61,328 bases of DNA. Source: Bacteroidota bacterium (GTDB lineage Bacteria; Bacteroidota; Bacteroidia; Cytophagales; Cyclobacteriaceae). Each line of letters opens with the position of its first letter. Within the stretch, counting starts at the first letter, position 1. The translations under genes were made by a program, and so were the position numbers. This document shows, piece by piece, positions 1 through 61,328 of the stretch. The notes beneath the pieces were generated by a model. The model had not been told where the DNA came from, searched no databases, and saw only the letters and a list, made by a program, of their open reading frames with translations. Location of the stretch: assembly GCA_016866385.1 (NCBI GenBank), contig VGMU01000010.1, forward strand, positions 1-61,328, read 5' to 3'.

Positions 1-1028
1 AGCATTTGCTTTCTTCTTCCATCTTAGAACTTTCCAACGGAGAAACGCGAAGACTGGCCTTGGCATTGGGCCTTCTACGTCAACCTCGCTTGTTTCTTAT
101 GGATCAGCCGCTCACGGGATTGGATGAGGAGAGCAGGGCTACTTTTGGAGATTTTTTAGCTGAGCTAATTTCCAAAGGGGTGCATGTCTTGCTTACTACT
201 TCTTCTGGGGAAATCCCTAAACAACTCACCCATATCGCCAGAATAGAAGGCGAAGGATCCCTCTCAAGCTGGAGCCGGACGACCTACCCTCATTTCCCAC
301 AAGCACCCCTTACTATTCCGTGGAATTTGGCCCAATTGCAAGCATTACTGCCCCAAGAAAAAACTATTCCTGAAACATTGGTAGAACTTAACGCTGTTTG
401 CATTAGCTATGGATCAAAAACCATCCTCAAAGACATTACTTGGAAGATTAGGGCTGGAGAAAGATGGCGGCTCTCTGGAAAAAATGGAAGTGGAAAATCT
501 ACGCTTATTAGTCTTTTGATAGGTGAAAATCCTCAAGCCTACTCTCAAGATTTTTCTCTTTTTGGAAGAAAAAGAGGTAGCGGAGAAAGTATTTGGGAGC
601 TCAAAAAACCCATTGGCTTTGTGGCTCCCGAACTCAGCCGATTTTTTCCTAGAAATCAAACTCTTCTTAAAGTCATCCTTTCAGGATTGATGGACACCAT
701 GGGCTTGTTTAAAAAACCAACTGCTGCACAAGAATCCCTCGCCATGGAATGGATTCGAGTCTTTCGCCTTGAAGCCTATCAGGGAGACTACTTTCATCAG
801 CTCCCTTTGGAGGTCAAGCGTTGGGCGCTGTTGGCTAGAGCCTTGATCAAAAAACCCTCCCTACTTATCCTTGATGAAGCTTCCCAAGGTTTGGATGAAA
901 AACAAAGAATCGTATTTAGAGATACCCTCCAATGGATCCTAGAGCACTGCGAATTAACAGTGATTTACGTGAGTCATTACGAGGAAGACCTGCCTCCTGC
1001 CGTAAATAAGCTTTTTGAATTGCCCTAA
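1..1028 (+). CDS. Twin-ATPase ABC protein, ModF/PhrA-like (5' end missing)
   Basis: The gene enters from the left edge, so the first Walker A motif lies outside the window. What remains is the end of ABC domain 1, with the signature LSNGE near position 30 and a Walker B reading LFLMDQP, followed by a complete ABC domain 2. Domain 2 has Walker A GKNGSGKS (codons at about 477-500) and Walker B LLILDEAS. No membrane segments are present. Two fused soluble ATPase domains resemble the ModF/PhrA group, whose role is poorly defined. Domain 1 has Gln where the catalytic Glu normally sits. Domain 2 has a poor signature, LPLEV. TTG at position 6 is only the first possible start in the visible part, not the true start. 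Confidence 0.85.
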   Translation, partial: HLLSSSILELSNGETRRLALALGLLRQPRLFLMDQPLTGLDEESRATFGDFLAELISKGVHVLLTTSSGEIPKQLTHIARIEGEGSLSSWSRTTYPHFPQAPLTIPWNLAQLQALLPQEKTIPETLVELNAVCISYGSKTILKDITWKIRAGERWRLSGKNGSGKSTLISLLIGENPQAYSQDFSLFGRKRGSGESIWELKKPIGFVAPELSRFFPRNQTLLKVILSGLMDTMGLFKKPTAAQESLAMEWIRVFRLEAYQGDYFHQLPLEVKRWALLARALIKKPSLLILDEASQGLDEKQRIVFRDTLQWILEHCELTVIYVSHYEEDLPPAVNKLFELP

Positions 1029-1142
1029 GGGTTGAAAACATAAGTTTTACCCTAATATCCTCCAAAAAGACCAAGTTCAATTGCTAGGCAGAGGTGAAAA
1101 AATTACCGCAAATCTCTTAACTTTCTTCTTTATGCTAAGACC

Positions 1143-2414
1143 ATGCAAAGCAGAAGAAATTTTCTACAGCACCTTGGCCTGGGTTTAAGCTTGCCCAGCC
1201 TAGCAGCGTTTACTCTACCCTTTTCTCCCTCCTCCCCCGCCTTTCCTTCCTTGGAATTGAAAGAAGAGGACTATTGGAAGGAAATGAAGAAACAGTTTCC
1301 CTTAGGAAGCTCTCCCATCTATCTCAACACCGGTACTTTTGGCCCCGCCCCTTACTCCGTATTAAATGCTATGGTGGAAAGTAATCTCCTCATCAATAGT
1401 AGTGGAGAATATGGCAACTCAGACCAGGAACGAATCCAACTGGCTTCTTTTTTTGGAATCAAACCTACGGAATTCTCCATCACTCATAATACCACAGAAG
1501 GAATTAATATTATGGCTTGGGGAATTCCCTTGAAAGCAGGAGATGAAGTCATTCTCACTACCCATGAACACGCCGGAAATGCCCTTCCTTGGCTAAATAG
1601 AGCAAAATACAATGGAATCGTGCTGCGGACTTTTGAGCCAAAAACAACCCAAGAGGAAAATTTGAACGAGATTCAAAAATTAATTAATTCCAAAACTAAG
1701 GTCATAGCCGTTCCCCACGTTACCTGCACCACCGGTTTGGTTTTACCCATAGCAGAGATCTGCAATGTTGCTAAATCTAAGGGGATCCTGACTGCCATAG
1801 ACGGAGCTCACGGTGCAGGCGCCTTCGACTTGGATCTGTATGCCTTGGGCTGTGATTTATATGCAGGATGCTTCCATAAATGGATGTGTGGCCCCAGCGG
1901 TACAGCGTTTTTGTTTGTGAAAGAAGAATCTTTGGAGCGATTGATTCCCATCATGATTGGAGGGCATTCCGACACAGGCTGGGACATGACCACCGATCCC
2001 CCAACCTTCGCTGGTTATGTGCCTTCTGCCAGGCGTTTTGATTACGGAACGCAAAGTAAAACCTTAGCAGTAGGCATGGTAGCCGCTACGAAATTCCATA
2101 CGCAGATTGGAAAGGAACGCATACAAACTCGCCTACAAACCCTCAATCAGTACCTGCTGGATGGGCTTTTGGAACTGAACAGCAAACTCGATATCCTTAC
2201 TCCGTTGGAAAAAGAATCCCGAATAGCACTCCTCACCTTCCGTCCAAAAAATATGACCTACCAGGTTTGTGGAAATGAACTGGGAAAAGCCGGATTTCGG
2301 ATTCGACAGGTCCCTGAAGGAAAGGTAAATGCGATACGCGTGTCCACACACGTGTACAACACCAAAGAAGAGGTAGACGCATTTCTAGTTGCCTTAAATC
2401 GAATCCTTACTTGA
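1143..2414 (+). CDS. Class V aminotransferase (PLP fold), probably Tat-exported
   Basis: A 423-residue PLP-dependent enzyme of the cysteine desulfurase/isopenicillin-N epimerase superfamily. The N-terminus reads SRRNFLQ followed by a hydrophobic stretch of about 20 residues, which matches a twin-arginine signal. The body has the NTGTFGP substrate-loop region, HNTTEGIN, an AIDGAHGAG segment carrying the PLP-contacting Asp and His, and the Schiff-base lysine K246 in GCFHKWMCGP. The substrate cannot be told from sequence; racemase/epimerase, lyase and desulfurase activities all occur in this family. The gene stands alone and its 3' end overlaps the convergent DUF1801 gene by 8 bp. Export of a PLP enzyme by Tat would fit folding with cofactor before transport. 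Confidence 0.88.
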   Translation: MQSRRNFLQHLGLGLSLPSLAAFTLPFSPSSPAFPSLELKEEDYWKEMKKQFPLGSSPIYLNTGTFGPAPYSVLNAMVESNLLINSSGEYGNSDQERIQLASFFGIKPTEFSITHNTTEGINIMAWGIPLKAGDEVILTTHEHAGNALPWLNRAKYNGIVLRTFEPKTTQEENLNEIQKLINSKTKVIAVPHVTCTTGLVLPIAEICNVAKSKGILTAIDGAHGAGAFDLDLYALGCDLYAGCFHKWMCGPSGTAFLFVKEESLERLIPIMIGGHSDTGWDMTTDPPTFAGYVPSARRFDYGTQSKTLAVGMVAATKFHTQIGKERIQTRLQTLNQYLLDGLLELNSKLDILTPLEKESRIALLTFRPKNMTYQVCGNELGKAGFRIRQVPEGKVNAIRVSTHVYNTKEEVDAFLVALNRILT

Positions 2415-2790
2415 GTTTCTTTTTCTTCTTTGCAGCGGCCCGTTCTAGGGCTTCCTGGGCACGAAACTGCGCGATGTCACGGATAAGTTGCTGCGGAAGG
2501 TCTTGGTTGTACGGAAACTGAATCGCTCCTTTGGAGGTCACATACCCCGCCAATTCCTCCTTAAAGTTAATCACCCCTGAAGAGGTGGGGTAATATCCCA
2601 GATGGCTTTTGGCAGCGGCATAGTACACCAACACTTCGGTAGTCTTGAAAGCAGGCATGTGGTAACTGATCACTTCTTCTGCCTCGGGCAAAGCCTGACG
2701 CAGGATTTCGCACATTTGCTGTAACTTGGCTTGAATTTCGGGAGTAAACCAAGAAAAGTACTCTTGAATGGAATTAGGTTTTGGATTCAT
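2407..2790 (-). CDS. DUF1801 (YdhG-like) protein
   Basis: A 127-residue protein of the DUF1801/YdhG type. Family features are an N-terminal helix with QEYFSWFTPEIQAKLQQM, the EVISYHMPAFK segment, and YYPTSSGVI followed by FPYNQDLPQQLI. It ends in a very basic tail (AAAKKKKKLK). Structures of the family show a small alpha/beta fold; proposed roles, such as iron handling in frataxin-like Bacillus relatives, are weakly supported. It has no operon partner, and its 3' end overlaps the convergent aminotransferase gene. Confidence is high in the family and low in any function. Confidence 0.85.
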   Translation of the reverse strand: MNPKPNSIQEYFSWFTPEIQAKLQQMCEILRQALPEAEEVISYHMPAFKTTEVLVYYAAAKSHLGYYPTSSGVINFKEELAGYVTSKGAIQFPYNQDLPQQLIRDIAQFRAQEALERAAAKKKKKLK

Positions 2791-2828
2791 AAACTAGGCA
2801 GCTCTATAGTTGAAAGCGAATTGAACTT

Positions 2829-3170
2829 ATGGAAAAAAATGAACTTACGCTCCATGAAGCGCAAAAATTAGTAGACCAGTGGATCAAGACGGTGGGTGTA
2901 CGCTACTTTAATGAACTGACCAACATGTCCCTTCTCATGGAGGAAGTGGGTGAATTGGCTCGTATCATGGCACGAACCTATGGAGAGCAATCCTTCAAAG
3001 AATCGGACAAAGGCAGGGCCCTGGATGATGAAATGGCAGATGTGCTCTGGGTGCTGATCTGCCTTGCCAACCAAACGGGAGTGAATTTGACCGAGGCCTT
3101 GCGAAAGAATTTAGAAAAAAAGAATTCTAGAGATCGGGACCGCCATCAAAACAATCAAAAGCTGCGCTAA
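2829..3170 (+). CDS. MazG-like nucleotide pyrophosphohydrolase
   Basis: A 113-residue all-alpha NTP pyrophosphatase of the MazG superfamily. The metal-binding EExxE...ExxD pattern is visible: LLMEEVGELARIMAR in the first half and ALDDEMADVLWVLICLAN in the second. Enzymes of this kind hydrolyse non-canonical or excess (d)NTPs to the monophosphate and pyrophosphate in the cytoplasm. At this length it is the single-domain, dimer-forming type and not full MazG with two domains. It is transcribed away from the DUF1801 gene with a 38-bp divergent gap. The exact substrate is unknown. Confidence 0.88.
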   Translation: MEKNELTLHEAQKLVDQWIKTVGVRYFNELTNMSLLMEEVGELARIMARTYGEQSFKESDKGRALDDEMADVLWVLICLANQTGVNLTEALRKNLEKKNSRDRDRHQNNQKLR

Positions 3171-3190
3171 GCAAGTAATTAAGCGAGGGT

Positions 3191-3898
3191 TTAGTATAAG
3201 ACAATACGACCCTCTTGATCCAATCCCATCACTTGAGAATACACGTCTACACTTAGGCAGAACTCTATATCTTTTTCTATACCATGATTTTGTAGTCGCT
3301 TGGCATGGGAAGCTTGAGTAAGAAAATCAGCAAGATTAGTACCATGGGCGGCATATAAGGTTTTTATAGCTACAATTCCGTCATCAGCTGATTGATGGCT
3401 ATGCTCGAGTAATTTAGCTAAGGCACCTGCATACAAAGAATCTTCTAAATTAAATCTTCCCTTCCACCCAGCACAGTGGATCAATACATCCAAATGCTGA
3501 GATTGGATGTAGGTTGCTGTAGCTTTTAGGTTTGGGAAAGCCCCAATCAAAATTTCCGCAGCAGCCTTGGATTTTTCAATAGCCAAAGTGCCATTGGTAG
3601 TAGTCATCGCGAGTTTATTACCTGCATAGTTCCCTTCCAAAAAGGCAATCGGAGAATTTCCCAATTCAAAGCCAGGAGCTGTCAAGCCATTGCGCTCTCC
3701 TGCAATCAGGTAGCCTTGCACCTGCATGGCCCGGCACGATTCAAGATCTGCAAAAGGGATAATCTCCGTGACGCCATGGGCCAAAGCAGCCACCATGGTA
3801 GAAGTGGCTCGAAAAATATCCACGACCACCACTAACTTGTCCTCCAACTCATGCAGGTGAATCAACTCGGGACTAAAGCAAACTTCAATGGACTTCAT
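3191..3898 (-). CDS. comB: 2-phosphosulfolactate phosphatase family (ComB)
   Basis: A 235-residue member of the ComB family, recognised by [11 protein letters not shown] near the N-terminus, the TTTNGT motif in the middle and [17 protein letters not shown] in the second half. ComB removes phosphate from 2-phosphosulfolactate, a step known from coenzyme M synthesis in methanogens and from sulfolactate formation in bacteria. Its start overlaps the gcvT stop by ATGA, so the two are translationally coupled. Coenzyme M is not expected here. The Bacteroidota context could point to sulfonate or sulfonolipid metabolism, but no other gene of such a pathway is present in the window, so this link is inference. 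Confidence 0.88.
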
Positions 3899-4992
3899 TC
3901 TCCTTTGTAAAGAGGGAATTTTTCCACCTGAGCTTTCAGGTTTTTGTTTCTTATCTGTATGTAAATCTCTGCCCCCACCTTGCTGTAGGCAGTTTGCACA
4001 TAGCCCATACCAATACCTACTCCCATGCTTGGGGATTGGGTACCTGAGGACACCTCACCGATGACCTCCCCTGCCGCATCCACAATCGGGTAATGCCCTC
4101 TTGGGATACCACGCTCCTGCATGATAAATCCAATCAACTTTCGCGAAACTCCTGCTTCTTTTTGCTGCTTCAAGGCTGTGGAATTGGTAAATTCCTTGGT
4201 GAATTTGGTGATCCAACCCAAACCAGCCTCAAGGGGTGAGGTGGTATCCGTGATGTCATTGCCATACAAGCAATAGCCCATCTCTAGACGCAAGGTATCC
4301 CGAGCACCCAAACCGATCGGCTTGATGTCGTAAGCGGCTCCAGCCTTAAAAATCTGCTCCCAAACATGAGCAGCATCTGCATTTTTTACATAAATTTCAA
4401 ATCCTCCAGCACCGGTGTAGCCTGTTCCGGAGATAATCACCTCCTTCACCCCTGCAAACTCCCCTACTGTAAAATGATAAAATTGAATGGAGGTCAAGTC
4501 CACTGGGGTAATGGATTGCATGGCAGCAGCAGCCTTAGGTCCCTGCACTGCAAAGAGGCAGTACTCATCCGAGGCATTGGTTAGCTTAGCTCCCATGGTA
4601 TTGTGGCTAGAAATCCAATCCCAATCTTTGTCGATATTGGAGGCATTGACCACCAAGAGGTATTTTTCTCCAGATATCTTGTACACGATCAAATCGTCTA
4701 CAATCCCACCCGTTGCATTGGGCAAACAGGAGTATTGCGCCTGCCCAATCACCAAGGTGGAGGCATCGTTGGAAGTTACTTTTTGAATAAGCGCCAAGGC
4801 CTGAGGACCTTCCACAAAAAATTCACCCATGTGAGACACATCAAAAACACCTACTCCTTGTCTGACGCAAAGGTGCTCTTCTATATCCGAACTGTAACGC
4901 ACGGGCATCATATACCCTGCAAAGGGCACCATTTTACCTCCAAGTGCTACATGCAGGTCATTTAAAGGAATAGTTTTTAAGGGAGTTTCCAT
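3895..4992 (-). CDS. gcvT: Glycine cleavage T protein (aminomethyltransferase)
   Basis: GcvT transfers the methylene carbon from the lipoyl aminomethyl group of GcvH to tetrahydrofolate, releasing ammonia. The 365-residue length is normal. The N-terminus carries [16 protein letters not shown] and [13 protein letters not shown]; the middle has [15 protein letters not shown] and [20 protein letters not shown], all family signatures. An in-frame ATG at 5031 would add 13 residues, but a perfect minus-strand TAnnTTTG element at 5019-5026 lies between the two candidates, which favours the start at 4992 with a leader of about 20 nt. The gcvH and gcvP genes are not in this window. The next gene, comB, is coupled by ATGA. 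Confidence 0.95.
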
Positions 4993-5018
4993 GGGGTAAT
5001 TTTGTTTTTGATCGTGCG

Positions 5019-5026
5019 CAAAGGTA
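5019..5026 (-). promoter_or_regulatory. Bacteroidota -7 promoter element for gcvT-comB
   Basis: The minus strand reads TACCTTTG, a perfect match to TAnnTTTG. It lies about 27 bp upstream of the preferred gcvT start and downstream of the alternative start at 5031, so it helps decide the start codon. No convincing -33 TTTG was found at the usual spacing. Confidence 0.5.
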
Positions 5027-5080
5027 AGCAAAGCCCTAAAATTAGGCGCGAGCCAAGAAATTTATTTTATTGATTCCCCA

Positions 5081-5107
5081 TAAAAAAGCAGCTGTTTCCA
5101 GCTGCTT
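5081..5107 (-). terminator. Intrinsic terminator after the IscA-family gene
   Basis: A perfect 9-bp stem (AAGCAGCTG with CAGCTGCTT, loop of four) is followed on the minus strand by a run of six T. It sits 24 bp past the stop codon of the A-type carrier gene and separates it from gcvT. Confidence 0.8.
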
Positions 5108-5130
5108 GAATTTCTTTTCACAAAACAATA

Positions 5131-5457
5131 TTAGACGGAAAAACTTTCTCCACAACCACAGGTGCGGTTGGCATTGGGATTGATAAATTGAAATCCCTTG
5201 CCATTCAATCCGTCTGAAAATTCTAAAGTCGTTCCTACCAAATACAAGAGGCTTTTTTTATCTACCAAAATTTTTACCCCCTTGTCTTCAAACACATGGT
5301 CTGTTTCTGCCACCTCTGCATCGAAGCCCAATTCGTACATCAGGCCAGAACATCCTCCTCCTTTTACAGAAACGCGGATATTTTCTTGCTCCTTTCTGCC
5401 CTCCTCTTTCTTCAATTCAAGAATTCTCTCTTTGGCTTTATCCGAAACGGTAATCAT
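5131..5457 (-). CDS. A-type iron-sulfur carrier (IscA/ErpA/SufA family)
   Basis: A 108-residue HesB/IscA-family protein that delivers or assembles Fe-S clusters in the cytoplasm. All three ligand cysteines are present: C36 in GGGCSGLMYELGF and C100/C102 in TCGCGESF near the C-terminus. The gene appears monocistronic. A TAnnTTTG element lies about 75 bp upstream on the minus strand and a strong terminator follows. No other suf or isc gene lies beside it, so IscA, SufA and ErpA cannot be told apart. Confidence 0.93.
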   Translation of the reverse strand: MITVSDKAKERILELKKEEGRKEQENIRVSVKGGGCSGLMYELGFDAEVAETDHVFEDKGVKILVDKKSLLYLVGTTLEFSDGLNGKGFQFINPNANRTCGCGESFSV

Positions 5458-5531
5458 ATCTTTTTATCTTTAACCCGAATTTGAGATTTTTTCTACCCAG
5501 TCAACATGCTTAGGTAGAAAAAGATTCGGGA

Positions 5532-5539
5532 CAAAGATA
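5532..5539 (-). promoter_or_regulatory. -7 promoter element for the A-type carrier gene
   Basis: The minus strand reads TATCTTTG (TAnnTTTG). It would give a leader of about 65-70 nt before the start codon at 5457. No clear -33 element was found. Confidence 0.35.
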
Positions 5540-5551
5540 CAAATAAATAGC

Positions 5552-5965
5552 ATGAGGAAAATTGAACACCTAGGAATTGCAGTCGCTGACCTAAAAAAAT
5601 CCAATGATCTTTTTGAAAAACTTCTAGGAAAAGGCCATTATAAAACGGAATCTGTGGCTGGAGAAAACGTAGAGACCAGCTTTTTCCAGATAGGAGAAAC
5701 CAAGATTGAATTGCTTCAAGCAGATCAAGGAGAAGGCCCCATTGCCAAGTTTATCGAAAAAAGAGGGGAAGGAATTCACCATATCGCATTTGATGTAGAG
5801 GATATCTATGCCGAAATGAATCGATTGAAGGAAGCAGGATTCGAGATTTTAAATGAAATTCCAAAAAAAGGAGCTGACCATAAAATCGTCGTATTTTTGC
5901 ACCCTAAAAGTACCCATGGGGTTTTGGTAGAATTATGTCAAGACGATTCCTCCAAGTCAGTTTAG
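5552..5965 (+). CDS. mce: Methylmalonyl-CoA epimerase
   Basis: A 137-residue vicinal-oxygen-chelate (glyoxalase-fold) protein. It interconverts (R)- and (S)-methylmalonyl-CoA in the propionyl-CoA to succinyl-CoA route. Likely metal ligands are the His in IEHLGIAVADL at the N-terminus, the His in GIHHIAFDVEDI in the middle and the Glu in GVLVELCQ near the end. The length is typical. thiL follows after a 49-bp gap in the same direction, so they may be cotranscribed, although there is no functional tie. Confidence 0.93.
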   Translation: MRKIEHLGIAVADLKKSNDLFEKLLGKGHYKTESVAGENVETSFFQIGETKIELLQADQGEGPIAKFIEKRGEGIHHIAFDVEDIYAEMNRLKEAGFEILNEIPKKGADHKIVVFLHPKSTHGVLVELCQDDSSKSV

Positions 5966-6014
5966 AATTATCTCCAGCTTCAAGCACCTTATAGCATTCT
6001 TACCTACTGCACAG

Positions 6015-7043
6015 ATGTCAGAAAAACGAACAGAGATTAGTGAATTGGGGGAATTTGGTTTGATCGACCAAATTTCAAAAAACGTACTCCTTAAAAACTC
6101 CTCCACCCTAAAAGGGATAGGAGACGACGCTGCAGTACTAGACTCTGGGGGTCAACTCACCGTGGTAAGCACTGACTTATTGCTGGAAGGGGTGCATTTT
6201 GATCTGTCCTATACCCCACTGCCCCACCTGGGATTCAAGGCCGTTGCAGTAAACGTATCGGATATCGCCGCCATGAATGCGATTCCCACTCAAATTACCG
6301 TAAGCCTAGCCCTTTCCAATAGATTTTCTGTAGAAGCAGTAGAGGCCCTCTACCAAGGCATACGTGCCGCATGCGATCAATACGGAGTAGATTTGGTCGG
6401 GGGTGATACTACCTCCTCTAGAAGTGGGCTCGTCATCTCGGTCACTGCTTTGGGCCTTGCCAAAAAAGAACAGTTGTGCTACCGATCAGGAGCTAAAGTA
6501 AACGACATTCTTTGCGTGACAGGAGATTTGGGAGCTGCCTTGGTAGGGCTGCAAATCTTAGAAAGAGAGAAACAAGTCTTCCTTTCTAATCCAAACATGA
6601 AACCTGATTTGGAACGCTATGCCGTAGTCACCGGTCGACAGCTAAGACCCGATGCAAGGATGGATATTATCCACGAACTTCGAGAGCTAAACGTAGTACC
6701 TAGCAGCATGATGGATATATCGGATGGCCTCTCATCTGAGATTTTTCATATCTGCAAGGCCTCTGGGGTGGGTGCGACCATTTATGAGGATAAACTACCC
6801 ATAGACAAGCAAACCTTCGATACGGCCGTGGAGTTAAATCTGGATCCAATCACCTGTGTGATGAACGGCGGAGAGGATTATGAATTACTTTTTACCATCG
6901 ATCAAAAGGATTTTTCCAAGTTGGAAAAACATCCCGATATCCATTTTATAGGACATATTACCAAAGCAGAGGAAGGAAAATACCTAGTGACCAAAAGTGG
7001 AACTGCGGTAGCATTGAAAGCTCAAGGCTGGATTCACTTTTAA
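6015..7043 (+). CDS. thiL: Thiamine-monophosphate kinase
   Basis: ThiL phosphorylates thiamine monophosphate with ATP to give thiamine diphosphate, the last step of cofactor synthesis. The 342-residue protein shows the N-terminal GIGDDAAVLD motif, the VSTDLLLEGVHFDL segment, the DIAAMNA region, VGGDTTSS in the ATP/metal site, CVTGDLGAA, and SMMDISDGLSSEIFH with GGEDYELLFT toward the C-terminus. These are all hallmarks of the AIR synthase/ThiL fold. The start ATG at 6015 is well placed. Length and motifs match functional enzymes. Confidence 0.95.
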   Translation: MSEKRTEISELGEFGLIDQISKNVLLKNSSTLKGIGDDAAVLDSGGQLTVVSTDLLLEGVHFDLSYTPLPHLGFKAVAVNVSDIAAMNAIPTQITVSLALSNRFSVEAVEALYQGIRAACDQYGVDLVGGDTTSSRSGLVISVTALGLAKKEQLCYRSGAKVNDILCVTGDLGAALVGLQILEREKQVFLSNPNMKPDLERYAVVTGRQLRPDARMDIIHELRELNVVPSSMMDISDGLSSEIFHICKASGVGATIYEDKLPIDKQTFDTAVELNLDPITCVMNGGEDYELLFTIDQKDFSKLEKHPDIHFIGHITKAEEGKYLVTKSGTAVALKAQGWIHF

Positions 7044-7065
7044 AAACTATAGCCTATTTTTTGGT

Positions 7066-7518
7066 CTAGACTTTGTTTTTGGTATCGATACAAAGGGTTA
7101 CTGGTCCATCGTTGACCAAACTTACTTTCATATCCGCCCCAAAAGTGCCAGTACCTATGGGCTTTCCCAACTCACTTTCTAGGGCCTGAATCATTTTTTG
7201 ATATAAGGGTAAAGCGATTTCTGGTCTAGCAGCTTTGATGTAGGACGGACGATTTCCCTTTTTGGTGCTCGCATGCAGGGTAAATTGTGAAATCAACAGC
7301 AATTCTCCTCCTATTTCTAGCACACTCCTGTTCATGATGCCTAGCTCATCGGGAAATATCCTCAAGTTGACCAATTTTTTGGACAACCAATCCACATCTT
7401 CTTGCTCATCAGCTTCTTCAATTCCCAACAATATCAATAAGCCCACCCCTATCTGATCTTTGATTTTACCGTCAATTTTGACAGAAGATTCCAAAACTCT
7501 TTGAGCAACAGCGATCAT
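7066..7518 (-). CDS. dtd: D-aminoacyl-tRNA deacylase
   Basis: Dtd hydrolyses D-amino acids mischarged on tRNA. The 150-residue protein has the two active-site motifs SQFTLHA in the middle and NDGPVT near the C-terminus. The start chosen is ATG at 7518 (MIAVAQRV...), which matches the usual N-terminus. A longer reading from 7554 would add 12 unlikely residues inside the upstream gene. The start overlaps the stop of the upstream SDR gene by ATGA, so translation is coupled. Confidence 0.93.
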   Translation of the reverse strand: MIAVAQRVLESSVKIDGKIKDQIGVGLLILLGIEEADEQEDVDWLSKKLVNLRIFPDELGIMNRSVLEIGGELLLISQFTLHASTKKGNRPSYIKAARPEIALPLYQKMIQALESELGKPIGTGTFGADMKVSLVNDGPVTLCIDTKNKV

Positions 7519-8234
7519 TTTCCTAAGTCTTGCATTTGCCCAGAAAGAAAACAATCTACCTTGTTTTCAGAAGAAGAAAGCGCCACGGAAACCAAGGATT
7601 TAGCAACTTGGTAGTCGTGAATAGGTTGAATATCCTTTGCGATTCTAAGCCAATTTAACGGCCTCATAAAGATAGTCGCTATGCGTTCCCCGAGTCTAAA
7701 TTCGTGTCTGTTGCCCAACAATATAGAGGGCCGAAACAATCCTAAATAGGGAAATTGGAGAGATTTGAGATCTTCTTCCGTTTTTCCTTTGACATGATTG
7801 TAATAAATGGAAGAATTAGACTGAGCACCCATGGCCGAAACGTATAAAAATTTTGAAGCCCCAAGTTTTTTGGCCCACATGGCAAATTCAATCACCAAAT
7901 CGTGATCCACTTGATAAAATTTTTCCTTGGAACCTGCCTGTTTGATGGTGGTACCCAAACTTGAAAAGGCATGGATGTCCACTTTTTTTTCCTTTATCGC
8001 AACTACAAGTCCTTGGTATTCTCCTCTTAAGGCCTGAGCATTTATTTTTTCTTCCCAATCCCAGGAGGCAAGCACCTGCATCTCCCCATCCAATTGAATT
8101 AGCTTTTCGTGTTTGAGCGCCAGCTTTCGCCTACCCAAACTCAAAACATATTCGTAGGAAGGATTTTTCAGAAGCTGGTGCAGGAGTTGCATTCCCACCA
8201 ATCCTGAGGTTCCAGAAATCAAGGCTAGGGTCAT
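7515..8234 (-). CDS. NAD(P)-binding oxidoreductase-like protein (atypical SDR, HTATIP2-like)
   Basis: A 239-residue Rossmann-fold protein. The nucleotide-binding loop is at the N-terminus (ISGTSGLVGMQLL), followed by LGRRKL, the central FSSLGTT segment, and FLYVSAMGAQSNS followed by YYNHVKGKTEEDL, which has the Tyr-x3-Lys spacing of an SDR active site. LFRPSILLG is typical of the HTATIP2/YwnB-like atypical SDRs. The substrate is unknown. It lies between a DUF7935-like gene (16 bp upstream) and dtd (4-bp overlap) in one minus-strand operon. Confidence 0.88.
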   Translation of the reverse strand: MTLALISGTSGLVGMQLLHQLLKNPSYEYVLSLGRRKLALKHEKLIQLDGEMQVLASWDWEEKINAQALRGEYQGLVVAIKEKKVDIHAFSSLGTTIKQAGSKEKFYQVDHDLVIEFAMWAKKLGASKFLYVSAMGAQSNSSIYYNHVKGKTEEDLKSLQFPYLGLFRPSILLGNRHEFRLGERIATIFMRPLNWLRIAKDIQPIHDYQVAKSLVSVALSSSENKVDCFLSGQMQDLGK

Positions 8235-8250
8235 ACCGATTGTTTTGAAA

Positions 8251-8772
8251 TTAAAAATAAAGGCTAACCTCTGCTTTCACCTTACCTAAAGCAATTTGAA
8301 TAGGATCGGTAGTTCTATCAAAAGCATGGGAAAAAATCACCTTGGCCAAATCCAAGCCAGAGGCATCGGCTTCTACCGATTGCCTACTGAGGTGGATCAA
8401 GGAGGAAACCTCCTCCACAGCTACTTTTACGGCGTTCCAGGTATCTTGGGTAAAATATACTTGTTGGCTCGCATTGTGATTGAATTCTTCTCTGATATCA
8501 GATAAGAGTTGAAGATGAAGTTCTTCTGCACTTAACTGAGAAGGATTGGCCCGTCTAAGCAATTGTGTAGGAGAAATTCGCTCAAGCAGTAAACACAAAC
8601 GTTCGGCAGCTTGCAAGCGGATAGGAAGAACCACTTGTGTACTTTCGCTCTTCAAGTCCACCAATAACTTTTCACGCTCTTTGGATAAAAAGGACACCAC
8701 GACCAAGTACATACCGTAGAGGACTGCTCCCGCAGGAATAATTAGTTTTAAGAGTTCTAGAAGAAAGTCCAT
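8251..8772 (-). CDS. Membrane-anchored hypothetical protein (DUF7935-like)
   Basis: A 173-residue protein with one N-terminal membrane segment (about residues 5-30, rich in Leu, Ile and Val) followed by a mostly helical soluble domain. The conserved-looking core includes LPIRLQAAERLCLLLERISP and DIREEFNHNASQQVY. I recognise this as resembling a Bacteroidota-restricted family that I recall as DUF7935; the family name is from memory. No catalytic motif is visible. It is the first gene of an operon with the SDR and dtd genes and is divergent from the second A-type carrier gene. Confidence 0.8.
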   Translation of the reverse strand: MDFLLELLKLIIPAGAVLYGMYLVVVSFLSKEREKLLVDLKSESTQVVLPIRLQAAERLCLLLERISPTQLLRRANPSQLSAEELHLQLLSDIREEFNHNASQQVYFTQDTWNAVKVAVEEVSSLIHLSRQSVEADASGLDLAKVIFSHAFDRTTDPIQIALGKVKAEVSLYF

Positions 8773-8872
8773 TCGTTAAATTTAATTCGAATATCTTAAT
8801 TTCTTTAGTTAAAAAGATTCTCCAATCGAGTAATTTTACAGAAATCTTCTCCCCTTCCGAAGGAAAATTCAC

Positions 8873-9187
8873 ATGCTAAATCCCATAGAAATAACCCCCA
8901 AAGCTGAGGAAGAAATCAAGCACATCATGGCCCATAAAAATATTCCTGAGGATTATTTTCTTCGCGTGGGAGTGAAAGGGGGAGGGTGCGGAGGAATGTC
9001 CTTTGCACTGGGTTTCGATAAAAAAAAGCCAGAAGATCAGCAATACCAAGTGCAAGGAATTTCTGTTTTGATTGAAAAGAAACACCTTATGTTTCTCATG
9101 GGACTACAATTGGATTTTTACGAAGGGCAGGAAGAAAGGGGATTTACTTTCGTAAATTCTAGCTTACCCAAGCGCCACGACCACTAA
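8873..9187 (+). CDS. Degenerate A-type (IscA-like) protein with a single cysteine
   Basis: A 104-residue protein of the HesB/IscA fold. The central region KGGGCGGMSFALGFD and the LMFLMGLQLDF strand are clear, and the C-terminal strand GFTFVN is present. The chain then ends in SSLPKRHDH instead of the family's NPNAxxTCGCG tail, so C39 is its only cysteine. The usual three-cysteine cluster site is therefore absent. It may bind metal differently, through the terminal His/Asp residues, act with a partner, or have lost cluster binding. No downstream frame restores a CGCG-like tail, so this does not look like a frameshift. Confidence 0.87.
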   Translation: MLNPIEITPKAEEEIKHIMAHKNIPEDYFLRVGVKGGGCGGMSFALGFDKKKPEDQQYQVQGISVLIEKKHLMFLMGLQLDFYEGQEERGFTFVNSSLPKRHDH

Positions 9188-9209
9188 GTGGCTGCTTACC
9201 ACATTCAAT

Positions 9210-9578
9210 TTATTTTGAAAAATCCTCTGGATAGGATAAAAGCACAGAGGAATACTGTACTTTTCCTCCAATGGCTGGATGATGTTTTTTGAGAGTTAAG
9301 GTTAGGGCCTTGATCTGTGGGAAGGCATTCCGAATGTCTTCAATGATCACATAGCCCAAATGCTCCAAAAGTTTTACGCGAATTGCCATTCGGGATTTGA
9401 TGAGTTCATAGACTTGGGCATAGTCCACTGTGGCATCTAATCGATCGGAAACCATGGCTTCCTGAAGATCCAATTCCATTGCCAAGTCCAGGGTAAACCG
9501 GTTGCCATGAATGGCTTCCTCGGAATAGACGCCATGGTAAGCATGGAATTCCATTCCTTCCAAAAGTATTTTTCCCAT
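9210..9578 (-). CDS. folB: Dihydroneopterin aldolase
   Basis: FolB converts 7,8-dihydroneopterin to 6-hydroxymethyl-dihydropterin and glycolaldehyde in folate synthesis. The 122-residue chain opens with LEGMEFHAYHGVYSEEAIHGNRF, which holds the pterin-binding Tyr/Glu region, and has the catalytic-type Lys in LTLKKHHPAI near the end. The length is normal. The ATG overlaps the stop of the DivIVA-like gene by one base (TGATG), so it is coupled to that gene and to the WD40 gene upstream. Confidence 0.93.
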   Translation of the reverse strand: MGKILLEGMEFHAYHGVYSEEAIHGNRFTLDLAMELDLQEAMVSDRLDATVDYAQVYELIKSRMAIRVKLLEHLGYVIIEDIRNAFPQIKALTLTLKKHHPAIGGKVQYSSVLLSYPEDFSK

Positions 9579-10609
9579 CAGTCAAATTGATCAAAGAAAG
9601 ATCCCGATGAGGATTTTGAATCCTCCGATTTGTTTGCTGTGTCGCCAGAAGAAGGAGATTCCTCCTCGGTGTCTATTTCATCTTCCTCCAAAGATGCTGG
9701 GAACTCTTCCTCTGGAAAATTAACCTCTACCTCTATTTCCGTAGAGGCGCTTACTAGGCCTTCTTCTTCAAATTCTTCGGTATCCAATTCCCCTGGTTCT
9801 TCTTCACTTGTCTCAAATTCATCCAATCCCATTTCCTGCTCCTCGCTTAGTTCTTCAACAAGGACCTGCTCGCCCAAAGAAATTTCCTCCTTTTCAAGAT
9901 GCAAACTTTCCTCTTCCTCCTGGTCAAAATCTGAAATCGAGGTTTCATCTTGAACAGCTTCCAACGCTGGAGGTATTGAGGTAAAATTAGCAGCAGTGAA
10001 AGGGTTGGATTTGCCAAGTTCATCGATGGCCTTTTGGTAGGTCTTGCCGTCCATTCTGCTAGTCTGAGATTCAGAAAGCTCCAATTGGCGCAATACTTCT
10101 TGTGCTAGTTTTTGTAGATTTTTAACCACAGCATCTCGGTAATCTGCAAGTCCTTCGTAGCTCTTAATCAACTGCTGTACCTCCTGACGAAGCTCCTGAA
10201 TGGTGGTAGTTGCCTTTTCTTCTGCTGCTTGCGTGAGGGCACGAGCACTTTGATCTGCCTGCTCTTTTACCTGAGTAGCATACTGTTGGGCCTGCTTGGT
10301 TGCCCCCTCAGCCAATTGATTTGCTTCAGCAATGATCTGATCTGCGGCCTCGGTGGCCTCGGTGATGATCGCGGCACCTGTATCCTCAGCCGTTTTTAGG
10401 GTCCTAAACAGGGAATCTTCCACATCTTTGAGTCTCTTGGCCTCTGCTTCTACTTGCTGCAAGCGACTTCTGAGGTCCAAATTCTCCTGATTGATTTGTT
10501 CCATCGCCACACTCATTTCTTCAAGAAATTCAGTGACCTGCTTTTTTTCAAAGCCTCTAAAAGAAGTTTCAAATACTTTTTGCCGAATGGCGGTTGGGGA
10601 AATTTTCAT
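9578..10609 (-). CDS. DivIVA-domain coiled-coil protein with acidic tail
   Basis: A 343-residue protein. Residues 1-35 (ISPTAIRQKVFETSFRGFEKKQVTEFL) match the DivIVA lipid-binding N-terminal domain, including the FRGF turn. Residues of about 35-190 are coiled coil, with an Ala/Gln/Glu-rich stretch at about 75-145. From about residue 225 the chain is extremely acidic (long Glu/Asp runs), with low complexity and probably disordered. DivIVA-type proteins recruit partners to curved or dividing membrane. A role in division or envelope positioning is inference. The gene is coupled to the upstream WD40 gene by a 4-bp overlap and to folB by a 1-bp overlap. Confidence 0.85.
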   Translation of the reverse strand: MKISPTAIRQKVFETSFRGFEKKQVTEFLEEMSVAMEQINQENLDLRSRLQQVEAEAKRLKDVEDSLFRTLKTAEDTGAAIITEATEAADQIIAEANQLAEGATKQAQQYATQVKEQADQSARALTQAAEEKATTTIQELRQEVQQLIKSYEGLADYRDAVVKNLQKLAQEVLRQLELSESQTSRMDGKTYQKAIDELGKSNPFTAANFTSIPPALEAVQDETSISDFDQEEEESLHLEKEEISLGEQVLVEELSEEQEMGLDEFETSEEEPGELDTEEFEEEGLVSASTEIEVEVNFPEEEFPASLEEDEIDTEEESPSSGDTANKSEDSKSSSGSFFDQFD

Positions 10610-11526
10610 AAGGTTTCTATGTCAAGTTGCCAAATTGCTACGGTTCTATCGTCTGAGACAGACACGATAGCACCAGAATAGGTACTCCAAAATACTTTGT
10701 TGATGGAGGTTCCATGACCTGCATGTCTCGCTTTATCAATGACTTTCCCAAGGCTTCGGGAATTGATATCCCAAATTTTCAAAGTCTTATCCATTGAACA
10801 GGTTACGGCAAAGGCTCCGTCTACACGGAAAGATACATAATTAATAGCATACAAATGTGCCACTACATGCTCCTCTAATTGGTATGAAGAAGTATTCCAA
10901 AATTTCAAACATGCATCTCTCGCTCCAGAAATTAAGTATCGCCCATCAGGGGAATAGCTGAGCGCAAATACAGAATTGGTATGCCCTTTCAGCAGGGCAA
11001 TGGGTTGATCTAACCGACTGAGCTGAAGTATCTTGATCTGATAATCACTACATCCCACTGCCAAGTGGGATGCATCAGGTGACAGAGCAAGAACTCTTAG
11101 GGATTTGGAGGATAGTTTGATATGCTTTTTTATTGCTCTCTGCTCCATATCTACTACATGTAGCACGCCCTCCCCTGTGGCTACAAAAAGCAAGTGACCC
11201 ACTATTTTTAAATCATAAATGGAAAAAGTTGTTAATTTTAAATTCCAAACTTCTTTCTTCTCCTTCAGATCAATTACGTGGACCCCTTCGTAATTTTGGC
11301 CAATGATTAAAAAATTACGCACCCGATCTACTTCCAATGCATATATAGAACTAGGTAATTTTGCAATCAAATAACCGTCTTTTGGAGAATCCAAATCCCA
11401 TTCTACTACCATTCCATCCCCAGCACCGGTATAAAAAAATTTAGAATTTACCCCCTCCACCAGCGCATAAATGCAATCGTTATGTCCTGTGAGAGAATGT
11501 AATTTCTTTACATGAATTTTTGCCAT
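10606..11526 (-). CDS. WD40 repeat protein
   Basis: A 306-residue beta-propeller. About six to seven WD-type blades are visible, the clearest in the C-terminal half: LKGHTNSVFALSYSPDGRYLISGARDACLKFWN and FAVTCSMDKTLKIWD. No signal peptide is seen, so it is probably cytoplasmic and acts as a protein-interaction platform. It is the first gene of a tightly overlapping WD40/DivIVA-like/folB operon, which makes a physical link to the DivIVA-like protein worth testing. No enzymatic motif is present. Confidence 0.9.
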   Translation of the reverse strand: MAKIHVKKLHSLTGHNDCIYALVEGVNSKFFYTGAGDGMVVEWDLDSPKDGYLIAKLPSSIYALEVDRVRNFLIIGQNYEGVHVIDLKEKKEVWNLKLTTFSIYDLKIVGHLLFVATGEGVLHVVDMEQRAIKKHIKLSSKSLRVLALSPDASHLAVGCSDYQIKILQLSRLDQPIALLKGHTNSVFALSYSPDGRYLISGARDACLKFWNTSSYQLEEHVVAHLYAINYVSFRVDGAFAVTCSMDKTLKIWDINSRSLGKVIDKARHAGHGTSINKVFWSTYSGAIVSVSDDRTVAIWQLDIETL

Positions 11527-11564
11527 AAATTAGAAGATCGCTCAGAGCTAGTCCATCAAGGCCT

Positions 11565-12194
11565 ATGCAAACAAAAATAGAAAAAATTGGCTCTGCCTCA
11601 GCTATTGCTGTAAAGATAATAGAGGCTTTCGAAGAGGAAGATTTGGATTTTTTAAGCTTCCGAGAAAAGCTGTCCTTAGCAAATATTTCCCACTCGGAAA
11701 AAAAGAAAGAGTGGGCAGCAGCTAGAAAAGCCCTTTACCAAGCTTTGCAGCATCTTCATATCCCCTATCCAGGTTTTTTCAAGGACGAACACGGCAAACC
11801 TCAATCCATGAATGGGCAAGGCTTTGCTTCCATTTCTCATACCAAAGGATATGCTGCAGCCATTTACCACAGGGAATTACCAGTTGGAATAGACATTGAG
11901 TACGTTCGAGAAAAAATTATTCGTCTCGGGGAGAAATTTTTATCCTCTCATGAGCTTTCTTATTTGAGTCCAGATCCTGTCCTATACACCATGGCTTGGT
12001 CAGCAAAAGAAACTATCTTTAAATGTCATAGTAAGAGAGATATAATTTTTAAAGAAAATATCATTCTGGAACCTTTTACTCCAGAAGCTACTCAACTAAA
12101 AGGAAAAATTAGTGGTACCAAGTATGAAGATCATCACTACCTATTGAAAGTGATTCGCCACGATTCTATAATTTTAACCTACACCATCTGGTGA
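11565..12194 (+). CDS. 4'-phosphopantetheinyl transferase (Sfp/HetI type)
   Basis: This enzyme transfers the phosphopantetheine arm of CoA to carrier proteins such as acyl carrier protein. The 209-residue chain shows ISHTKGYAAA in the first half, the metal-binding VGIDIEYVREKI, and WSAKETIFKCH in the second half, the three classic motifs of the Sfp family. It starts 38 bp from the divergent WD40 gene. A redoxin gene follows after 20 bp in the same direction. The target carrier protein is not in this window. Confidence 0.92.
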   Translation: MQTKIEKIGSASAIAVKIIEAFEEEDLDFLSFREKLSLANISHSEKKKEWAAARKALYQALQHLHIPYPGFFKDEHGKPQSMNGQGFASISHTKGYAAAIYHRELPVGIDIEYVREKIIRLGEKFLSSHELSYLSPDPVLYTMAWSAKETIFKCHSKRDIIFKENIILEPFTPEATQLKGKISGTKYEDHHYLLKVIRHDSIILTYTIW

Positions 12195-12214
12195 TTTGAT
12201 TAACTAGATTACAA

Positions 12215-12793
12215 ATGAAAAAAACACTTTTATTCTTTATTTTTTTGTTGGGTAGTATGGAAATTGGTTTTAGCCAAACTTTAGGGCAATTGACAGCCCA
12301 AGAGGTAAAAAGTGGAACAACCCTACGCATGGATAGCCTTCTTGCTGAAAAAGGATTGGTATTGATCTTCCACGATCCAAAATGTCCTTTTGCCATGCTT
12401 TACCAAGATCGGATTTCTTCACTAGTTGAAAAATTTTCCCCGCAGGGGATAGCTTTTGCCTTAGTCAATCCAGAAGCAGGCACTTCGGAGGAGGAATTGA
12501 AAGAACTAAAAGAATTTTTAGATACCCATCAGGTACAGATACCCTATTTAATAGATTCGAATGATACCTGGATTGGTCAATTTAAAGTGAGTAAAATTCC
12601 TGAGGCAGTAGTCCTTATTCCAGGAAAAGCAGGTCTTGAAGTAGCTTACAAAGGCGCAATTGACAATAACCCTCAGGCTGCAAGTGCAGTCTCTGAGCGC
12701 TACCTTGAACGAGCACTTACCCAGGTTGCCAAAGGCATGACCCCCGAGGTTCCGCAAGTACGTGCAGTAGGGTGCACCATCCGCTCCTACTAA
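12215..12793 (+). CDS. Exported redoxin-like protein with distant cysteine pair
   Basis: A 192-residue protein with a Sec signal peptide (residues 1-20, ending GFSQ) and a thioredoxin/redoxin fold. The usual CxxC is reduced to a single C57 in DPKCPFAML. A second cysteine, C187, lies in the C-terminal VGCTIRSY motif, a pattern seen in some AhpC/TSA-like periplasmic redoxins. The central part contains EAGTSEEEL and a cis-Pro segment KIPEAVVL. It probably acts in thiol redox reactions in the periplasm. Its 3' end overlaps the convergent SirB1-like gene by 4 bp. Confidence 0.85.
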   Translation: MKKTLLFFIFLLGSMEIGFSQTLGQLTAQEVKSGTTLRMDSLLAEKGLVLIFHDPKCPFAMLYQDRISSLVEKFSPQGIAFALVNPEAGTSEEELKELKEFLDTHQVQIPYLIDSNDTWIGQFKVSKIPEAVVLIPGKAGLEVAYKGAIDNNPQAASAVSERYLERALTQVAKGMTPEVPQVRAVGCTIRSY

Positions 12794-13632
12794 TCTATCA
12801 AGATGGAAAGTAGATCCTGTATTTCTTCTACATTTTCGGGTTCTCCCAATTTTTCGAAGGAAGAAATCAAATTTCTAAGAAAACGCTGAAGTATAGCGAG
12901 CGAATTACAGGGTTCGAAGTATTCTTCTCTAAGATCAATTTTTAATTGCTCCAAGTAGTTTTGAATATCTTGCCGAGTAAAAATTATTCCCTTATTGAAG
13001 GCATTGATATATAAAGTTAGGTCCTCATTTTTATAGGTCAGCACAAAAAGATTAGGGAGATTGACTCCATAAACAGGCAGCTCTAACTTTTGGGCAACCA
13101 TTAAATAAAGGCAGCACAAACTAATTGGATTTCCTTTTTTTGTTTCTATCACCTGAGAAAGCATACTATTGCTCGGCGAATGAAAATTCTTGGTATTGGG
13201 TGAATAGCGCTCCTGGGTAAAGAGCACATGATTTAATATTTTTATTTGGTCATATACATGGAGGTCTTTTCTAAAAGAAGTCCACACTTGCATGTATAAT
13301 TGATGTACCGAAGCATGTAATGATTCATACTCTAAATCGGGATAATGGTAGGTGTTGATAATCCATAATCCTTGAAGTAAGTCTTGCTCTTTGGATTCCT
13401 TCCAGTGCTTTAGCCTTTCTTTTACTAGGGTAAATTGAAGTTCATGAACCAAGTCTTCCAATTCCTTTTGCAATACAGGATTGAAACTCTCCTCCCATTT
13501 TTGCTCCAGTAATGGAATTACCTCCACTCCTAAAGAAATAAGTTGCTCTCGCACATGATTTTTTACTTCCCAGTCGGGATCATCTAGCAAGGAAATTAAA
13601 GCCTCAAGTTGAGAAGGAGAAAGTTTGCTCAT
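12790..13632 (-). CDS. SirB1/transglutaminase-like family protein
   Basis: A protein of about 280 residues. The N-terminal 80 residues are helical, including DPDWEVKNHVREQLISLGVEVIPLLE, which looks HEAT-like. The core GNPISLCCLYLMVAQKLELPVYGVNLPN followed by LYINAFNKGIIFTR matches the SirB1 (COG2912) domain. The usual His after the GVxLPxH position is replaced by Leu, so a transglutaminase-type active site looks incomplete. ATG at 13632 is preferred over ATG at 13668 because a perfect TAnnTTTG element at 13651-13658 lies between them. Function is unknown. Confidence 0.85.
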   Translation of the reverse strand: MSKLSPSQLEALISLLDDPDWEVKNHVREQLISLGVEVIPLLEQKWEESFNPVLQKELEDLVHELQFTLVKERLKHWKESKEQDLLQGLWIINTYHYPDLEYESLHASVHQLYMQVWTSFRKDLHVYDQIKILNHVLFTQERYSPNTKNFHSPSNSMLSQVIETKKGNPISLCCLYLMVAQKLELPVYGVNLPNLFVLTYKNEDLTLYINAFNKGIIFTRQDIQNYLEQLKIDLREEYFEPCNSLAILQRFLRNLISSFEKLGEPENVEEIQDLLSILID

Positions 13633-13650
13633 GAATTTGTCATCGGTATA

Positions 13651-13658
13651 CAAAGGTA
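13651..13658 (-). promoter_or_regulatory. -7 promoter element for the SirB1-like gene
   Basis: The minus strand reads TACCTTTG (TAnnTTTG), about 19 bp upstream of the start at 13632. Its position inside the longer ORF argues for the shorter protein. Confidence 0.45.
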
Positions 13659-13701
13659 ACTTTACCAAAGAAAGATAAAAAATACCCCACTGTTACAACA
13701 T

Positions 13702-13732
13702 AAAAAAAGCCTTCTTGATATCAAGAAGGCTT
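13702..13732 (-). terminator. Intrinsic terminator after the amidase gene
   Basis: A perfect 26-base palindrome (12-bp arms beginning AAGCCTTCTTGA) is followed on the minus strand by seven T. It lies 20 bp downstream of the amidase stop codon. Confidence 0.85.
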
Positions 13733-13751
13733 GTATTATTCTAGAGTTCAC

Positions 13752-14552
13752 TTAGTTTATTTCAATTTCGTTTTTGTATTCTTTGATGGAGCGGTAAATG
13801 GCCGAGGCCATATATTCCTGACCTTCTTTGGTCATCAAAAAGCGCTCTTCTTCGATATTGGACAAAAATCCCAACTCAATCAAAACTGAGGGCATGGAAG
13901 GAGTCCACAAGACATAAAAAGGTCCCTGTTTCACTCCCCGACTTTTGCGACCTACCTTGTCTCTAAACTGGGTTTCAATTCGATCTGCTAAGGTGATGCT
14001 ATTTCCTATGTAGGCTTTCTGCATCAGATTAAACATCATGTAGGATTCAGGAGAAGTGGGATCAAATCCCTCGTATTCTTCTTTGTAATTTTCTTCCAAC
14101 AGAATTACCGAGTTTTCTTTTTTTACAATGTCAAAATTGGCTTCAAAATGTTTGTTTCCCATAACAAAAGTCTCCGTTCCATAGGCTGTTTTATTGGGAG
14201 CGGAATTGGAATGAATGGAAACAAAAAGATCTGCTTTATTGACATTGGCAATGTTTGGACGTTGCTTGAGGGTGGGAAAACTATCGTCAGAGCGGGTATA
14301 AATTACCTCCACATCAGGCATATTTTCTTTGATGTATTTGCCTACCAGTAGCGTTACGGCCAAATTGATGTCTTTTTCTCTGGCCTTGGAACCAATATTT
14401 CCTGGATCGCTGCCCCCGTGGCCAGCATCTAAAACAATTTTTTTCATTCTAAATGCGGGCATCATGGTTTCATTGGGAATAAAACCACCGAATAAAAATG
14501 GGACAAGAATAAGAAACCTTAACAGATTTTTTTTGCTAGTAAACCTTTCCAT
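13752..14552 (-). CDS. N-acetylmuramoyl-L-alanine amidase (Amidase_3)
   Basis: A zinc enzyme that cleaves the bond between muramic acid and the peptide stem during cell-wall remodelling. The 266-residue form starts with a basic/hydrophobic export signal (MERFTSKKNLL then FLILVPFLFGG). The zinc ligands are visible in order: His in VLDAGHGGSDPG, Glu shortly after, His in FVSIHSNSAP, and the catalytic Glu in VLIELGFLSN. No SPOR, LysM or other wall-binding domain is attached. ATG at 14591 would add 13 residues before the signal and is less likely. The gene is divergent from the lptD-like gene, with promoters sharing the short gap. Confidence 0.92.
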   Translation of the reverse strand: MERFTSKKNLLRFLILVPFLFGGFIPNETMMPAFRMKKIVLDAGHGGSDPGNIGSKAREKDINLAVTLLVGKYIKENMPDVEVIYTRSDDSFPTLKQRPNIANVNKADLFVSIHSNSAPNKTAYGTETFVMGNKHFEANFDIVKKENSVILLEENYKEEYEGFDPTSPESYMMFNLMQKAYIGNSITLADRIETQFRDKVGRKSRGVKQGPFYVLWTPSMPSVLIELGFLSNIEEERFLMTKEGQEYMASAIYRSIKEYKNEIEIN

Positions 14553-14612
14553 GCGGGCAATCGAATTAACTTTACACAAAATATCAATCAACTAACTAAA
14601 GCGCAAGCCAGG

Positions 14613-17327
14613 GTGACGAGTTTGAGAGTTCTTTTTTTAGGCCTACTAAGCCTCGGGACCCTGGTCCTTTCGGCCTCAGCCCAGCAGCCTACTCGACCTC
14701 AAAAGGATCGGGGCACTGTAGCTCCTGCAGCACCTGTTCGTCTCAATCTTGATACCTTGCTTACCAAACAAGATAGCTTGACTGTTTTGGATTCAGCAAA
14801 TAGTGTGCCTAGAAGTGATATAGAAACTGAAATTCTTTATTTCGCTGAAGATAGTATCATCACCGATTTTTCAGAAAACAAAGTATACCTCTACAAAAAG
14901 GCCTGGTTTGAATACGGTAAAATGCGCTTGGACGCAGACCGCATCGTCATCGATTGGAAAAATTCTGAACTCTACGCCTACGGACTTACCGATAGCTTAG
15001 GTGTAGTATCGGGGAACCCCTTTTTTAAAGACGGTAATTCGGTCTATGAAATTCGAAAAGAGATGCGCTATAATTTTAAAACCCAAAAAGCAATCATCAA
15101 GGATGTAGTGACTGAGCAACAAGACGGAATCCTCCGAGGCACGACCATTAAAAAGACAGCCGATGGAAGCGTGTATCTAGATCATGGCTACTATACCACT
15201 TGTAAACTCACCAAACCTCATTGGCATATTTCTTCTTCCAAAATCAAGTCTATTTCAGGAAAACAAGTCGTCTCAGGTCCATTCAATTTGTATTTTAATG
15301 GAATTCCTACCCCCTTGGGACTTCCCTTTGGTTTGATTCCAGATACGCCAGAAGAAAAGGCCTCTGGGGTAATTTTTCCCTCTTATGGGCGAGAACAAGT
15401 TCGGGGACTAAGTTTAAGAGACTTGGGATATTACTTTGCATTTAATGATTATATCCACTTGAGGGTGACTGGAGATATCTATTCTAAAGGTGGCTGGGGA
15501 ATCAAGTCTCAGGCCATGTATACTAAAAAATACCACTTTACTGGAGGATTTAATGTGGATTTCCAAAAATTTGTGAGTCCGGAGACTGAACTCAATCCAT
15601 TGAATTACAATACGTTTCGAGTCCAATGGAATCATTCTCCTATTTCTAGGGGAAACAGTAGGTTTTCTGCTTCTGTAAATGCAGGATCAACCAGTTATTT
15701 TAATAACGTCATCAACCCTAGCAATTTTGCCAATAACGTGACGGGGGACCTCAACTCCTCTATTTCTTATTCGAAAACATTTTCGGGAACCCCCTTTTCC
15801 CTTTCGGCCAACCTGAGACATTCCCAAAGCGTGCAAACCGGTGAAGTTCGCTTGGATATGCCTACCATAGGCATCAACATGAACAGGCAAAATCCATTTC
15901 AAAATGTAAAGTTTGAACCCCTGAAAACCTTGAACATTGCTTGGAATTTTAACTTACAAAATTCAATAACGAATCGCGTGAGGCAATTGGTTGATTTTTC
16001 CAATCCAGGAAGCGGAACTGGTCCAGAAACTATCCCATTCACCTTAGACAACCTTGGACTGCTACTAAAAAATGGAAATAGCGGAGCCAGCAATACCATT
16101 CCCCTCAGCTCCAACTTTACCTTATTCAAATACTTTACAGGCACCGCTTCGGCCAATTATACCGAACTTTGGTACTTGCAAAAATATAATTACAATTACA
16201 ATGCAAGCAGTAAAAAGGTGGAAAGAAACCTTCAAGATGGGTTTAATCGAGTAGGATTCTATACCAGTTCCTTTGCCATGAATACCAACTTTTATGGTTT
16301 TTATAATTTCAAGGGAAAGGGAAAAATTCAAACCATTCGCCACCACATCGCCCCTACTTTTTCCTTTAACTACAATCCCGATTTTTCCGATCCTGCCTAT
16401 GGCTATTATCAGGAAGTTCAGGCCGATGAATCGGGAAGAATCCAAAGGTATTCTAGGCACCAAGGACTCATCTTTGGAGATGCGCCTTTGGGTGAATCTA
16501 GAGCCCTCAATCTTAGCATACGGCAGGTACTGGAAGCTAAAATTAAAGCTGATACAGATAGCACAGAAGGAGAATCAAAAAAGATTTCATTATTGGAATC
16601 TTTTAATTTCAATGCAGCTTACAATTTTGCAGCAGATTCCTTTCAATTGTCTCCTTTGCAACTTTCTGCACGGACCAGCTTTTTTGAACAAAAATTGTCC
16701 ATCAACTTGAGTAGTACCATCGATCCTTATGCAGTCCTGCAAACTCAACTGGCAGATGGAAGCCGTACATTTAGAACCATCAATGAATTTGCATGGAAAA
16801 AAGGTCAGGGAATTGGAGTCATTCGAAATGCTTCCATCAATTTAAACGCCTCCCTAAATCCTCAACAAGGTCAAAATCCTGGACAGGTAAGAGACGAACT
16901 CACCCAAGACTTTCTGCAGCGAGGAGGGGTCATGAATCCTTTTGTTGAAAACGAAATCAACCGAATCGTAGCAGACCCTAGCCAATACATAGATTGGGAT
17001 ATTCCTTGGAACTTGACCGTAGGGTACAATTTAGCCTACGCCAAGCAGATCAATAATTCCACCAATGTGACTCAAGCGATGAACTTAAATGGGGACTTAT
17101 CCATTTCTGAGAAATGGAAAATCAACTTCAACACGGGATATAATTTTGACCAAAATGAAATCACCCAAACCATGATTGGAATTGCGCGGGATTTACATTG
17201 CTGGCAGATGAATGTGAACTGGGTTCCCTTTGGAAGATTTACCTCCTACAATATCGACATCCGAGTCAAATCCAGTATTCTGCAAGACTTGAAAGTTTCC
17301 AGAAGAAGGTCTTTCTTTGATTTTTAA
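14613..17327 (+). CDS. lptD: LptD-like outer-membrane LPS assembly protein
   Basis: A 904-residue outer-membrane protein. It has a Sec signal peptide (about residues 1-23, ending SASAQQ), an OstA/LptA-like beta-jellyroll region (about 60-220, including YLYKKAWFEYGKMRLDADRIVIDW), and a long C-terminal part with alternating aromatic and polar residues typical of a beta-barrel. The segment PLGLPFGLIPDTPEEKASGVIFPSYG is characteristic of the Bacteroidota LptD relatives. It would insert lipopolysaccharide into the outer leaflet. The start is GTG at 14613, with TTG at 14622 possible. A near-consensus TAACTTTA lies at 14567-14574. Confidence 0.87.
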   Translation: MTSLRVLFLGLLSLGTLVLSASAQQPTRPQKDRGTVAPAAPVRLNLDTLLTKQDSLTVLDSANSVPRSDIETEILYFAEDSIITDFSENKVYLYKKAWFEYGKMRLDADRIVIDWKNSELYAYGLTDSLGVVSGNPFFKDGNSVYEIRKEMRYNFKTQKAIIKDVVTEQQDGILRGTTIKKTADGSVYLDHGYYTTCKLTKPHWHISSSKIKSISGKQVVSGPFNLYFNGIPTPLGLPFGLIPDTPEEKASGVIFPSYGREQVRGLSLRDLGYYFAFNDYIHLRVTGDIYSKGGWGIKSQAMYTKKYHFTGGFNVDFQKFVSPETELNPLNYNTFRVQWNHSPISRGNSRFSASVNAGSTSYFNNVINPSNFANNVTGDLNSSISYSKTFSGTPFSLSANLRHSQSVQTGEVRLDMPTIGINMNRQNPFQNVKFEPLKTLNIAWNFNLQNSITNRVRQLVDFSNPGSGTGPETIPFTLDNLGLLLKNGNSGASNTIPLSSNFTLFKYFTGTASANYTELWYLQKYNYNYNASSKKVERNLQDGFNRVGFYTSSFAMNTNFYGFYNFKGKGKIQTIRHHIAPTFSFNYNPDFSDPAYGYYQEVQADESGRIQRYSRHQGLIFGDAPLGESRALNLSIRQVLEAKIKADTDSTEGESKKISLLESFNFNAAYNFAADSFQLSPLQLSARTSFFEQKLSINLSSTIDPYAVLQTQLADGSRTFRTINEFAWKKGQGIGVIRNASINLNASLNPQQGQNPGQVRDELTQDFLQRGGVMNPFVENEINRIVADPSQYIDWDIPWNLTVGYNLAYAKQINNSTNVTQAMNLNGDLSISEKWKINFNTGYNFDQNEITQTMIGIARDLHCWQMNVNWVPFGRFTSYNIDIRVKSSILQDLKVSRRRSFFDF

Positions 17328-17398
17328 GCCAGGCCCTAAACCTTCAGGACCTAAATCCACGTTAGGATTACCAAACCCTACTCTTTACCACTACCCCT

Positions 17399-18148
17399 AT
17401 GAATTACCGCAGCCTTTTGATTTGCCTTGGACTCTTTTTTGCAAGCATGCTTTTGCCGACTATTTCCTCTGCACAACTCAAAAAAGTGCTCGATAAGGTC
17501 AGTGCAGTTACAGGAGGTACGGTCAACCCATCCCCTACTGAAATGGCCATGGGCCTTAAAGAGGCTTTGGAAAAAGGGACTAACCTAAGCGTGGATCGAC
17601 TCAATCTAGAAAACGGATTTCTTGGAAACCCTGCCATTAAACTTCCTTTTCCTGAAGAAGCCATCCAAGTAGAGCGCAGCCTTAGGAAAATTGGCTTGGG
17701 GAACTTATGCGATCAATTGATTACCAGCATCAATCGTGCAGCCGAAGATGCAGTCAAGGAGGCCCGTCCTCTTTTTGCCCAAGCCATCAAAGACATGACA
17801 TTTAAGGACGTTCAGGGAATCCTTCTGGGCTCGGAGCGTGCCGCTACCGATTACCTACAGCTGAGCACGGCAGCAGGGCTAAAAGTAAAGTTTGCCCTAC
17901 CCATCCAAGCCAGTCTGCAAAAAGTTGGCGCCACAGCCCATTGGGAAACGGTCATGTCTCGCTACAATAAAATTCCTTTAGTCAAGCCTGTGAATACAGA
18001 TCTTACCGCTTACGTAACCGACAAAGCTCTGCAAGGTTTGTTTGTGGAGATTGCTAAAGAAGAACTGGCTTTGCGAAAAAATATCAATACGCGATCCAGC
18101 CCCTTGCTCCAGAAAGTTTTTGGATTCGCTGACTCTCAGAAAAAGTAA
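17399..18148 (+). CDS. DUF4197 exported protein
   Basis: A 249-residue protein with a signal peptide (about residues 1-25, ending ISSAQ). The remainder is helical and matches DUF4197: EMAMGLKEALEKGTNLSVDRLNLENGFLGNP near the N-terminus, LPFPEEAIQVERSLRKIGLG, ALPIQASLQKVGATAHWETVMSRYNKIP, and the DLTAYVTDKALQGLFVEIAKEE segment. The family occurs in the periplasm or outer membrane of many Gram-negatives without a known function. It follows lptD by 71 bp and is probably cotranscribed. A hairpin terminator shared with lysS follows. Confidence 0.9.
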   Translation: MNYRSLLICLGLFFASMLLPTISSAQLKKVLDKVSAVTGGTVNPSPTEMAMGLKEALEKGTNLSVDRLNLENGFLGNPAIKLPFPEEAIQVERSLRKIGLGNLCDQLITSINRAAEDAVKEARPLFAQAIKDMTFKDVQGILLGSERAATDYLQLSTAAGLKVKFALPIQASLQKVGATAHWETVMSRYNKIPLVKPVNTDLTAYVTDKALQGLFVEIAKEELALRKNINTRSSPLLQKVFGFADSQKK

Positions 18149-18260
18149 GTTGCTTACAGTAGTCAGACCACGGTCGACAGCTCACCAAACTGAACTTCAA
18201 ACCTTATTTTGTCTGGTTCCTGTCAACAAAACCCATAAAAATAAAAAGGCAGCAATGCAC

Positions 18261-18289
18261 AAAAAAGTCCAGCAATGCTGGCCTTTTTT
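18261..18289. terminator. Bidirectional terminator between DUF4197 gene and lysS
   Basis: Stem AAAAAAG-CCAGC against GCTGG-CTTTTTT with a small loop, and one mismatch near the base of the stem. A run of A on the left and T on the right lets it serve both converging genes. Confidence 0.75.
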
Positions 18290-18311
18290 ACTTTTTGTAT
18301 AAAGGAAATTC

Positions 18312-20021
18312 TTAATGATCTAGCAGATCCACAAGCAGGCTTTCCCCTTCTTTAGTCAATTTCACGAGGCCTTTTTGGGTCAATCCCTTGATGGAGATAT
18401 CCCATTTTTTGCCACTAAGCCCAGTTTCTGCCTTCAATTCAGGTAAAGAAGCGGGATGTTTTGCTTTCAAAAGCTCTATGATGATTTTCTCCTCTTCTGT
18501 CAATTCCACAGCCTTCTTCTCCGGGCGCATTTGCGGGAAAAACAACACTTCTTGAATGGTAGAATTATCGGTTAGCAACATGGTCAATCGGTCAATACCG
18601 ATACCCAAACCGGAAGTAGGAGGCATCCCGTATTCTAGCGCTCGAAGGAAATCCTCGTCCATGGCCATGGCCTCATCATCTCCCCTTGCGGCAAGTTTGA
18701 GTTGCTCCTCAAATCGCTCGCGCTGATCAACCGGGTCGTTAAGCTCCGAATAGGCATTCGCTATTTCTTTTCCATTCACAAATAGCTCAAAACGCTCTAC
18801 CAATCCTGGCTCGCTACGGTGCTTTTTCGCCAAAGGCGTCATCTCAATCGGGTAATCTGTGATGTAGGTAGGCTGAATCAAGTTGGCTTCTACCTTGGCA
18901 CCAAAGATCTCGTCGATCAATTTGCCTTTGCCCATAGATCCATCCACTTCGATACCTAATTTGGCACATACTTCGCGCAGCCCTTGTTCATCCAATTCGC
19001 TGACATCGATGCCTGCATACTCTTTGATGGAATCAAACATGGTCAGACGACGGTAAGGACCTGCAAAATCTATCGTCTTCCCTCCTACCTGCACTTGGGT
19101 CACCCCATGGATGGACTGGGTTACTTTTTCCAGCAACTCCTCCACCATCTCCATCATCCAGATGTAATCCTTGTAGGCTACGTAGATCTCCATGGAGGTA
19201 AACTCTGGGTTGTGGGTACGGTCCATGCCTTCGTTGCGGAACATCTTACCAAACTCATATACTCCATCAAATCCACCCACGATCAAGCGCTTCAGGTAGA
19301 GTTCATTGGCAATACGCAAGTAAAGCGGCATGTCCAGGGTATTATGATGGGTTTGGAAAGGACGCGCTGCCGCACCTCCATGCACCGCCTGCAAGATCGG
19401 GGTCTCCACTTCTAGCCAACCGTGGTCGTCAAAATAGCGACGCATGTTGGAGATAATTTTGGAGCGGGTGACAAAGGTTTTTTTCACCTCTGGATTTACC
19501 GTAAGGTCCACATAACGCTGTCTATAGCGCTGTTCGGGATCAGTAAACCCGTCATATACGGTACCCTCCTCGTCACGCTTCACAATAGGGAGAGGCTTTA
19601 CGGCCTTGGACAAGACCTTTAAGGAAGTGACATGCAAAGAAATTTCTCCTGTCTGTGTAGTAAAAATATAACCCGTTACCCCTATAAAATCCCCTATGCC
19701 TAGTAATTTTTTGAATACCGTATTGTAGAAATCAGGATTTTCTGGAGTACTGATATCGTCTCTGCGCACATAGATCTGTAACCTACCGGTGGCATCTTGG
19801 ATCTCTGCAAAGGAAGCAGAACCCATGATTCTTCTACTCATTAGACGGCCTGCAATGGAAGTGTCCTTGTAGTCCGTTTTGTTGTTTTCGTAGTTATTAT
19901 GGATATCTTCCGCCGTTGCATTCACAAAAAAAGATGCCGCGGGATAAGGATTGATCCCTAACGCATAAAGTTCTTCCCTATCCTTTCTTCGCTCTTGTTC
20001 CTGTTCACTTAAAACATGCAT
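18312..20021 (-). CDS. lysS: Lysyl-tRNA synthetase (class II)
   Basis: LysS charges tRNA-Lys. The 569-residue protein has the N-terminal OB-fold anticodon domain (about residues 50-160), class II motif 2 around [20 protein letters not shown] and motif 3 [15 protein letters not shown] near residue 490. After the catalytic core there is an extension of about 60 residues resembling a small winged helix (about 510-569, [21 protein letters not shown]), which is longer than E. coli LysS. Proline dehydrogenase lies 22 bp upstream on the same strand, so the two may share a transcript. Confidence 0.95.
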
Positions 20022-20043
20022 GATTTCTGGTTGACAAGTGGTT

Positions 20044-21231
20044 TTATATATTTTTTTTCAGACGATTCCTCCTAGCCATTTCCTTTTGCACCAACTCAAA
20101 CTCTCGACTACTTTGACCTGCTATGGAGGAGTTTTCTGCTGCTCTTCTGGAGAGGTAAGGCATTACCTTTTCTACTGGTCCATAAGGTACATATTTTACC
20201 ACCCTATAGCCTGCTTTTGATAAATTAAAAGAAATGGTATCACTCATGCCGTAAAGTTGGGAAAAATATACCCGATCGGTGGAGGGATCTATGCCTAGAC
20301 TACTCATGCTCGAGGTAAGTTTTAAACAACTTTCTTCGTTGTGCGTGGCACAAACCACATGTACTCCTTGCTCCACGCAATAGCGAATGGCTACATCGTA
20401 ATCTTTATCGGTAGCTTCTTTGCTCGGTTGAATCGGGTCTTGGTACCCCAAAGCTTTAGCGCGTGACCTTTCTTTTTCCATGTACGCTCCTCGCACGGGT
20501 TTTGCTCCAAAAAGATACCCGCCTTCCACTGCTGCTTGATGGGCCTTTTTCAACCTCGCCAAAGAATCGTGCCGGTACATTTGGTAGGTATTGTAAACGA
20601 CACACTTTTCCTTATTGTATTTCTCCATGGCCCTATATGCCAAGGAATCAATGATATCTTGAAACCAACTCTCTTCTGCATCAACTAAAATCTTCAATTC
20701 CAAATCATGAGCTGCCTTGCACAAGCGATCTATGCGGGTCTCCAACCGAGTAAATGCCGCCTCTTCCTCGGTAGTCAAGGTTTGCTTGGCTTGCATTTTT
20801 TCCATAATCCGGTAATCTCCTAGGCCAGTGACTTTGAATACCCCGAAGGGCATGTAGGAGGTTTTTGCAGATTCTACTAGGGTTTGATAGATTTCCTCCG
20901 TAGTAGCGTCAAAACTCATTTCATCTCCTTTCCCTTCCACCGAAAGATCTAAGATGGACTGCACACCGTACTTGGAGAGGGAATTGCAAGCATGTATGCT
21001 ATCCTGAATATTCTCCCCGCCACAAAAATGACCAAACATGGTCTTTTTCAAAATCCCCTTGATAGGCAGGTGAAGCTTAAAAGCTACATTTGCTAAACTC
21101 ATCCCCAACTTGGAAAGAAAAGGAGAATTGAGGGTAGCAAACATCCAATACATCTTTCTCAAAGCTAAATTACTTTTGGAAGCAAAAGCCACTTCCAAGT
21201 TATCAAAAGAAATGGGGGGGGTATCCTGCAT
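20044..21231 (-). CDS. Proline dehydrogenase
   Basis: A flavoprotein that oxidises L-proline to pyrroline-5-carboxylate. The 395-residue TIM-barrel chain has the PRODH signatures [36 protein letters not shown], the segment CATHNEES, and the C-terminal [10 protein letters not shown] motif that contacts proline. It stands alone, not fused to a P5C dehydrogenase. The start used is ATG at 21231; ATG at 21240 adds three residues. A perfect TAnnTTTG at 21250-21257 would put the transcript start just before either codon. Confidence 0.93.
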
Positions 21232-21249
21232 GGGAAGCATTTAAGGCTA

Positions 21250-21257
21250 CAAAGATA
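21250..21257 (-). promoter_or_regulatory. -7 promoter element for proline dehydrogenase (and perhaps lysS)
   Basis: The minus strand reads TATCTTTG (TAnnTTTG), 19 bp from the preferred start. It gives a very short leader. Confidence 0.45.
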
Positions 21258-21426
21258 TTAAAAAACCGCTGTCCCTTCGGATTTGTTTACAGGATAATCG
21301 CTCAAAAAACCAGTTTTATACCCGTTAAGCAAAAGCTAACTATAGGTTTTAAAAATTATTTTAAAAATGAGTCCACGTTCTTGAATAATTGTCTTTTATC
21401 AAATAAGCGATTTCATTTTTTAAAAA

Positions 21427-21457
21427 TTTGACAAAAATTCCCTAAAAAATTATTTTG
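21427..21457 (+). promoter_or_regulatory. Promoter of the Phe/Tyr operon leader
   Basis: A -33-type TTTG (21427-21430) is followed after 19 bp by TTATTTTG (21450-21457), a 7 of 8 match to TAnnTTTG. The spacing is right for the Bacteroidota housekeeping sigma factor. Transcription would start near 21463, about 25 nt before the leader ORF. The 21241-21645 interval otherwise holds the leader ORF and attenuator plus AT-rich DNA with no other recognisable feature. Confidence 0.5.
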
Positions 21458-21488
21458 AATTTAATACTTCACCTTGTACATTTACCCC

Positions 21489-21584
21489 ATGTTAATTTTC
21501 ACTGCGCTCTATTTTAGCTTCTTTTATTTTTACTTTCGACAGCAAAATCGAATCGGCGCTGTGTATTGTCTAGCCAAAAACTAA
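21489..21584 (+). CDS. Phe/Tyr-rich leader peptide of the aromatic amino acid operon
   Basis: A 31-codon ORF with ATG at 21489 and TAA at 21582-21584. It contains six Phe and four Tyr codons. Eight of the nine residues at positions 8-16 are Phe or Tyr (segment LYFSFFYFYF). Aromatic codons at this density directly upstream of a Phe/Tyr biosynthetic operon are the mark of a leader peptide whose translation senses charged tRNA-Phe and tRNA-Tyr. The ORF is followed after 16 nt by a strong terminator and contains one arm of the predicted antiterminator. The peptide itself is not expected to have a function. Confidence rests on composition and position, not on homology. Confidence 0.8.
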   Translation: MLIFTALYFSFFYFYFRQQNRIGAVYCLAKN

Positions 21585-21630
21585 AAAAATAACCACAACA
21601 AAGCCCGATTCGAAAGAGTCGGGCTTTTTT
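21548..21630 (+). promoter_or_regulatory. Predicted transcription attenuator (antiterminator/terminator switch)
   Basis: Two mutually exclusive pairings are visible. The antiterminator is TCGAATCGG (21548-21556) with CCGATTCGA (21605-21613), nine perfect base pairs. The terminator uses the same 21605-21611 bases in its 5' arm (21601-21611). Upstream, TTCGA (21535-21539) can pair with TCGAA (21548-21552), and ACAGC (21539-21543) with GCTGT (21558-21562), which would shield the antiterminator strand. A ribosome stalled in the Phe/Tyr codon run (21510-21536) would cover the shielding bases and favour read-through. The structures were found by eye, without energy calculation. Confidence 0.72.
21601..21630 (+). 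terminator. Attenuator terminator before the Phe/Tyr operon
   Basis: An 11-bp stem (21601-21611 with 21616-21626, one T-G wobble) with a GAAA tetraloop closed by C-G, and a run of six T at 21625-21630. It lies only 15 bp before the first operon gene, so it must be conditional. Confidence 0.88.
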
Positions 21631-21645
21631 ACGTTACACTGCCTT

Positions 21646-22743
21646 ATGAAACCACACAAGCAAATTAAAGATTGGGGCCTAGGACTTAGCAACCCCTTAC
21701 TTATCGGAGGACCTTGTTCTGCCGAAACCCCAGAACAAATCTCCCAAATTTGTTTAGAAATGAAAACCGATGGCTTGGTGCCTCAGGTTTTTAGAGCGGG
21801 AATCTGGAAACCCCGTACCCGACCAGGGTCTTTTGAGGGCGTGGGGGAAGTGGGCTTGACTTGGATGGAAATCGTGCGGAATGAACTCAATATTCCCATT
21901 ACGGTGGAAGTAGGAAATGCCGCACACGTAGAAATGGCATTAAAACACCAAATCGAAATCCTCTGGATAGGTGCACGCACCACGGTAAATCCATTTGCTG
22001 TTCAAGAAATCGCAGAAGCTCTACGAGGCGTGGATATCCCTGTAATGATCAAAAACCCCATGAATCCCGATCTTGAACTTTGGATGGGAGCTTTAGAACG
22101 AATGTACGCTGTAGGTGTAACCAAACTTGCAGCCATCCACCGTGGATTTTCAGATGCGTACGATAAGCGGTACCGCAACAAGCCCAATTGGTCTATGCCC
22201 ATTCATCTAAAAAGAGAGTGGACAGGGATGGAAGTAATCAACGACCCCTCCCATATCGTAGGCAGAAGAGATGGCCTTCTCGAGGTGGCTCAAAGAGCTA
22301 TAAACTTTGGATTGGATGGATTGATGATCGAAACGCATCACGATCCAGACAAGGCTTGGTCAGATGCCAAACAGCAGGTGACACCAAGGCGCTTAAAAGA
22401 AATGATAGACTCCATTGATTTCAAGCAGGCGCTTGAAAACATGAAGCCAGATGAAAAATTGCAGGATCTTCGTAGGGCAGTGGATCATTTGGACGACCAG
22501 TTATTAGATATTTTGCAAGAAAGATTTGCTGTAATAGACCAAATAGGTGCGCACAAGAGAGAACATCACTTGACCGTATTCCAATCGGACCGATGGAAAG
22601 AAGTGATGGACTCTCGCACAGAAAAGGGGGTTAAAAAGCAGCTGAGTGAAAAATTCATGAAAGAATTATTGTACTGCATCCATGAGGAGTCTGTAAAACG
22701 CCAAGAAAAACAACTGAGAGAAGTAGAATCCTTACCCAAATAA
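21646..22743 (+). CDS. Bifunctional DAHP synthase / chorismate mutase
   Basis: Residues 1-260 are a type I-beta 3-deoxy-7-phosphoheptulonate synthase (LIGGPCSAETPEQ, FRAGIWKPRTRPGSFEG, IGARTTVNPFAVQEIA, MIKNPMNPDLELW, IHRGFSDAYDKRYRN, DPSHIVGRRD, IETHHDPDKAWSD). Residues of about 270-355 are an AroQ-class chorismate mutase (LRRAVDHLDDQLLDILQERFAVIDQIGAHKREH). It makes both the first committed compound of the shikimate pathway and prephenate. Here the mutase domain is C-terminal, unlike the N-terminal arrangement in Bacillus. It is the first gene after the attenuator. End-product inhibition through the mutase domain is known for such fusions. Confidence 0.95.
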   Translation: MKPHKQIKDWGLGLSNPLLIGGPCSAETPEQISQICLEMKTDGLVPQVFRAGIWKPRTRPGSFEGVGEVGLTWMEIVRNELNIPITVEVGNAAHVEMALKHQIEILWIGARTTVNPFAVQEIAEALRGVDIPVMIKNPMNPDLELWMGALERMYAVGVTKLAAIHRGFSDAYDKRYRNKPNWSMPIHLKREWTGMEVINDPSHIVGRRDGLLEVAQRAINFGLDGLMIETHHDPDKAWSDAKQQVTPRRLKEMIDSIDFKQALENMKPDEKLQDLRRAVDHLDDQLLDILQERFAVIDQIGAHKREHHLTVFQSDRWKEVMDSRTEKGVKKQLSEKFMKELLYCIHEESVKRQEKQLREVESLPK

Positions 22744-22782
22744 TTTCACCATTCCCTTCCCTATTTCTAAAGTCCTCAGCCC

Positions 22783-23826
22783 TTGGAATCCGTAATTTTC
22801 ACCGACGATTTGCCTAAAACCTTTACTGAGGTTCTGCAATCTCTATTCTATTCTAGGATGGTGATTTTAATTGATTCCAACACCAAAACCCATTGCCTTC
22901 CCCTCCTACAGAACCAGTTACCAAAAAACGTCATCCAGATAGAAATATCACCAGGAGAGGAATACAAGACCTTAGACACTTGCAGCCTTATTTGGAAAAA
23001 AATGACTGAAGAGACCCTGGATCGAAAATCCCTCTTGATCAATTTGGGAGGAGGGGTCATAGGTGACATGGGTGGATTTTGCGCAAGCATTTACAAGAGA
23101 GGAATTCCCTTTATCAGTATCCCCACTACCCTGTTGGCACAAGTAGATGCAAGCGTAGGAGGAAAAGTGGGAATTGATTTTTTAGGTTTTAAAAACCAGT
23201 TAGGTGCATTTAATCCCCCCGAATGCGTGATTATTGCCCCGCAACTGCTAAGGTCTTTGCCTCAACGGGAACTTCGCTCAGGGTATGCTGAGGTACTGAA
23301 GCATGGACTCATTCGAGATGCTGCCTACTTTAGGTCCTTAAAAACCCATAACTGGGAAACTCAAGACTGGGACGAGCTAATCCCTCCATCCGTATCCATT
23401 AAAAAAGCAGTAGTAGAAGTGGATCCAAAGGAATTGGGGCTGAGAAAAATTTTGAATTTTGGACACAGCATTGGACATGCCGTGGAGTCCTTTTTTCTTG
23501 AAAGCGCCTCCCCCCTACTACATGGGGAGGCGATTGCCTTGGGAATGATCGCAGAGGCATTTTTATCTTTTGAAAAAATTGGTTTCAGTTACGAGGAATT
23601 TACCGAAGTAAGCGAAAAACTTCTTCGGATTTTTGGAAAAATAGACCTTTCTGAAGCAGCGATAGATTCTATCTCTATCCTTTGTAATCAGGATAAGAAA
23701 AATGAGGACAATACCCTTCTTTTCTCCCTTTTACCCAAAATTGGAGACTGCACCTACAATGTGCCTGTAAGTACAGAGGAAATCAAGCGGGCCCTGCAGT
23801 ATTACCATAATCTTCCCTTTGCTTAA
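22783..23826 (+). CDS. aroB: 3-dehydroquinate synthase
   Basis: AroB converts DAHP to 3-dehydroquinate using NAD and a metal. The 347-residue protein has the nucleotide loop NLGGGVIGDMGGF, SIPTTLLAQVDASVGGKVGID, the RELRSGYAEVLKHGLI metal-site Glu segment, and NFGHSIGHAVES plus a later LLHGEAIALGM with metal-binding His residues. The start is TTG at 22783; no ATG is available upstream in frame within the 39-bp gap. It is the second gene of the operon. Confidence 0.94.
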   Translation: MESVIFTDDLPKTFTEVLQSLFYSRMVILIDSNTKTHCLPLLQNQLPKNVIQIEISPGEEYKTLDTCSLIWKKMTEETLDRKSLLINLGGGVIGDMGGFCASIYKRGIPFISIPTTLLAQVDASVGGKVGIDFLGFKNQLGAFNPPECVIIAPQLLRSLPQRELRSGYAEVLKHGLIRDAAYFRSLKTHNWETQDWDELIPPSVSIKKAVVEVDPKELGLRKILNFGHSIGHAVESFFLESASPLLHGEAIALGMIAEAFLSFEKIGFSYEEFTEVSEKLLRIFGKIDLSEAAIDSISILCNQDKKNEDNTLLFSLLPKIGDCTYNVPVSTEEIKRALQYYHNLPFA

Positions 23827-23844
23827 CTCTTGAAGTATTTCCCC

Positions 23845-25083
23845 ATGCAACTCCTTAGGCTTAAGCAAAAAAGTGATTTTGGTTTCCATAGTGTACCACT
23901 TCCTTCTTCAAAAAGTGAGTCCAATCGCGCCTTGGTCATAGATGCGCTAACCCAAGGAAAAAATACCTTGAGTAATCTCGCCGAAGCAAGGGACACCCAA
24001 ACCATGATTCGCTTGCTTGACAAAAATCCAGCAGTTTTTGATGTGCTAGACGCAGGAACTACCATGAGATTTTTGACAGCCTATGTGGCAGTCACTAATC
24101 AAAAAAAGGTGATGACCGGAACGCCTCGCATGTGCGAACGTCCCATCGGTATATTGGTAGCAGCCTTGAGAACGCTCGGAGCTGATATACATTACCTGGG
24201 AGCAGAGGGTTTTCCACCCCTAGCCATTCAGGGGCTACCTCAGCAAATCACAGATAGGGTAAAAATCAGAGGGGACGTTTCCAGCCAATACATTTCTGCA
24301 CTTTTGATGGTAGCTCCAGTTTTACCGCAAGGGTTATACCTCCAACTTGAAGGGAAAATAGGTAGTCGTACTTACATCGAAATGACCCTCCAATTGATGG
24401 GTAAATTTGGGATCAAATACTCTTGGGATGGAGATACCATTTCCGTACCCCATCAAACCTACCTCCCAGCAGAATTTGCAGTGGAAAGTGATTGGTCAGG
24501 GGCTAGCTATTGGTTTAGCTTACTCGCCTGCGCCGACTCAGGTTCCTTTTTCCTCAAAGGATTGAAAGAGAAAAGTCTACAAGGAGATGCAGCTATCGTA
24601 AACATCATGAGGGATTTGGGGATACAAAGTACCTTCCAAAAAGAAGGTCTACGCTTGGACAAAATAGCTGTGTCAGGATTAAAAGAATGGGACTTTACTC
24701 CTTGTCCGGATTTGGCACAAACCGTGGCGGTGACCTGTGCTATTTTAGGTCAGAAGGCCGTATTTACTGGATTGGAAAGCCTTAGAATCAAAGAAACAGA
24801 CCGAATTTTTGCCCTGCAGCAGGAATTGGCGAAATTCAATGCTTCCTTGATAGAAATCTCCTCTACTTCTTTTCAACTTATTCCTTCAGTGAGCATGCCT
24901 AGATCCGTACGCATAGATACCTATGAAGATCATCGAATGGCTATGGCATTTATGCCTTTGGTTACCAAAACTGAGGTAAACATCGCCCATCCAGAAGTCG
25001 TAGATAAATCCTATCCTAGCTTTTGGAAGCAAGTGGCTGAGGTAGGGATTGAAATGGACAGTTTAGCACCTTCCAAGCTATGA
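23845..25083 (+). CDS. aroA: EPSP synthase (3-phosphoshikimate 1-carboxyvinyltransferase)
   Basis: AroA joins shikimate-3-phosphate and PEP. The 412-residue chain has PLPSSKSESNRALVIDALTQG, LDAGTTMRFLTAYVAV, GTPRMCERPIGILVAALRTLGA, the GDVSSQYISALLM substrate loop, SDWSGASYWF, LRIKETDRIFAL, and TYEDHRMAMAF. The N-terminal loop and the LDAGTTMRF segment depart from the Escherichia-type sequence, which may place it outside class I. ATG at 23845 is preferred to TTG at 23830. The stop overlaps the next start by ATGA. Confidence 0.94.
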   Translation: MQLLRLKQKSDFGFHSVPLPSSKSESNRALVIDALTQGKNTLSNLAEARDTQTMIRLLDKNPAVFDVLDAGTTMRFLTAYVAVTNQKKVMTGTPRMCERPIGILVAALRTLGADIHYLGAEGFPPLAIQGLPQQITDRVKIRGDVSSQYISALLMVAPVLPQGLYLQLEGKIGSRTYIEMTLQLMGKFGIKYSWDGDTISVPHQTYLPAEFAVESDWSGASYWFSLLACADSGSFFLKGLKEKSLQGDAAIVNIMRDLGIQSTFQKEGLRLDKIAVSGLKEWDFTPCPDLAQTVAVTCAILGQKAVFTGLESLRIKETDRIFALQQELAKFNASLIEISSTSFQLIPSVSMPRSVRIDTYEDHRMAMAFMPLVTKTEVNIAHPEVVDKSYPSFWKQVAEVGIEMDSLAPSKL

Positions 25084-25898
25084 ATATCGCTATTCAAGGA
25101 ATTCCAGGTTCATTTCATCACCAAGTAGCCTTGCAATGCTATGGTAATGAGGGAATCATCTTACCTTATTCCACTTTCGAAGAGGTAGCCAAAGCGGTCG
25201 CTAGAGGTACTGCAGACTTGGGCATCATGGCCATTGAGAATTCTATAGCGGGAGCAATTTTGCCCAATTATGAACTTTTAGACCGCTACCAACTTCAAAT
25301 TTTTGAGGAGTATTACTTGCCTATAGCACATCATTTGATGGCCTGGCCAGGACAAAAGATCGAGGAAATCCTCGAGGTGCGATCTCATCCTATGGCCTTG
25401 TTGCAATGCAAGGCATTTTTGGCCTCCTACCCTCAACTGCAGCTGAAGGAAGATATAGATACCGCTTCAGTTGCCAAGAAAATTGCAGAAGAAAAGCTAA
25501 AAGGAATAGCTGCCATCGCCAGTGACATTGCCGCCTCCATCTATGGATTAGAAATTCTAGCTTCTCAAATTCAAACGGTTCAAAGAAATTTCACCCGATT
25601 CATTTTGCTTTCTAAAAATCCTGGCAGCCAAAAAAATATCGCCAATAAAGTTTCCTTCAAAATTACTATTCGAAATGAGGCAGGGGGATTGGCCAAATTG
25701 CTGACCATGCTGTACGAAAAGAATTTAAATCTGAGTAAAATTCAATCTATTCCTGTAATGGATATGCCTTGGGATTACGCATTTTTTATCGATGCGGAAT
25801 TTTCAAACTATGCTTCCTATCAAGAGGCTGCTCGTATCATGCAAGAGGATTTTGGGGAATTGAAAATTTTTGGAGAATACAGCAGCAGAAAAGAATGA
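25080..25898 (+). CDS. pheA: Prephenate dehydratase
   Basis: It converts prephenate to phenylpyruvate on the way to phenylalanine. Of 272 residues, about 1-180 form the PDT domain (IQGIPGSFHHQVALQCY, the ADLGIMAIENSIAGAI active-site stretch, VRSHPMALLQC, and NFTRFILLSKN), and about 195-270 are an ACT domain (FKITIRNEAGGLAKLLTMLYEKNLNLSKIQSIP) that normally binds Phe for feedback inhibition. It is coupled to aroA and to the next aminotransferase gene by ATGA overlaps at both ends. Confidence 0.95.
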   Translation: MNIAIQGIPGSFHHQVALQCYGNEGIILPYSTFEEVAKAVARGTADLGIMAIENSIAGAILPNYELLDRYQLQIFEEYYLPIAHHLMAWPGQKIEEILEVRSHPMALLQCKAFLASYPQLQLKEDIDTASVAKKIAEEKLKGIAAIASDIAASIYGLEILASQIQTVQRNFTRFILLSKNPGSQKNIANKVSFKITIRNEAGGLAKLLTMLYEKNLNLSKIQSIPVMDMPWDYAFFIDAEFSNYASYQEAARIMQEDFGELKIFGEYSSRKE

Positions 25899-27052
25899 GG
25901 GAATTTGCTTCAAGAATTAAACAGGTAGAAGAGTATTATTTTTCTGCCAAACTCAGAGAGGTGCAGCAAATGATTTCTGAGGGAAAGCCGGTGATCAATC
26001 TTGGCATAGGTTCACCCGATCTTCCGCCTGATCCTAAGGTAAGAGAGGCTCTAGCTCAGACTGCCCTCTTGGAACACACCCATGGATATCAAAATTACCA
26101 GGGAATTCCTGCCCTCAGGGAGGCTATGGCCAAATTCTATCAAAAAAAATATCAAGTCGCCCTCTATCCCCACCAAGAAATACTCCCCTTGATGGGGTCC
26201 AAAGAGGGAATATTTCACTTGAGCATGGCTTTTTTAAATCCAGGAGATCAAGTACTTGTACCCAATCCCGGATATCCTACTTACCATGCCGTAACTCGCC
26301 TACTCTCTGCAGAAGCAATTCCATATACCTTGGATTTGACCAGAAAGGGAAGGCCAAATTTAGAAACCCTAGAGGACTTGGATTTGAGTAAAGTCAAAAT
26401 CATGTGGATCAATTATCCTCACATGCCCACGGGAGCCCCGGGATCCTACGAAATCCTTGAGGAGCTAGTTGATTTTGCGAAGAAATACCAGATTTTGTTG
26501 CTACATGATAATCCCTACAGCCATATTTTACATCCCAAAGCCTACAGCATACTCTCCATCCCTGGAGCAAAAGAGGTGGCTATGGAACTCAATTCTTTAA
26601 GTAAAACTTTTCACCTTCCCGGTTGGAGATTGGGCATGCTTTGTGGTAGTGAAGAGCGAATTCAAGGCGTACTCAAAGTCAAATCCAACATGGACTCAGG
26701 GATGTTTTTAGGCCTTCAGCATGGGGCTATTGCCGCCCTTTCTTTAGATGATAATTGGTTTGAAACTCAAGGAATTCATTACACCAGACGAAGAGAATTG
26801 GTTTGGAAAATGGCCGAAGGCCTTGGCTTACGATTCGATGCCTCAACTTCCGGATTGTTTGTATGGGCAAAGCTCCCAGAGCGAGTTACTTCCAGCGATT
26901 TGGTTGATCGATTGCTCTACGAAAAAAATATATTTATTACCCCAGGATCCATCTTTGGTACTGAAGGAGAAGGGTACGTTCGGATTTCCTTGTGTGTCTC
27001 TGAAGGTAAACTGCAAGAGGCCATTCACCGCATCTCAGATTTTACATTATGA
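25895..27052 (+). CDS. Class I/II aminotransferase, probably aromatic/prephenate-pathway
   Basis: A 385-residue fold-type I PLP enzyme. Features in order: INLGIGSPDLPPDPKVREAL, HGYQNYQGIPALREAMAKFYQKKY, VPNPGYPTYHAV, WINYPHMPTGAP with the cofactor Asn, LLHDNPYSHI, and the Schiff-base Lys in NSLSKTFHLPGWRLGML. Its place between prephenate dehydratase and prephenate dehydrogenase suggests transamination of phenylpyruvate and 4-hydroxyphenylpyruvate, but aspartate or LL-diaminopimelate-type activity cannot be excluded. The ATG at 25895 overlaps the pheA stop; a longer reading from 25769 lies inside pheA and is rejected. It is coupled to tyrA by ATGA. Confidence 0.9.
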   Translation: MREFASRIKQVEEYYFSAKLREVQQMISEGKPVINLGIGSPDLPPDPKVREALAQTALLEHTHGYQNYQGIPALREAMAKFYQKKYQVALYPHQEILPLMGSKEGIFHLSMAFLNPGDQVLVPNPGYPTYHAVTRLLSAEAIPYTLDLTRKGRPNLETLEDLDLSKVKIMWINYPHMPTGAPGSYEILEELVDFAKKYQILLLHDNPYSHILHPKAYSILSIPGAKEVAMELNSLSKTFHLPGWRLGMLCGSEERIQGVLKVKSNMDSGMFLGLQHGAIAALSLDDNWFETQGIHYTRRRELVWKMAEGLGLRFDASTSGLFVWAKLPERVTSSDLVDRLLYEKNIFITPGSIFGTEGEGYVRISLCVSEGKLQEAIHRISDFTL

Positions 27053-27897
27053 AAAAAATTCATCTCATTGGACTGGGCCTTTTGGGTGGTTCCCTAGGGC
27101 TTGCTGCTCGCCAAAAGTTCCCAAATCTTCTTGTGACAGGTCAGGACAGCAATCCTGCACACTTGCAAGAAGCCTTAAATCTAGGCATCATTCAAGAAGC
27201 CAGAGAAATTCCTGATAGCGATACCGATTTAGTGGTATTGGCTACTCCAGCAGATAGCTTGGGAACACTGTTGCTTGAAATGCTTTCGCAAATTGGCCCC
27301 TCTACTCTTGTAATTGATTTGGGATCCACCAAGGCCAAACTTTGTGCACTGGTAGCTTCTCATCCAAAAAGAGGACAATATTTAGCTGGACACCCCATAG
27401 CAGGTACAGAATATTCAGGCCCAAAAGCGGCTTTGGCAGAACTTTTTGATAGAAAGGTGATGATACTTTGCGAGTTAGAAAAAACAGACCTCTTCTTGAA
27501 AGAAAAAGCCTATACCTTGTTTGATGCCTTAAATCTAAAACTACGTTTTATGGATCCTGAGGAGCACGACCGGCATCTGGCTTTCGTATCCCATTTGTCC
27601 CACCTTTCTTCCTTTATGCTTGGAAGAACGGTGCTTCAAAAAATGGAGGATGAAAAACATATTTTTGACATGGCGGGATCTGGATTTTCTTCTACTGTAC
27701 GATTGGCCAAATCCAGTCCTGCCATGTGGGCGCCTATCTTTATTGAAAACAAAGAAAATGTATTGAGTGCCCTCGATGGGTATATTGCCAACCTGAGTGC
27801 ATTTAGATCAAAAATCGCCAATGAGGATGCTCATGCGCTCCTGGAGGAAATGATCGAAATCAATGCGATAAAAGGAATCTTAGATTTTGGGAAATAA
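27049..27897 (+). CDS. tyrA: Prephenate dehydrogenase
   Basis: It oxidatively decarboxylates prephenate to 4-hydroxyphenylpyruvate for tyrosine. The 282-residue chain has the NAD loop IGLGLLGGSLGLAAR at the N-terminus, DLGSTKAKLCALV, AGHPIAGTEYSGPKAA with the catalytic-type His, LAFVSHLSHLSSFMLGR with the second His pair, and FDMAGSGFSSTVRLAKSSPAMW. No ACT or mutase domain is attached, which fits the mutase being fused to the DAHP synthase upstream. It is the last gene of the operon; no clear terminator follows. Confidence 0.94.
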   Translation: MKKIHLIGLGLLGGSLGLAARQKFPNLLVTGQDSNPAHLQEALNLGIIQEAREIPDSDTDLVVLATPADSLGTLLLEMLSQIGPSTLVIDLGSTKAKLCALVASHPKRGQYLAGHPIAGTEYSGPKAALAELFDRKVMILCELEKTDLFLKEKAYTLFDALNLKLRFMDPEEHDRHLAFVSHLSHLSSFMLGRTVLQKMEDEKHIFDMAGSGFSSTVRLAKSSPAMWAPIFIENKENVLSALDGYIANLSAFRSKIANEDAHALLEEMIEINAIKGILDFGK

Positions 27898-27983
27898 ATA
27901 ACTTTCATTCCCTAATTTTATTTTCGTCCTCCCTTTGGAAGGAAAGCGTTGCGAAAAGTTTCACCCTTCACTTGCATTCTCTT

Positions 27984-28958
27984 ATGAAAAAAGTTCTATT
28001 CTTTTTCGCCTGTCTTGTTTTCCAAGTTGCCCACGGCCAGGAAAGCTGGGCACCAGTAAGCTATCAAGGTGAGCCTATTCCTCGTCATGAAAGTTCCTTC
28101 CTCGCCTGCGGAGGCAAACTTTATGCTTTAGGGGGAAGAGGAAATCGACCCGTGGAAGAATTTGATCCCAGCACGTCTACTTGGACCAAGCTTGCGGATG
28201 CGCCCATGGAAATCCACCATTTCCAAGCCATTGCCTACAAGGAGGAAATCTGGGTCGTAGGAGCTTTGACAGGAACTTACCCTCACGAAACCCCAATTCC
28301 TACTATTCTAATTTTCAATCCCAAGACCCGTACCTGGAGAGAGGGGCCAACACTACCAACCAATAGGCTGCGAGGATCGGCAGGTGTAGTGGTCAGAAAC
28401 GACAAAATCTACGTGGTTTGCGGGATACAAGATGGTCATTACGACGGATTTGTTCGCTGGTTTGATGAATTGGACCCCAACACGGGAACATGGAAAACCT
28501 TACCCAGTGCTCCAAGGGCTAGAGATCATGTGAGCGCAGCCCTAGTGGAAGACCAACTATACCTTGCGGGAGGGAGAACTTCCTATGCTAAAATTGGAAA
28601 AGTACTGGAATTGACCAATAAAGAGGTTGACGTGTTTGATTTTGTCACCCAGAGGTGGTCTACCCTCGAAACCGAATTGCCTACACTCAGAGCGGGAAAT
28701 TCTAATTTGGGCTTAGGACCTTACCTCGTCGTATTGAATGGGGAAAGTAGCAGCCAAACTCCCGCCCACGCGGAAGTAGAGGTGCTACACACCCGTACAG
28801 GTACTTGGTCTACCCTTCCTTCACTACTTCAAGGACGTCACGGCACTGGGGCGGCATTTTTACAAGGTAAAATTTGGGTATATGCAGGTTCGGGCAACCG
28901 AGGTGGAGGACCCGAACTCAATACCATGGAAGTGTTGGAATGGAAAAACCCAAATTGA
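27984..28958 (+). CDS. Exported Kelch-repeat beta-propeller
   Basis: A 324-residue protein with a signal peptide (about residues 1-19, VAHGQES) followed by six Kelch-type repeats. Each shows a Gly-Gly/Gly-rich turn and a spaced Tyr and Trp, for example LYALGGRGNRPVEEFDPSTSTWTKL and LYLAGGRTSYAKIG. Kelch propellers of this size include sugar epimerases and galactose-oxidase-like folds, but no catalytic residues can be assigned. ATG at 27984 is preferred to TTG at 27972. A near-consensus TAATTTTA lies about 70 bp upstream. Confidence 0.88.
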   Translation: MKKVLFFFACLVFQVAHGQESWAPVSYQGEPIPRHESSFLACGGKLYALGGRGNRPVEEFDPSTSTWTKLADAPMEIHHFQAIAYKEEIWVVGALTGTYPHETPIPTILIFNPKTRTWREGPTLPTNRLRGSAGVVVRNDKIYVVCGIQDGHYDGFVRWFDELDPNTGTWKTLPSAPRARDHVSAALVEDQLYLAGGRTSYAKIGKVLELTNKEVDVFDFVTQRWSTLETELPTLRAGNSNLGLGPYLVVLNGESSSQTPAHAEVEVLHTRTGTWSTLPSLLQGRHGTGAAFLQGKIWVYAGSGNRGGGPELNTMEVLEWKNPN

Positions 28959-29017
28959 AGCCTTACTAGAATTTCTTTTCCCTATCTTGATACTATGGTC
29001 TCAAAAAATCCTGAGAG

Positions 29018-30316
29018 GTGAATTCAAAGACTCCTACCCCCATAGAAGAAAAACTCCCACGAAATTTAGGTCTTTGGGGAATTTGGATGCTCGTAGTCAA
29101 TGGCCTGATTGGCGCCGGTATTTTTGGTTTACCCAGTGGAGCGGCGGCCTTGGCAGGGGAGTACAGCATCTTGGTCTATGCCTTTTGTGCACTCCTGATA
29201 TTACCCGTCATTTTGTGTTTTGCCGAACTGGGAAGCTATTTCCGAGGTACGGGAGGTCCCATTCGCTACGGCACCCTAGCCTTTGGTTCCTTTATTGGGT
29301 TTCAAGGAGGATGGTTGTACTACTTGGCTAGGCTGATTTCCTTTTCAGCCAATACCGTTTTACTTACGGACTCTATAGCTTATTTTGTTCCCAATGCAGG
29401 ACTAGGGATGGGAAGAACTATTACCCTAGGGCTTATTTGCTTGGGCTTAGGAGGAATCAATGTACTGGGTTCAGTAGAATCCATACGATCCATGACCTTG
29501 TTTACTCTCATCAAATTCACGGTACTCCTGTTCTTGCCCTTGGGAGGTTTTATCCTCTTGGGTGCTGAAGTCCTGCCTTCATTTACTACCCCCCTCCCTC
29601 CCCAAAAAGATCTGGGAGCTGCTGCCTTACTTTTGATTTATGCCTTTGTGGGATTTGAAGGAGCAGTGGTGCCAGCTGGGGAAGCAAAAAAACCCGAAAG
29701 GGATATGCCCTTAGGATTGCTTTTAGGATTGGGGGTAGTAGCGCTGGTTTACATGCTGATTCAATTGGTCTCCCAAGCTGCGATTCCTGAGATTGGCCAG
29801 TCAAAAACTCCTCTTCTTGACGTATCAAATGTACTTTTTGGCGTTCCTGGGGCGGTTATCCTCATGGTAGGCGTTACTGCCTCCGTTATTGCCAATCTGA
29901 TCAGTTCCATGTTTTCGGCTACGCGAGTGACCTATGCCCTCTCCTTAGAAAATTCCTTGCCAGCGTGGTTTGGGGAGGTTCATCCCCGGTTTTTAACTCC
30001 TGCTAATTCCGTACTGTTTTTCGGTTTGGCAGCTTTTCTACTCTCCTTTTTTGGATCCTTCACCGCTTTGGCAGCGATGACGGTGCTCTCAAGACTTTTT
30101 CTTTACATCATGAGTTGTGCGGCTATACCAAGACTTAGATCTCAATTTCAGGAAAAAGGAAGATTTATTTTGAAAGGTGGATACCTGATTCCCATGTTAG
30201 GAATCCTGGCGTGCCTCTGGCTTATGACACAAGTGAGCCTTAGGTCCGTAGGGATGACGGCACTTTTTATAGGTTTAGGCTCGTGTCTCTACGGAATAAG
30301 TAGAAAAAGGAAGTAA
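29018..30316 (+). CDS. APC-family amino acid permease
   Basis: A 432-residue inner-membrane transporter with about 12 membrane segments. The first is interrupted by the GLIGAGIFGLPSGAA motif, which in the APC superfamily forms the unwound substrate and ion site. Other family features are GGPIRYGTLAFGSFIGFQGGWLYYLARL and FVGFEGAVVPAGEAKKPERDMPLGL. The substrate is probably an amino acid or amine. The start is GTG at 29018. No regulatory signal was found in the 59-bp gap before it. Confidence 0.9.
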   Translation: MNSKTPTPIEEKLPRNLGLWGIWMLVVNGLIGAGIFGLPSGAAALAGEYSILVYAFCALLILPVILCFAELGSYFRGTGGPIRYGTLAFGSFIGFQGGWLYYLARLISFSANTVLLTDSIAYFVPNAGLGMGRTITLGLICLGLGGINVLGSVESIRSMTLFTLIKFTVLLFLPLGGFILLGAEVLPSFTTPLPPQKDLGAAALLLIYAFVGFEGAVVPAGEAKKPERDMPLGLLLGLGVVALVYMLIQLVSQAAIPEIGQSKTPLLDVSNVLFGVPGAVILMVGVTASVIANLISSMFSATRVTYALSLENSLPAWFGEVHPRFLTPANSVLFFGLAAFLLSFFGSFTALAAMTVLSRLFLYIMSCAAIPRLRSQFQEKGRFILKGGYLIPMLGILACLWLMTQVSLRSVGMTALFIGLGSCLYGISRKRK

Positions 30317-30446
30317 ATAGATTTCAAAAAAGATTACAATCGGTTACAACCGCTTACCATGAGGGTTAAGTCAAATTTTCCCTTCATTTTTATACTAGAG
30401 ATTTATAATCGCGTTTCAATTCTTTTTCAACTCAACTTTTTTAATC

Positions 30447-30794
30447 ATGAATGCACTAAAAAACAAAGTTCAACTTATTGGACACTTGGGAAACAAACTA
30501 GATCTAAAAACTTTGGATTCTGGAAAATCGGTAGGGCATGTCAGCCTAGCTACTTCTGAAGTATACAAAAACCAGAAAGGAGAAAGGGTGGAAGAAACCA
30601 CCTGGCATAACTTGGTCCTTTGGGACAAGACCGCAGAAAATTTGGCCAAATTTACCGACAAGGGATCGGAAATTGCAGTGGAAGGCAAGCTGACTAACCG
30701 AAGCTATACCGATAAAAATGGGGACAAAAAATACATTACCGAAATTGTGGTCAATGATTTTTTATTGCTAGACAAAAAGCCAAAAGAAAATTAA
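30447..30794 (+). CDS. ssb: Single-stranded DNA-binding protein
   Basis: A 115-residue OB-fold protein: NKVQLIGHLGNKLDLKTL, the WHNLVLWDKTAENLAKF segment, KGSEIAVEGKLTNRSYTDKNGDKKYITEIVV. It binds single-stranded DNA during replication and repair. It lacks the long disordered tail and the acidic DDDIPF-type tip of E. coli SSB, so it is a short form, possibly a second ssb of the genome. The preceding 130 bp hold only a small GC hairpin (CGGTT-AC-AACCG near 30344) of unclear meaning. Confidence 0.93.
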   Translation: MNALKNKVQLIGHLGNKLDLKTLDSGKSVGHVSLATSEVYKNQKGERVEETTWHNLVLWDKTAENLAKFTDKGSEIAVEGKLTNRSYTDKNGDKKYITEIVVNDFLLLDKKPKEN

Positions 30795-30863
30795 TCTCAG
30801 GATTAAACCTATCTTTTTGTATTAAATACCAACTATTTATTTACTACTCAAATAAACCCAAAG

Positions 30864-30916
30864 TAAAAAAGGGACTCACTAAGTCCTAAAAAGACTTAGC
30901 TGAGGACCTTTATTTT
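30864..30916. terminator. Terminator hairpin between ssb and the phosphatase gene
   Basis: A long imperfect hairpin: 7-bp CTAAGTC/GACTTAG, 4-bp CTCA/TGAG and 5-bp AAAGG/CCTTT segments separated by small bulges. It is flanked by A-runs and T-rich sequence and lies between convergent genes. Confidence 0.55.
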
Positions 30917-30942
30917 AAAAAGGATTCAGCGACTTAAATTGA

Positions 30943-32037
30943 CTAATGAGTGGAAATACTTTTCAACCGTGGCGCAGCTTTAGGATCAGGGTAATCCAAT
31001 CCGAGAAGATGGAATATACTTCTCGCCAACATGGCAGTATACCATTGACCCTCATCCTTAATTTCTCCTAAGGCTGGAGTATCTGGTCCCATGACCATCA
31101 ACCATACCTGTCCCGATCCCTCCACAGAAGCTCCATGATTTTTCCAATTTTCCTTTCCTGTACCTCTGCCGTGATCTACGGTCACTAGTAGGGTAGTTTT
31201 ATCCTTATAGAAAGGATCTGCCTGCAAATACTCCCAAATTTCCTGAATGTAGGCATCACTTTGCCTTGCTGACCAAAGGTATTGGTCGTAGGCTCCCTGG
31301 TGTGCCCAATCGTCTGTTTCTCCATAGGCAAAATAGGCCACTTTGGGATGGTGCTTTTTTAATGTTTCCAAGGCATAGGCATGGGTAAACGGATCCAATC
31401 GAACATTTTCCCATGGCCCCCTTAGCTCTTGCTGCAAGCGATTGACCGTCTTCTCTACTGCAGTGAGTTCCTCTCCTTCCGCGAGATCAAATCCTGCATT
31501 GACTGAAATTCCGCTACGACTTTCGTTTAGGATATAGGGGAAAACGTCCCAGCCCCCAACTGCTTTCACCTGATTTTTGTAGGCTGGATTTTGCTGTAGG
31601 TATTCTAAAAACGTCAAATTGGGATTGTTGACCTTATCGTTAGAAGTGATTCGCGAATCGTCTGCATATCCAGATAACAATTCGTTGTAGCCAGGATAAG
31701 AAAACCATAAGAAATTGGACGTGGAACCATTATTTCCATACTTTCTATTGCCATAAAGCTGACCTTCCTTTGCCAAGGTGCCCCAGACAAAGGGCATCAG
31801 CTTTTCCCTACGCTTGGAAAAATCCGAATCCCAAAAATCTTCCAGCAAAGAACCGGGTTTTTTGACCCATCCGCTGTCATCCACCAGAAGAGAATCGGCC
31901 CCAGTAAATACCTCTTGCCATCGCATACCATCCAAGGTAATCAGCACTATCCTTTCTGTCTTTAGGCTTCGATCTTGAGCAAAAAGATTGGAGATGAAAC
32001 CAAAAAATAAAATGGAGAAAAAATAGAAGAATTTCAT
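30943..32037 (-). CDS. Exported alkaline-phosphatase-superfamily enzyme
   Basis: A 364-residue protein with a signal peptide (about residues 1-20, SNLFAQ). The fold is the alkaline phosphatase/phosphodiesterase type: VLITLDGMRWQEVFTGADS holds a metal-binding Asp and a Thr that may serve as nucleophile. AYFAYGETDDWAHQGAYDQYL and LLVTVDHGRGTGKENWKNHGAS supply the remaining Asp and His ligands. It probably cleaves phosphate mono- or diesters outside the cytoplasm. It stands alone with a TAACTTTA element (32045-32052, minus strand) just upstream. Confidence 0.88.
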   Translation of the reverse strand: MKFFYFFSILFFGFISNLFAQDRSLKTERIVLITLDGMRWQEVFTGADSLLVDDSGWVKKPGSLLEDFWDSDFSKRREKLMPFVWGTLAKEGQLYGNRKYGNNGSTSNFLWFSYPGYNELLSGYADDSRITSNDKVNNPNLTFLEYLQQNPAYKNQVKAVGGWDVFPYILNESRSGISVNAGFDLAEGEELTAVEKTVNRLQQELRGPWENVRLDPFTHAYALETLKKHHPKVAYFAYGETDDWAHQGAYDQYLWSARQSDAYIQEIWEYLQADPFYKDKTTLLVTVDHGRGTGKENWKNHGASVEGSGQVWLMVMGPDTPALGEIKDEGQWYTAMLARSIFHLLGLDYPDPKAAPRLKSISTH

Positions 32038-32124
32038 ACGAATTAAAGTTAAGAAATAGGTGCTTATAACAAATTACCCCTGCTAACCTCCCCTTTTTAA
32101 AATTGAATAAAATTGTTGGCTAGA

Positions 32125-32826
32125 TCAAGATTTTACTTTTTCTAAGGAATACACCCGAAGCAAAGTTCTGGAAACAAAACCTAAACTTTCGTAAAGCTTC
32201 AAAGCTGGAATGTTTTCAGGATACAAATGAAGGAAGGGAGTTTTCCCCAACTTTTGAATATACTTCAAAACATGGGGCAAAACCCGTTTGGACATGCCTA
32301 ATCCTTGAAATTCGGGATGGGTACAAACCGCACTTACCTCGGTAAAATCCCCTGCAACCAACCTAGATCCTGCCATGGATACGAGAATACCGTCATTAAA
32401 GCAACCAAAATATCCACCAAAATGAAAGGTGTTTTCAAAAAATGGCCCTGGCTTGGTCAACTTGGTCAGGGTAAGCATGGCTGCTACCTCGCTTTGACCT
32501 AATGCTTGAATTTCACTACATTCAGGATGATCTAGGTAGCTTCGTGTACCAATCATTTGAAGCATTTCATGATCGTTGTGAACAAGCCATCGGGAATCTA
32601 AATCTAGGACATGGGATGTAAATAGGATGACGCGCTTGCCTAATTCCAAAGTATCATGAAGCTGCTCTAAATCCTTTTTCTCGTAAGCTGGCATGGCAAC
32701 AAAAAATCCCATTTTTCTATCGATAAACCGAATCTTTTCATCCCCAAATGAGAAATGGAGGCTCCCAGAATTGAGGGCTGTCCAGATAGGGTTATCTAAA
32801 GGATGGCTCTTGGTTTCCTCCGGCAT
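32125..32826 (-). CDS. GNAT-family N-acetyltransferase
   Basis: A 233-residue protein. The C-terminal half is a GNAT fold of the FR47/YhhY kind: AVCTHPEFQGLGMSKRVLPHVLKYI holds the acetyl-CoA pyrophosphate loop (QGLGMS), and FLHLYPENIPALKLYESLGFVSR is motif B. The N-terminal 110 residues are less conserved and probably help bind the acceptor, which is unknown. It lies 56 bp downstream of the efflux adaptor gene on the same strand and may be cotranscribed with it. Confidence 0.88.
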   Translation of the reverse strand: MPEETKSHPLDNPIWTALNSGSLHFSFGDEKIRFIDRKMGFFVAMPAYEKKDLEQLHDTLELGKRVILFTSHVLDLDSRWLVHNDHEMLQMIGTRSYLDHPECSEIQALGQSEVAAMLTLTKLTKPGPFFENTFHFGGYFGCFNDGILVSMAGSRLVAGDFTEVSAVCTHPEFQGLGMSKRVLPHVLKYIQKLGKTPFLHLYPENIPALKLYESLGFVSRTLLRVYSLEKVKS

Positions 32827-32881
32827 GGTAGTAAAGAATAAAAACCCATTTATTTTATTTTCCTTGCTAAAGAAAATTAAT

Positions 32882-34027
32882 CTAAAGTAAGTTAAATGCC
32901 CCTTTGATCAAAACCAGCGTAGAAGCATCTAATACCCGCTCAGGGGTAATAGAAAGAAAATTTTTACTTTTTGCCCCGGGAGTAACTTTCACTTTTTCGA
33001 GCACATAGCCTTGATCACTTATGGATTTTTGGATCAATATGTAATATTCTTGTCCTACTTCTATCACAGCCTCTTCAGGGACAGCCAAGGCTTGAGAGGG
33101 ATCAAGTTGAATCCTTGCTTGCAAAAACATACCTGGCAACAACAAGGCTTCTTGCTTCCCATCCAAGAGGTCAGCATGGACAAAGACTTGGCGCTGTTCG
33201 TTTATGGTTTTTCCAACTACATAGATACTGGCATTGAAGATCTGATGCGGACGATCTGGAGAAGTTAACTCCATCTTTTGCCCTGGCTGGACTTTATGAG
33301 CATCTTTTTCAAAAAGCACTAATTCTACATGCAAATGTTCTCTGCTCAACAAAGTCATGGCCTTGGTCCCTGCTGCCAAATATTGTCCTGGAACAGCATT
33401 GACTTCATCGACAAAACCATGGATGGGAGAAAGTATAGCTATTTTACTTTTCATAGTGCCTGGAGTCAAGGCCTTTCCATCGATTTGCAGCAAAGCCAAT
33501 TGCTTTTCCAAACTTTGAGTTTTTGCTAAGGCACCTTCATAGTCAGCTTCAGCTTTGAGGTAATTCTTTTGGGAAGAAATTTGCTCCGAAGCCAAGGTTT
33601 TCTGGCGCTCATATTCCGCCTTCAAAAAAGATAACTGGCTTCTTACTTCCAGGTAATCTTGTTGAAGTCTTAAAAATTCTGGGTTTTCCAAGGTAAATAA
33701 GACTTGCCCTTTACGAACTTCCTGGCCTTCTATCCATTTGAGATCGTTGACATGGCCGCCGAAATACCCTGCAATTTCACGCTTGCTCTCCACAGGAATT
33801 TGCACGGCCCCTTGTACAGAAATTTCCTCTGAAAATTCACCCGTTTTCAAGGTATCCCATTCCATTTTCATGGTCTGAAATTGCTCCTTGGTAAGTAGAA
33901 TTTCCATGGATTCTTGCGCTACCTCACTGACTTCTATTCCTTCCTCAGAAGTAGTATTACTTCCGCAAGCACTGATCCAACAGAGGGATATTGGGAGAAT
34001 TAGGGAAAATATTATCCGGACATTCAT
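32882..34027 (-). CDS. Metal-efflux membrane fusion protein (CzcB/CusB-like lipoprotein)
   Basis: A 381-residue periplasmic adaptor. A lipoprotein-type signal ends in LCWISAC, so it is anchored through Cys20. Then come a barrel-sandwich lipoyl half (VNDLKWIEGQEVRKGQVLFTLENPEFL), a coiled-coil hairpin (about residues 115-175), the second lipoyl half (ILSPIHGFVDEVNAVPGQYL), and a beta-barrel domain. It links the inner-membrane pump to the outer-membrane channel. The start overlaps the pump gene stop by ATGA. Confidence 0.92.
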   Translation of the reverse strand: MNVRIIFSLILPISLCWISACGSNTTSEEGIEVSEVAQESMEILLTKEQFQTMKMEWDTLKTGEFSEEISVQGAVQIPVESKREIAGYFGGHVNDLKWIEGQEVRKGQVLFTLENPEFLRLQQDYLEVRSQLSFLKAEYERQKTLASEQISSQKNYLKAEADYEGALAKTQSLEKQLALLQIDGKALTPGTMKSKIAILSPIHGFVDEVNAVPGQYLAAGTKAMTLLSREHLHVELVLFEKDAHKVQPGQKMELTSPDRPHQIFNASIYVVGKTINEQRQVFVHADLLDGKQEALLLPGMFLQARIQLDPSQALAVPEEAVIEVGQEYYILIQKSISDQGYVLEKVKVTPGAKSKNFLSITPERVLDASTLVLIKGAFNLL

Positions 34028-37000
34028 GGCATGTTTATATAAATGAGTTCAAGTTGGTTGAGCTGAAAATCTCTCTTGGCTTGTAAATACTGCAAGGTGA
34101 GTTCTTGTGAATTTTCTAAAAGAAGGACATAATTGAGAAAGTCAATTTCCCCAGCCGTAAAGGATCGATTGGCCTGTTCTCTAAGCTGCTTTGCTAGAGA
34201 CATGCCTTCTTTTTCAAAATACGTTAAGACTTGGGACTGCTGGGCGGCCTTTTGCCGCAAACTTTCTACTTGGCTTTTCAATTGGATTTGAAATTGAATC
34301 GCTTCCAAATCCAATTGCTGTTGCGCAAGTTTACCTGCCCTGATCTTGGCTGTTTGCGCACCAAAAAATAGTGGAATTCCAAGTCCCACTTCAAATCCTG
34401 GATAAATCTTTGATCCTACCGCAAAATTGGTCCCTCTAAATAAATTAAGGTTTACGCCGGGTAAAAGTCCTTGTTGATTTACCCTCGTCTCAAATAGCGC
34501 TCTTCTTTTTCCAGCTTCGTACCAGGATAAACCCGGATGATTACTCAGCGTCTCGCTTGAAACAAGAAGGATGGGGCCATCGGCAACCTCAATCTCTTCT
34601 TCTACGGCCAAAAGTCCCTTCAATCGAAGCGTGGCCGAAATTTTTTCTCTGCTTGATTCTGACTTTTTAAGGGCTATTTCCTTCTGTTTGCTTTCAGCTG
34701 TAAGTTTCTCTAGCAAATTTGTATCCCCTGTTTCCAAACGCCTCTGAGCTGCGTGAGCAAAGGCCACATATAAGCTATCCAAAAAAAGATAATGTTTTTC
34801 CATTTCCATCCAGTAAACAGCTGTAATAAAAACACTACTAACCTCCTTTTTTAAAGCACGTGCATCCAATTGAAATTGAGCTTCTTCTTGCAATTGACCC
34901 GCTTTTAGAAAATTTTTCTGTGCCGCATACAAACTAGGTAGCTCAAATTGCTGACGAAAGCCCCATACCTGATTAAATACGCCATTTTCTGCAATGTCAT
35001 TTTGATCTTGAGCATGATAAATTTGCGTTTTTCCTAGGTTCCAGGCAGCACCGGTCAATGCGGTAGCAGCTTCAAGTCGCTTCTGCGATGCCAAGAATCC
35101 TGGGTTTTGCTTCTCTGCCAAGTTCAACGCTTCATCCAAGCTCAGTACTCTGGGTTGTTGTGCCCAAGAGGCTGCCACTGGAATAAGCAAGGCTAAAAGA
35201 AAAATAGATGCGACTTTAGATCCCTTAAAAGAGATTTTTTTATCCGAATTCAATAGCATATAGAGAACGGGCAATACGATTAAAGTCAATATGGTGGCAG
35301 AAATCAATCCTCCAACAACCACAGTAGCCAAAGGCCGCTGTACTTCCGCACCTGCAGAACCAGAAAGGGCCATCGGAAGAAAACCAAGCGCTGCGGCAGA
35401 GGCAGTTAGCAGTACAGGACGAAGGCGCTGCATCGCACCTACGAGCACTACCTCTCGAAGCGTAGAAAACCTATGCGACATGGATTTGAAATGCTCAATC
35501 ATAACAATCCCGTTGAGCACCGCGATTCCAAAGAGGGCTATAAATCCAACCCCCGCAGAAATACTAAATGGCATGTCCCTAATCCAAAGAAGAATAATCC
35601 CCCCAATGGCCGAAAAAGGGATGGCCGTATAAATCATCAACGCGTCTTTGGTGGAGGAAAATGCAAAATACAAAAGCACAAAAATGAGAAATAGGGCCAC
35701 AGGAACGGCTACAAGCAAGCGATTTCGTGCTTGTTGCAGGTTTTCAAATTGACCTCCGTATTCTATGCGGTATCCTTCGGGGATATCTATTCTATTTTTT
35801 ATAATAGATTGGATATCGTCTACTACGGATTGTAAATCCCGATTTCGTACATTGACCCCAACCACCACCCTTCTCTGGGTATTGTCACGAGAAATCTTGG
35901 CAGGTCCTTTGGTATAACTTATGCTGGCAAGTTCTGCCAGTGGAATAGTGCCTCCATTGGGTATTTGTATGGCTGCATTTTCCAAATTTGAAATATCTTT
36001 TCGGTAAGGCTCATCATAACGAATCACCAAGTCAAATTGCTTTTCCCCCTCGAAAACTGTTCCTGCACTTAACCCTGCAAACCCCATGGTAACCACCTGA
36101 TTGATATCTTCTACATTTAGTCCGTATTTGGCAATTTTAGCCCTATCGTACACAATTTTCATCTGAGGAAGACCATCTACTTTTTCTAAAATAATATCCG
36201 CTGCCCCTTCCACTCCCTGGATAGCAGATTCAATTTCTTCTGCTTTTTGAAGCAAAACATCCAGATCCTCACCCACCACCTTGATGGCCAAATCTGCTCT
36301 TACCCCTGTAATCAATTCGTTGAATCGCATCTCAATAGGCTGGGTAAATTCATAGTCCAGGCCAGGAATAGCTTCTAAAGCCTTTTTGAATTCTTCAGCC
36401 AACTCATCTTTGGTTTGGACCGTAGTCCACTCGCTGGGAGGATGTAGGGTTACAATCACATCGCTCTCCTCCATAGACATGGGGTCTGTGGGAATCTCCG
36501 CAGCCCCAATTCGAGTAACTACTTGCTTAACTTCAGGAAATTTCATGAGAATACGCTCCATTTCCGTGATGGTCTCCACGGTATTGGAGAGGGTTGTTCC
36601 CGTTTTCAATACGGGCTGAATTACAAAATCTCCTTCGTCCAATGTGGGGACAAACTCAGCTCCCATGGTGGTAAAAAGAATAATTGCTCCACCTAAAAAA
36701 AGTCCAGCTGAAATCAAGATAGCTCTGCTATGATCTAAGGCCCAAGAAAGCGCAGGACGATAAACCGAGGTAAGCACCTTGAGTAAGCGTACGGAGACAT
36801 TGCGTGGACCTTGAACCTCCGCTTTGAGAAGTAGGGAAGAGGCCACGGGTACGTAGGTTAATCCCAAGATCATCGCGCCAAATAAAGCGAAGCTAAATAC
36901 CTCCGCCATAGGTCTAAACATTTTTCCTTCTACTCCAGACAAGAAAAGAATGGGGATAAAAACTAAAATGATAATGATCTGACCAAAAATGGCCGAATGC

Positions 37001-38349
37001 ATCATTTTTGAAGCTCCTGAAAAGGATATTTTATCCTTTTCTTCTTGTTTTTCTTGGAAGGAAAGTCCAGCAAGTGTAGCAGAAGATTTGGTAAACTGGT
37101 AGGCGATATATTCTACAATGATCACCGCCCCATCGATAATGATTCCAAAATCTATGGCGCCTAAGCTCATCAAATTGGCATCTACCCCAAACAAATACAT
37201 CAGGGATAAAGCAAAAAGTAAGCTCAAAGGAATGACAGATGCCACCACAAGTCCAGAGCGGAAATTACCTAGCAAGAGGACCACTACAAAAACTACAATC
37301 AAGCAGCCTAAGACCAGATTTTCTACAATGGTAGTGGTTGTCCTATCGATCAACTCAGAACGGTCCAAAAATCCATTGATTACTATGCCTTCTGGGAGAG
37401 TGGATTCCATCTCAGCGATGCGTTCCTTTACCCGATCTATGGTCCCTTTTCCACCTGCTCCTTTCAACATCATGACCTGACCCAGTACTTTCTCCCCCTC
37501 GGCATTGGCAGTAATTGCTCCAAAACGATTGGCATGTCCAAACTTAACTTCTGCCAAGTCGCGGATATAAATCGGGCTACCTTCCCTTAAGGAAACAACG
37601 ATATTTTCAATATCGGGAATGCTTTTTACCTGGCCCTCTCCTCGGATAAAATAACTTTCGTTGGTCTTTTCAATATAGCTACCTCCAGCTATAGAATTAT
37701 TTTGTTGCAAGGCCTCGTAGACAGTAGCTAGGTTGACTTGCATGGCCTTTAATCGCTCTGGATCTATGGCAACTTCGTATTCTTTGAGATAGCCTCCCCA
37801 GGTATTGACTTCTATGACGCCCTCTATCCCAGTTAAATTGCGCCGCACAATCCAGTCCTGTATGGTACGTAAATCAGTGATGCTATACCGGTCTTCATAT
37901 CCTGGCTTAACATCGATGATGTATTGGTAAATTTCTCCAAGGCCAGTGGATATAGGGCCCATAAAGGGCTTTCCAAAGCCTTGGGGAATCCGCTCTTCTG
38001 CTATTTTTAGTCGCTCAGCAATGAGTTGACGAGGCAGATAGGTACCCATATCCTCTTCAAATACCAAGGTAACCACTGAAAGACCAAACTTAGAAACCGA
38101 GCGTATCTCCTTGATACCGGGGAGATTGGCCATTTCCAATTCAATGGGATAGGTAAGAAATTTCTCCACATCCTCCGTTGCTAGGTTTCTGGATATGGTA
38201 ATGACTTGAACCTGGTTGTTGGTGACGTCAGGAACAGCCCCAATGGGCAAGTTGGTCAAGGAATAAATTCCAAAACCAACCCAAGCCAGAAGAAAAATGC
38301 CAACAATAAATTTATGAGCTAAGCTCCAACCTATGATCTTATCCAGCAT
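34024..38349 (-). CDS. CzcA-type metal RND pump fused to a TolC/CzcC-like domain
   Basis: A 1441-residue protein. Residues of about 1-1035 are a full heavy-metal RND pump with 12 membrane segments and two large periplasmic loops. The fourth membrane segment reads DFGIIIDGAVIIVEY, placing D400, D406 and E413 at the spacing of the essential D402/D408/E415 of CzcA, which suggests divalent metals (Co, Zn, Cd, Ni) over Cu(I)/Ag(I). Residues of about 1040-1060 look like a signal peptide (SIFLLALLIPVAASWAQQ), and about 1065-1441 form an outer-membrane-factor coiled-coil domain (SLDEALNLAEKQNPGF). Ordinary CzcA is about 1050 residues. ATG at 38349 is preferred to TTG at 38361. Confidence 0.92.
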   Translation of the reverse strand: MLDKIIGWSLAHKFIVGIFLLAWVGFGIYSLTNLPIGAVPDVTNNQVQVITISRNLATEDVEKFLTYPIELEMANLPGIKEIRSVSKFGLSVVTLVFEEDMGTYLPRQLIAERLKIAEERIPQGFGKPFMGPISTGLGEIYQYIIDVKPGYEDRYSITDLRTIQDWIVRRNLTGIEGVIEVNTWGGYLKEYEVAIDPERLKAMQVNLATVYEALQQNNSIAGGSYIEKTNESYFIRGEGQVKSIPDIENIVVSLREGSPIYIRDLAEVKFGHANRFGAITANAEGEKVLGQVMMLKGAGGKGTIDRVKERIAEMESTLPEGIVINGFLDRSELIDRTTTTIVENLVLGCLIVVFVVVLLLGNFRSGLVVASVIPLSLLFALSLMYLFGVDANLMSLGAIDFGIIIDGAVIIVEYIAYQFTKSSATLAGLSFQEKQEEKDKISFSGASKMMHSAIFGQIIIILVFIPILFLSGVEGKMFRPMAEVFSFALFGAMILGLTYVPVASSLLLKAEVQGPRNVSVRLLKVLTSVYRPALSWALDHSRAILISAGLFLGGAIILFTTMGAEFVPTLDEGDFVIQPVLKTGTTLSNTVETITEMERILMKFPEVKQVVTRIGAAEIPTDPMSMEESDVIVTLHPPSEWTTVQTKDELAEEFKKALEAIPGLDYEFTQPIEMRFNELITGVRADLAIKVVGEDLDVLLQKAEEIESAIQGVEGAADIILEKVDGLPQMKIVYDRAKIAKYGLNVEDINQVVTMGFAGLSAGTVFEGEKQFDLVIRYDEPYRKDISNLENAAIQIPNGGTIPLAELASISYTKGPAKISRDNTQRRVVVGVNVRNRDLQSVVDDIQSIIKNRIDIPEGYRIEYGGQFENLQQARNRLLVAVPVALFLIFVLLYFAFSSTKDALMIYTAIPFSAIGGIILLWIRDMPFSISAGVGFIALFGIAVLNGIVMIEHFKSMSHRFSTLREVVLVGAMQRLRPVLLTASAAALGFLPMALSGSAGAEVQRPLATVVVGGLISATILTLIVLPVLYMLLNSDKKISFKGSKVASIFLLALLIPVAASWAQQPRVLSLDEALNLAEKQNPGFLASQKRLEAATALTGAAWNLGKTQIYHAQDQNDIAENGVFNQVWGFRQQFELPSLYAAQKNFLKAGQLQEEAQFQLDARALKKEVSSVFITAVYWMEMEKHYLFLDSLYVAFAHAAQRRLETGDTNLLEKLTAESKQKEIALKKSESSREKISATLRLKGLLAVEEEIEVADGPILLVSSETLSNHPGLSWYEAGKRRALFETRVNQQGLLPGVNLNLFRGTNFAVGSKIYPGFEVGLGIPLFFGAQTAKIRAGKLAQQQLDLEAIQFQIQLKSQVESLRQKAAQQSQVLTYFEKEGMSLAKQLREQANRSFTAGEIDFLNYVLLLENSQELTLQYLQAKRDFQLNQLELIYINMP

Positions 38350-38401
38350 GAATTCAAACAAATAGACCCATGCAATTTCACCCCTACTCCCTTAGCTAGT
38401 C

Positions 38402-38428
38402 CTTAAACTTTTCTTAAATTTTCCTTAA
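38402..38428 (-). promoter_or_regulatory. Three 11-bp-spaced direct repeats upstream of the metal pump gene
   Basis: On the minus strand the pentamer TTAAG occurs three times, beginning exactly 11 bp apart (plus-strand CTTAA at 38402, 38413 and 38424). The flanks are similar (TTAAGGAAAA, TTAAGAAAAG, TTAAGGACTA). Direct repeats with one-turn spacing are typical sites for OmpR/PhoB-type response regulators, and such a regulator is encoded just upstream. The first repeat overlaps the kinase stop codon; the last ends about 50 bp before the pump start. Confidence 0.6.
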
Positions 38429-39804
38429 GAGGATGGCGAAAATTCAAGTTTAAAAATACTTCCCTTGTTTTTTTTACTGGTCACTGATAACTGGATTGCA
38501 GACTCTTCCGCTAATTTTTTAACTATTGCTAATCCCAGACCTGTTCCTGGAATTCCTTTATCTAGCGCCTCTTTTTCTCTAAAAAATGGATCGAAAATTT
38601 TTTCCAAATGCTCTGGATTTATTCCACTACCTGCATCTTCTACCTCTATAAATGCTTTATCCTTCTTTCCTACCCTGAGAAAAATTCCTTCCTTACCTTC
38701 AGAATATTTTACGGCATTTTCTGAGAGATTGGTCAGAATCATTTCTAAAGATTTTTCTTGGGTACGCACATAGATGGGCATTCCCACCAAGGATTGAAAA
38801 GTGATGCGCTGTTGCTGCTCTGAGGAAAATTTGTCTGCCAGCTCTTCCAAAAAAGTTATGAGCTCCAATTCTTCTTGGACCAAATTTTTCCCATTTTCTA
38901 CCCTAGCCAAGGCAAGCAATTGATCCAGCATGGCACTCATGCGATCTATACTACCAAGCGCAGTTTTGATCTTTTCTTCGTATTCCGAAGCAGACCTTTC
39001 CTTACGAATCAATACCTCGAGGGTACCCCTCAAAACGGAAAGTGGCGTGCGCAATTCATGGGAAGCATCCGAAGTAAATTGCTTTTCCCGCTGCATAGCT
39101 TGTTCCAACCTTCCCAAAAGGCTATTGATTGCAAGGGTAAGTTGGCCAATCTCATCGTTTGTGCCCAAGTCTGGCACCCGCTCACCCAGATTTTGCTGGG
39201 TAATTTGATTGGTCTTTTGACTAATTTTTTCCAAAGGCTCTATACTTTTTCCAGCCAAATACCGCATGCTCAGGTATAAGGTAATCAATAGAATGGGATA
39301 GATAACCAAGAGTACATTTCTCAAATTGTCAAGTAACTCCCTGGCATCTTCAAAGGATTTTGCCAACAACAAATAGCCTTCAATTTTTCCGGAATTGACC
39401 AAGGGGATTTGTCTTTGGCGGACCTCCCTAGAACCTAATTTTTGGGTCCAGGCTTCCTCTGTATGAGATTTTTGGGGTAAAAAACTGAGGTGAAATTCTC
39501 TTAAGTTGGGAGAGCGGTCCATGGATTTACCCTCCACATCCACAATTTCTATAAAAATGGGATTAAGCTGAATCTGGGAATGCTCCATCTCCTCCCACTC
39601 ATTCGAATGAAGGAAACTAATTTTTCCATTGGCTATCACCAATTCGTCTTGGTGTTTTTCAATTTCCAGATCGAGATCCCTATCTATATTTCGAACTACA
39701 GTGAAATTGGCCACCAAATAAATCAATATAAAAACACAGAGAAATAGAAGAGCTGTCACCCCTGTAAGGCGCCGTGCAATTCGTTCTTTGTAGGAAGTGC
39801 TCAT
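38425..39804 (-). CDS. Sensor histidine kinase (HAMP type)
   Basis: A 459-residue inner-membrane kinase. Membrane segments lie at about residues 13-35 and 163-183, enclosing a periplasmic sensor of about 125 residues. A HAMP linker follows (KSIEPLEKISQKTNQI), then the dimerisation box with H249 in FTSDASHELRTPLS, and the ATPase domain with ENAVKYSE (N box), DAGSGINPE (G1), FFREKE and GTGLGLAIVKKL (G2). It would phosphorylate the response regulator encoded upstream, whose stop overlaps its start by ATGA. Its place beside the Czc-type pump suggests metal sensing, but no metal ligands are obvious. Confidence 0.93.
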   Translation of the reverse strand: MSTSYKERIARRLTGVTALLFLCVFILIYLVANFTVVRNIDRDLDLEIEKHQDELVIANGKISFLHSNEWEEMEHSQIQLNPIFIEIVDVEGKSMDRSPNLREFHLSFLPQKSHTEEAWTQKLGSREVRQRQIPLVNSGKIEGYLLLAKSFEDARELLDNLRNVLLVIYPILLITLYLSMRYLAGKSIEPLEKISQKTNQITQQNLGERVPDLGTNDEIGQLTLAINSLLGRLEQAMQREKQFTSDASHELRTPLSVLRGTLEVLIRKERSASEYEEKIKTALGSIDRMSAMLDQLLALARVENGKNLVQEELELITFLEELADKFSSEQQQRITFQSLVGMPIYVRTQEKSLEMILTNLSENAVKYSEGKEGIFLRVGKKDKAFIEVEDAGSGINPEHLEKIFDPFFREKEALDKGIPGTGLGLAIVKKLAEESAIQLSVTSKKNKGSIFKLEFSPSS

Positions 39805-40469
39805 CCTTCTTTGGCCATATATCCCACGCCACGGATAGTTTGAATGTAATCTTCTCCTTTATGGAGTTGCAGTTTTTTCCTCAAGGAATTGATAAACACA
39901 TCAATTACTCCAGTATTGTAATCGAAATGAATGTCCCAGACACTCTCTATGATTCGAGTCCTTCTGCACACCTTATTTTTATTTCGAATCAGATACTCCA
40001 ATAAGGCAAATTCTTTTTGGGTCAATGCAATTTCTTTTTCCCGCTTAAAGACTTGATGTTTTTCTTTATCCAATACAATGGGCCCAAGGATTAATTTTTC
40101 TGCTGACTTGGCAGAACCTCTTGTTTGCACCCGGATGCGAACAAGCAATTCTTCAAAATGGAATGGTTTTTTGATGTAATCGTTGGCCCCCGACTGCAAG
40201 CCAAACACCGTTTCATCCAGGGTATCTTTGGCTGTTAAAAATATAATGGGGACGTGAGGGTAGAATTTTCTAAACTGCCTAGTAAGCTCTATTCCACTTA
40301 TTCCTGGTACCATCCAATCCAAAAGGAGTAAATCGTAGTTGCCAGAAAGGGCCAATTCTAATCCTAGCTTACCATTTTCAGCCACATCTACAGCAAAGGA
40401 TTCCTCCTCCAATCCCTGCTTGAGGAAATTGGAAATGCCAGGTTCGTCTTCTACTACTAGAATTCTCAT
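39801..40469 (-). CDS. OmpR/PhoB-family response regulator
   Basis: A 222-residue two-domain regulator. The receiver has the acidic pocket ED at 7-8, the phosphorylation site D51 in LLLLDWMVPG, and the conserved Lys in FLTAKDT. The C-terminal winged helix (about residues 125-222) shows LTQKEFALLEYLIRNKNKVCRR and VDVFINSLRKKL followed by IQTIRGVGYM. It is coupled to the kinase gene. The three 11-bp TTAAG repeats before the pump gene are its best candidate target. No similar repeats were found in its own 160-bp upstream gap. Confidence 0.94.
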   Translation of the reverse strand: MRILVVEDEPGISNFLKQGLEEESFAVDVAENGKLGLELALSGNYDLLLLDWMVPGISGIELTRQFRKFYPHVPIIFLTAKDTLDETVFGLQSGANDYIKKPFHFEELLVRIRVQTRGSAKSAEKLILGPIVLDKEKHQVFKREKEIALTQKEFALLEYLIRNKNKVCRRTRIIESVWDIHFDYNTGVIDVFINSLRKKLQLHKGEDYIQTIRGVGYMAKEG

Positions 40470-40630
40470 GCTGAAAATCTTATTTCTACTAGATTATGTA
40501 CGAAGATGCAAGGAAAAAATCAACCTTATCCTATCGCATCTATGCATTCAATTCATTTTCCAATAATGAGCATTAAAGGGATATTTTCCTAGCTAGAAAA
40601 AAATCGAAAGCCATTCCCTTATTCCTCCAA

Positions 40631-41839
40631 TTATTCATTTTTCCCTTTACTTTTCTTTCTCTTGTTCCACCAAATCAAGGTTCCAGTGATGGGCAATGAA
40701 GTTGCAATAGCACATGCTACAGCCCACAAAAACTTAGTCATTTGACCGAAAATCTCTCCGGTATGTAAGGACTTTACCGATTTCCCTATTTGTTGACGAA
40801 TGGGCAGATCCGCAAAAAGAGTTACTTCTTTGATTTCTAAGCTTGAAGAAGTGATCTTCAATTGATCTGCACCAGCTCGCGCAAAAAATCCTACACGGGA
40901 TTTACTAACCCCAATCTCTCCCCCAGCTTCCTCAGGTAAGGTAATCCGTACATTCCCTAAGTAAGGCAGTTCACGATTTGCCAAGGCAATTACCTCATCC
41001 AAAGAGGCAATTGGCAGGGCATACACGGACACAGAATCCTCTTTTTGTACCAACACTGATTCCGAAGGGTCGCCCATGGGGGCGCTTGCTTTTGGCTCCT
41101 CTTTGGGAGCCTGGTAGATGTCCCAACTTTTTTGCCAAGCCATTTTATACCAACCAAAAGACCAAAAGGGCCCCGTAACTGACATGATAAATAGGGCAAT
41201 CAAGGAATAAAAAGCCAGGGAATTGTGAAGATCGTGATTGATCCTCTTCCAGTTGGCATTCCACTTTACACCTAAGCCCTGCTTCCAGTTTTTGGTCTTT
41301 TTTGGAACCCAAATGAAAATGCCTGTCATCACCCCCAAAAGAAACAATAGCGTAGCCACTCCATTAATCAATCGTCCAAGCTCCATGTTGGACATTTGAT
41401 TTAAAATTGGAGTTTCTATTTTGTCTAACAACAACCAGCGATGAAGAGAAAATAGATAGCCCATCCATCGTTCGCTACTAGTTTTACTGGAATTGTCTGC
41501 CAGCACCTTGCCCGAATAGGGATCTACAAAAAGAGTTAAAGAGTTTTCCTCCCCTGGCTTTTTCAGGGTAAACTGATAGGTTCTTCCTTCCTGTGCAAAA
41601 ACGTTGACCCCCACCACTTTTCCCTCATAAGCATCCTCCAAATCGGATCTTAACTCCTCTAAAGCAAGTGGGGATCCTTGTTGATTTACAAAAAATCTAT
41701 CCGAATCAAAATATTCACGGATTTCAGTATTGTAGACATAAACGGTACCGCTTAAACAAACTGCAATCACAATCAATCCGCAGGTTAATCCAGCATAAAG
41801 GTGAATGTCATTGAGAAATTTTCGAATAGAAGGCCACAT
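40631..41839 (-). CDS. PepSY-associated membrane protein
   Basis: A 402-residue inner-membrane protein with four membrane segments: about residues 15-37 (LTCGLIVIAVCLSGTVYVYN), about 190-210, 240-260 and 375-395. Periplasmic PepSY-like loops lie between them. The pattern HLYAGL...LFSLHRWLL...HDLHNSLAFYS...LHTGEIFGQ, with conserved membrane-adjacent His residues, matches the PepSY_TM family found with iron or siderophore uptake, where some members act as iron reductases. ATG at 41839 is preferred; ATG at 41881 is possible. It is separated from the regulator gene by 160 bp, so it may not belong to the metal locus. Confidence 0.88.
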   Translation of the reverse strand: MWPSIRKFLNDIHLYAGLTCGLIVIAVCLSGTVYVYNTEIREYFDSDRFFVNQQGSPLALEELRSDLEDAYEGKVVGVNVFAQEGRTYQFTLKKPGEENSLTLFVDPYSGKVLADNSSKTSSERWMGYLFSLHRWLLLDKIETPILNQMSNMELGRLINGVATLLFLLGVMTGIFIWVPKKTKNWKQGLGVKWNANWKRINHDLHNSLAFYSLIALFIMSVTGPFWSFGWYKMAWQKSWDIYQAPKEEPKASAPMGDPSESVLVQKEDSVSVYALPIASLDEVIALANRELPYLGNVRITLPEEAGGEIGVSKSRVGFFARAGADQLKITSSSLEIKEVTLFADLPIRQQIGKSVKSLHTGEIFGQMTKFLWAVACAIATSLPITGTLIWWNKRKKSKGKNE

Positions 41840-41934
41840 AGGGTAGGAATTTGTTGCAAACCTAAGCAACAACAGGTCCATTTTTTACTTGAAGAATCAT
41901 TTTTATTTGATTGGTAGAATATAGGGTAGACCAT

Positions 41935-41942
41935 CAAAAATA
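41935..41942 (-). promoter_or_regulatory. -7 promoter element for the PepSY gene
   Basis: The minus strand reads TATTTTTG (TAnnTTTG). It would give a leader of about 90 nt to the start at 41839 or about 45 nt to the alternative ATG at 41881. Confidence 0.35.
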
Positions 41943-42008
41943 GACCTGTGGCAAAATCATGATGCTTGAAATCTTCTGAAATGGTATATTGGAAAAAAAA
42001 TTAGTGCT

Positions 42009-42782
42009 ATGCGAATGACAAGAATAGCTTTACTGCTCATATGCCTGGTAGCAATAGTGGCTTGCCAAGAAAAAAATCAAGGTCCCGATGCCAGATTGAA
42101 TCAACCCGAACATTTTAAAAAACTTCTGGACGCCCATGGAGCATGGGAAAAATGGATTGAAGCAAGTTCTTTCTCCTTTGCCATGGTGCACGAAACTACT
42201 CTTGAATGGGAAAATCACTACCTCAGCCTAAAAGATGGTAGAGTTCGAATCGACGCTGACCTATTTCAGGCTGGAAATGATGGGGAAAAGGTTTGGATTA
42301 GCCCCAATCGCCAATCCTTCCCTGGGCAATCCGTGCGCTTTTACCATAACCTATATTCCACCTTCTTAAGTCTTCCCTATGCCCTTACCGACACCTTGGT
42401 CACCGTAACTAAGCTGGAAGATAGGGTATTTAATGGCCAAGCTTACCCAACCCTGGAAGCCAAGCTAAAAGAAGGCAAGCTTTTGGGTCCCTCTAATCGG
42501 TACGAACTTTTGATAGATCCCAATACGGGCCAATTGGCTTGGGTGCTGTATGCGGTGACCTATTACAATAAAAACAATCAGGTACAGGAAGCTTTGAAGT
42601 ACGAGGATTACAGGGATGCAGGAGGTCTAATTTTCCCAAGAGTCATCACGGGGTACCAGATTGAAAATGATTCTAGTACAAAAATCCGTTACCAAGTAAG
42701 CTATTCAGATATTTTCTTGGTCAACGAAGAATTAGTTGAAAGCTTGTTTGAAATGCCAAAGGGTGCAGTAACTTCCAATTAA
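42009..42782 (+). CDS. Lipoprotein of the LolA-like/DUF6503 type
   Basis: A 257-residue protein with a lipoprotein signal (LLLICLVAIVAC, lipid Cys at residue 19). The body is rich in antiparallel beta-strands: FSFAMVHETTLEWENHYLSLKDGRVRID, RYELLIDPNTGQLAWVLYAVTYY, and YEDYRDAGGLIFPRVITGYQ. This resembles the LolA/LolB-like fold of many Bacteroidota lipoproteins; the DUF6503 label is from memory. It is likely in the outer membrane or periplasmic face of the inner membrane. The function is unknown. It is divergent from the PepSY gene and convergent with metG. Confidence 0.78.
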   Translation: MRMTRIALLLICLVAIVACQEKNQGPDARLNQPEHFKKLLDAHGAWEKWIEASSFSFAMVHETTLEWENHYLSLKDGRVRIDADLFQAGNDGEKVWISPNRQSFPGQSVRFYHNLYSTFLSLPYALTDTLVTVTKLEDRVFNGQAYPTLEAKLKEGKLLGPSNRYELLIDPNTGQLAWVLYAVTYYNKNNQVQEALKYEDYRDAGGLIFPRVITGYQIENDSSTKIRYQVSYSDIFLVNEELVESLFEMPKGAVTSN

Positions 42783-42803
42783 AAGGAAAGTCCCCCTCCA
42801 TGC

Positions 42804-44864
42804 TTAAGAAATCACCGATCCAGGAGAGGTAGGTACATGAGGATGGAGAAGTTTCAATTTTCCATCATTTCCTTCTGCCATCAATATCATTCCTTCCGAA
42901 TCAATTCCCATCATGCTTCTAGGTGCAAGATTGATCAGCATGGTAACTTGCTTACCCACTAAAAATTCAGGTTCAAAATGCTCTGATACCCCACTCAAAA
43001 CGGTACGGTGCCCTAAGCCTGTATCCACCCTCAACTTCAGGAGTTTTTTGGACTTGGGCATGGTCTCTGCCTCAAGCACGGTCACCACACGCATGTCTAG
43101 TTTGGCAAAATCTTCGTAAGTAATCAAGGGCTTCATCTCGGGTACTGCTTTTTCAGTTGCCTCATTCATGGTCTTTGTAGTCATTAATTTTTGTACTTGT
43201 TGCTCCACCACCTCATCTTCAATTTTTTCAAACAATAAACCCAAGGTGCCCAAGGAAGTATGGGCCTTAAGCAAGGATAAATTGCCGGCATCTGACCATT
43301 TAGATGTAGTCAAGCCAAATAAATCCAGTAATTTTTTAGCTGTAAAGGGTAGAAATGGTTCTGATACTATGGCCAAATTCGCAGCCAAATTAAGCGCAAG
43401 GTTAAGTATGGTTTGGGTCCTGGCTTCATTTACCTTAATTTCCTTCCAAGGTTCGGTATCTGCGAGGTACTTGTTTCCTACGCGAGCCAAATCCATCACT
43501 AGGCTCAGAGCCTCTCTAAATCTGTATTTTTCTATGGAAGTTGCTATCTTCTCCGGAAATGCGGCCACTTCCTGAAGGACTTCTTCATCTATAGGGCTGA
43601 GCTCTCCCCGATCTGGAACCTGACCATTGAAAAACTTTTGATTCAACACCAAGGCCCGATTCACAAAATTTCCATAAATGGCAACCAATTCGGAATTTAT
43701 TCTGGATTGAAAATCCTTCCAGGTAAAGTCATTGTCTTTGGTTTCCGGAGCATTGGCGGTAAGTACGTAGCGCAGTTCATCTTGCTTACCTGGAAATTCT
43801 TCCAAGTATTCGTGCAACCATACCGCCCAATTCCGAGAAGTAGAAATTTTCTCTCCCTCCAGGTTCAAAAATTCATTGGCCGGTACATTTTCTGGCAAAA
43901 TATATCCCCCATGCGCTTTTAAAATGGCAGGAAAAATAATGCAATGAAAGACGATATTGTCCTTTCCAATAAAATGAACCAATTTGGTGCCCTCATCCTT
44001 CCAGAAAGGTTCCCAAGCTATGCCTTTTTCCTGTGCCCATTCCTTGGTGGATGAAATATATCCTATGGGCGCGTCAAACCATACGTATAGCACCTTGCCT
44101 GTGGCATGGGGTAAGGGAACTGGAATTCCCCATTCCAAATCTCGAGTCATAGATCGAGCCTGGAGTCCGTCACCGGCCTCCAGCCAGGATCGGCATTGTC
44201 CCAACACATTATTTTTCCAATCCTCTCCATGTTCCTCTAAAATCCACTGCGATAAGAAATCTTGGTAACGTGCCAAATCCAAAAACCAATGCTTTGTTTC
44301 CTTTAAAATAGGAGTCCCTCCACTCAATTTTGATTTGGGGTGGATCAGGTCTGTGGGACTCAAGGAAGTTCCACATTTTTCACACTGGTCTCCGTAGGCA
44401 TGTTCATTCCCGCATTTGGGACAGGTACCTACTATGTATCGGTCAGCCAAAAATTGTTTGGCCTCCTCATCGTAATATTGTTCGGTGGATTGCTCTAAAA
44501 ATTCCCCTTTTTGGTACAGATCTGTAAAAAAACCTTGAGCCGTTTCATGGTGAATAGGCGCAGAAGTTCTGGAATAATGATCGAAGCTAATTCCAAATTT
44601 TTCAAAACTATTTTTCATCAGCCCATGGTAATGATCTACCACTTCTTGAGGGCTTTTCCCTTCTTTCGTTGCTTTGATGGTGATGGCTACTCCATGTTCG
44701 TCTGATCCACAAATAAAGGCTACCTCCCTGTTTTGAGAGCGCAGGTACCTGACATAAATATCCGCAGGAACATAGCAACCTGCCAAATGCCCGATATGCA
44801 GGGGGCCATTGGCATAAGGCAAGGCGGAGGTTACAGTGTAGCGTTTAAAATATTTTTTACTCAT
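42804..44864 (-). CDS. metG: Methionyl-tRNA synthetase with C-terminal tRNA-binding domain
   Basis: A 686-residue class I synthetase that charges tRNA-Met. The ATP site motif HIGH is at PLHIGHLAG; the zinc knuckle [17 protein letters not shown] lies at about residues 145-165; the KMSKS-equivalent reads KISTS. The anticodon-binding helical domain covers about 390-550. Residues of about 575-686 form an EMAP/tRBD-like domain ([31 protein letters not shown]), which aids dimerisation and tRNA binding. The length and domain order are normal for MetRS. A perfect inverted repeat lies in its 5' leader. Confidence 0.95.
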
Positions 44865-44884
44865 GGATTCAAGGACTCAATGGT

Positions 44885-44909
44885 AAACAGGTAAAAAATT
44901 TACCTGTTT
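44885..44909 (-). repeat. Perfect inverted repeat in the metG 5' leader
   Basis: Arms AAACAGGTAAA and TTTACCTGTTT (11 bp each) with a 3-nt spacer. Judged from the -7 element at 44918-44925, it begins about 3 nt after the transcript start and ends 20 nt before the metG ATG. It could be a 5'-end mRNA hairpin or a repressor operator over the start site. Confidence 0.75.
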
Positions 44910-44917
44910 TCAAGTTC

Positions 44918-44925
44918 CAAAGATA
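44918..44925 (-). promoter_or_regulatory. -7 promoter element for metG
   Basis: The minus strand reads TATCTTTG (TAnnTTTG). A TTTG lies 26 bp further upstream, slightly beyond the usual spacing. Confidence 0.45.
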
Positions 44926-45062
44926 GAAAAATCAGTGGAAGGGAGTGTGGACAAAAACAAGATTAATTCCAATGATTTCCTTTTCTCCTAGCTTTCTTCT
45001 TTACTTGAATGAAAATTGATCTGGATAAATATTACCCATTCTACAGGTTCTCCTCCCATTAA

Positions 45063-47561
<2,499 letters not shown>

Positions 47562-47600
47562 GAAAAAGGGAAATCAAAAAAATTTAGGAAGAAGAAAAAC

Positions 47601-48872
47601 CTAAGATTTGGTTACCAGGACTTTGTCGATTCTTTGCCCATCCTTATCCACCACTTCCAAGATGAGGTCTTGGACCTGCACCGAATCCCCAACATTTGGA
47701 ATGGAGCCACTTTTATGAAGTATTAAGCCTGCCAAGGTAGTGAAGCTCTTATTTTTATAGGAAATCTCAAGGTCAAAATACTTTTCAAAATCAATAATAG
47801 AATACTGACCATCAATGAGCCAAGAATTTTCATCCCGCTGAACCAATTGATAATCCGACTGGTCAAGCTCGGTAGCCTCTCCCACCAAGGCATCTACCAC
47901 ATCATCCATGGTTACAATACCAACTGTCACTCCATATTCATCAATCACCAACCCGTAGTGCAAGCGTTGGGCTTTAAAGAGTTCCAAAGCTTGGTAGGCA
48001 AACATGCTTTCATTTAAAAACAAAGGGGGTTTGGCTATTTTCTTCAGATCAAAGCCCTCTTGAAGACTTTTATCGAAGAGATCCTTGACCAAAACAATAC
48101 CCGTGATATTATCCAGATCTCCCTCTGCACATAGAGGATAGGCGGAATGCTTTTCTTGACTGATTTTTTTTCTAACCTCCTCTTCGGTGTCCTCCACATC
48201 AAAAAAAACCAATTCGCTACGGTGGGTAAGCAGGGTGTTGATTCTTCTATCCCCCAACTCAAAGACCCGCTCCACAATATCCTGCTCTATATTCATGATC
48301 TCCCCTCCTTCTGCACTTTCCTTGATCAAGGCCTTTAACTCTTCTTCCGAAATTTTACTCTCTGAGGTATGCTTAATTTGAAAAACCCAAAGCAAAAAAT
48401 CGTTGGAAACGCTCAAAAGCCAAACAAAGGGACTAGTCATTTTGGATAAAACCATCATGGGTTTGGAAACCCTCAAGGCAATTTGTTCGGGAAAGGTCAT
48501 CCCCAATCTTTTGGGAAAAAGTTCACCCAAAACGATAGAGAGGTACGTAATGCCTACCACGACAATCCCTACTGCGATGGAAGTAGAATAAGGAGCCAAA
48601 AAAGAAATTCCTTGTATGGCCTTATCCAAATCATCAGTCAAATTTTCTCCACTGTAAACCCCAAGCAAAACTCCAATCAGCGTGATGCCAATTTGTACGG
48701 TTGACATGAACTTGGTGGGGTTTTCTGAGAGCTCCAAGGCTGCCTTTGCCCCAAGTTTGCCCTGCTTTCTCAAACTTTCTAACTTAAATTTCCGAGCGGA
48801 AACCAAGGAAAGTTCAGCCATGGCAAAAATGCCATTGATAAGCACAAGCACCAGTATAATTACAATTTCCAC
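47601..48872 (-). CDS. CNNM/CBS transporter-like protein (HlyC/CorC family)
   Basis: A 423-residue membrane protein: a DUF21/CNNM domain with about four membrane segments (residues 1-150, FAMAELSLVSARKFKLESL and TYLSIVLGELFPKRLGM), a CBS pair (about 200-325, including VLVKDLFDKSL and YGVTVGIVTMDDVVDALVGE), and a C-terminal CorC_HlyC domain (about 340-423). Relatives handle magnesium or cobalt efflux, and one Bacteroidota member is gldE of gliding motility. The start is GTG at 48872. A TAnnTTTG element lies at 48898-48905 on its strand. Confidence 0.91.
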   Translation of the reverse strand: MEIVIILVLVLINGIFAMAELSLVSARKFKLESLRKQGKLGAKAALELSENPTKFMSTVQIGITLIGVLLGVYSGENLTDDLDKAIQGISFLAPYSTSIAVGIVVVGITYLSIVLGELFPKRLGMTFPEQIALRVSKPMMVLSKMTSPFVWLLSVSNDFLLWVFQIKHTSESKISEEELKALIKESAEGGEIMNIEQDIVERVFELGDRRINTLLTHRSELVFFDVEDTEEEVRKKISQEKHSAYPLCAEGDLDNITGIVLVKDLFDKSLQEGFDLKKIAKPPLFLNESMFAYQALELFKAQRLHYGLVIDEYGVTVGIVTMDDVVDALVGEATELDQSDYQLVQRDENSWLIDGQYSIIDFEKYFDLEISYKNKSFTTLAGLILHKSGSIPNVGDSVQVQDLILEVVDKDGQRIDKVLVTKS

Positions 48873-48897
48873 GTACGAATAATCAAGGAATTTTTCT

Positions 48898-48905
48898 CAA
48901 ATTTA
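48898..48905 (-). promoter_or_regulatory. -7 promoter element for the CNNM/CBS gene
   Basis: The minus strand reads TAAATTTG (TAnnTTTG), 26 bp before the GTG start. Confidence 0.4.
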
Positions 48906-48929
48906 ATTAAAATATCAAGCCCTAAAGTA

Positions 48930-48963
48930 TATAGCTAGGAACCCTTGGTCTAACCTAGCTGTA
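48930..48963. repeat. Inverted repeat upstream of the CNNM/CBS gene
   Basis: A 10-bp stem (perfect AGCTAGG/CCTAGCT core plus one wobble pair) with a 14-nt loop that itself holds ACC-CTT-GGT. It lies about 25 bp upstream of the CNNM/CBS -7 element. The rest of 48906-49130 is AT-rich with no recognised feature. Confidence 0.5.
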
Positions 48964-49132
48964 GTATACCTGGAGTAAAAGTTAGTCCTTTTTTTAAGTC
49001 TATTTTTAAAATGAATGGGATTTCTAAAAATCGCTTGTCTTTGAGAAGATTTTTAAGGAAAAACAAAATCTTAAAAAAACTTTCGATCAGGCTTTTTTCT
49101 TTTTTTAATCTCTAAAAAAACCTCATAGGTCC

Positions 49133-49140
49133 TATATTTG
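49133..49140 (+). promoter_or_regulatory. -7 promoter element for dapA
   Basis: TATATTTG, a perfect TAnnTTTG, 21 bp before the dapA ATG. It argues for the ATG at 49162 over the TTG at 49138, which lies inside the element. No -33 TTTG is seen. Confidence 0.5.
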
Positions 49141-49161
49141 TTTGGAATTAAAGCCACTACT

Positions 49162-50022
49162 ATGAATGCATTTAAAGGTACAGGAGTCGCATTGGTAACC
49201 CCATTTCTTGAAGATCTTCGCATTGACATAGCTAGTTTTCAAAACCTAATCGATCATGTAATCTCTGGTGGGGCAGACTATCTGGTGCCTCTAGGCACCA
49301 CAGGAGAATCTGCCACGCTCAGTGCCACAGAAAAGGCAGAGGTCCTTAAAGCATGTGTGGCACATACCAAAGGAAGATGTCCCATTATGGTTGGAATAGG
49401 GGGTAACCATACCCAAGCGGTATTAGATACCCTCTCGTCAACAGATTTTTATGGGGTAGCAGCAATCCTGTCGGTGAGCCCCTACTACAACAAACCTACA
49501 CAGGCTGGCATCATTGCTCATTTTAGGGCCATTGCAGATGCCTCCCCAGTACCGGTAATGCTATACAATATACCCGGTAGGACCATGTCCAACATGACTG
49601 CTTCTACTACCCTAACCCTTTCGCATCATCCCAACATCATTGGGATAAAGGAAGCCAGCGGCAATCTGGAACAATGCATACACATAGCTTCGGCCATGCC
49701 CAAAGATTTTTTGTTGCTTTCTGGAGAAGATATGCTCACAAAAGCCATTCAAAGCATAGGTGGAAGCGGCGTTATTTCCGTGCTCGCAAATGCTTTTCCT
49801 TCTACTTTTACCCAGATGGTCCATGGAGATTTGCAAGCTTCTCTTCATGCCAACTATTCCCTACTGAAGTACAATGATTTGATGTATCAGGAAGGAAATC
49901 CTGTGGGAATCAAACACTTACTATATAAAATGGGAGTGATCCACTCCGACCAAGTGAGGTTACCCTTACTGCGTGCTAGCCAAGAATTAGGTGAAAAAAT
50001 ATCCATGGCTTTGGAATTCTAA
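49162..50022 (+). CDS. dapA: 4-hydroxy-tetrahydrodipicolinate synthase
   Basis: DapA condenses pyruvate with aspartate semialdehyde in lysine and diaminopimelate synthesis. The 286-residue TIM barrel has GTGVALVTPF at the N-terminus, PLGTTGESATLSATEK, the proton-relay Tyr in VSPYYNKPTQAG, MLYNIPGRTM, and the Schiff-base Lys in IIGIKEASGNLEQC. xseA follows after 5 bp and xseB after that, so the three probably form one transcript. Confidence 0.95.
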   Translation: MNAFKGTGVALVTPFLEDLRIDIASFQNLIDHVISGGADYLVPLGTTGESATLSATEKAEVLKACVAHTKGRCPIMVGIGGNHTQAVLDTLSSTDFYGVAAILSVSPYYNKPTQAGIIAHFRAIADASPVPVMLYNIPGRTMSNMTASTTLTLSHHPNIIGIKEASGNLEQCIHIASAMPKDFLLLSGEDMLTKAIQSIGGSGVISVLANAFPSTFTQMVHGDLQASLHANYSLLKYNDLMYQEGNPVGIKHLLYKMGVIHSDQVRLPLLRASQELGEKISMALEF

Positions 50023-50027
50023 TCCCT

Positions 50028-51335
50028 ATGGAAGCCATCTCGATTTCACAACTTTCCGAGCACATTCAAGAAGTTTTGGAAAAGGAACTTCAGCCCCTAA
50101 TGTGGGTGATTGGGGAGTTTGCAGATTTTAGGCAAGCTCCTCAGGGACACGTGTACTTCGAACTCGTAGAAAAGCAGGGCAACCAAATTGCAGCAAAAAT
50201 TCGTGCCACTATCTGGCAATATACCTACCGAACTGTAGCTGGAAAATTTGAGGCCTTGACCGGCACCTCTCTAAAAAATGGGATGAAGGTCTTGGCACAA
50301 GTGAGTGTAAATTTTCATCCCGTTTTTGGCCTAAGCCTTAATGTAAAAGACATTGATCCTTCATTTTCCTTAGGAGAGAGGGCACGAGTTCGACAAGAAA
50401 CCATAGATCGATTGACTTCAGAAGGTAGTTTTGGAAAAAATGCCAGCCTTCCTCTCCCAGCAGTCATCCAACGCTTCGCTATTATATCCAGTCCCTCTGC
50501 TGCAGGATATGGTGATTTTGTCAATCAACTTGAAAATAACCCCCAAGGATACCGACTATACCACAAGCTTTTCCCCTCTTTGATGCAAGGAAATGAAGCG
50601 GTAGACAGCTTACTTTCTGCTTTTGATCAAGTGGAAAAAGCAGCTCAGCGCTTGCAACTCGAAGGGGTAGTTCTAATTCGAGGAGGAGGTGCACAATTGG
50701 ATTTAGATTGCTTCGATGACTATCGCTTAGGTGTAAGAATTGCCAATTTTCCCTTACCTGTATTTACAGGAATTGGCCACGAAAGGGATGAAACCATAGC
50801 CGATCTACTGGCTCATACGCGACTCAAAACCCCCACAGCAGTAGCAGAATTTATGCTTTCGAGTTTTAGGGAATTTGAAGAATTGGTAAATACCTGTTCT
50901 CAAAGATTGGATTGGATTACTCGTGGGAGATTTAAAGAGGAAGAGGGTAAAATTCAGGAATGTGCTCTTCAACTCAAGGGATTCACAAAAATGTGGATCT
51001 CCAAAGAAAGGGAAGCGCTGACGGTATACCCTTCTCGAGTGCTTCAAGCAGGAAAAAATTTACTCAAGGTTGAAAAAAATAGTCAAGCCCAATTAGAAGT
51101 CCTCCTAAAAAAGGAGGTTTCTCAGGTACTCGATGCTCAACACGAGCGCGTAGTACAACTGGAATACAGGTGTAATCAGGCAGATCCAGCGACCGTACTT
51201 AGAAAGGGATATACACGAAGTGAAATCAAGGGCAAACCCATTCAGGAGCAAACTGTACAGGTGGGCGAAAGCATGACCACATACACCTATCAACAGAAAA
51301 TTAGCAGTACCATCACAAGCATAGAGAAAAAATGA
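50028..51335 (+). CDS. xseA: Exodeoxyribonuclease VII large subunit
   Basis: XseA is the catalytic subunit of the nuclease that degrades single-stranded DNA and processes repair intermediates. The 435-residue chain starts with an OB-fold DNA-binding domain (about residues 1-115, LWVIGEFADFRQAPQGHVYFELVEK with its ssDNA loop), followed by the catalytic core with GYGDFVN, VVLIRGGGAQLDLDCFDDYRL and PVFTGIGHERDETIADLLAH, and a C-terminal coiled coil. The length is normal. The stop overlaps the xseB start by ATGA. Confidence 0.95.
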   Translation: MEAISISQLSEHIQEVLEKELQPLMWVIGEFADFRQAPQGHVYFELVEKQGNQIAAKIRATIWQYTYRTVAGKFEALTGTSLKNGMKVLAQVSVNFHPVFGLSLNVKDIDPSFSLGERARVRQETIDRLTSEGSFGKNASLPLPAVIQRFAIISSPSAAGYGDFVNQLENNPQGYRLYHKLFPSLMQGNEAVDSLLSAFDQVEKAAQRLQLEGVVLIRGGGAQLDLDCFDDYRLGVRIANFPLPVFTGIGHERDETIADLLAHTRLKTPTAVAEFMLSSFREFEELVNTCSQRLDWITRGRFKEEEGKIQECALQLKGFTKMWISKEREALTVYPSRVLQAGKNLLKVEKNSQAQLEVLLKKEVSQVLDAQHERVVQLEYRCNQADPATVLRKGYTRSEIKGKPIQEQTVQVGESMTTYTYQQKISSTITSIEKK

Positions 51336-51520
51336 AAGAATACACCTACACCCAAGCCATGCAGCGCTTGGAAGCAATATTGGCGCAACTTGAAGAAGGA
51401 TCGGCATCCATCGATACCTTATCAGAACTGGTAAAAGAAGCTGCTACCTTGGTCACTTTTTGCAAGACAAAACTAAAAACTACCGAAGAAGAAATTCAGC
51501 GCGCGTTTGAGGCAAATTGA
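51332..51520 (+). CDS. xseB: Exodeoxyribonuclease VII small subunit
   Basis: A 62-residue helical subunit. The pattern YTQAMQRLEAILAQLEEGSASIDTL followed by LVKEAATLVTFCKTKLKTTEEEI matches XseB. Several copies bind the XseA coiled coil and restrain the nuclease. It is coupled to xseA by a 4-bp overlap, the common arrangement. Confidence 0.93.
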   Translation: MKEYTYTQAMQRLEAILAQLEEGSASIDTLSELVKEAATLVTFCKTKLKTTEEEIQRAFEAN

Positions 51521-51555
51521 GGCCTAGGTAAAGAAACCGAATAAAAAGTTAAGAA

Positions 51556-52077
51556 TTAGTCCTGCACCGAAGCAACCCCTTCAATAACCTGCAAGAATTT
51601 TCTTGGGATAGTCACCAATATATTTTGGTAAATCCCTGGAATTCGAATCAAAAAATAATCCTTATTTCCTTTTTCTATGCATTCCCCCACCATATCTTGA
51701 AGGGATCCTCCAATGACTTTTACTTTTTCTCCTGGGGCAATTTCAGAGCCATCCGTTTCTATGGCCACTCCCGTAGCCACTACACGTTGTATGATTTCTA
51801 CGTCCTCCTCGCGGATGGTCGCTGGTACCCCAGAAAAATTTACAAACTTCACCGCCCCAGGTACTTGCAGACAGTTCCACAAATGGTTGCGATGGGTTTT
51901 AACAAAAACATAGCCATTAAATAAGGCCTTTTGCACCTTTTTTTTTCGATCTGTCCATTGCCTAAGCTCTTCCACTAAGGGTAAAAAAACCTCAACTCCT
52001 TCCTTCTGCAATCGATCGGCAACTTTTTTCTCTGCTCGGGAGCTGGTATACATCACGTACCACTGAAATTCTTGCAT
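51556..52077 (-). CDS. UpxY-type NusG paralogue (transcription antiterminator)
   Basis: A 173-residue NusG-superfamily protein. The NGN domain begins WYVMYTSSRAEKKVADRLQKEGVEVFLPL and includes ALFNGYVFVKTH; a KOW domain follows (about residues 115-170, IAPGEKVKVIGGSLQDMVGEC). Housekeeping NusG differs at several of these places; this looks like the specialised UpxY/LoaP/RfaH-type paralogue that helps polymerase read through long polysaccharide or secondary-metabolite operons. Such genes usually head their target operon, but this one is followed only by the convergent xseB, so its target lies elsewhere. Confidence 0.88.
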   Translation of the reverse strand: MQEFQWYVMYTSSRAEKKVADRLQKEGVEVFLPLVEELRQWTDRKKKVQKALFNGYVFVKTHRNHLWNCLQVPGAVKFVNFSGVPATIREEDVEIIQRVVATGVAIETDGSEIAPGEKVKVIGGSLQDMVGECIEKGNKDYFLIRIPGIYQNILVTIPRKFLQVIEGVASVQD

Positions 52078-52132
52078 GCGTACTTAGGCTTGGGGGGTAA
52101 ATCTAAAAAAACATCTTTATTTCCACACTACA

Positions 52133-52168
52133 AATAAAAAAACCCCTGGAACAACATTCCAAGGGTTT
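52133..52168 (-). terminator. Intrinsic terminator after the RND efflux operon
   Basis: A 12-bp stem with one mismatch (AAACCC...GGGTTT outer, TGGAA/TTCCA inner, 5-nt loop), followed on the minus strand by about seven T. It lies 34 bp past the pump gene stop codon. Confidence 0.8.
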
Positions 52169-52201
52169 AATCAAAAAAACCACCAACCTTATCAGTAATG
52201 C

Positions 52202-55200
52202 TTATCGCCCACGAAGCTTAATGGTAAGCTTATCGGTGAGCAGGTACATGACTGGTACTAGTACTAACGTAATAAGTGTGGCAAAGGTTAGCCCAAAAAT
52301 TACCGTCCAAGCCATAGGCCCCCAGAAGGCTGCATTATCCCCTCCTACGTAGAATTGAGGGTCAAATTCGCTCAATAGGGTCGCAAAATTGATGTTCATT
52401 CCTATGGCCAAGGGAATCAATCCCAAGACCGTGGTAATGGCCGTCAACAATACCGGACGAAGTCGTGTCTTGCCTGCCTCCACTATACTTGCAAGTAAAT
52501 CTGGATAAGCTAAGTAATTTCCCTTGGCAATTCCCAATTGCTCTCTTTTCCTGGTCCTCACCAAATCTGTATAATCTATCAGTACGATGGCATTGTTGAC
52601 CACTACCCCAGCCAAGGAAATAATCCCTATCCCGGTCATAATCACCACAAAGTCCATATTGAAAATAACCAATCCCAAAAAGACCCCAATGGTACTAAAA
52701 AGTACAGAAGTCATGATAATAAAGGGACTAACTACGGAATTAAACTGGGCTACAATGATCAGAAAGATCAGCGCTGTGGCTATGCCCAGGGCTCTCAACA
52801 AAAAGGCTTGGGATTTGGCTTGCTCTTCCTGCTCCCCTGTAAATTTTATAGAGATTCCTTCAGGCACGGGGTAGCCCGCCATCAATTCCTGAATTTGACC
52901 ATTGATTTCAGTAGGATTATAGCCTTCCAAGACATTTGAAAACATAGTAATGGCCTTTTCACTATCTTTTCTTTTCACTGATCCATAGGTAGATCCATAG
53001 CGTATATCCGCTACAGAGGAAATAGGGATTTCTTTTTTGTTGCCAAACTTATCCCTAAAACCTATTTTTTTATTGACCAAGGTATTGATATCGTAGCGGG
53101 TATTTTCGTCAAGCCTAAGTAAGATGGGATAATCCTCCTCTCCTTCTTTGTATCGAGAGACTTCCAACCCAAACAGGGAGGTTCGCAATTCCGTGGCAAT
53201 GGTAGAGGTAGATAAACCAAATCTCCTGGCCTTTTCTCTGTCGATTTGTACTACTACCTCAGGGCTACCCAAGGAAAGATCTGTCTTGAGTTCTTCCAGC
53301 CCAAGAATGGCATTGGATTCCAGATAGGCTTTACTTTCTTCTACGAAGGCAATTAATTGTTCGTAATCTTCCCCCACAAACTCGATGTTGACCGGGTTGC
53401 CGACTGGAGGGCCATTTCTTTGCTTATCTACCGTGATAAGTACTCCAGGATAGTTTTTTACCAGGTCCCTAACTACCTCCATGGCCTCGTTGGTATCGAT
53501 ACCTTGTCGGTCGATGTAGTCTACAAAGCCTATGGTTATTTTTGCTTTATGGGGAGTAGCTTGTAAACTAGGCCCCTCAGTTGGATCTCCAGTACCCTCG
53601 CCCACTTGGGTAATCACCGATTCAATGATGCCCCCAAAAGGAGCTAACTTATCTACCATCTCATCCTCCATGCTGTCCACAAATGCATTGGTGGATTCTA
53701 TGCTGGTTCCAATGGGGAATTCAACAAACACGTTGACCAATTGCGGCTGATTATCTGGGAAAAAGAGCACTTTAGGCGATCGAATGCCTAATAACAGAAT
53801 GGAAAAAATCAAAAGGAAAAAAGTACCTAGCAGAAACTTCACTGGGTTTTTTCCTCTTAAAGCGAATTTGAGGAGTGATTCGTAACCATTTTCCATGTTG
53901 ACCAAGAAAACGGCCTGAAACCAACCCACCCATTTTCTGACGTAAAACACATACACTACCGTAAGCAGGGCAAAGGTCACACTGAGCGTTCCCATACTCG
54001 TCCATCCCAGCACATAAAAAATCATAGAAAGCAGCACCAAAGAGATGGAAGCTCGAACAGATCCTTTTTTTGGTTTATCCTTGCTCATGTCTTCGATCTT
54101 CATGTACAAGGAGGTCATCACTGGATTGATGACCAAAGCCACAAATAGGGAAGCAGAGAGCACAATAATCAAGGTAATTGGCAGGTATTTCATAAATTCA
54201 CCCACCAAATCGTCCCAAAACGCGAGGGGAAGGAAGGCGGCCAAGGTAGTGAGCGTGGAAGTAATGATAGGCCAAGCTACCTCTCCTACCCCTTCCTTCG
54301 CCGCTTGAATCGGGGGTGTTCCGTCTTGCATCAAGCGATAAATGTTTTCCACCACTACGATCCCATTGTCTACCAACATCCCTAAGGCAAGGATGAGGGA
54401 AAACAACACCATCAAATTGAGCGTAATTCCAAAAGAATCCAGGACCAAAAAGGAGATAAACATGGATAATGGAATGGCAGAACCCACAAAAAGGGAATTG
54501 CGGAAGCCCATAAAAAACATGAGGACCAAAACGACCAAGATCATACCAAAAATGATAGAGTTTTCCAAGTCACTCACTTGGGTACGCGTTTGCTTACTTT
54601 GATCGTTGGTGATGGAAATTTCTATGTTACTTGGAAATCTATTCGCTTTTGTGGTTTGTATTATCTCCTTGATTTTATCTGAAGCATCCAAAAGATTTTC
54701 TCCGCTTCTTTTGGTGACATTGAGGGTGATTACCGGGAGATTTTTACTTCGCGCATAGGAAGTTCTGTCCTTAAACGTATCTTCAATTTGCGCCACGTCT
54801 TTGAGGTAAACTATTTTTTGCTGATCAGTCTTCACGATAATCTCCAAAAGCTCTTGAGGGTCTGAAAATTCCCCATTTACCCGAAGGGTTCTTTCAAAAT
54901 CACCCGTTTTGATACTTCCTCCCGAGATGGTCAGGTTTTCTCCTTGAATGGCTCCTGAAATGTCTCCAAAACTCACGCCTGTAGATTCCATTTTGTAGGG
55001 ATCCACATTGATTTGAATTTCCCGCTCTACCGTACCTGCAAGGTCTGCTTTAGAAATCTCCGGGAGTCTCTCGATAGCATCTTGTAAATACTCTCCAAAA
55101 CGTTTCAATTCCTGCTCAGAATAAGGACCAGAAATATTCACATTCATGATGGGGAAGTCGGAGGTATTGGCCTCTTGGACGGTAGGATCTTGATCCAAAT

Positions 55201-55600
55201 CGGTAGGCAAATCACTTTTCGCCTGATCTACTGCATCCTTAACCTCTTGGATGGCCTTGGAAATTTCTATTCCAGGGGTAAATTCAATAATGATAGTAGA
55301 AAAATCCTGTACAGAGGTGGATTTGATATCCTTTACATTACTCAGGGATTTCAATTCATTTTCAATTGGCCTGGTGATTAAGTTTTCCATATCCACAGGA
55401 GAGTTCCCCGGATAAGGAGTACCTACATAGACGGTAGGGATCACAATTTCAGGAAAACTTTCCTTAGGCATGGAACGGTAAGCCCCTAAGCCTAAGACCG
55501 TGATGATGAGCGTCAGAATGATCACCGAGGTGGAATTGTCCACGCTAAAGCTGGACAAACCAAATTCCCGGATGGTTTTTGATTTTTGAGGAGTTTCCAT
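52202..55600 (-). CDS. RND efflux pump permease (AcrB/HAE-like)
   Basis: A 1132-residue inner-membrane pump driven by proton flow, with about 12 membrane segments and two large periplasmic loops. It starts SFSVDNSTSVIILTLIITVLGLGAYRSMPKESFPEI, typical of the family, and has the fourth-helix motif LALGMLVDNGIVVVENIYR with a single central Asp, unlike the DFG-type metal pumps. A stretch at about residues 505-580 is longer than in AcrB and adds extra hydrophobic segments, which explains the length. Its substrates are probably drugs, lipids or other hydrophobic compounds. It is the last gene of a tetR/tolC/adaptor/pump operon, 2 bp after the adaptor. Confidence 0.93.
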   Translation of the reverse strand: METPQKSKTIREFGLSSFSVDNSTSVIILTLIITVLGLGAYRSMPKESFPEIVIPTVYVGTPYPGNSPVDMENLITRPIENELKSLSNVKDIKSTSVQDFSTIIIEFTPGIEISKAIQEVKDAVDQAKSDLPTDLDQDPTVQEANTSDFPIMNVNISGPYSEQELKRFGEYLQDAIERLPEISKADLAGTVEREIQINVDPYKMESTGVSFGDISGAIQGENLTISGGSIKTGDFERTLRVNGEFSDPQELLEIIVKTDQQKIVYLKDVAQIEDTFKDRTSYARSKNLPVITLNVTKRSGENLLDASDKIKEIIQTTKANRFPSNIEISITNDQSKQTRTQVSDLENSIIFGMILVVLVLMFFMGFRNSLFVGSAIPLSMFISFLVLDSFGITLNLMVLFSLILALGMLVDNGIVVVENIYRLMQDGTPPIQAAKEGVGEVAWPIITSTLTTLAAFLPLAFWDDLVGEFMKYLPITLIIVLSASLFVALVINPVMTSLYMKIEDMSKDKPKKGSVRASISLVLLSMIFYVLGWTSMGTLSVTFALLTVVYVFYVRKWVGWFQAVFLVNMENGYESLLKFALRGKNPVKFLLGTFFLLIFSILLLGIRSPKVLFFPDNQPQLVNVFVEFPIGTSIESTNAFVDSMEDEMVDKLAPFGGIIESVITQVGEGTGDPTEGPSLQATPHKAKITIGFVDYIDRQGIDTNEAMEVVRDLVKNYPGVLITVDKQRNGPPVGNPVNIEFVGEDYEQLIAFVEESKAYLESNAILGLEELKTDLSLGSPEVVVQIDREKARRFGLSTSTIATELRTSLFGLEVSRYKEGEEDYPILLRLDENTRYDINTLVNKKIGFRDKFGNKKEIPISSVADIRYGSTYGSVKRKDSEKAITMFSNVLEGYNPTEINGQIQELMAGYPVPEGISIKFTGEQEEQAKSQAFLLRALGIATALIFLIIVAQFNSVVSPFIIMTSVLFSTIGVFLGLVIFNMDFVVIMTGIGIISLAGVVVNNAIVLIDYTDLVRTRKREQLGIAKGNYLAYPDLLASIVEAGKTRLRPVLLTAITTVLGLIPLAIGMNINFATLLSEFDPQFYVGGDNAAFWGPMAWTVIFGLTFATLITLVLVPVMYLLTDKLTIKLRGR

Positions 55601-55602
55601 GC

Positions 55603-56733
55603 TTATTGCTTCGCTACGTTGACGCTAAAATTATCTATTACCTCACGGAAGCCTTTGTCCACCAAAATTTCGGTACCTACCAATCCTTCAAGGATTTCTG
55701 TCTCTTCCCCTGAGGAATAACCTCGCTTTACATATTTTTTCTTGGCCACCCCATTTTCCACAGCAAATACATAATCTCCTTTGGTGTCAGACAGGATCAA
55801 ATGCCCAGGAACTACCACGGATTCGGCGTTGGTGTAATCTTTTATCTTCAACACAGAAAGCATATTTGGTTTTGCCTCTGAAAGGTTTGGCAGCGCGACC
55901 TCTACCTTAAAGGTTCGATTGTTGGGGTTGATAATCGCTCCAGTTGCCGACACTTTAGAAGCTATATTTTTATTGATGGAAGGAAAGGAAATTTGAACGG
56001 AATCTCCTTTGGCAATGGCATTGATGTAATTTTCAGATAGGTCCGCTTCAATAAATAGATCGCTTTCTCCCACAAATTGGAACATGGGAAGCCCTGGTTG
56101 CATCAATTCTCCCAACCTTACTTGTACCGATTCAATAGTACCAGCAAAAGGAGCACGAATCAGTGATTTTGCCAATTGAGCTTTGAGCGAGGCCAAGCTT
56201 TTTTCCAAACCCTCTTTTCGGTTTTTTGATTCTAAGTACTGTACCTCTGTTCCGATTTTTTGATTCCAAAGCCTCTCTTGCTTTTCAAACACTGTACGAG
56301 CCAAAGCAAGGCTGTTTTCCAATTCTTCTACACTTCTTTGCAGGGATTCAGAATCTATCCTCGCTAGAATCTGACCGCGAGTCACCCGCATGCCCTCCTG
56401 AGCGGGAATTTCTAAAATTCTCCCCACGGTTTCCGAACTTATGGTCACGTTCTTTTTAGAAAGTACCGATCCAGTCACTTCCAGGTAATGGGTAAACGTT
56501 CCCTTACGAGCCGGAAGCGTAGTGATGAGTAGGGATTTTTTATTGGCTGCTGCAAATTCAGGGTCAGCTGCAATAAGCTCCTCCTCCAGGGTTTTGATCT
56601 TTGCATTCAAGTCCGTAACCTGGCTTTTAAGGGATTCCAATTCTGCCTTCTTGGCTTCAATAGAGTCTGAAGTACAGGAAAATATCCCCAGAATGAGGAT
56701 AAGTAGAGAGGTAAGGGAAACTAGTGATTTCAT
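55603..56733 (-). CDS. RND efflux membrane fusion protein (lipoprotein)
   Basis: A 376-residue periplasmic adaptor. The lipoprotein signal ends LILILGIFSC (lipid Cys at residue 20), followed by a short coiled coil (AKKAELESLKSQVTDLNAKIKTLEEEL), the barrel-sandwich domain (VGRILEIPAQEGMRVTRGQILARID), a helical hairpin (about residues 130-185), RAPFAGTIESVQVRLGELMQPG, and the beta-barrel and membrane-proximal domains. It connects the pump with the TolC partner encoded 32 bp upstream. Confidence 0.93.
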   Translation of the reverse strand: MKSLVSLTSLLILILGIFSCTSDSIEAKKAELESLKSQVTDLNAKIKTLEEELIAADPEFAAANKKSLLITTLPARKGTFTHYLEVTGSVLSKKNVTISSETVGRILEIPAQEGMRVTRGQILARIDSESLQRSVEELENSLALARTVFEKQERLWNQKIGTEVQYLESKNRKEGLEKSLASLKAQLAKSLIRAPFAGTIESVQVRLGELMQPGLPMFQFVGESDLFIEADLSENYINAIAKGDSVQISFPSINKNIASKVSATGAIINPNNRTFKVEVALPNLSEAKPNMLSVLKIKDYTNAESVVVPGHLILSDTKGDYVFAVENGVAKKKYVKRGYSSGEETEILEGLVGTEILVDKGFREVIDNFSVNVAKQ

Positions 56734-56765
56734 GAGCGTGAAAGAAAAAGAGAAAGTTCGTTGGT

Positions 56766-58124
56766 TTAGTTTGTGATATCAGCCTTCAGGATTCCTAGGG
56801 CTTTTTCTAGATTTACTTTAGATATTAGTCCATCATAAAGTGCCCCGAGGTAATTGATTTCGGCGGCAATCAGGGAGGCGTCGGCTTCCACTACCTCCAG
56901 ATTTGATCCTACTCCTTCGCTGTACTTGATTCGAGCAATTTCAAAAACCTCTTTGGCCAATTGCAGATTTTCCTCTTGCACCGTCAACACCTGAAGGTCA
57001 TTGCGGAGGTTGGCTTTTGCCATATACAACTCGCTTTTAAGGGATTCTCGTAAGAAGGTGCGTTGATTTTCGAGTTGATTGAGTTGAACCCTATTTTTTT
57101 GAATCCTAGAAGCCTTAGAAAACCCATCAAAAATGGGAACACTAAGACTCACTCCAATCAAGGAACTGCCAAACCAATTGTTGCCATTAAATACCCTTTC
57201 GAGTTCATTTCCTGCCCCACTTCTTCGCGCATTTCCCTGAAAATCGATTTTCGGCATGTATTGACTTAAATTATTTTTGAGATCTAGTTGAGCTAGATTT
57301 ATTTGAGTAGCTACCTGCTCCAATTCTATCCTAGAACCAGATTCTTCTGCAAGCAGGCCCAAAAATTCCTTTGAAAGTTTCAAATCCTGTAAAGAATCCT
57401 TGAGAAATATCTCGTATTCCAAGGGCAAGCCCATCTGTAATTTCAATAAACCTTGACTGATTTCTAAGGCAGTTTGGCTGCGCTGCACTTGGGTGTAAGT
57501 ATTGTTGCGCTGCACCTGTACCCGAGAAACGTCTATTTTTTCTACAAAACCTGCTTCATTTAGTGCCTTAGTTTCTTTCAATAAGGTATCCAATCGAGAT
57601 AAATTGGCTAGGGCAAGTCTGATTCTCTGCTGATTGACCAAAACCCCAAAATAAGCCTTCTTTACTTGCTCGATCACGTCATTCTCTGCCTTTTGTACAT
57701 CCTTATTGGTCAATTCCAACAGGGTTTTAGCAGCACGCAATCCCACAAAAAAGGATCCATCAAAAATCATTTGGGAAATATTGACTCCCAATCCTGAGGA
57801 ATAGCTCACTCCGAATCGTGCAGGAATCACATCGCTGGGTATGGAAGGATCTCCAAAGGGAGGCTGATTGGGAAGAAAAACTACAGGAATTTTTGGATTG
57901 TAATCCAAATTGTAGGATCCATTGATTTGGGGCAATCCACGTGAAGTTGTTTCTTTTATGGTAGCCTTATATATCAATACTTCCAAGCGAGCATTTTTTG
58001 TACTTGGATTATTTTCTACGGCATAGTCTACTGCCTCCTTTAGGGTAAGTTCAAGCACCTGTTGACCAGCTGCAGGACTTATCCCCATGGAAAGAATTAA
58101 GACCAAAAAAAGGTAGTTTTTCAT
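56766..58124 (-). CDS. TolC-family outer-membrane channel
   Basis: A 452-residue outer-membrane efflux protein with a signal peptide (about residues 1-20, SPAAGQQ). The two internal OEP repeats can be seen: VLELTLKEAVDYAVENNPSTKNARLEV at the start of the first, and a second half with long coiled helices (KNRVQLNQLENQRTFLRESLKSEL, EIARIKYSEGVGSNLEVVEADASLIAAE). It gives the RND pump an exit duct. It is the second gene of the operon, 16 bp after tetR. Confidence 0.93.
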   Translation of the reverse strand: MKNYLFLVLILSMGISPAAGQQVLELTLKEAVDYAVENNPSTKNARLEVLIYKATIKETTSRGLPQINGSYNLDYNPKIPVVFLPNQPPFGDPSIPSDVIPARFGVSYSSGLGVNISQMIFDGSFFVGLRAAKTLLELTNKDVQKAENDVIEQVKKAYFGVLVNQQRIRLALANLSRLDTLLKETKALNEAGFVEKIDVSRVQVQRNNTYTQVQRSQTALEISQGLLKLQMGLPLEYEIFLKDSLQDLKLSKEFLGLLAEESGSRIELEQVATQINLAQLDLKNNLSQYMPKIDFQGNARRSGAGNELERVFNGNNWFGSSLIGVSLSVPIFDGFSKASRIQKNRVQLNQLENQRTFLRESLKSELYMAKANLRNDLQVLTVQEENLQLAKEVFEIARIKYSEGVGSNLEVVEADASLIAAEINYLGALYDGLISKVNLEKALGILKADITN

Positions 58125-58140
58125 GGTTTAGTTGGTTTTT

Positions 58141-58749
58141 TTAAGTCAAAATATTTTGCTGGAATAGGTAGGCTTCTCTCCCTTTCTCAGTAAATATGCC
58201 ATGGAGGAAATGATCCAAAATGACCATTTGTTCTTCCACCAAATTGTACTCTACATCAGCAAAGCTTCTAGGATCAAAAGCCGAGGTAATCTGAGTTATT
58301 CTAACTTTGGCTAAAATCTTGGAATCAATTTCTTTTCTAAAATACCCTAGTTCCTTGCCCTTCTCCAGGACCTTTACCAAATCACTTTGAATGGTATCCT
58401 CCTTGAAGGATTCAAAAATTTTCCATGCTTCTGGAAAATATTTCTGTACTTCTAGTATGACTAGAGGATTGATGGAGGTGAGTCTTTCTCTCATCATTTT
58501 TGAGGTCTGTACCAAGTGCTCTATCACGCCATCCCCTTGTTCGGCAATGAAAGCCAATCGCTGTCGGTCTTCCTCCAGAATCCGAGCAAACACCGCCTTG
58601 ACCAAATCCTTTTTGTCTTCAAATTCTTGGTAGATCGTCTTTTTAGAAATTCCTACCTGTCGAGCCAAATCTTCCATGGTAATGGTACGCACCCCAAATC
58701 GGGCAAATTGCTCGGTTGCTGCCTCTAAAATTCTCTGCCTAGTCTCCAA
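58141..58749 (-). CDS. TetR/AcrR-family repressor of the efflux operon
   Basis: A 202-residue regulator. Residues 1-50 are the TetR helix-turn-helix domain (TRQRILEAATEQFARFGVRTITMEDLARQVGISKKTIYQEF); the rest is the helical ligand-binding domain. The start is TTG at 58749. A perfect TAnnTTTG (58770-58777) lies 21 bp upstream and no in-frame ATG fits better. A 28-bp palindrome over the promoter is the likely operator, so the protein probably represses itself and the tolC/adaptor/pump genes, with a pump substrate as inducer. Confidence 0.92.
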   Translation of the reverse strand: METRQRILEAATEQFARFGVRTITMEDLARQVGISKKTIYQEFEDKKDLVKAVFARILEEDRQRLAFIAEQGDGVIEHLVQTSKMMRERLTSINPLVILEVQKYFPEAWKIFESFKEDTIQSDLVKVLEKGKELGYFRKEIDSKILAKVRITQITSAFDPRSFADVEYNLVEEQMVILDHFLHGIFTEKGREAYLFQQNILT

Positions 58750-58769
58750 CTGATTTCTAATTTCGGAGA

Positions 58770-58777
58770 CAAAACTA
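58770..58777 (-). promoter_or_regulatory. -7 promoter element for the tetR-efflux operon
   Basis: The minus strand reads TAGTTTTG (TAnnTTTG). It gives a leader of about 14 nt before the TTG start and abuts the palindromic operator. Confidence 0.55.
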
Positions 58778-58778
58778 T

Positions 58779-58806
58779 GGAAACTTTATTTATGTTTAAA
58801 GTTTCC
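58779..58806. promoter_or_regulatory. Palindromic operator, probable TetR binding site
   Basis: Perfect inverted repeat GGAAACTTTA / TAAAGTTTCC with an 8-nt spacer (58789-58796). It covers the interval between the -7 and -33 positions of the tetR promoter, where a bound repressor dimer would block polymerase. The rest of 58807-59123 is very AT-rich up to about 58975, then mixed, with no recognised feature. Confidence 0.7.
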
Positions 58807-59123
58807 TTGGTTTTATTTTAAAATTTTATTCCTAAAAATGATATTTTTTAAATATTAAAATATATTTTATTTGTTTTTTTAACTTATTTTTATTTTTATA
58901 TTCTGTTAACTGAATTTTATATTTCCATTTATTTTTTAAATAATAAGTTTAACAAAAGTTTATTTTATAAAAAAAATACCCCGAGAATCCATCTCCGAGT
59001 CCCTAGCGATTGGAATTTACAGGCTTGGATAATTTCATCTAAGGACGGTCTTTACCTTTTGGCTAAGGCTTAAAAAAAAGAAAACTTAGGTGTCCGGGTT
59101 TTCGATTGTACCCCTCAAATTCT

Positions 59124-59131
59124 TACCTTTG
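59124..59131 (+). promoter_or_regulatory. -7 promoter element for purL
   Basis: TACCTTTG, a perfect TAnnTTTG, 20 bp before the purL ATG. The upstream sequence near 59100 (GGGTTTTCG) is only a weak -33 match. Confidence 0.45.
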
Positions 59132-59151
59132 TTTCTTACCCGCCCTAGGAC

Positions 59152-61328
59152 ATGATTTTCTTCTTTGAATCCCCTCAGAAACTCATCTATGGAGTTCAAA
59201 CACCCCATCCCCTATCTAAGGAAGACTTGGAAAAATTACTTTGGCTTTTTGGGGAAGCCACTTTTTTAGAGAAGGAAAAAATTGAAGGTAATTTTTCAGG
59301 TCCTCGAAAGGAAATGATTACTCCTTGGTCTACCAATGCAGTGGAAATTACGGGAAACATGGGTATTCACGGGATTCAGCGCATCGAAGAATTTACCCCC
59401 ATACAGCAAGGAGAGGCGATCGATCCCATGCTCCAAAAAGCATACGAAGGACTCGATCAGGAAATATTTACCATTCAGCTACAACCCGAGCCAGTTCGAT
59501 CCATCACCGATATAGCTGCCTACAATGTTTCAGAAGGCCTTGCGCTCAGCCAAGAGGAGTTAGATTACCTGAATCAAGTTTCTTCCCAGTTGGCTCGACC
59601 CTTAACAGATTCTGAAGTATTTGGCTTTTCGCAAGTCAACTCGGAGCACTGCCGCCACAAAATCTTCAACGGTACCTTTATCATCGATGGGGTAGAGCAA
59701 TCGATGACCCTTTTTCAATTGATCAAAGAAACCTCCAAGCGTCACCCAAATCGAATCGCATCCGCCTACAAAGACAATGTGGCTTTTATCAAAGGTCCAT
59801 CGGTTCAACAGTTTGCTCCCAAAACCCAGCAAAAAGCCGATTTTTTTGAGATAAAAGACATCCCAACGGTGCTTTCCCTCAAGGCAGAAACACACAATTT
59901 CCCAACCACTGTAGAACCCTTCAACGGGGCCGCTACCGGGTCGGGTGGGGAAATCCGGGATCGATTGGCAGGAGGCACCGCTTCCATCCCACTTGCTGGT
60001 ACCGCAGTCTACATGACTTCCTATTCCCGAAGCGAAGCAGGAAGAAGCTGGGAAAAAAACCTCCCTGCACGCCCATGGCTCTACCAAAGCCCCATGGACA
60101 TCTTGATCAAGGCCTCCAATGGCGCTTCAGACTTTGGAAACAAGTTTGGACAACCCCTCATCTCAGGATCCGTTCTCACCTTTGAGCACGAAGAGCAGGA
60201 GAAGCAGCATGGCTTTGACAAGGTCATCATGCTCGCAGGTGGTGTGGGCTTCACCAATGCCAAGTACACCCAAAAAGGGGAACCTAAAGCCGGTGATCAA
60301 ATCGTCATCATGGGCGGGGACAACTACCGCATCGGAATGGGAGGATCGGCTGTTTCCTCCCTGAATACGGGAGAGCTCTCTAACGCCATTGAACTGAACG
60401 CCATCCAACGCTCCAATCCGGAAATGCAAAAGCGTGTATCCAACGTAATTCGTGCCATGTCAGAGAGTGAGCACAATCCCATTGTCTCCATTCACGACCA
60501 TGGTGCAGGCGGACACCTCAACTGCCTTTCCGAATTGGTGGAAAATACCGGTGGCACCATCCACATCGATCAACTCCCTGTGGGAGACCCTACCCTATCT
60601 GCCAAAGAAATTATTGGCAACGAGTCTCAAGAACGCATGGGCTTGATCGTGGGCAAACAAGACATTCCCCTTCTCCAACAACTCTCCGCACGTGAACGCG
60701 CTCCTTTTTATGTAGTGGGCAAAACTACCGGAGATTTGCACTTTAAGTTTGAAAACCAAAAAACCGGAGAAAAGCCAGTAGACTGGAACTTGACTTACCT
60801 ATTTGGATCCTCACCCAAAACCATTCTAGAAGATGTAAGCCAACAAGGAGCAATCTTTACCGAAGCGGATTACAGCCAAGAACTACTAACCACCTATCTC
60901 AAAGAAGTGCTTCAACTCGAAGCAGTGGCTTGTAAGGACTGGTTGACCAATAAAGTAGACCGCTCCGTAACAGGCCGCGTAGCTACACAGCAGACCGTGG
61001 GGGAAATCCAACTACCTCTCAATAATGTGGGCGTCATGGCGCTGGACTTCACAGGTCAAAAAGGAATTGCCACCTCTATCGGGCATGCTCCTGTAGCCGC
61101 TCTGGCTAGCCCGGAGGCTGGTAGCCGATTGGCTATTGCCGAAGCGCTCACCAACTTGATCTTTGCACCCATCACGGATGGATTGAAGGGGATTTCCCTT
61201 TCTGCCAACTGGATGTGGCCCGCAAAAAACAAAGGAGAAAACGATCGATTGTATCGAGCAGTACAAGAGGTTTCTGAATTTGCAATTGCACTAGGAGTCA
61301 ATATCCCTACGGGAAAAGATTCCCTTTC
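59152..61328 (+). CDS. purL: Phosphoribosylformylglycinamidine synthase (large type), 3' end missing
   Basis: PurL makes FGAM from FGAR, glutamine and ATP in purine synthesis. The reading frame opens at ATG 59152 (MIFFFESPQ) and stays open to the window edge, about 725 codons. Family landmarks include FGFSQVNSEHCRHKIFNGTF (59629 on), the LKAETHNFPTTVEPFNGAATGSGGEIRDR stretch around 59880-59960, MGGDNYRIGMGGSA, and VSIHDHGAGGHLNCLSEL. The order fits the single-chain PurL of about 1230 residues, so the synthase half is mostly here and the glutaminase domain is cut off. Confidence 0.94.
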   Translation, partial: MIFFFESPQKLIYGVQTPHPLSKEDLEKLLWLFGEATFLEKEKIEGNFSGPRKEMITPWSTNAVEITGNMGIHGIQRIEEFTPIQQGEAIDPMLQKAYEGLDQEIFTIQLQPEPVRSITDIAAYNVSEGLALSQEELDYLNQVSSQLARPLTDSEVFGFSQVNSEHCRHKIFNGTFIIDGVEQSMTLFQLIKETSKRHPNRIASAYKDNVAFIKGPSVQQFAPKTQQKADFFEIKDIPTVLSLKAETHNFPTTVEPFNGAATGSGGEIRDRLAGGTASIPLAGTAVYMTSYSRSEAGRSWEKNLPARPWLYQSPMDILIKASNGASDFGNKFGQPLISGSVLTFEHEEQEKQHGFDKVIMLAGGVGFTNAKYTQKGEPKAGDQIVIMGGDNYRIGMGGSAVSSLNTGELSNAIELNAIQRSNPEMQKRVSNVIRAMSESEHNPIVSIHDHGAGGHLNCLSELVENTGGTIHIDQLPVGDPTLSAKEIIGNESQERMGLIVGKQDIPLLQQLSARERAPFYVVGKTTGDLHFKFENQKTGEKPVDWNLTYLFGSSPKTILEDVSQQGAIFTEADYSQELLTTYLKEVLQLEAVACKDWLTNKVDRSVTGRVATQQTVGEIQLPLNNVGVMALDFTGQKGIATSIGHAPVAALASPEAGSRLAIAEALTNLIFAPITDGLKGISLSANWMWPAKNKGENDRLYRAVQEVSEFAIALGVNIPTGKDSL

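Follow-up and report, generated by a model that had tools for sequence, protein, structure and literature searches.

A candidate leader-peptide attenuator with a predicted leaderless start before an aromatic amino acid operon of Cyclobacteriaceae

In the pheA and pheST leaders of E. coli, a Phe-rich leader peptide, an antiterminator and an intrinsic terminator lie before Phe-related genes. Leader-peptide attenuation as such is classical, and clues for it in Bacteroidota were published in 2021; among the literature examined here, it is nevertheless hardly described in this phylum, with brief hints only. Namely, passages of PMC9723704 describe strong clues that amino acid operons of a flavobacterium are preceded by leader-peptide attenuators, as well as structured 5' elements upstream of pheA and hisG in Flavobacteriaceae, and a passage of PMC7366714 notes leader-like short ORFs in a Bacteroides. 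According to a passage of PMC2965389, its authors in 2010 knew of no leader-peptide system beyond the Proteobacteria and Actinobacteria other than the Firmicutes case that they presented themselves, and the words Bacteroidetes, Bacteroidota and leader peptide are absent from the main text of PMC11109978. In the literature searched, we recognised no description of the Cyclobacteriaceae system discussed below; an earlier prediction of it within cross-bacterial work on attenuation is possible.

A second group of relevant systems consists of leader peptides on leaderless transcripts, which passages of the respective papers describe for ilvBNC of Corynebacterium (PMC11857589), for the cysteine leaders of mycobacteria (cited in PMC9031893) and for trpL of Sinorhizobium (PMC7298713). 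According to passages of PMC9723704, the phylum Bacteroidota is without Shine-Dalgarno sequences, leaderless mRNAs make up 5.5% in Flavobacterium psychrophilum, and the promoter motif TAnnTTTG sits at -12 to -5 in that organism; in B. thetaiotaomicron, 5' UTRs under 10 nt make up about 3.7% (a passage of PMC7366714).

The leader, its promoter and its operon

The window, by which we mean the whole stretch of 61,328 nucleotides that was analysed, contains an intergenic region of 405 bases that holds the Phe/Tyr leader of an Algoriphagus-like bacterium. The upstream neighbour of the leader is a proline dehydrogenase gene on the opposite strand (20044-21240). Behind the leader, on the forward strand (21646..27897), come the genes that it presumably regulates, in the order DAHP synthase with a chorismate mutase domain, aroB, aroA, prephenate dehydratase (pheA), a class I/II aminotransferase and prephenate dehydrogenase (tyrA). 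These six co-directional genes span the first step of the pathway, the Phe branch and the Tyr branch. The domains of all six agree with the aromatic operon described in the initial annotation, which had also matched the mixed Phe and Tyr codons of the leader to an operon making both amino acids, as these genes do. From strand and spacing, we infer that the six genes form one transcript; scans within them gave 6 sigma70-type promoters (9.2 in shuffles, i.e. no excess) and 8 terminators (6.7 in shuffles, no more than chance). In Rfam, no family reaches its gathering score in 21200-21900, the best leader match being Thr_leader with 19.8 bits as against the 55 required.

The leader ORF (21489..21584, forward strand; 31 codons and a stop; translation MLIFTALYFSFFYFYFRQQNRIGAVYCLAKN) was found just as first annotated, with ten Phe/Tyr codons, eight of which fall within the nine consecutive codons 8-16 (21510..21536, forward strand). 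This putative sensing run reads YFSFFYFYF, and its density is beyond chance. Namely, in 3000 dinucleotide shuffles of the 405-base region, the best short ORF never reached 8 of 9 Phe/Tyr and reached 7 of 9 in six cases; among ORFs of 10-60 codons in all six frames of the whole window, the runner-up for Phe/Tyr density has 6 of 9. The run is kept in relatives: of 85 unique 31-codon leaders, 78 have Phe/Tyr at eight of the nine codons 8-16, and the other 7 have it at seven of them. Further along the same 85 leaders, codons 18-19 are variable and residues 21-24 and 26-28 almost invariant, with the codon letters there about as fixed as the residues (ATC in 85/85, CGA in 84/85 and TAT in 84/85). 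Tyr-Cys at codons 26-27 (TAT TGT, 21564-21569), whose residues are kept in 84 and 81 of the 85, takes part in none of the pairings named below. A virus scan with an exact 20-mer of the window gave no match.

Ahead of the ORF lies a Bacteroidota-type promoter, consisting of a -33 element TTTG (21454..21457, forward strand) and a -7 box TACATTTA (21477..21484, forward strand; consensus TAnnTTTG) that ends 4 nt before the leader ATG. Both the 19-nt spacing between the two elements and the 4-nt distance from box to ATG recur in 30/30 same-genus loci, and the promoter proposed in the initial annotation has to be amended to this conserved element, TTTG-N19-TAnnTTT. A TTGACA at 21428 was considered as a promoter and rejected, since, judged by eye, few of these loci have it (L001, L002, L020). 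Within the family, 36/40 loci have the box 4 nt before the ATG; the remaining 4, which belong to a single genus, have it at 5 nt. Of the 14 distant loci (54-62% identity), 10 have it at 4 nt, L132 being scored by eye. Script scoring of 74 leaders from named genomes placed the box 4 nt from the ATG in 68 of them and 5 nt from it in 4; the remaining 2, scored as 10 nt, are cases in which the script took an inner ATG. When the 88 bases preceding the ATG were put through 200,000 simple shuffles, the TTTG-box-ATG arrangement arose 6 times, and a TAnnTTTG box 4 nt ahead of the first ATG occurs in none of the 53 window ORFs of at least 120 codons. The leaderless-promoter pattern has 13 matches in the genome of the window and 15 in one relative, as against 4 and 4 in the reversed control; in the 27 of these 28 loci that were parsed, apart from the Phe/Tyr leader in both genomes, no amino acid leader was recognised. 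Taking the position of the box together with the -12 to -5 spacing of F. psychrophilum, transcription is predicted to start at 21489 (forward strand), i.e. on the A of the leader ATG, and the leader mRNA is thus predicted to be leaderless.

Conserved parts and pairings of the leader RNA

An intrinsic terminator occupies 21600..21630 of the forward strand, as seen from sequence, folding and covariation, with a stem at 21600-21627, a GAAA loop and a T tract at 21625-21630. Its loop and its distance of 15 bp from the DAHP synthase ATG at 21646 are as originally given, but the stem has 12 pairs rather than 11. The 183-nt region folds with z = -2.2, and 7/200 shuffles fold as well. In L029, about 90 additional bases lie between the terminator and the DAHP synthase gene, giving a distance of 112 nt as against about 17-26 nt in the other 29 genus loci. 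The antiterminator strand, region 2 (TCGAATCGG, 21548..21556, forward strand), lies within the leader ORF at codons 20-23 and is, as first noted, the exact complement of region 3 (21605..21613, forward strand), which comprises part of the terminator 5' arm and the loop. On the grounds of sequence, folding and conservation, the 2:3 antiterminator and the 3:4 terminator share bases and are mutually exclusive. A putative protector strand, region 1 (CACTGCGC, 21500..21507, forward strand), located at about codons 3-7 ahead of the Phe/Tyr run, pairs with region 2b (GCGCTGTG, 21556..21563, forward strand) with one U-U mismatch; region 1:2b adjoins region 2 and overlaps it only partially, and 1:2 is weaker than 2:3 at equilibrium. 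Of the two shielding pairings in the initial annotation, the inner one (5' half TTCGA, 21535..21539, forward strand, with 21548-21552) and the second one (ACAGC, 21539-21543, with 21558-21562) are both complementary as described. The second is not a conserved partner, however, since its 5' half lies in codons 17-19, and codons 18-19 vary.

How widely is this arrangement kept? A protein search gave matches in 57/58 genomes. In the genus set, which comprises 30 loci with that of the window included (five further close matches lie outside it), a leader of 29-31 codons with the aromatic run and a terminator is present in 30/30. The family set, i.e. the upstream DNA of 40 of the 51 matches with at least 77% identity, covers 21 genera and has leader and terminator in 40/40; one of these, L095, is aberrant: its five aromatics are followed by Leu codons, it is shorter by one base, and its region 1:2 stem, judged by eye, is a new one. 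In the distant set (14 of the 18 matches whose DAHP synthase is 54-62% identical), a diverged Phe/Tyr leader and a terminator are found in 14/14, 13 of them by script and L132, which has a GTG start, by eye; here the Phe/Tyr run is kept, and most of the remaining peptide differs. At 49-53% identity (L144-L149), the leader before the DAHP synthase gene is missing in 6/6 loci. A core-motif scan of named genomes gave 92 stretches, and among the 80 matches listed, the leader is present in 74, the other 6 being unrelated. With a loose region 2 pattern, 72/295 genomes gave a match; among 14 loci inspected outside the known leaders, only L053, which is the same place as L112, had a leader, the other 13 being unrelated DNA. 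The codon-biased ORF is, in other words, kept in the genus, in the family, in the distant loci and in named genomes.

Sequence comparison suggests that base changes tend to keep the RNA pairings. Region 1:2 typically reads CACAGC/GCTGTG in Algoriphagus and CGCAGC/GCTGC in other genera, the second strand lying in codons 24-25, and these changes alter the residues from Thr to Ala and from Val to Ala. Since both pairing changes alter amino acids, conservation there appears to concern the RNA rather than the peptide. Among 55 sequences, pair 10-74 of this stem is A-U in 29, G-C in 19, G-U in 3 and unpaired in 4; at the outermost position, pair 9-75, 23 of the sequences are unpaired. Region 1:2 has a covariation score of 0.222 as against 0.155 in shuffles that preserve columns and not ancestry, with 0/500 as high; its double-sided pair changes (2) and further pair types (8) were matched by 444 and 447 of the 500 shuffles. 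The terminator stem likewise shows some compensation (0.120 as against 0.101, 0/500 as high), the counts of pairs changed on both sides and of extra pair types each being reached by 111/500. Because A-U versus G-C mostly follows one split, the close set contains few independent events, to which the distant group and L095 add others. In the 55 sequences, 2:3 is paired in 99.6% of cells and varies to one G-U type only, so nearly invariant that no compensation is measurable in the close set; in the inner shield, four of the five pairs are invariant, leaving no compensation to test, and the fifth is broken in 18.

The distant loci carry other sequences at these places, e.g. ACAAGGAC/GTCCTTGT for 1:2 and CGAGTCGG/CCGATTCG for 2:3. 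With swaps made within the group, the cognate duplexes average -13.4 kcal/mol as against -8.8 kcal/mol for swapped ones (1:2) and -15.2 as against -12.2 kcal/mol (2:3); the gain is smaller in the close leaders, at -13.7 versus -11.5 and -11.9 versus -10.7 kcal/mol, respectively. In 2/14 distant loci, 1:2 is unremarkable (L131 rank 41 and L140 rank 88 of 107), and against swaps, 2:3 ranks 8 of 14 in L136 and 9 of 14 in L143. All told, the compensatory changes that had been suggested as a check are visible, with covariation in the 1:2 and terminator stems above that of 500 shuffles and with stronger cognate duplexes, and what the initial annotation had named as refuting its reading, an absence of ORF conservation or of compensation, was not seen.

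Proposed mechanism and its alternatives

We read this locus as a ribosome-mediated transcription attenuator that senses charged tRNA-Phe and tRNA-Tyr, and we assign this reading a probability of about 0.88; it is the mode of control first annotated, and ORF conservation and compensatory changes support it. Transcription would begin on or beside the first letter of the leader ATG, with a ribosome loading straight onto the 5'-terminal start codon. If Phe or Tyr is short, the ribosome would stall in codons 8-16 and disrupt region 1, the inner shield or both, leaving region 2 free to pair with region 3; with 2:3 formed, no terminator would arise and the six genes would be transcribed. With an ample supply of both, the ribosome would proceed over codons 18-27 and cover region 2, the 1:2 hairpin could form behind it as it advances, and the terminator would fold, stopping transcription at about 21630. 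The start site, the stalling, the direction of the response and the relative weight of masking and protector hairpin are points that we infer.

Folding of 92 leaders, with RNA up to the terminator loop, at equilibrium and with an assumed ribosome footprint of about 30 nt, gives this scheme a particular shape. Mean free energies are -14.0 for 1:2, -19.1 for 2:3 and -18.0 for 3:4. In the nascent RNA, 2:3 has a mean probability of 0.92 with no ribosome. A ribosome on codons 8-15 gives 0.95-0.97, one on codon 17 gives 0.42 and one on codons 18-26 gives 0.00-0.07; from codon 29 onward, the value is 0.90 or more. By these probabilities, the antiterminator stays available while a ribosome is stalled in the run, and 2:3 cannot form once the ribosome has moved just beyond it. 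Before region 3 exists, region 2 is paired upstream with a mean probability of 0.63, which becomes 0.32-0.50 with a ribosome in the run. However, since both the ribosome-free RNA and RNA with a ribosome on codons 29-31 prefer 2:3, the simple three-hairpin logic alone gives no termination, and the earlier proposal that the shielding pairings by themselves restrain the antiterminator is not supported at equilibrium. In this model, the antiterminator would be the default of the nascent RNA, and repression would need either kinetics or a ribosome over codons 18-27; termination after the ribosome finishes must, if the model is right, be kinetic, e.g. by the 1:2 hairpin forming first. A pseudoknot of 1:2b with 2:3 may also occur.

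One may then ask whether direct masking alone would suffice, with an unstalled ribosome over region 2 blocking the antiterminator and the protector pairing being secondary. It is only with the ribosome over codons 18-27 that the probability of 2:3 drops to about 0, and region 2 does lie within the ORF with about 8 codons following it. That said, 1:2 is kept through base changes and with new sequences in the distant loci, and is therefore probably under selection, and from codon 29 on, the ribosome in the folding model leaves region 2 uncovered, so that we think masking alone rather unlikely. A more radical possibility is that the leader peptide itself is active, by arrest or in trans, with RIGA(V/A)YCL as the active part. 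Although the near invariance of residues 21-24 and 26-28 in the 85 leaders would fit, the nucleotides there are about as fixed as the residues, region 2 spans codons 20-23, the stop of a few leaders comes directly after YC or one codon sooner, and the distant leaders mostly do without the motif, yet keep the Phe/Tyr run and the pairings. We regard an active peptide as highly improbable.

Much the same low standing is given to control of translation in place of transcription termination, in which the DAHP synthase gene would be translated by coupling to the leader ORF or by reinitiation after it. The leader is near the gene, and leader genes have been proposed as translation enhancers (a passage of PMC4833913), but between the leader stop and the gene start lie 61 nt and a conserved T-tailed hairpin, and L029 has its much longer terminator-to-gene distance. 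Least credible of all is an ordinary terminator behind a chance T-rich ORF, with no regulation: the region is AT-rich and Phe and Tyr codons are T-rich, but the shuffles, the conservation and the kept pairings leave hardly any room for it. The preferred reading is still the attenuator that senses charged tRNA-Phe and tRNA-Tyr.

Other amino acid leaders and known systems

In the genus of the window, fitting leaders precede hisG and trpE in 6/6 loci each, with the -7 box standing 7-9 nt upstream of the ATG for his and 9-10 nt for trp, and ilvD has a leader ORF and a hairpin in 4/4 inspected of 6 loci, branched-chain-rich in two. Judged by sequence, these His, Trp and branched-chain leaders would count in favour of the attenuator reading. 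As individual examples, a Trp leader MKTNANNKWWWHFYSFLGKAQKALA lies upstream of trpE in L171 (G000:C23, minus strand), with a T-tailed hairpin by eye and the -7 box 10 nt from the ATG; a His leader MKSNVANLIFSLPAQVHHLLHHFHHSS lies upstream of hisG in L154 (G000:C32), with the -7 box 8 nt from the ATG; and a short ORF MNSKVFPLRFCLLVCSGI stands ahead of a strong T-tailed hairpin upstream of ilvD in L159 (G000:C17). In two relatives, the ilvD leader ORF is rich in Val, Leu and Ile (MYKVVILLSLIILIGC, MYPLVVLLSIIILIGFSK).

Across the class, pheA was found above the cut-off in 19 of 70 genomes. At 9/19 of these loci, a short upstream ORF has Phe/Tyr at six or more of 8 codons, five of the 9 having a perfect-stem terminator by script, and no such ORF lies within 900 nt upstream at the other 10/19, one of which is the window's own pheA, internal to the operon. 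A -7 box, found in five of the class-level leaders, stands 15-32 nt before the ATG, and these leaders therefore look not leaderless. By eye, the strand after the run is complementary to the terminator 5' arm in the Phe/Tyr leaders before pheA in L177, L185, L188, L192 and others.

The attenuator appears to be kept across the family, with named parts that are open to direct testing, and similar leaders stand before the his, trp and ilv operons of the genus. Tentatively, and at odds short of even, one might see in Cyclobacteriaceae a leaderless switch in which the ribosome itself is the repressor, covering an antiterminator inside the ORF unless it is stalled, with the near-leaderless His and Trp leaders pointing to a general strategy. 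If true, this would be a general attenuation strategy in a phylum without Shine-Dalgarno sequences, and the leader would offer a way to study transcription-translation coupling from leaderless starts there.

The Flavobacteriaceae elements before pheA and hisG belong to the same phylum and the same pathways as the present leader, and the passages of PMC9723704 that describe them give no leader, pairing or covariation. With Corynebacterium ilvBNC, the mycobacterial cysteine leaders and Sinorhizobium trpL, the present leader would have in common that its start codon coincides with the transcription start or lies one nucleotide away from it; according to the passages available, those three belong to other phyla, concern other amino acids and have a reported start site, whereas the start here is predicted. 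Finally, in common with the Phe attenuators of E. coli, the present locus has a Phe-rich leader peptide, an antiterminator, an intrinsic terminator and Phe-related genes behind them; unlike them, it combines mixed Phe and Tyr codons with the genes of both branches, an antiterminator strand within the ORF and a predicted leaderless start.
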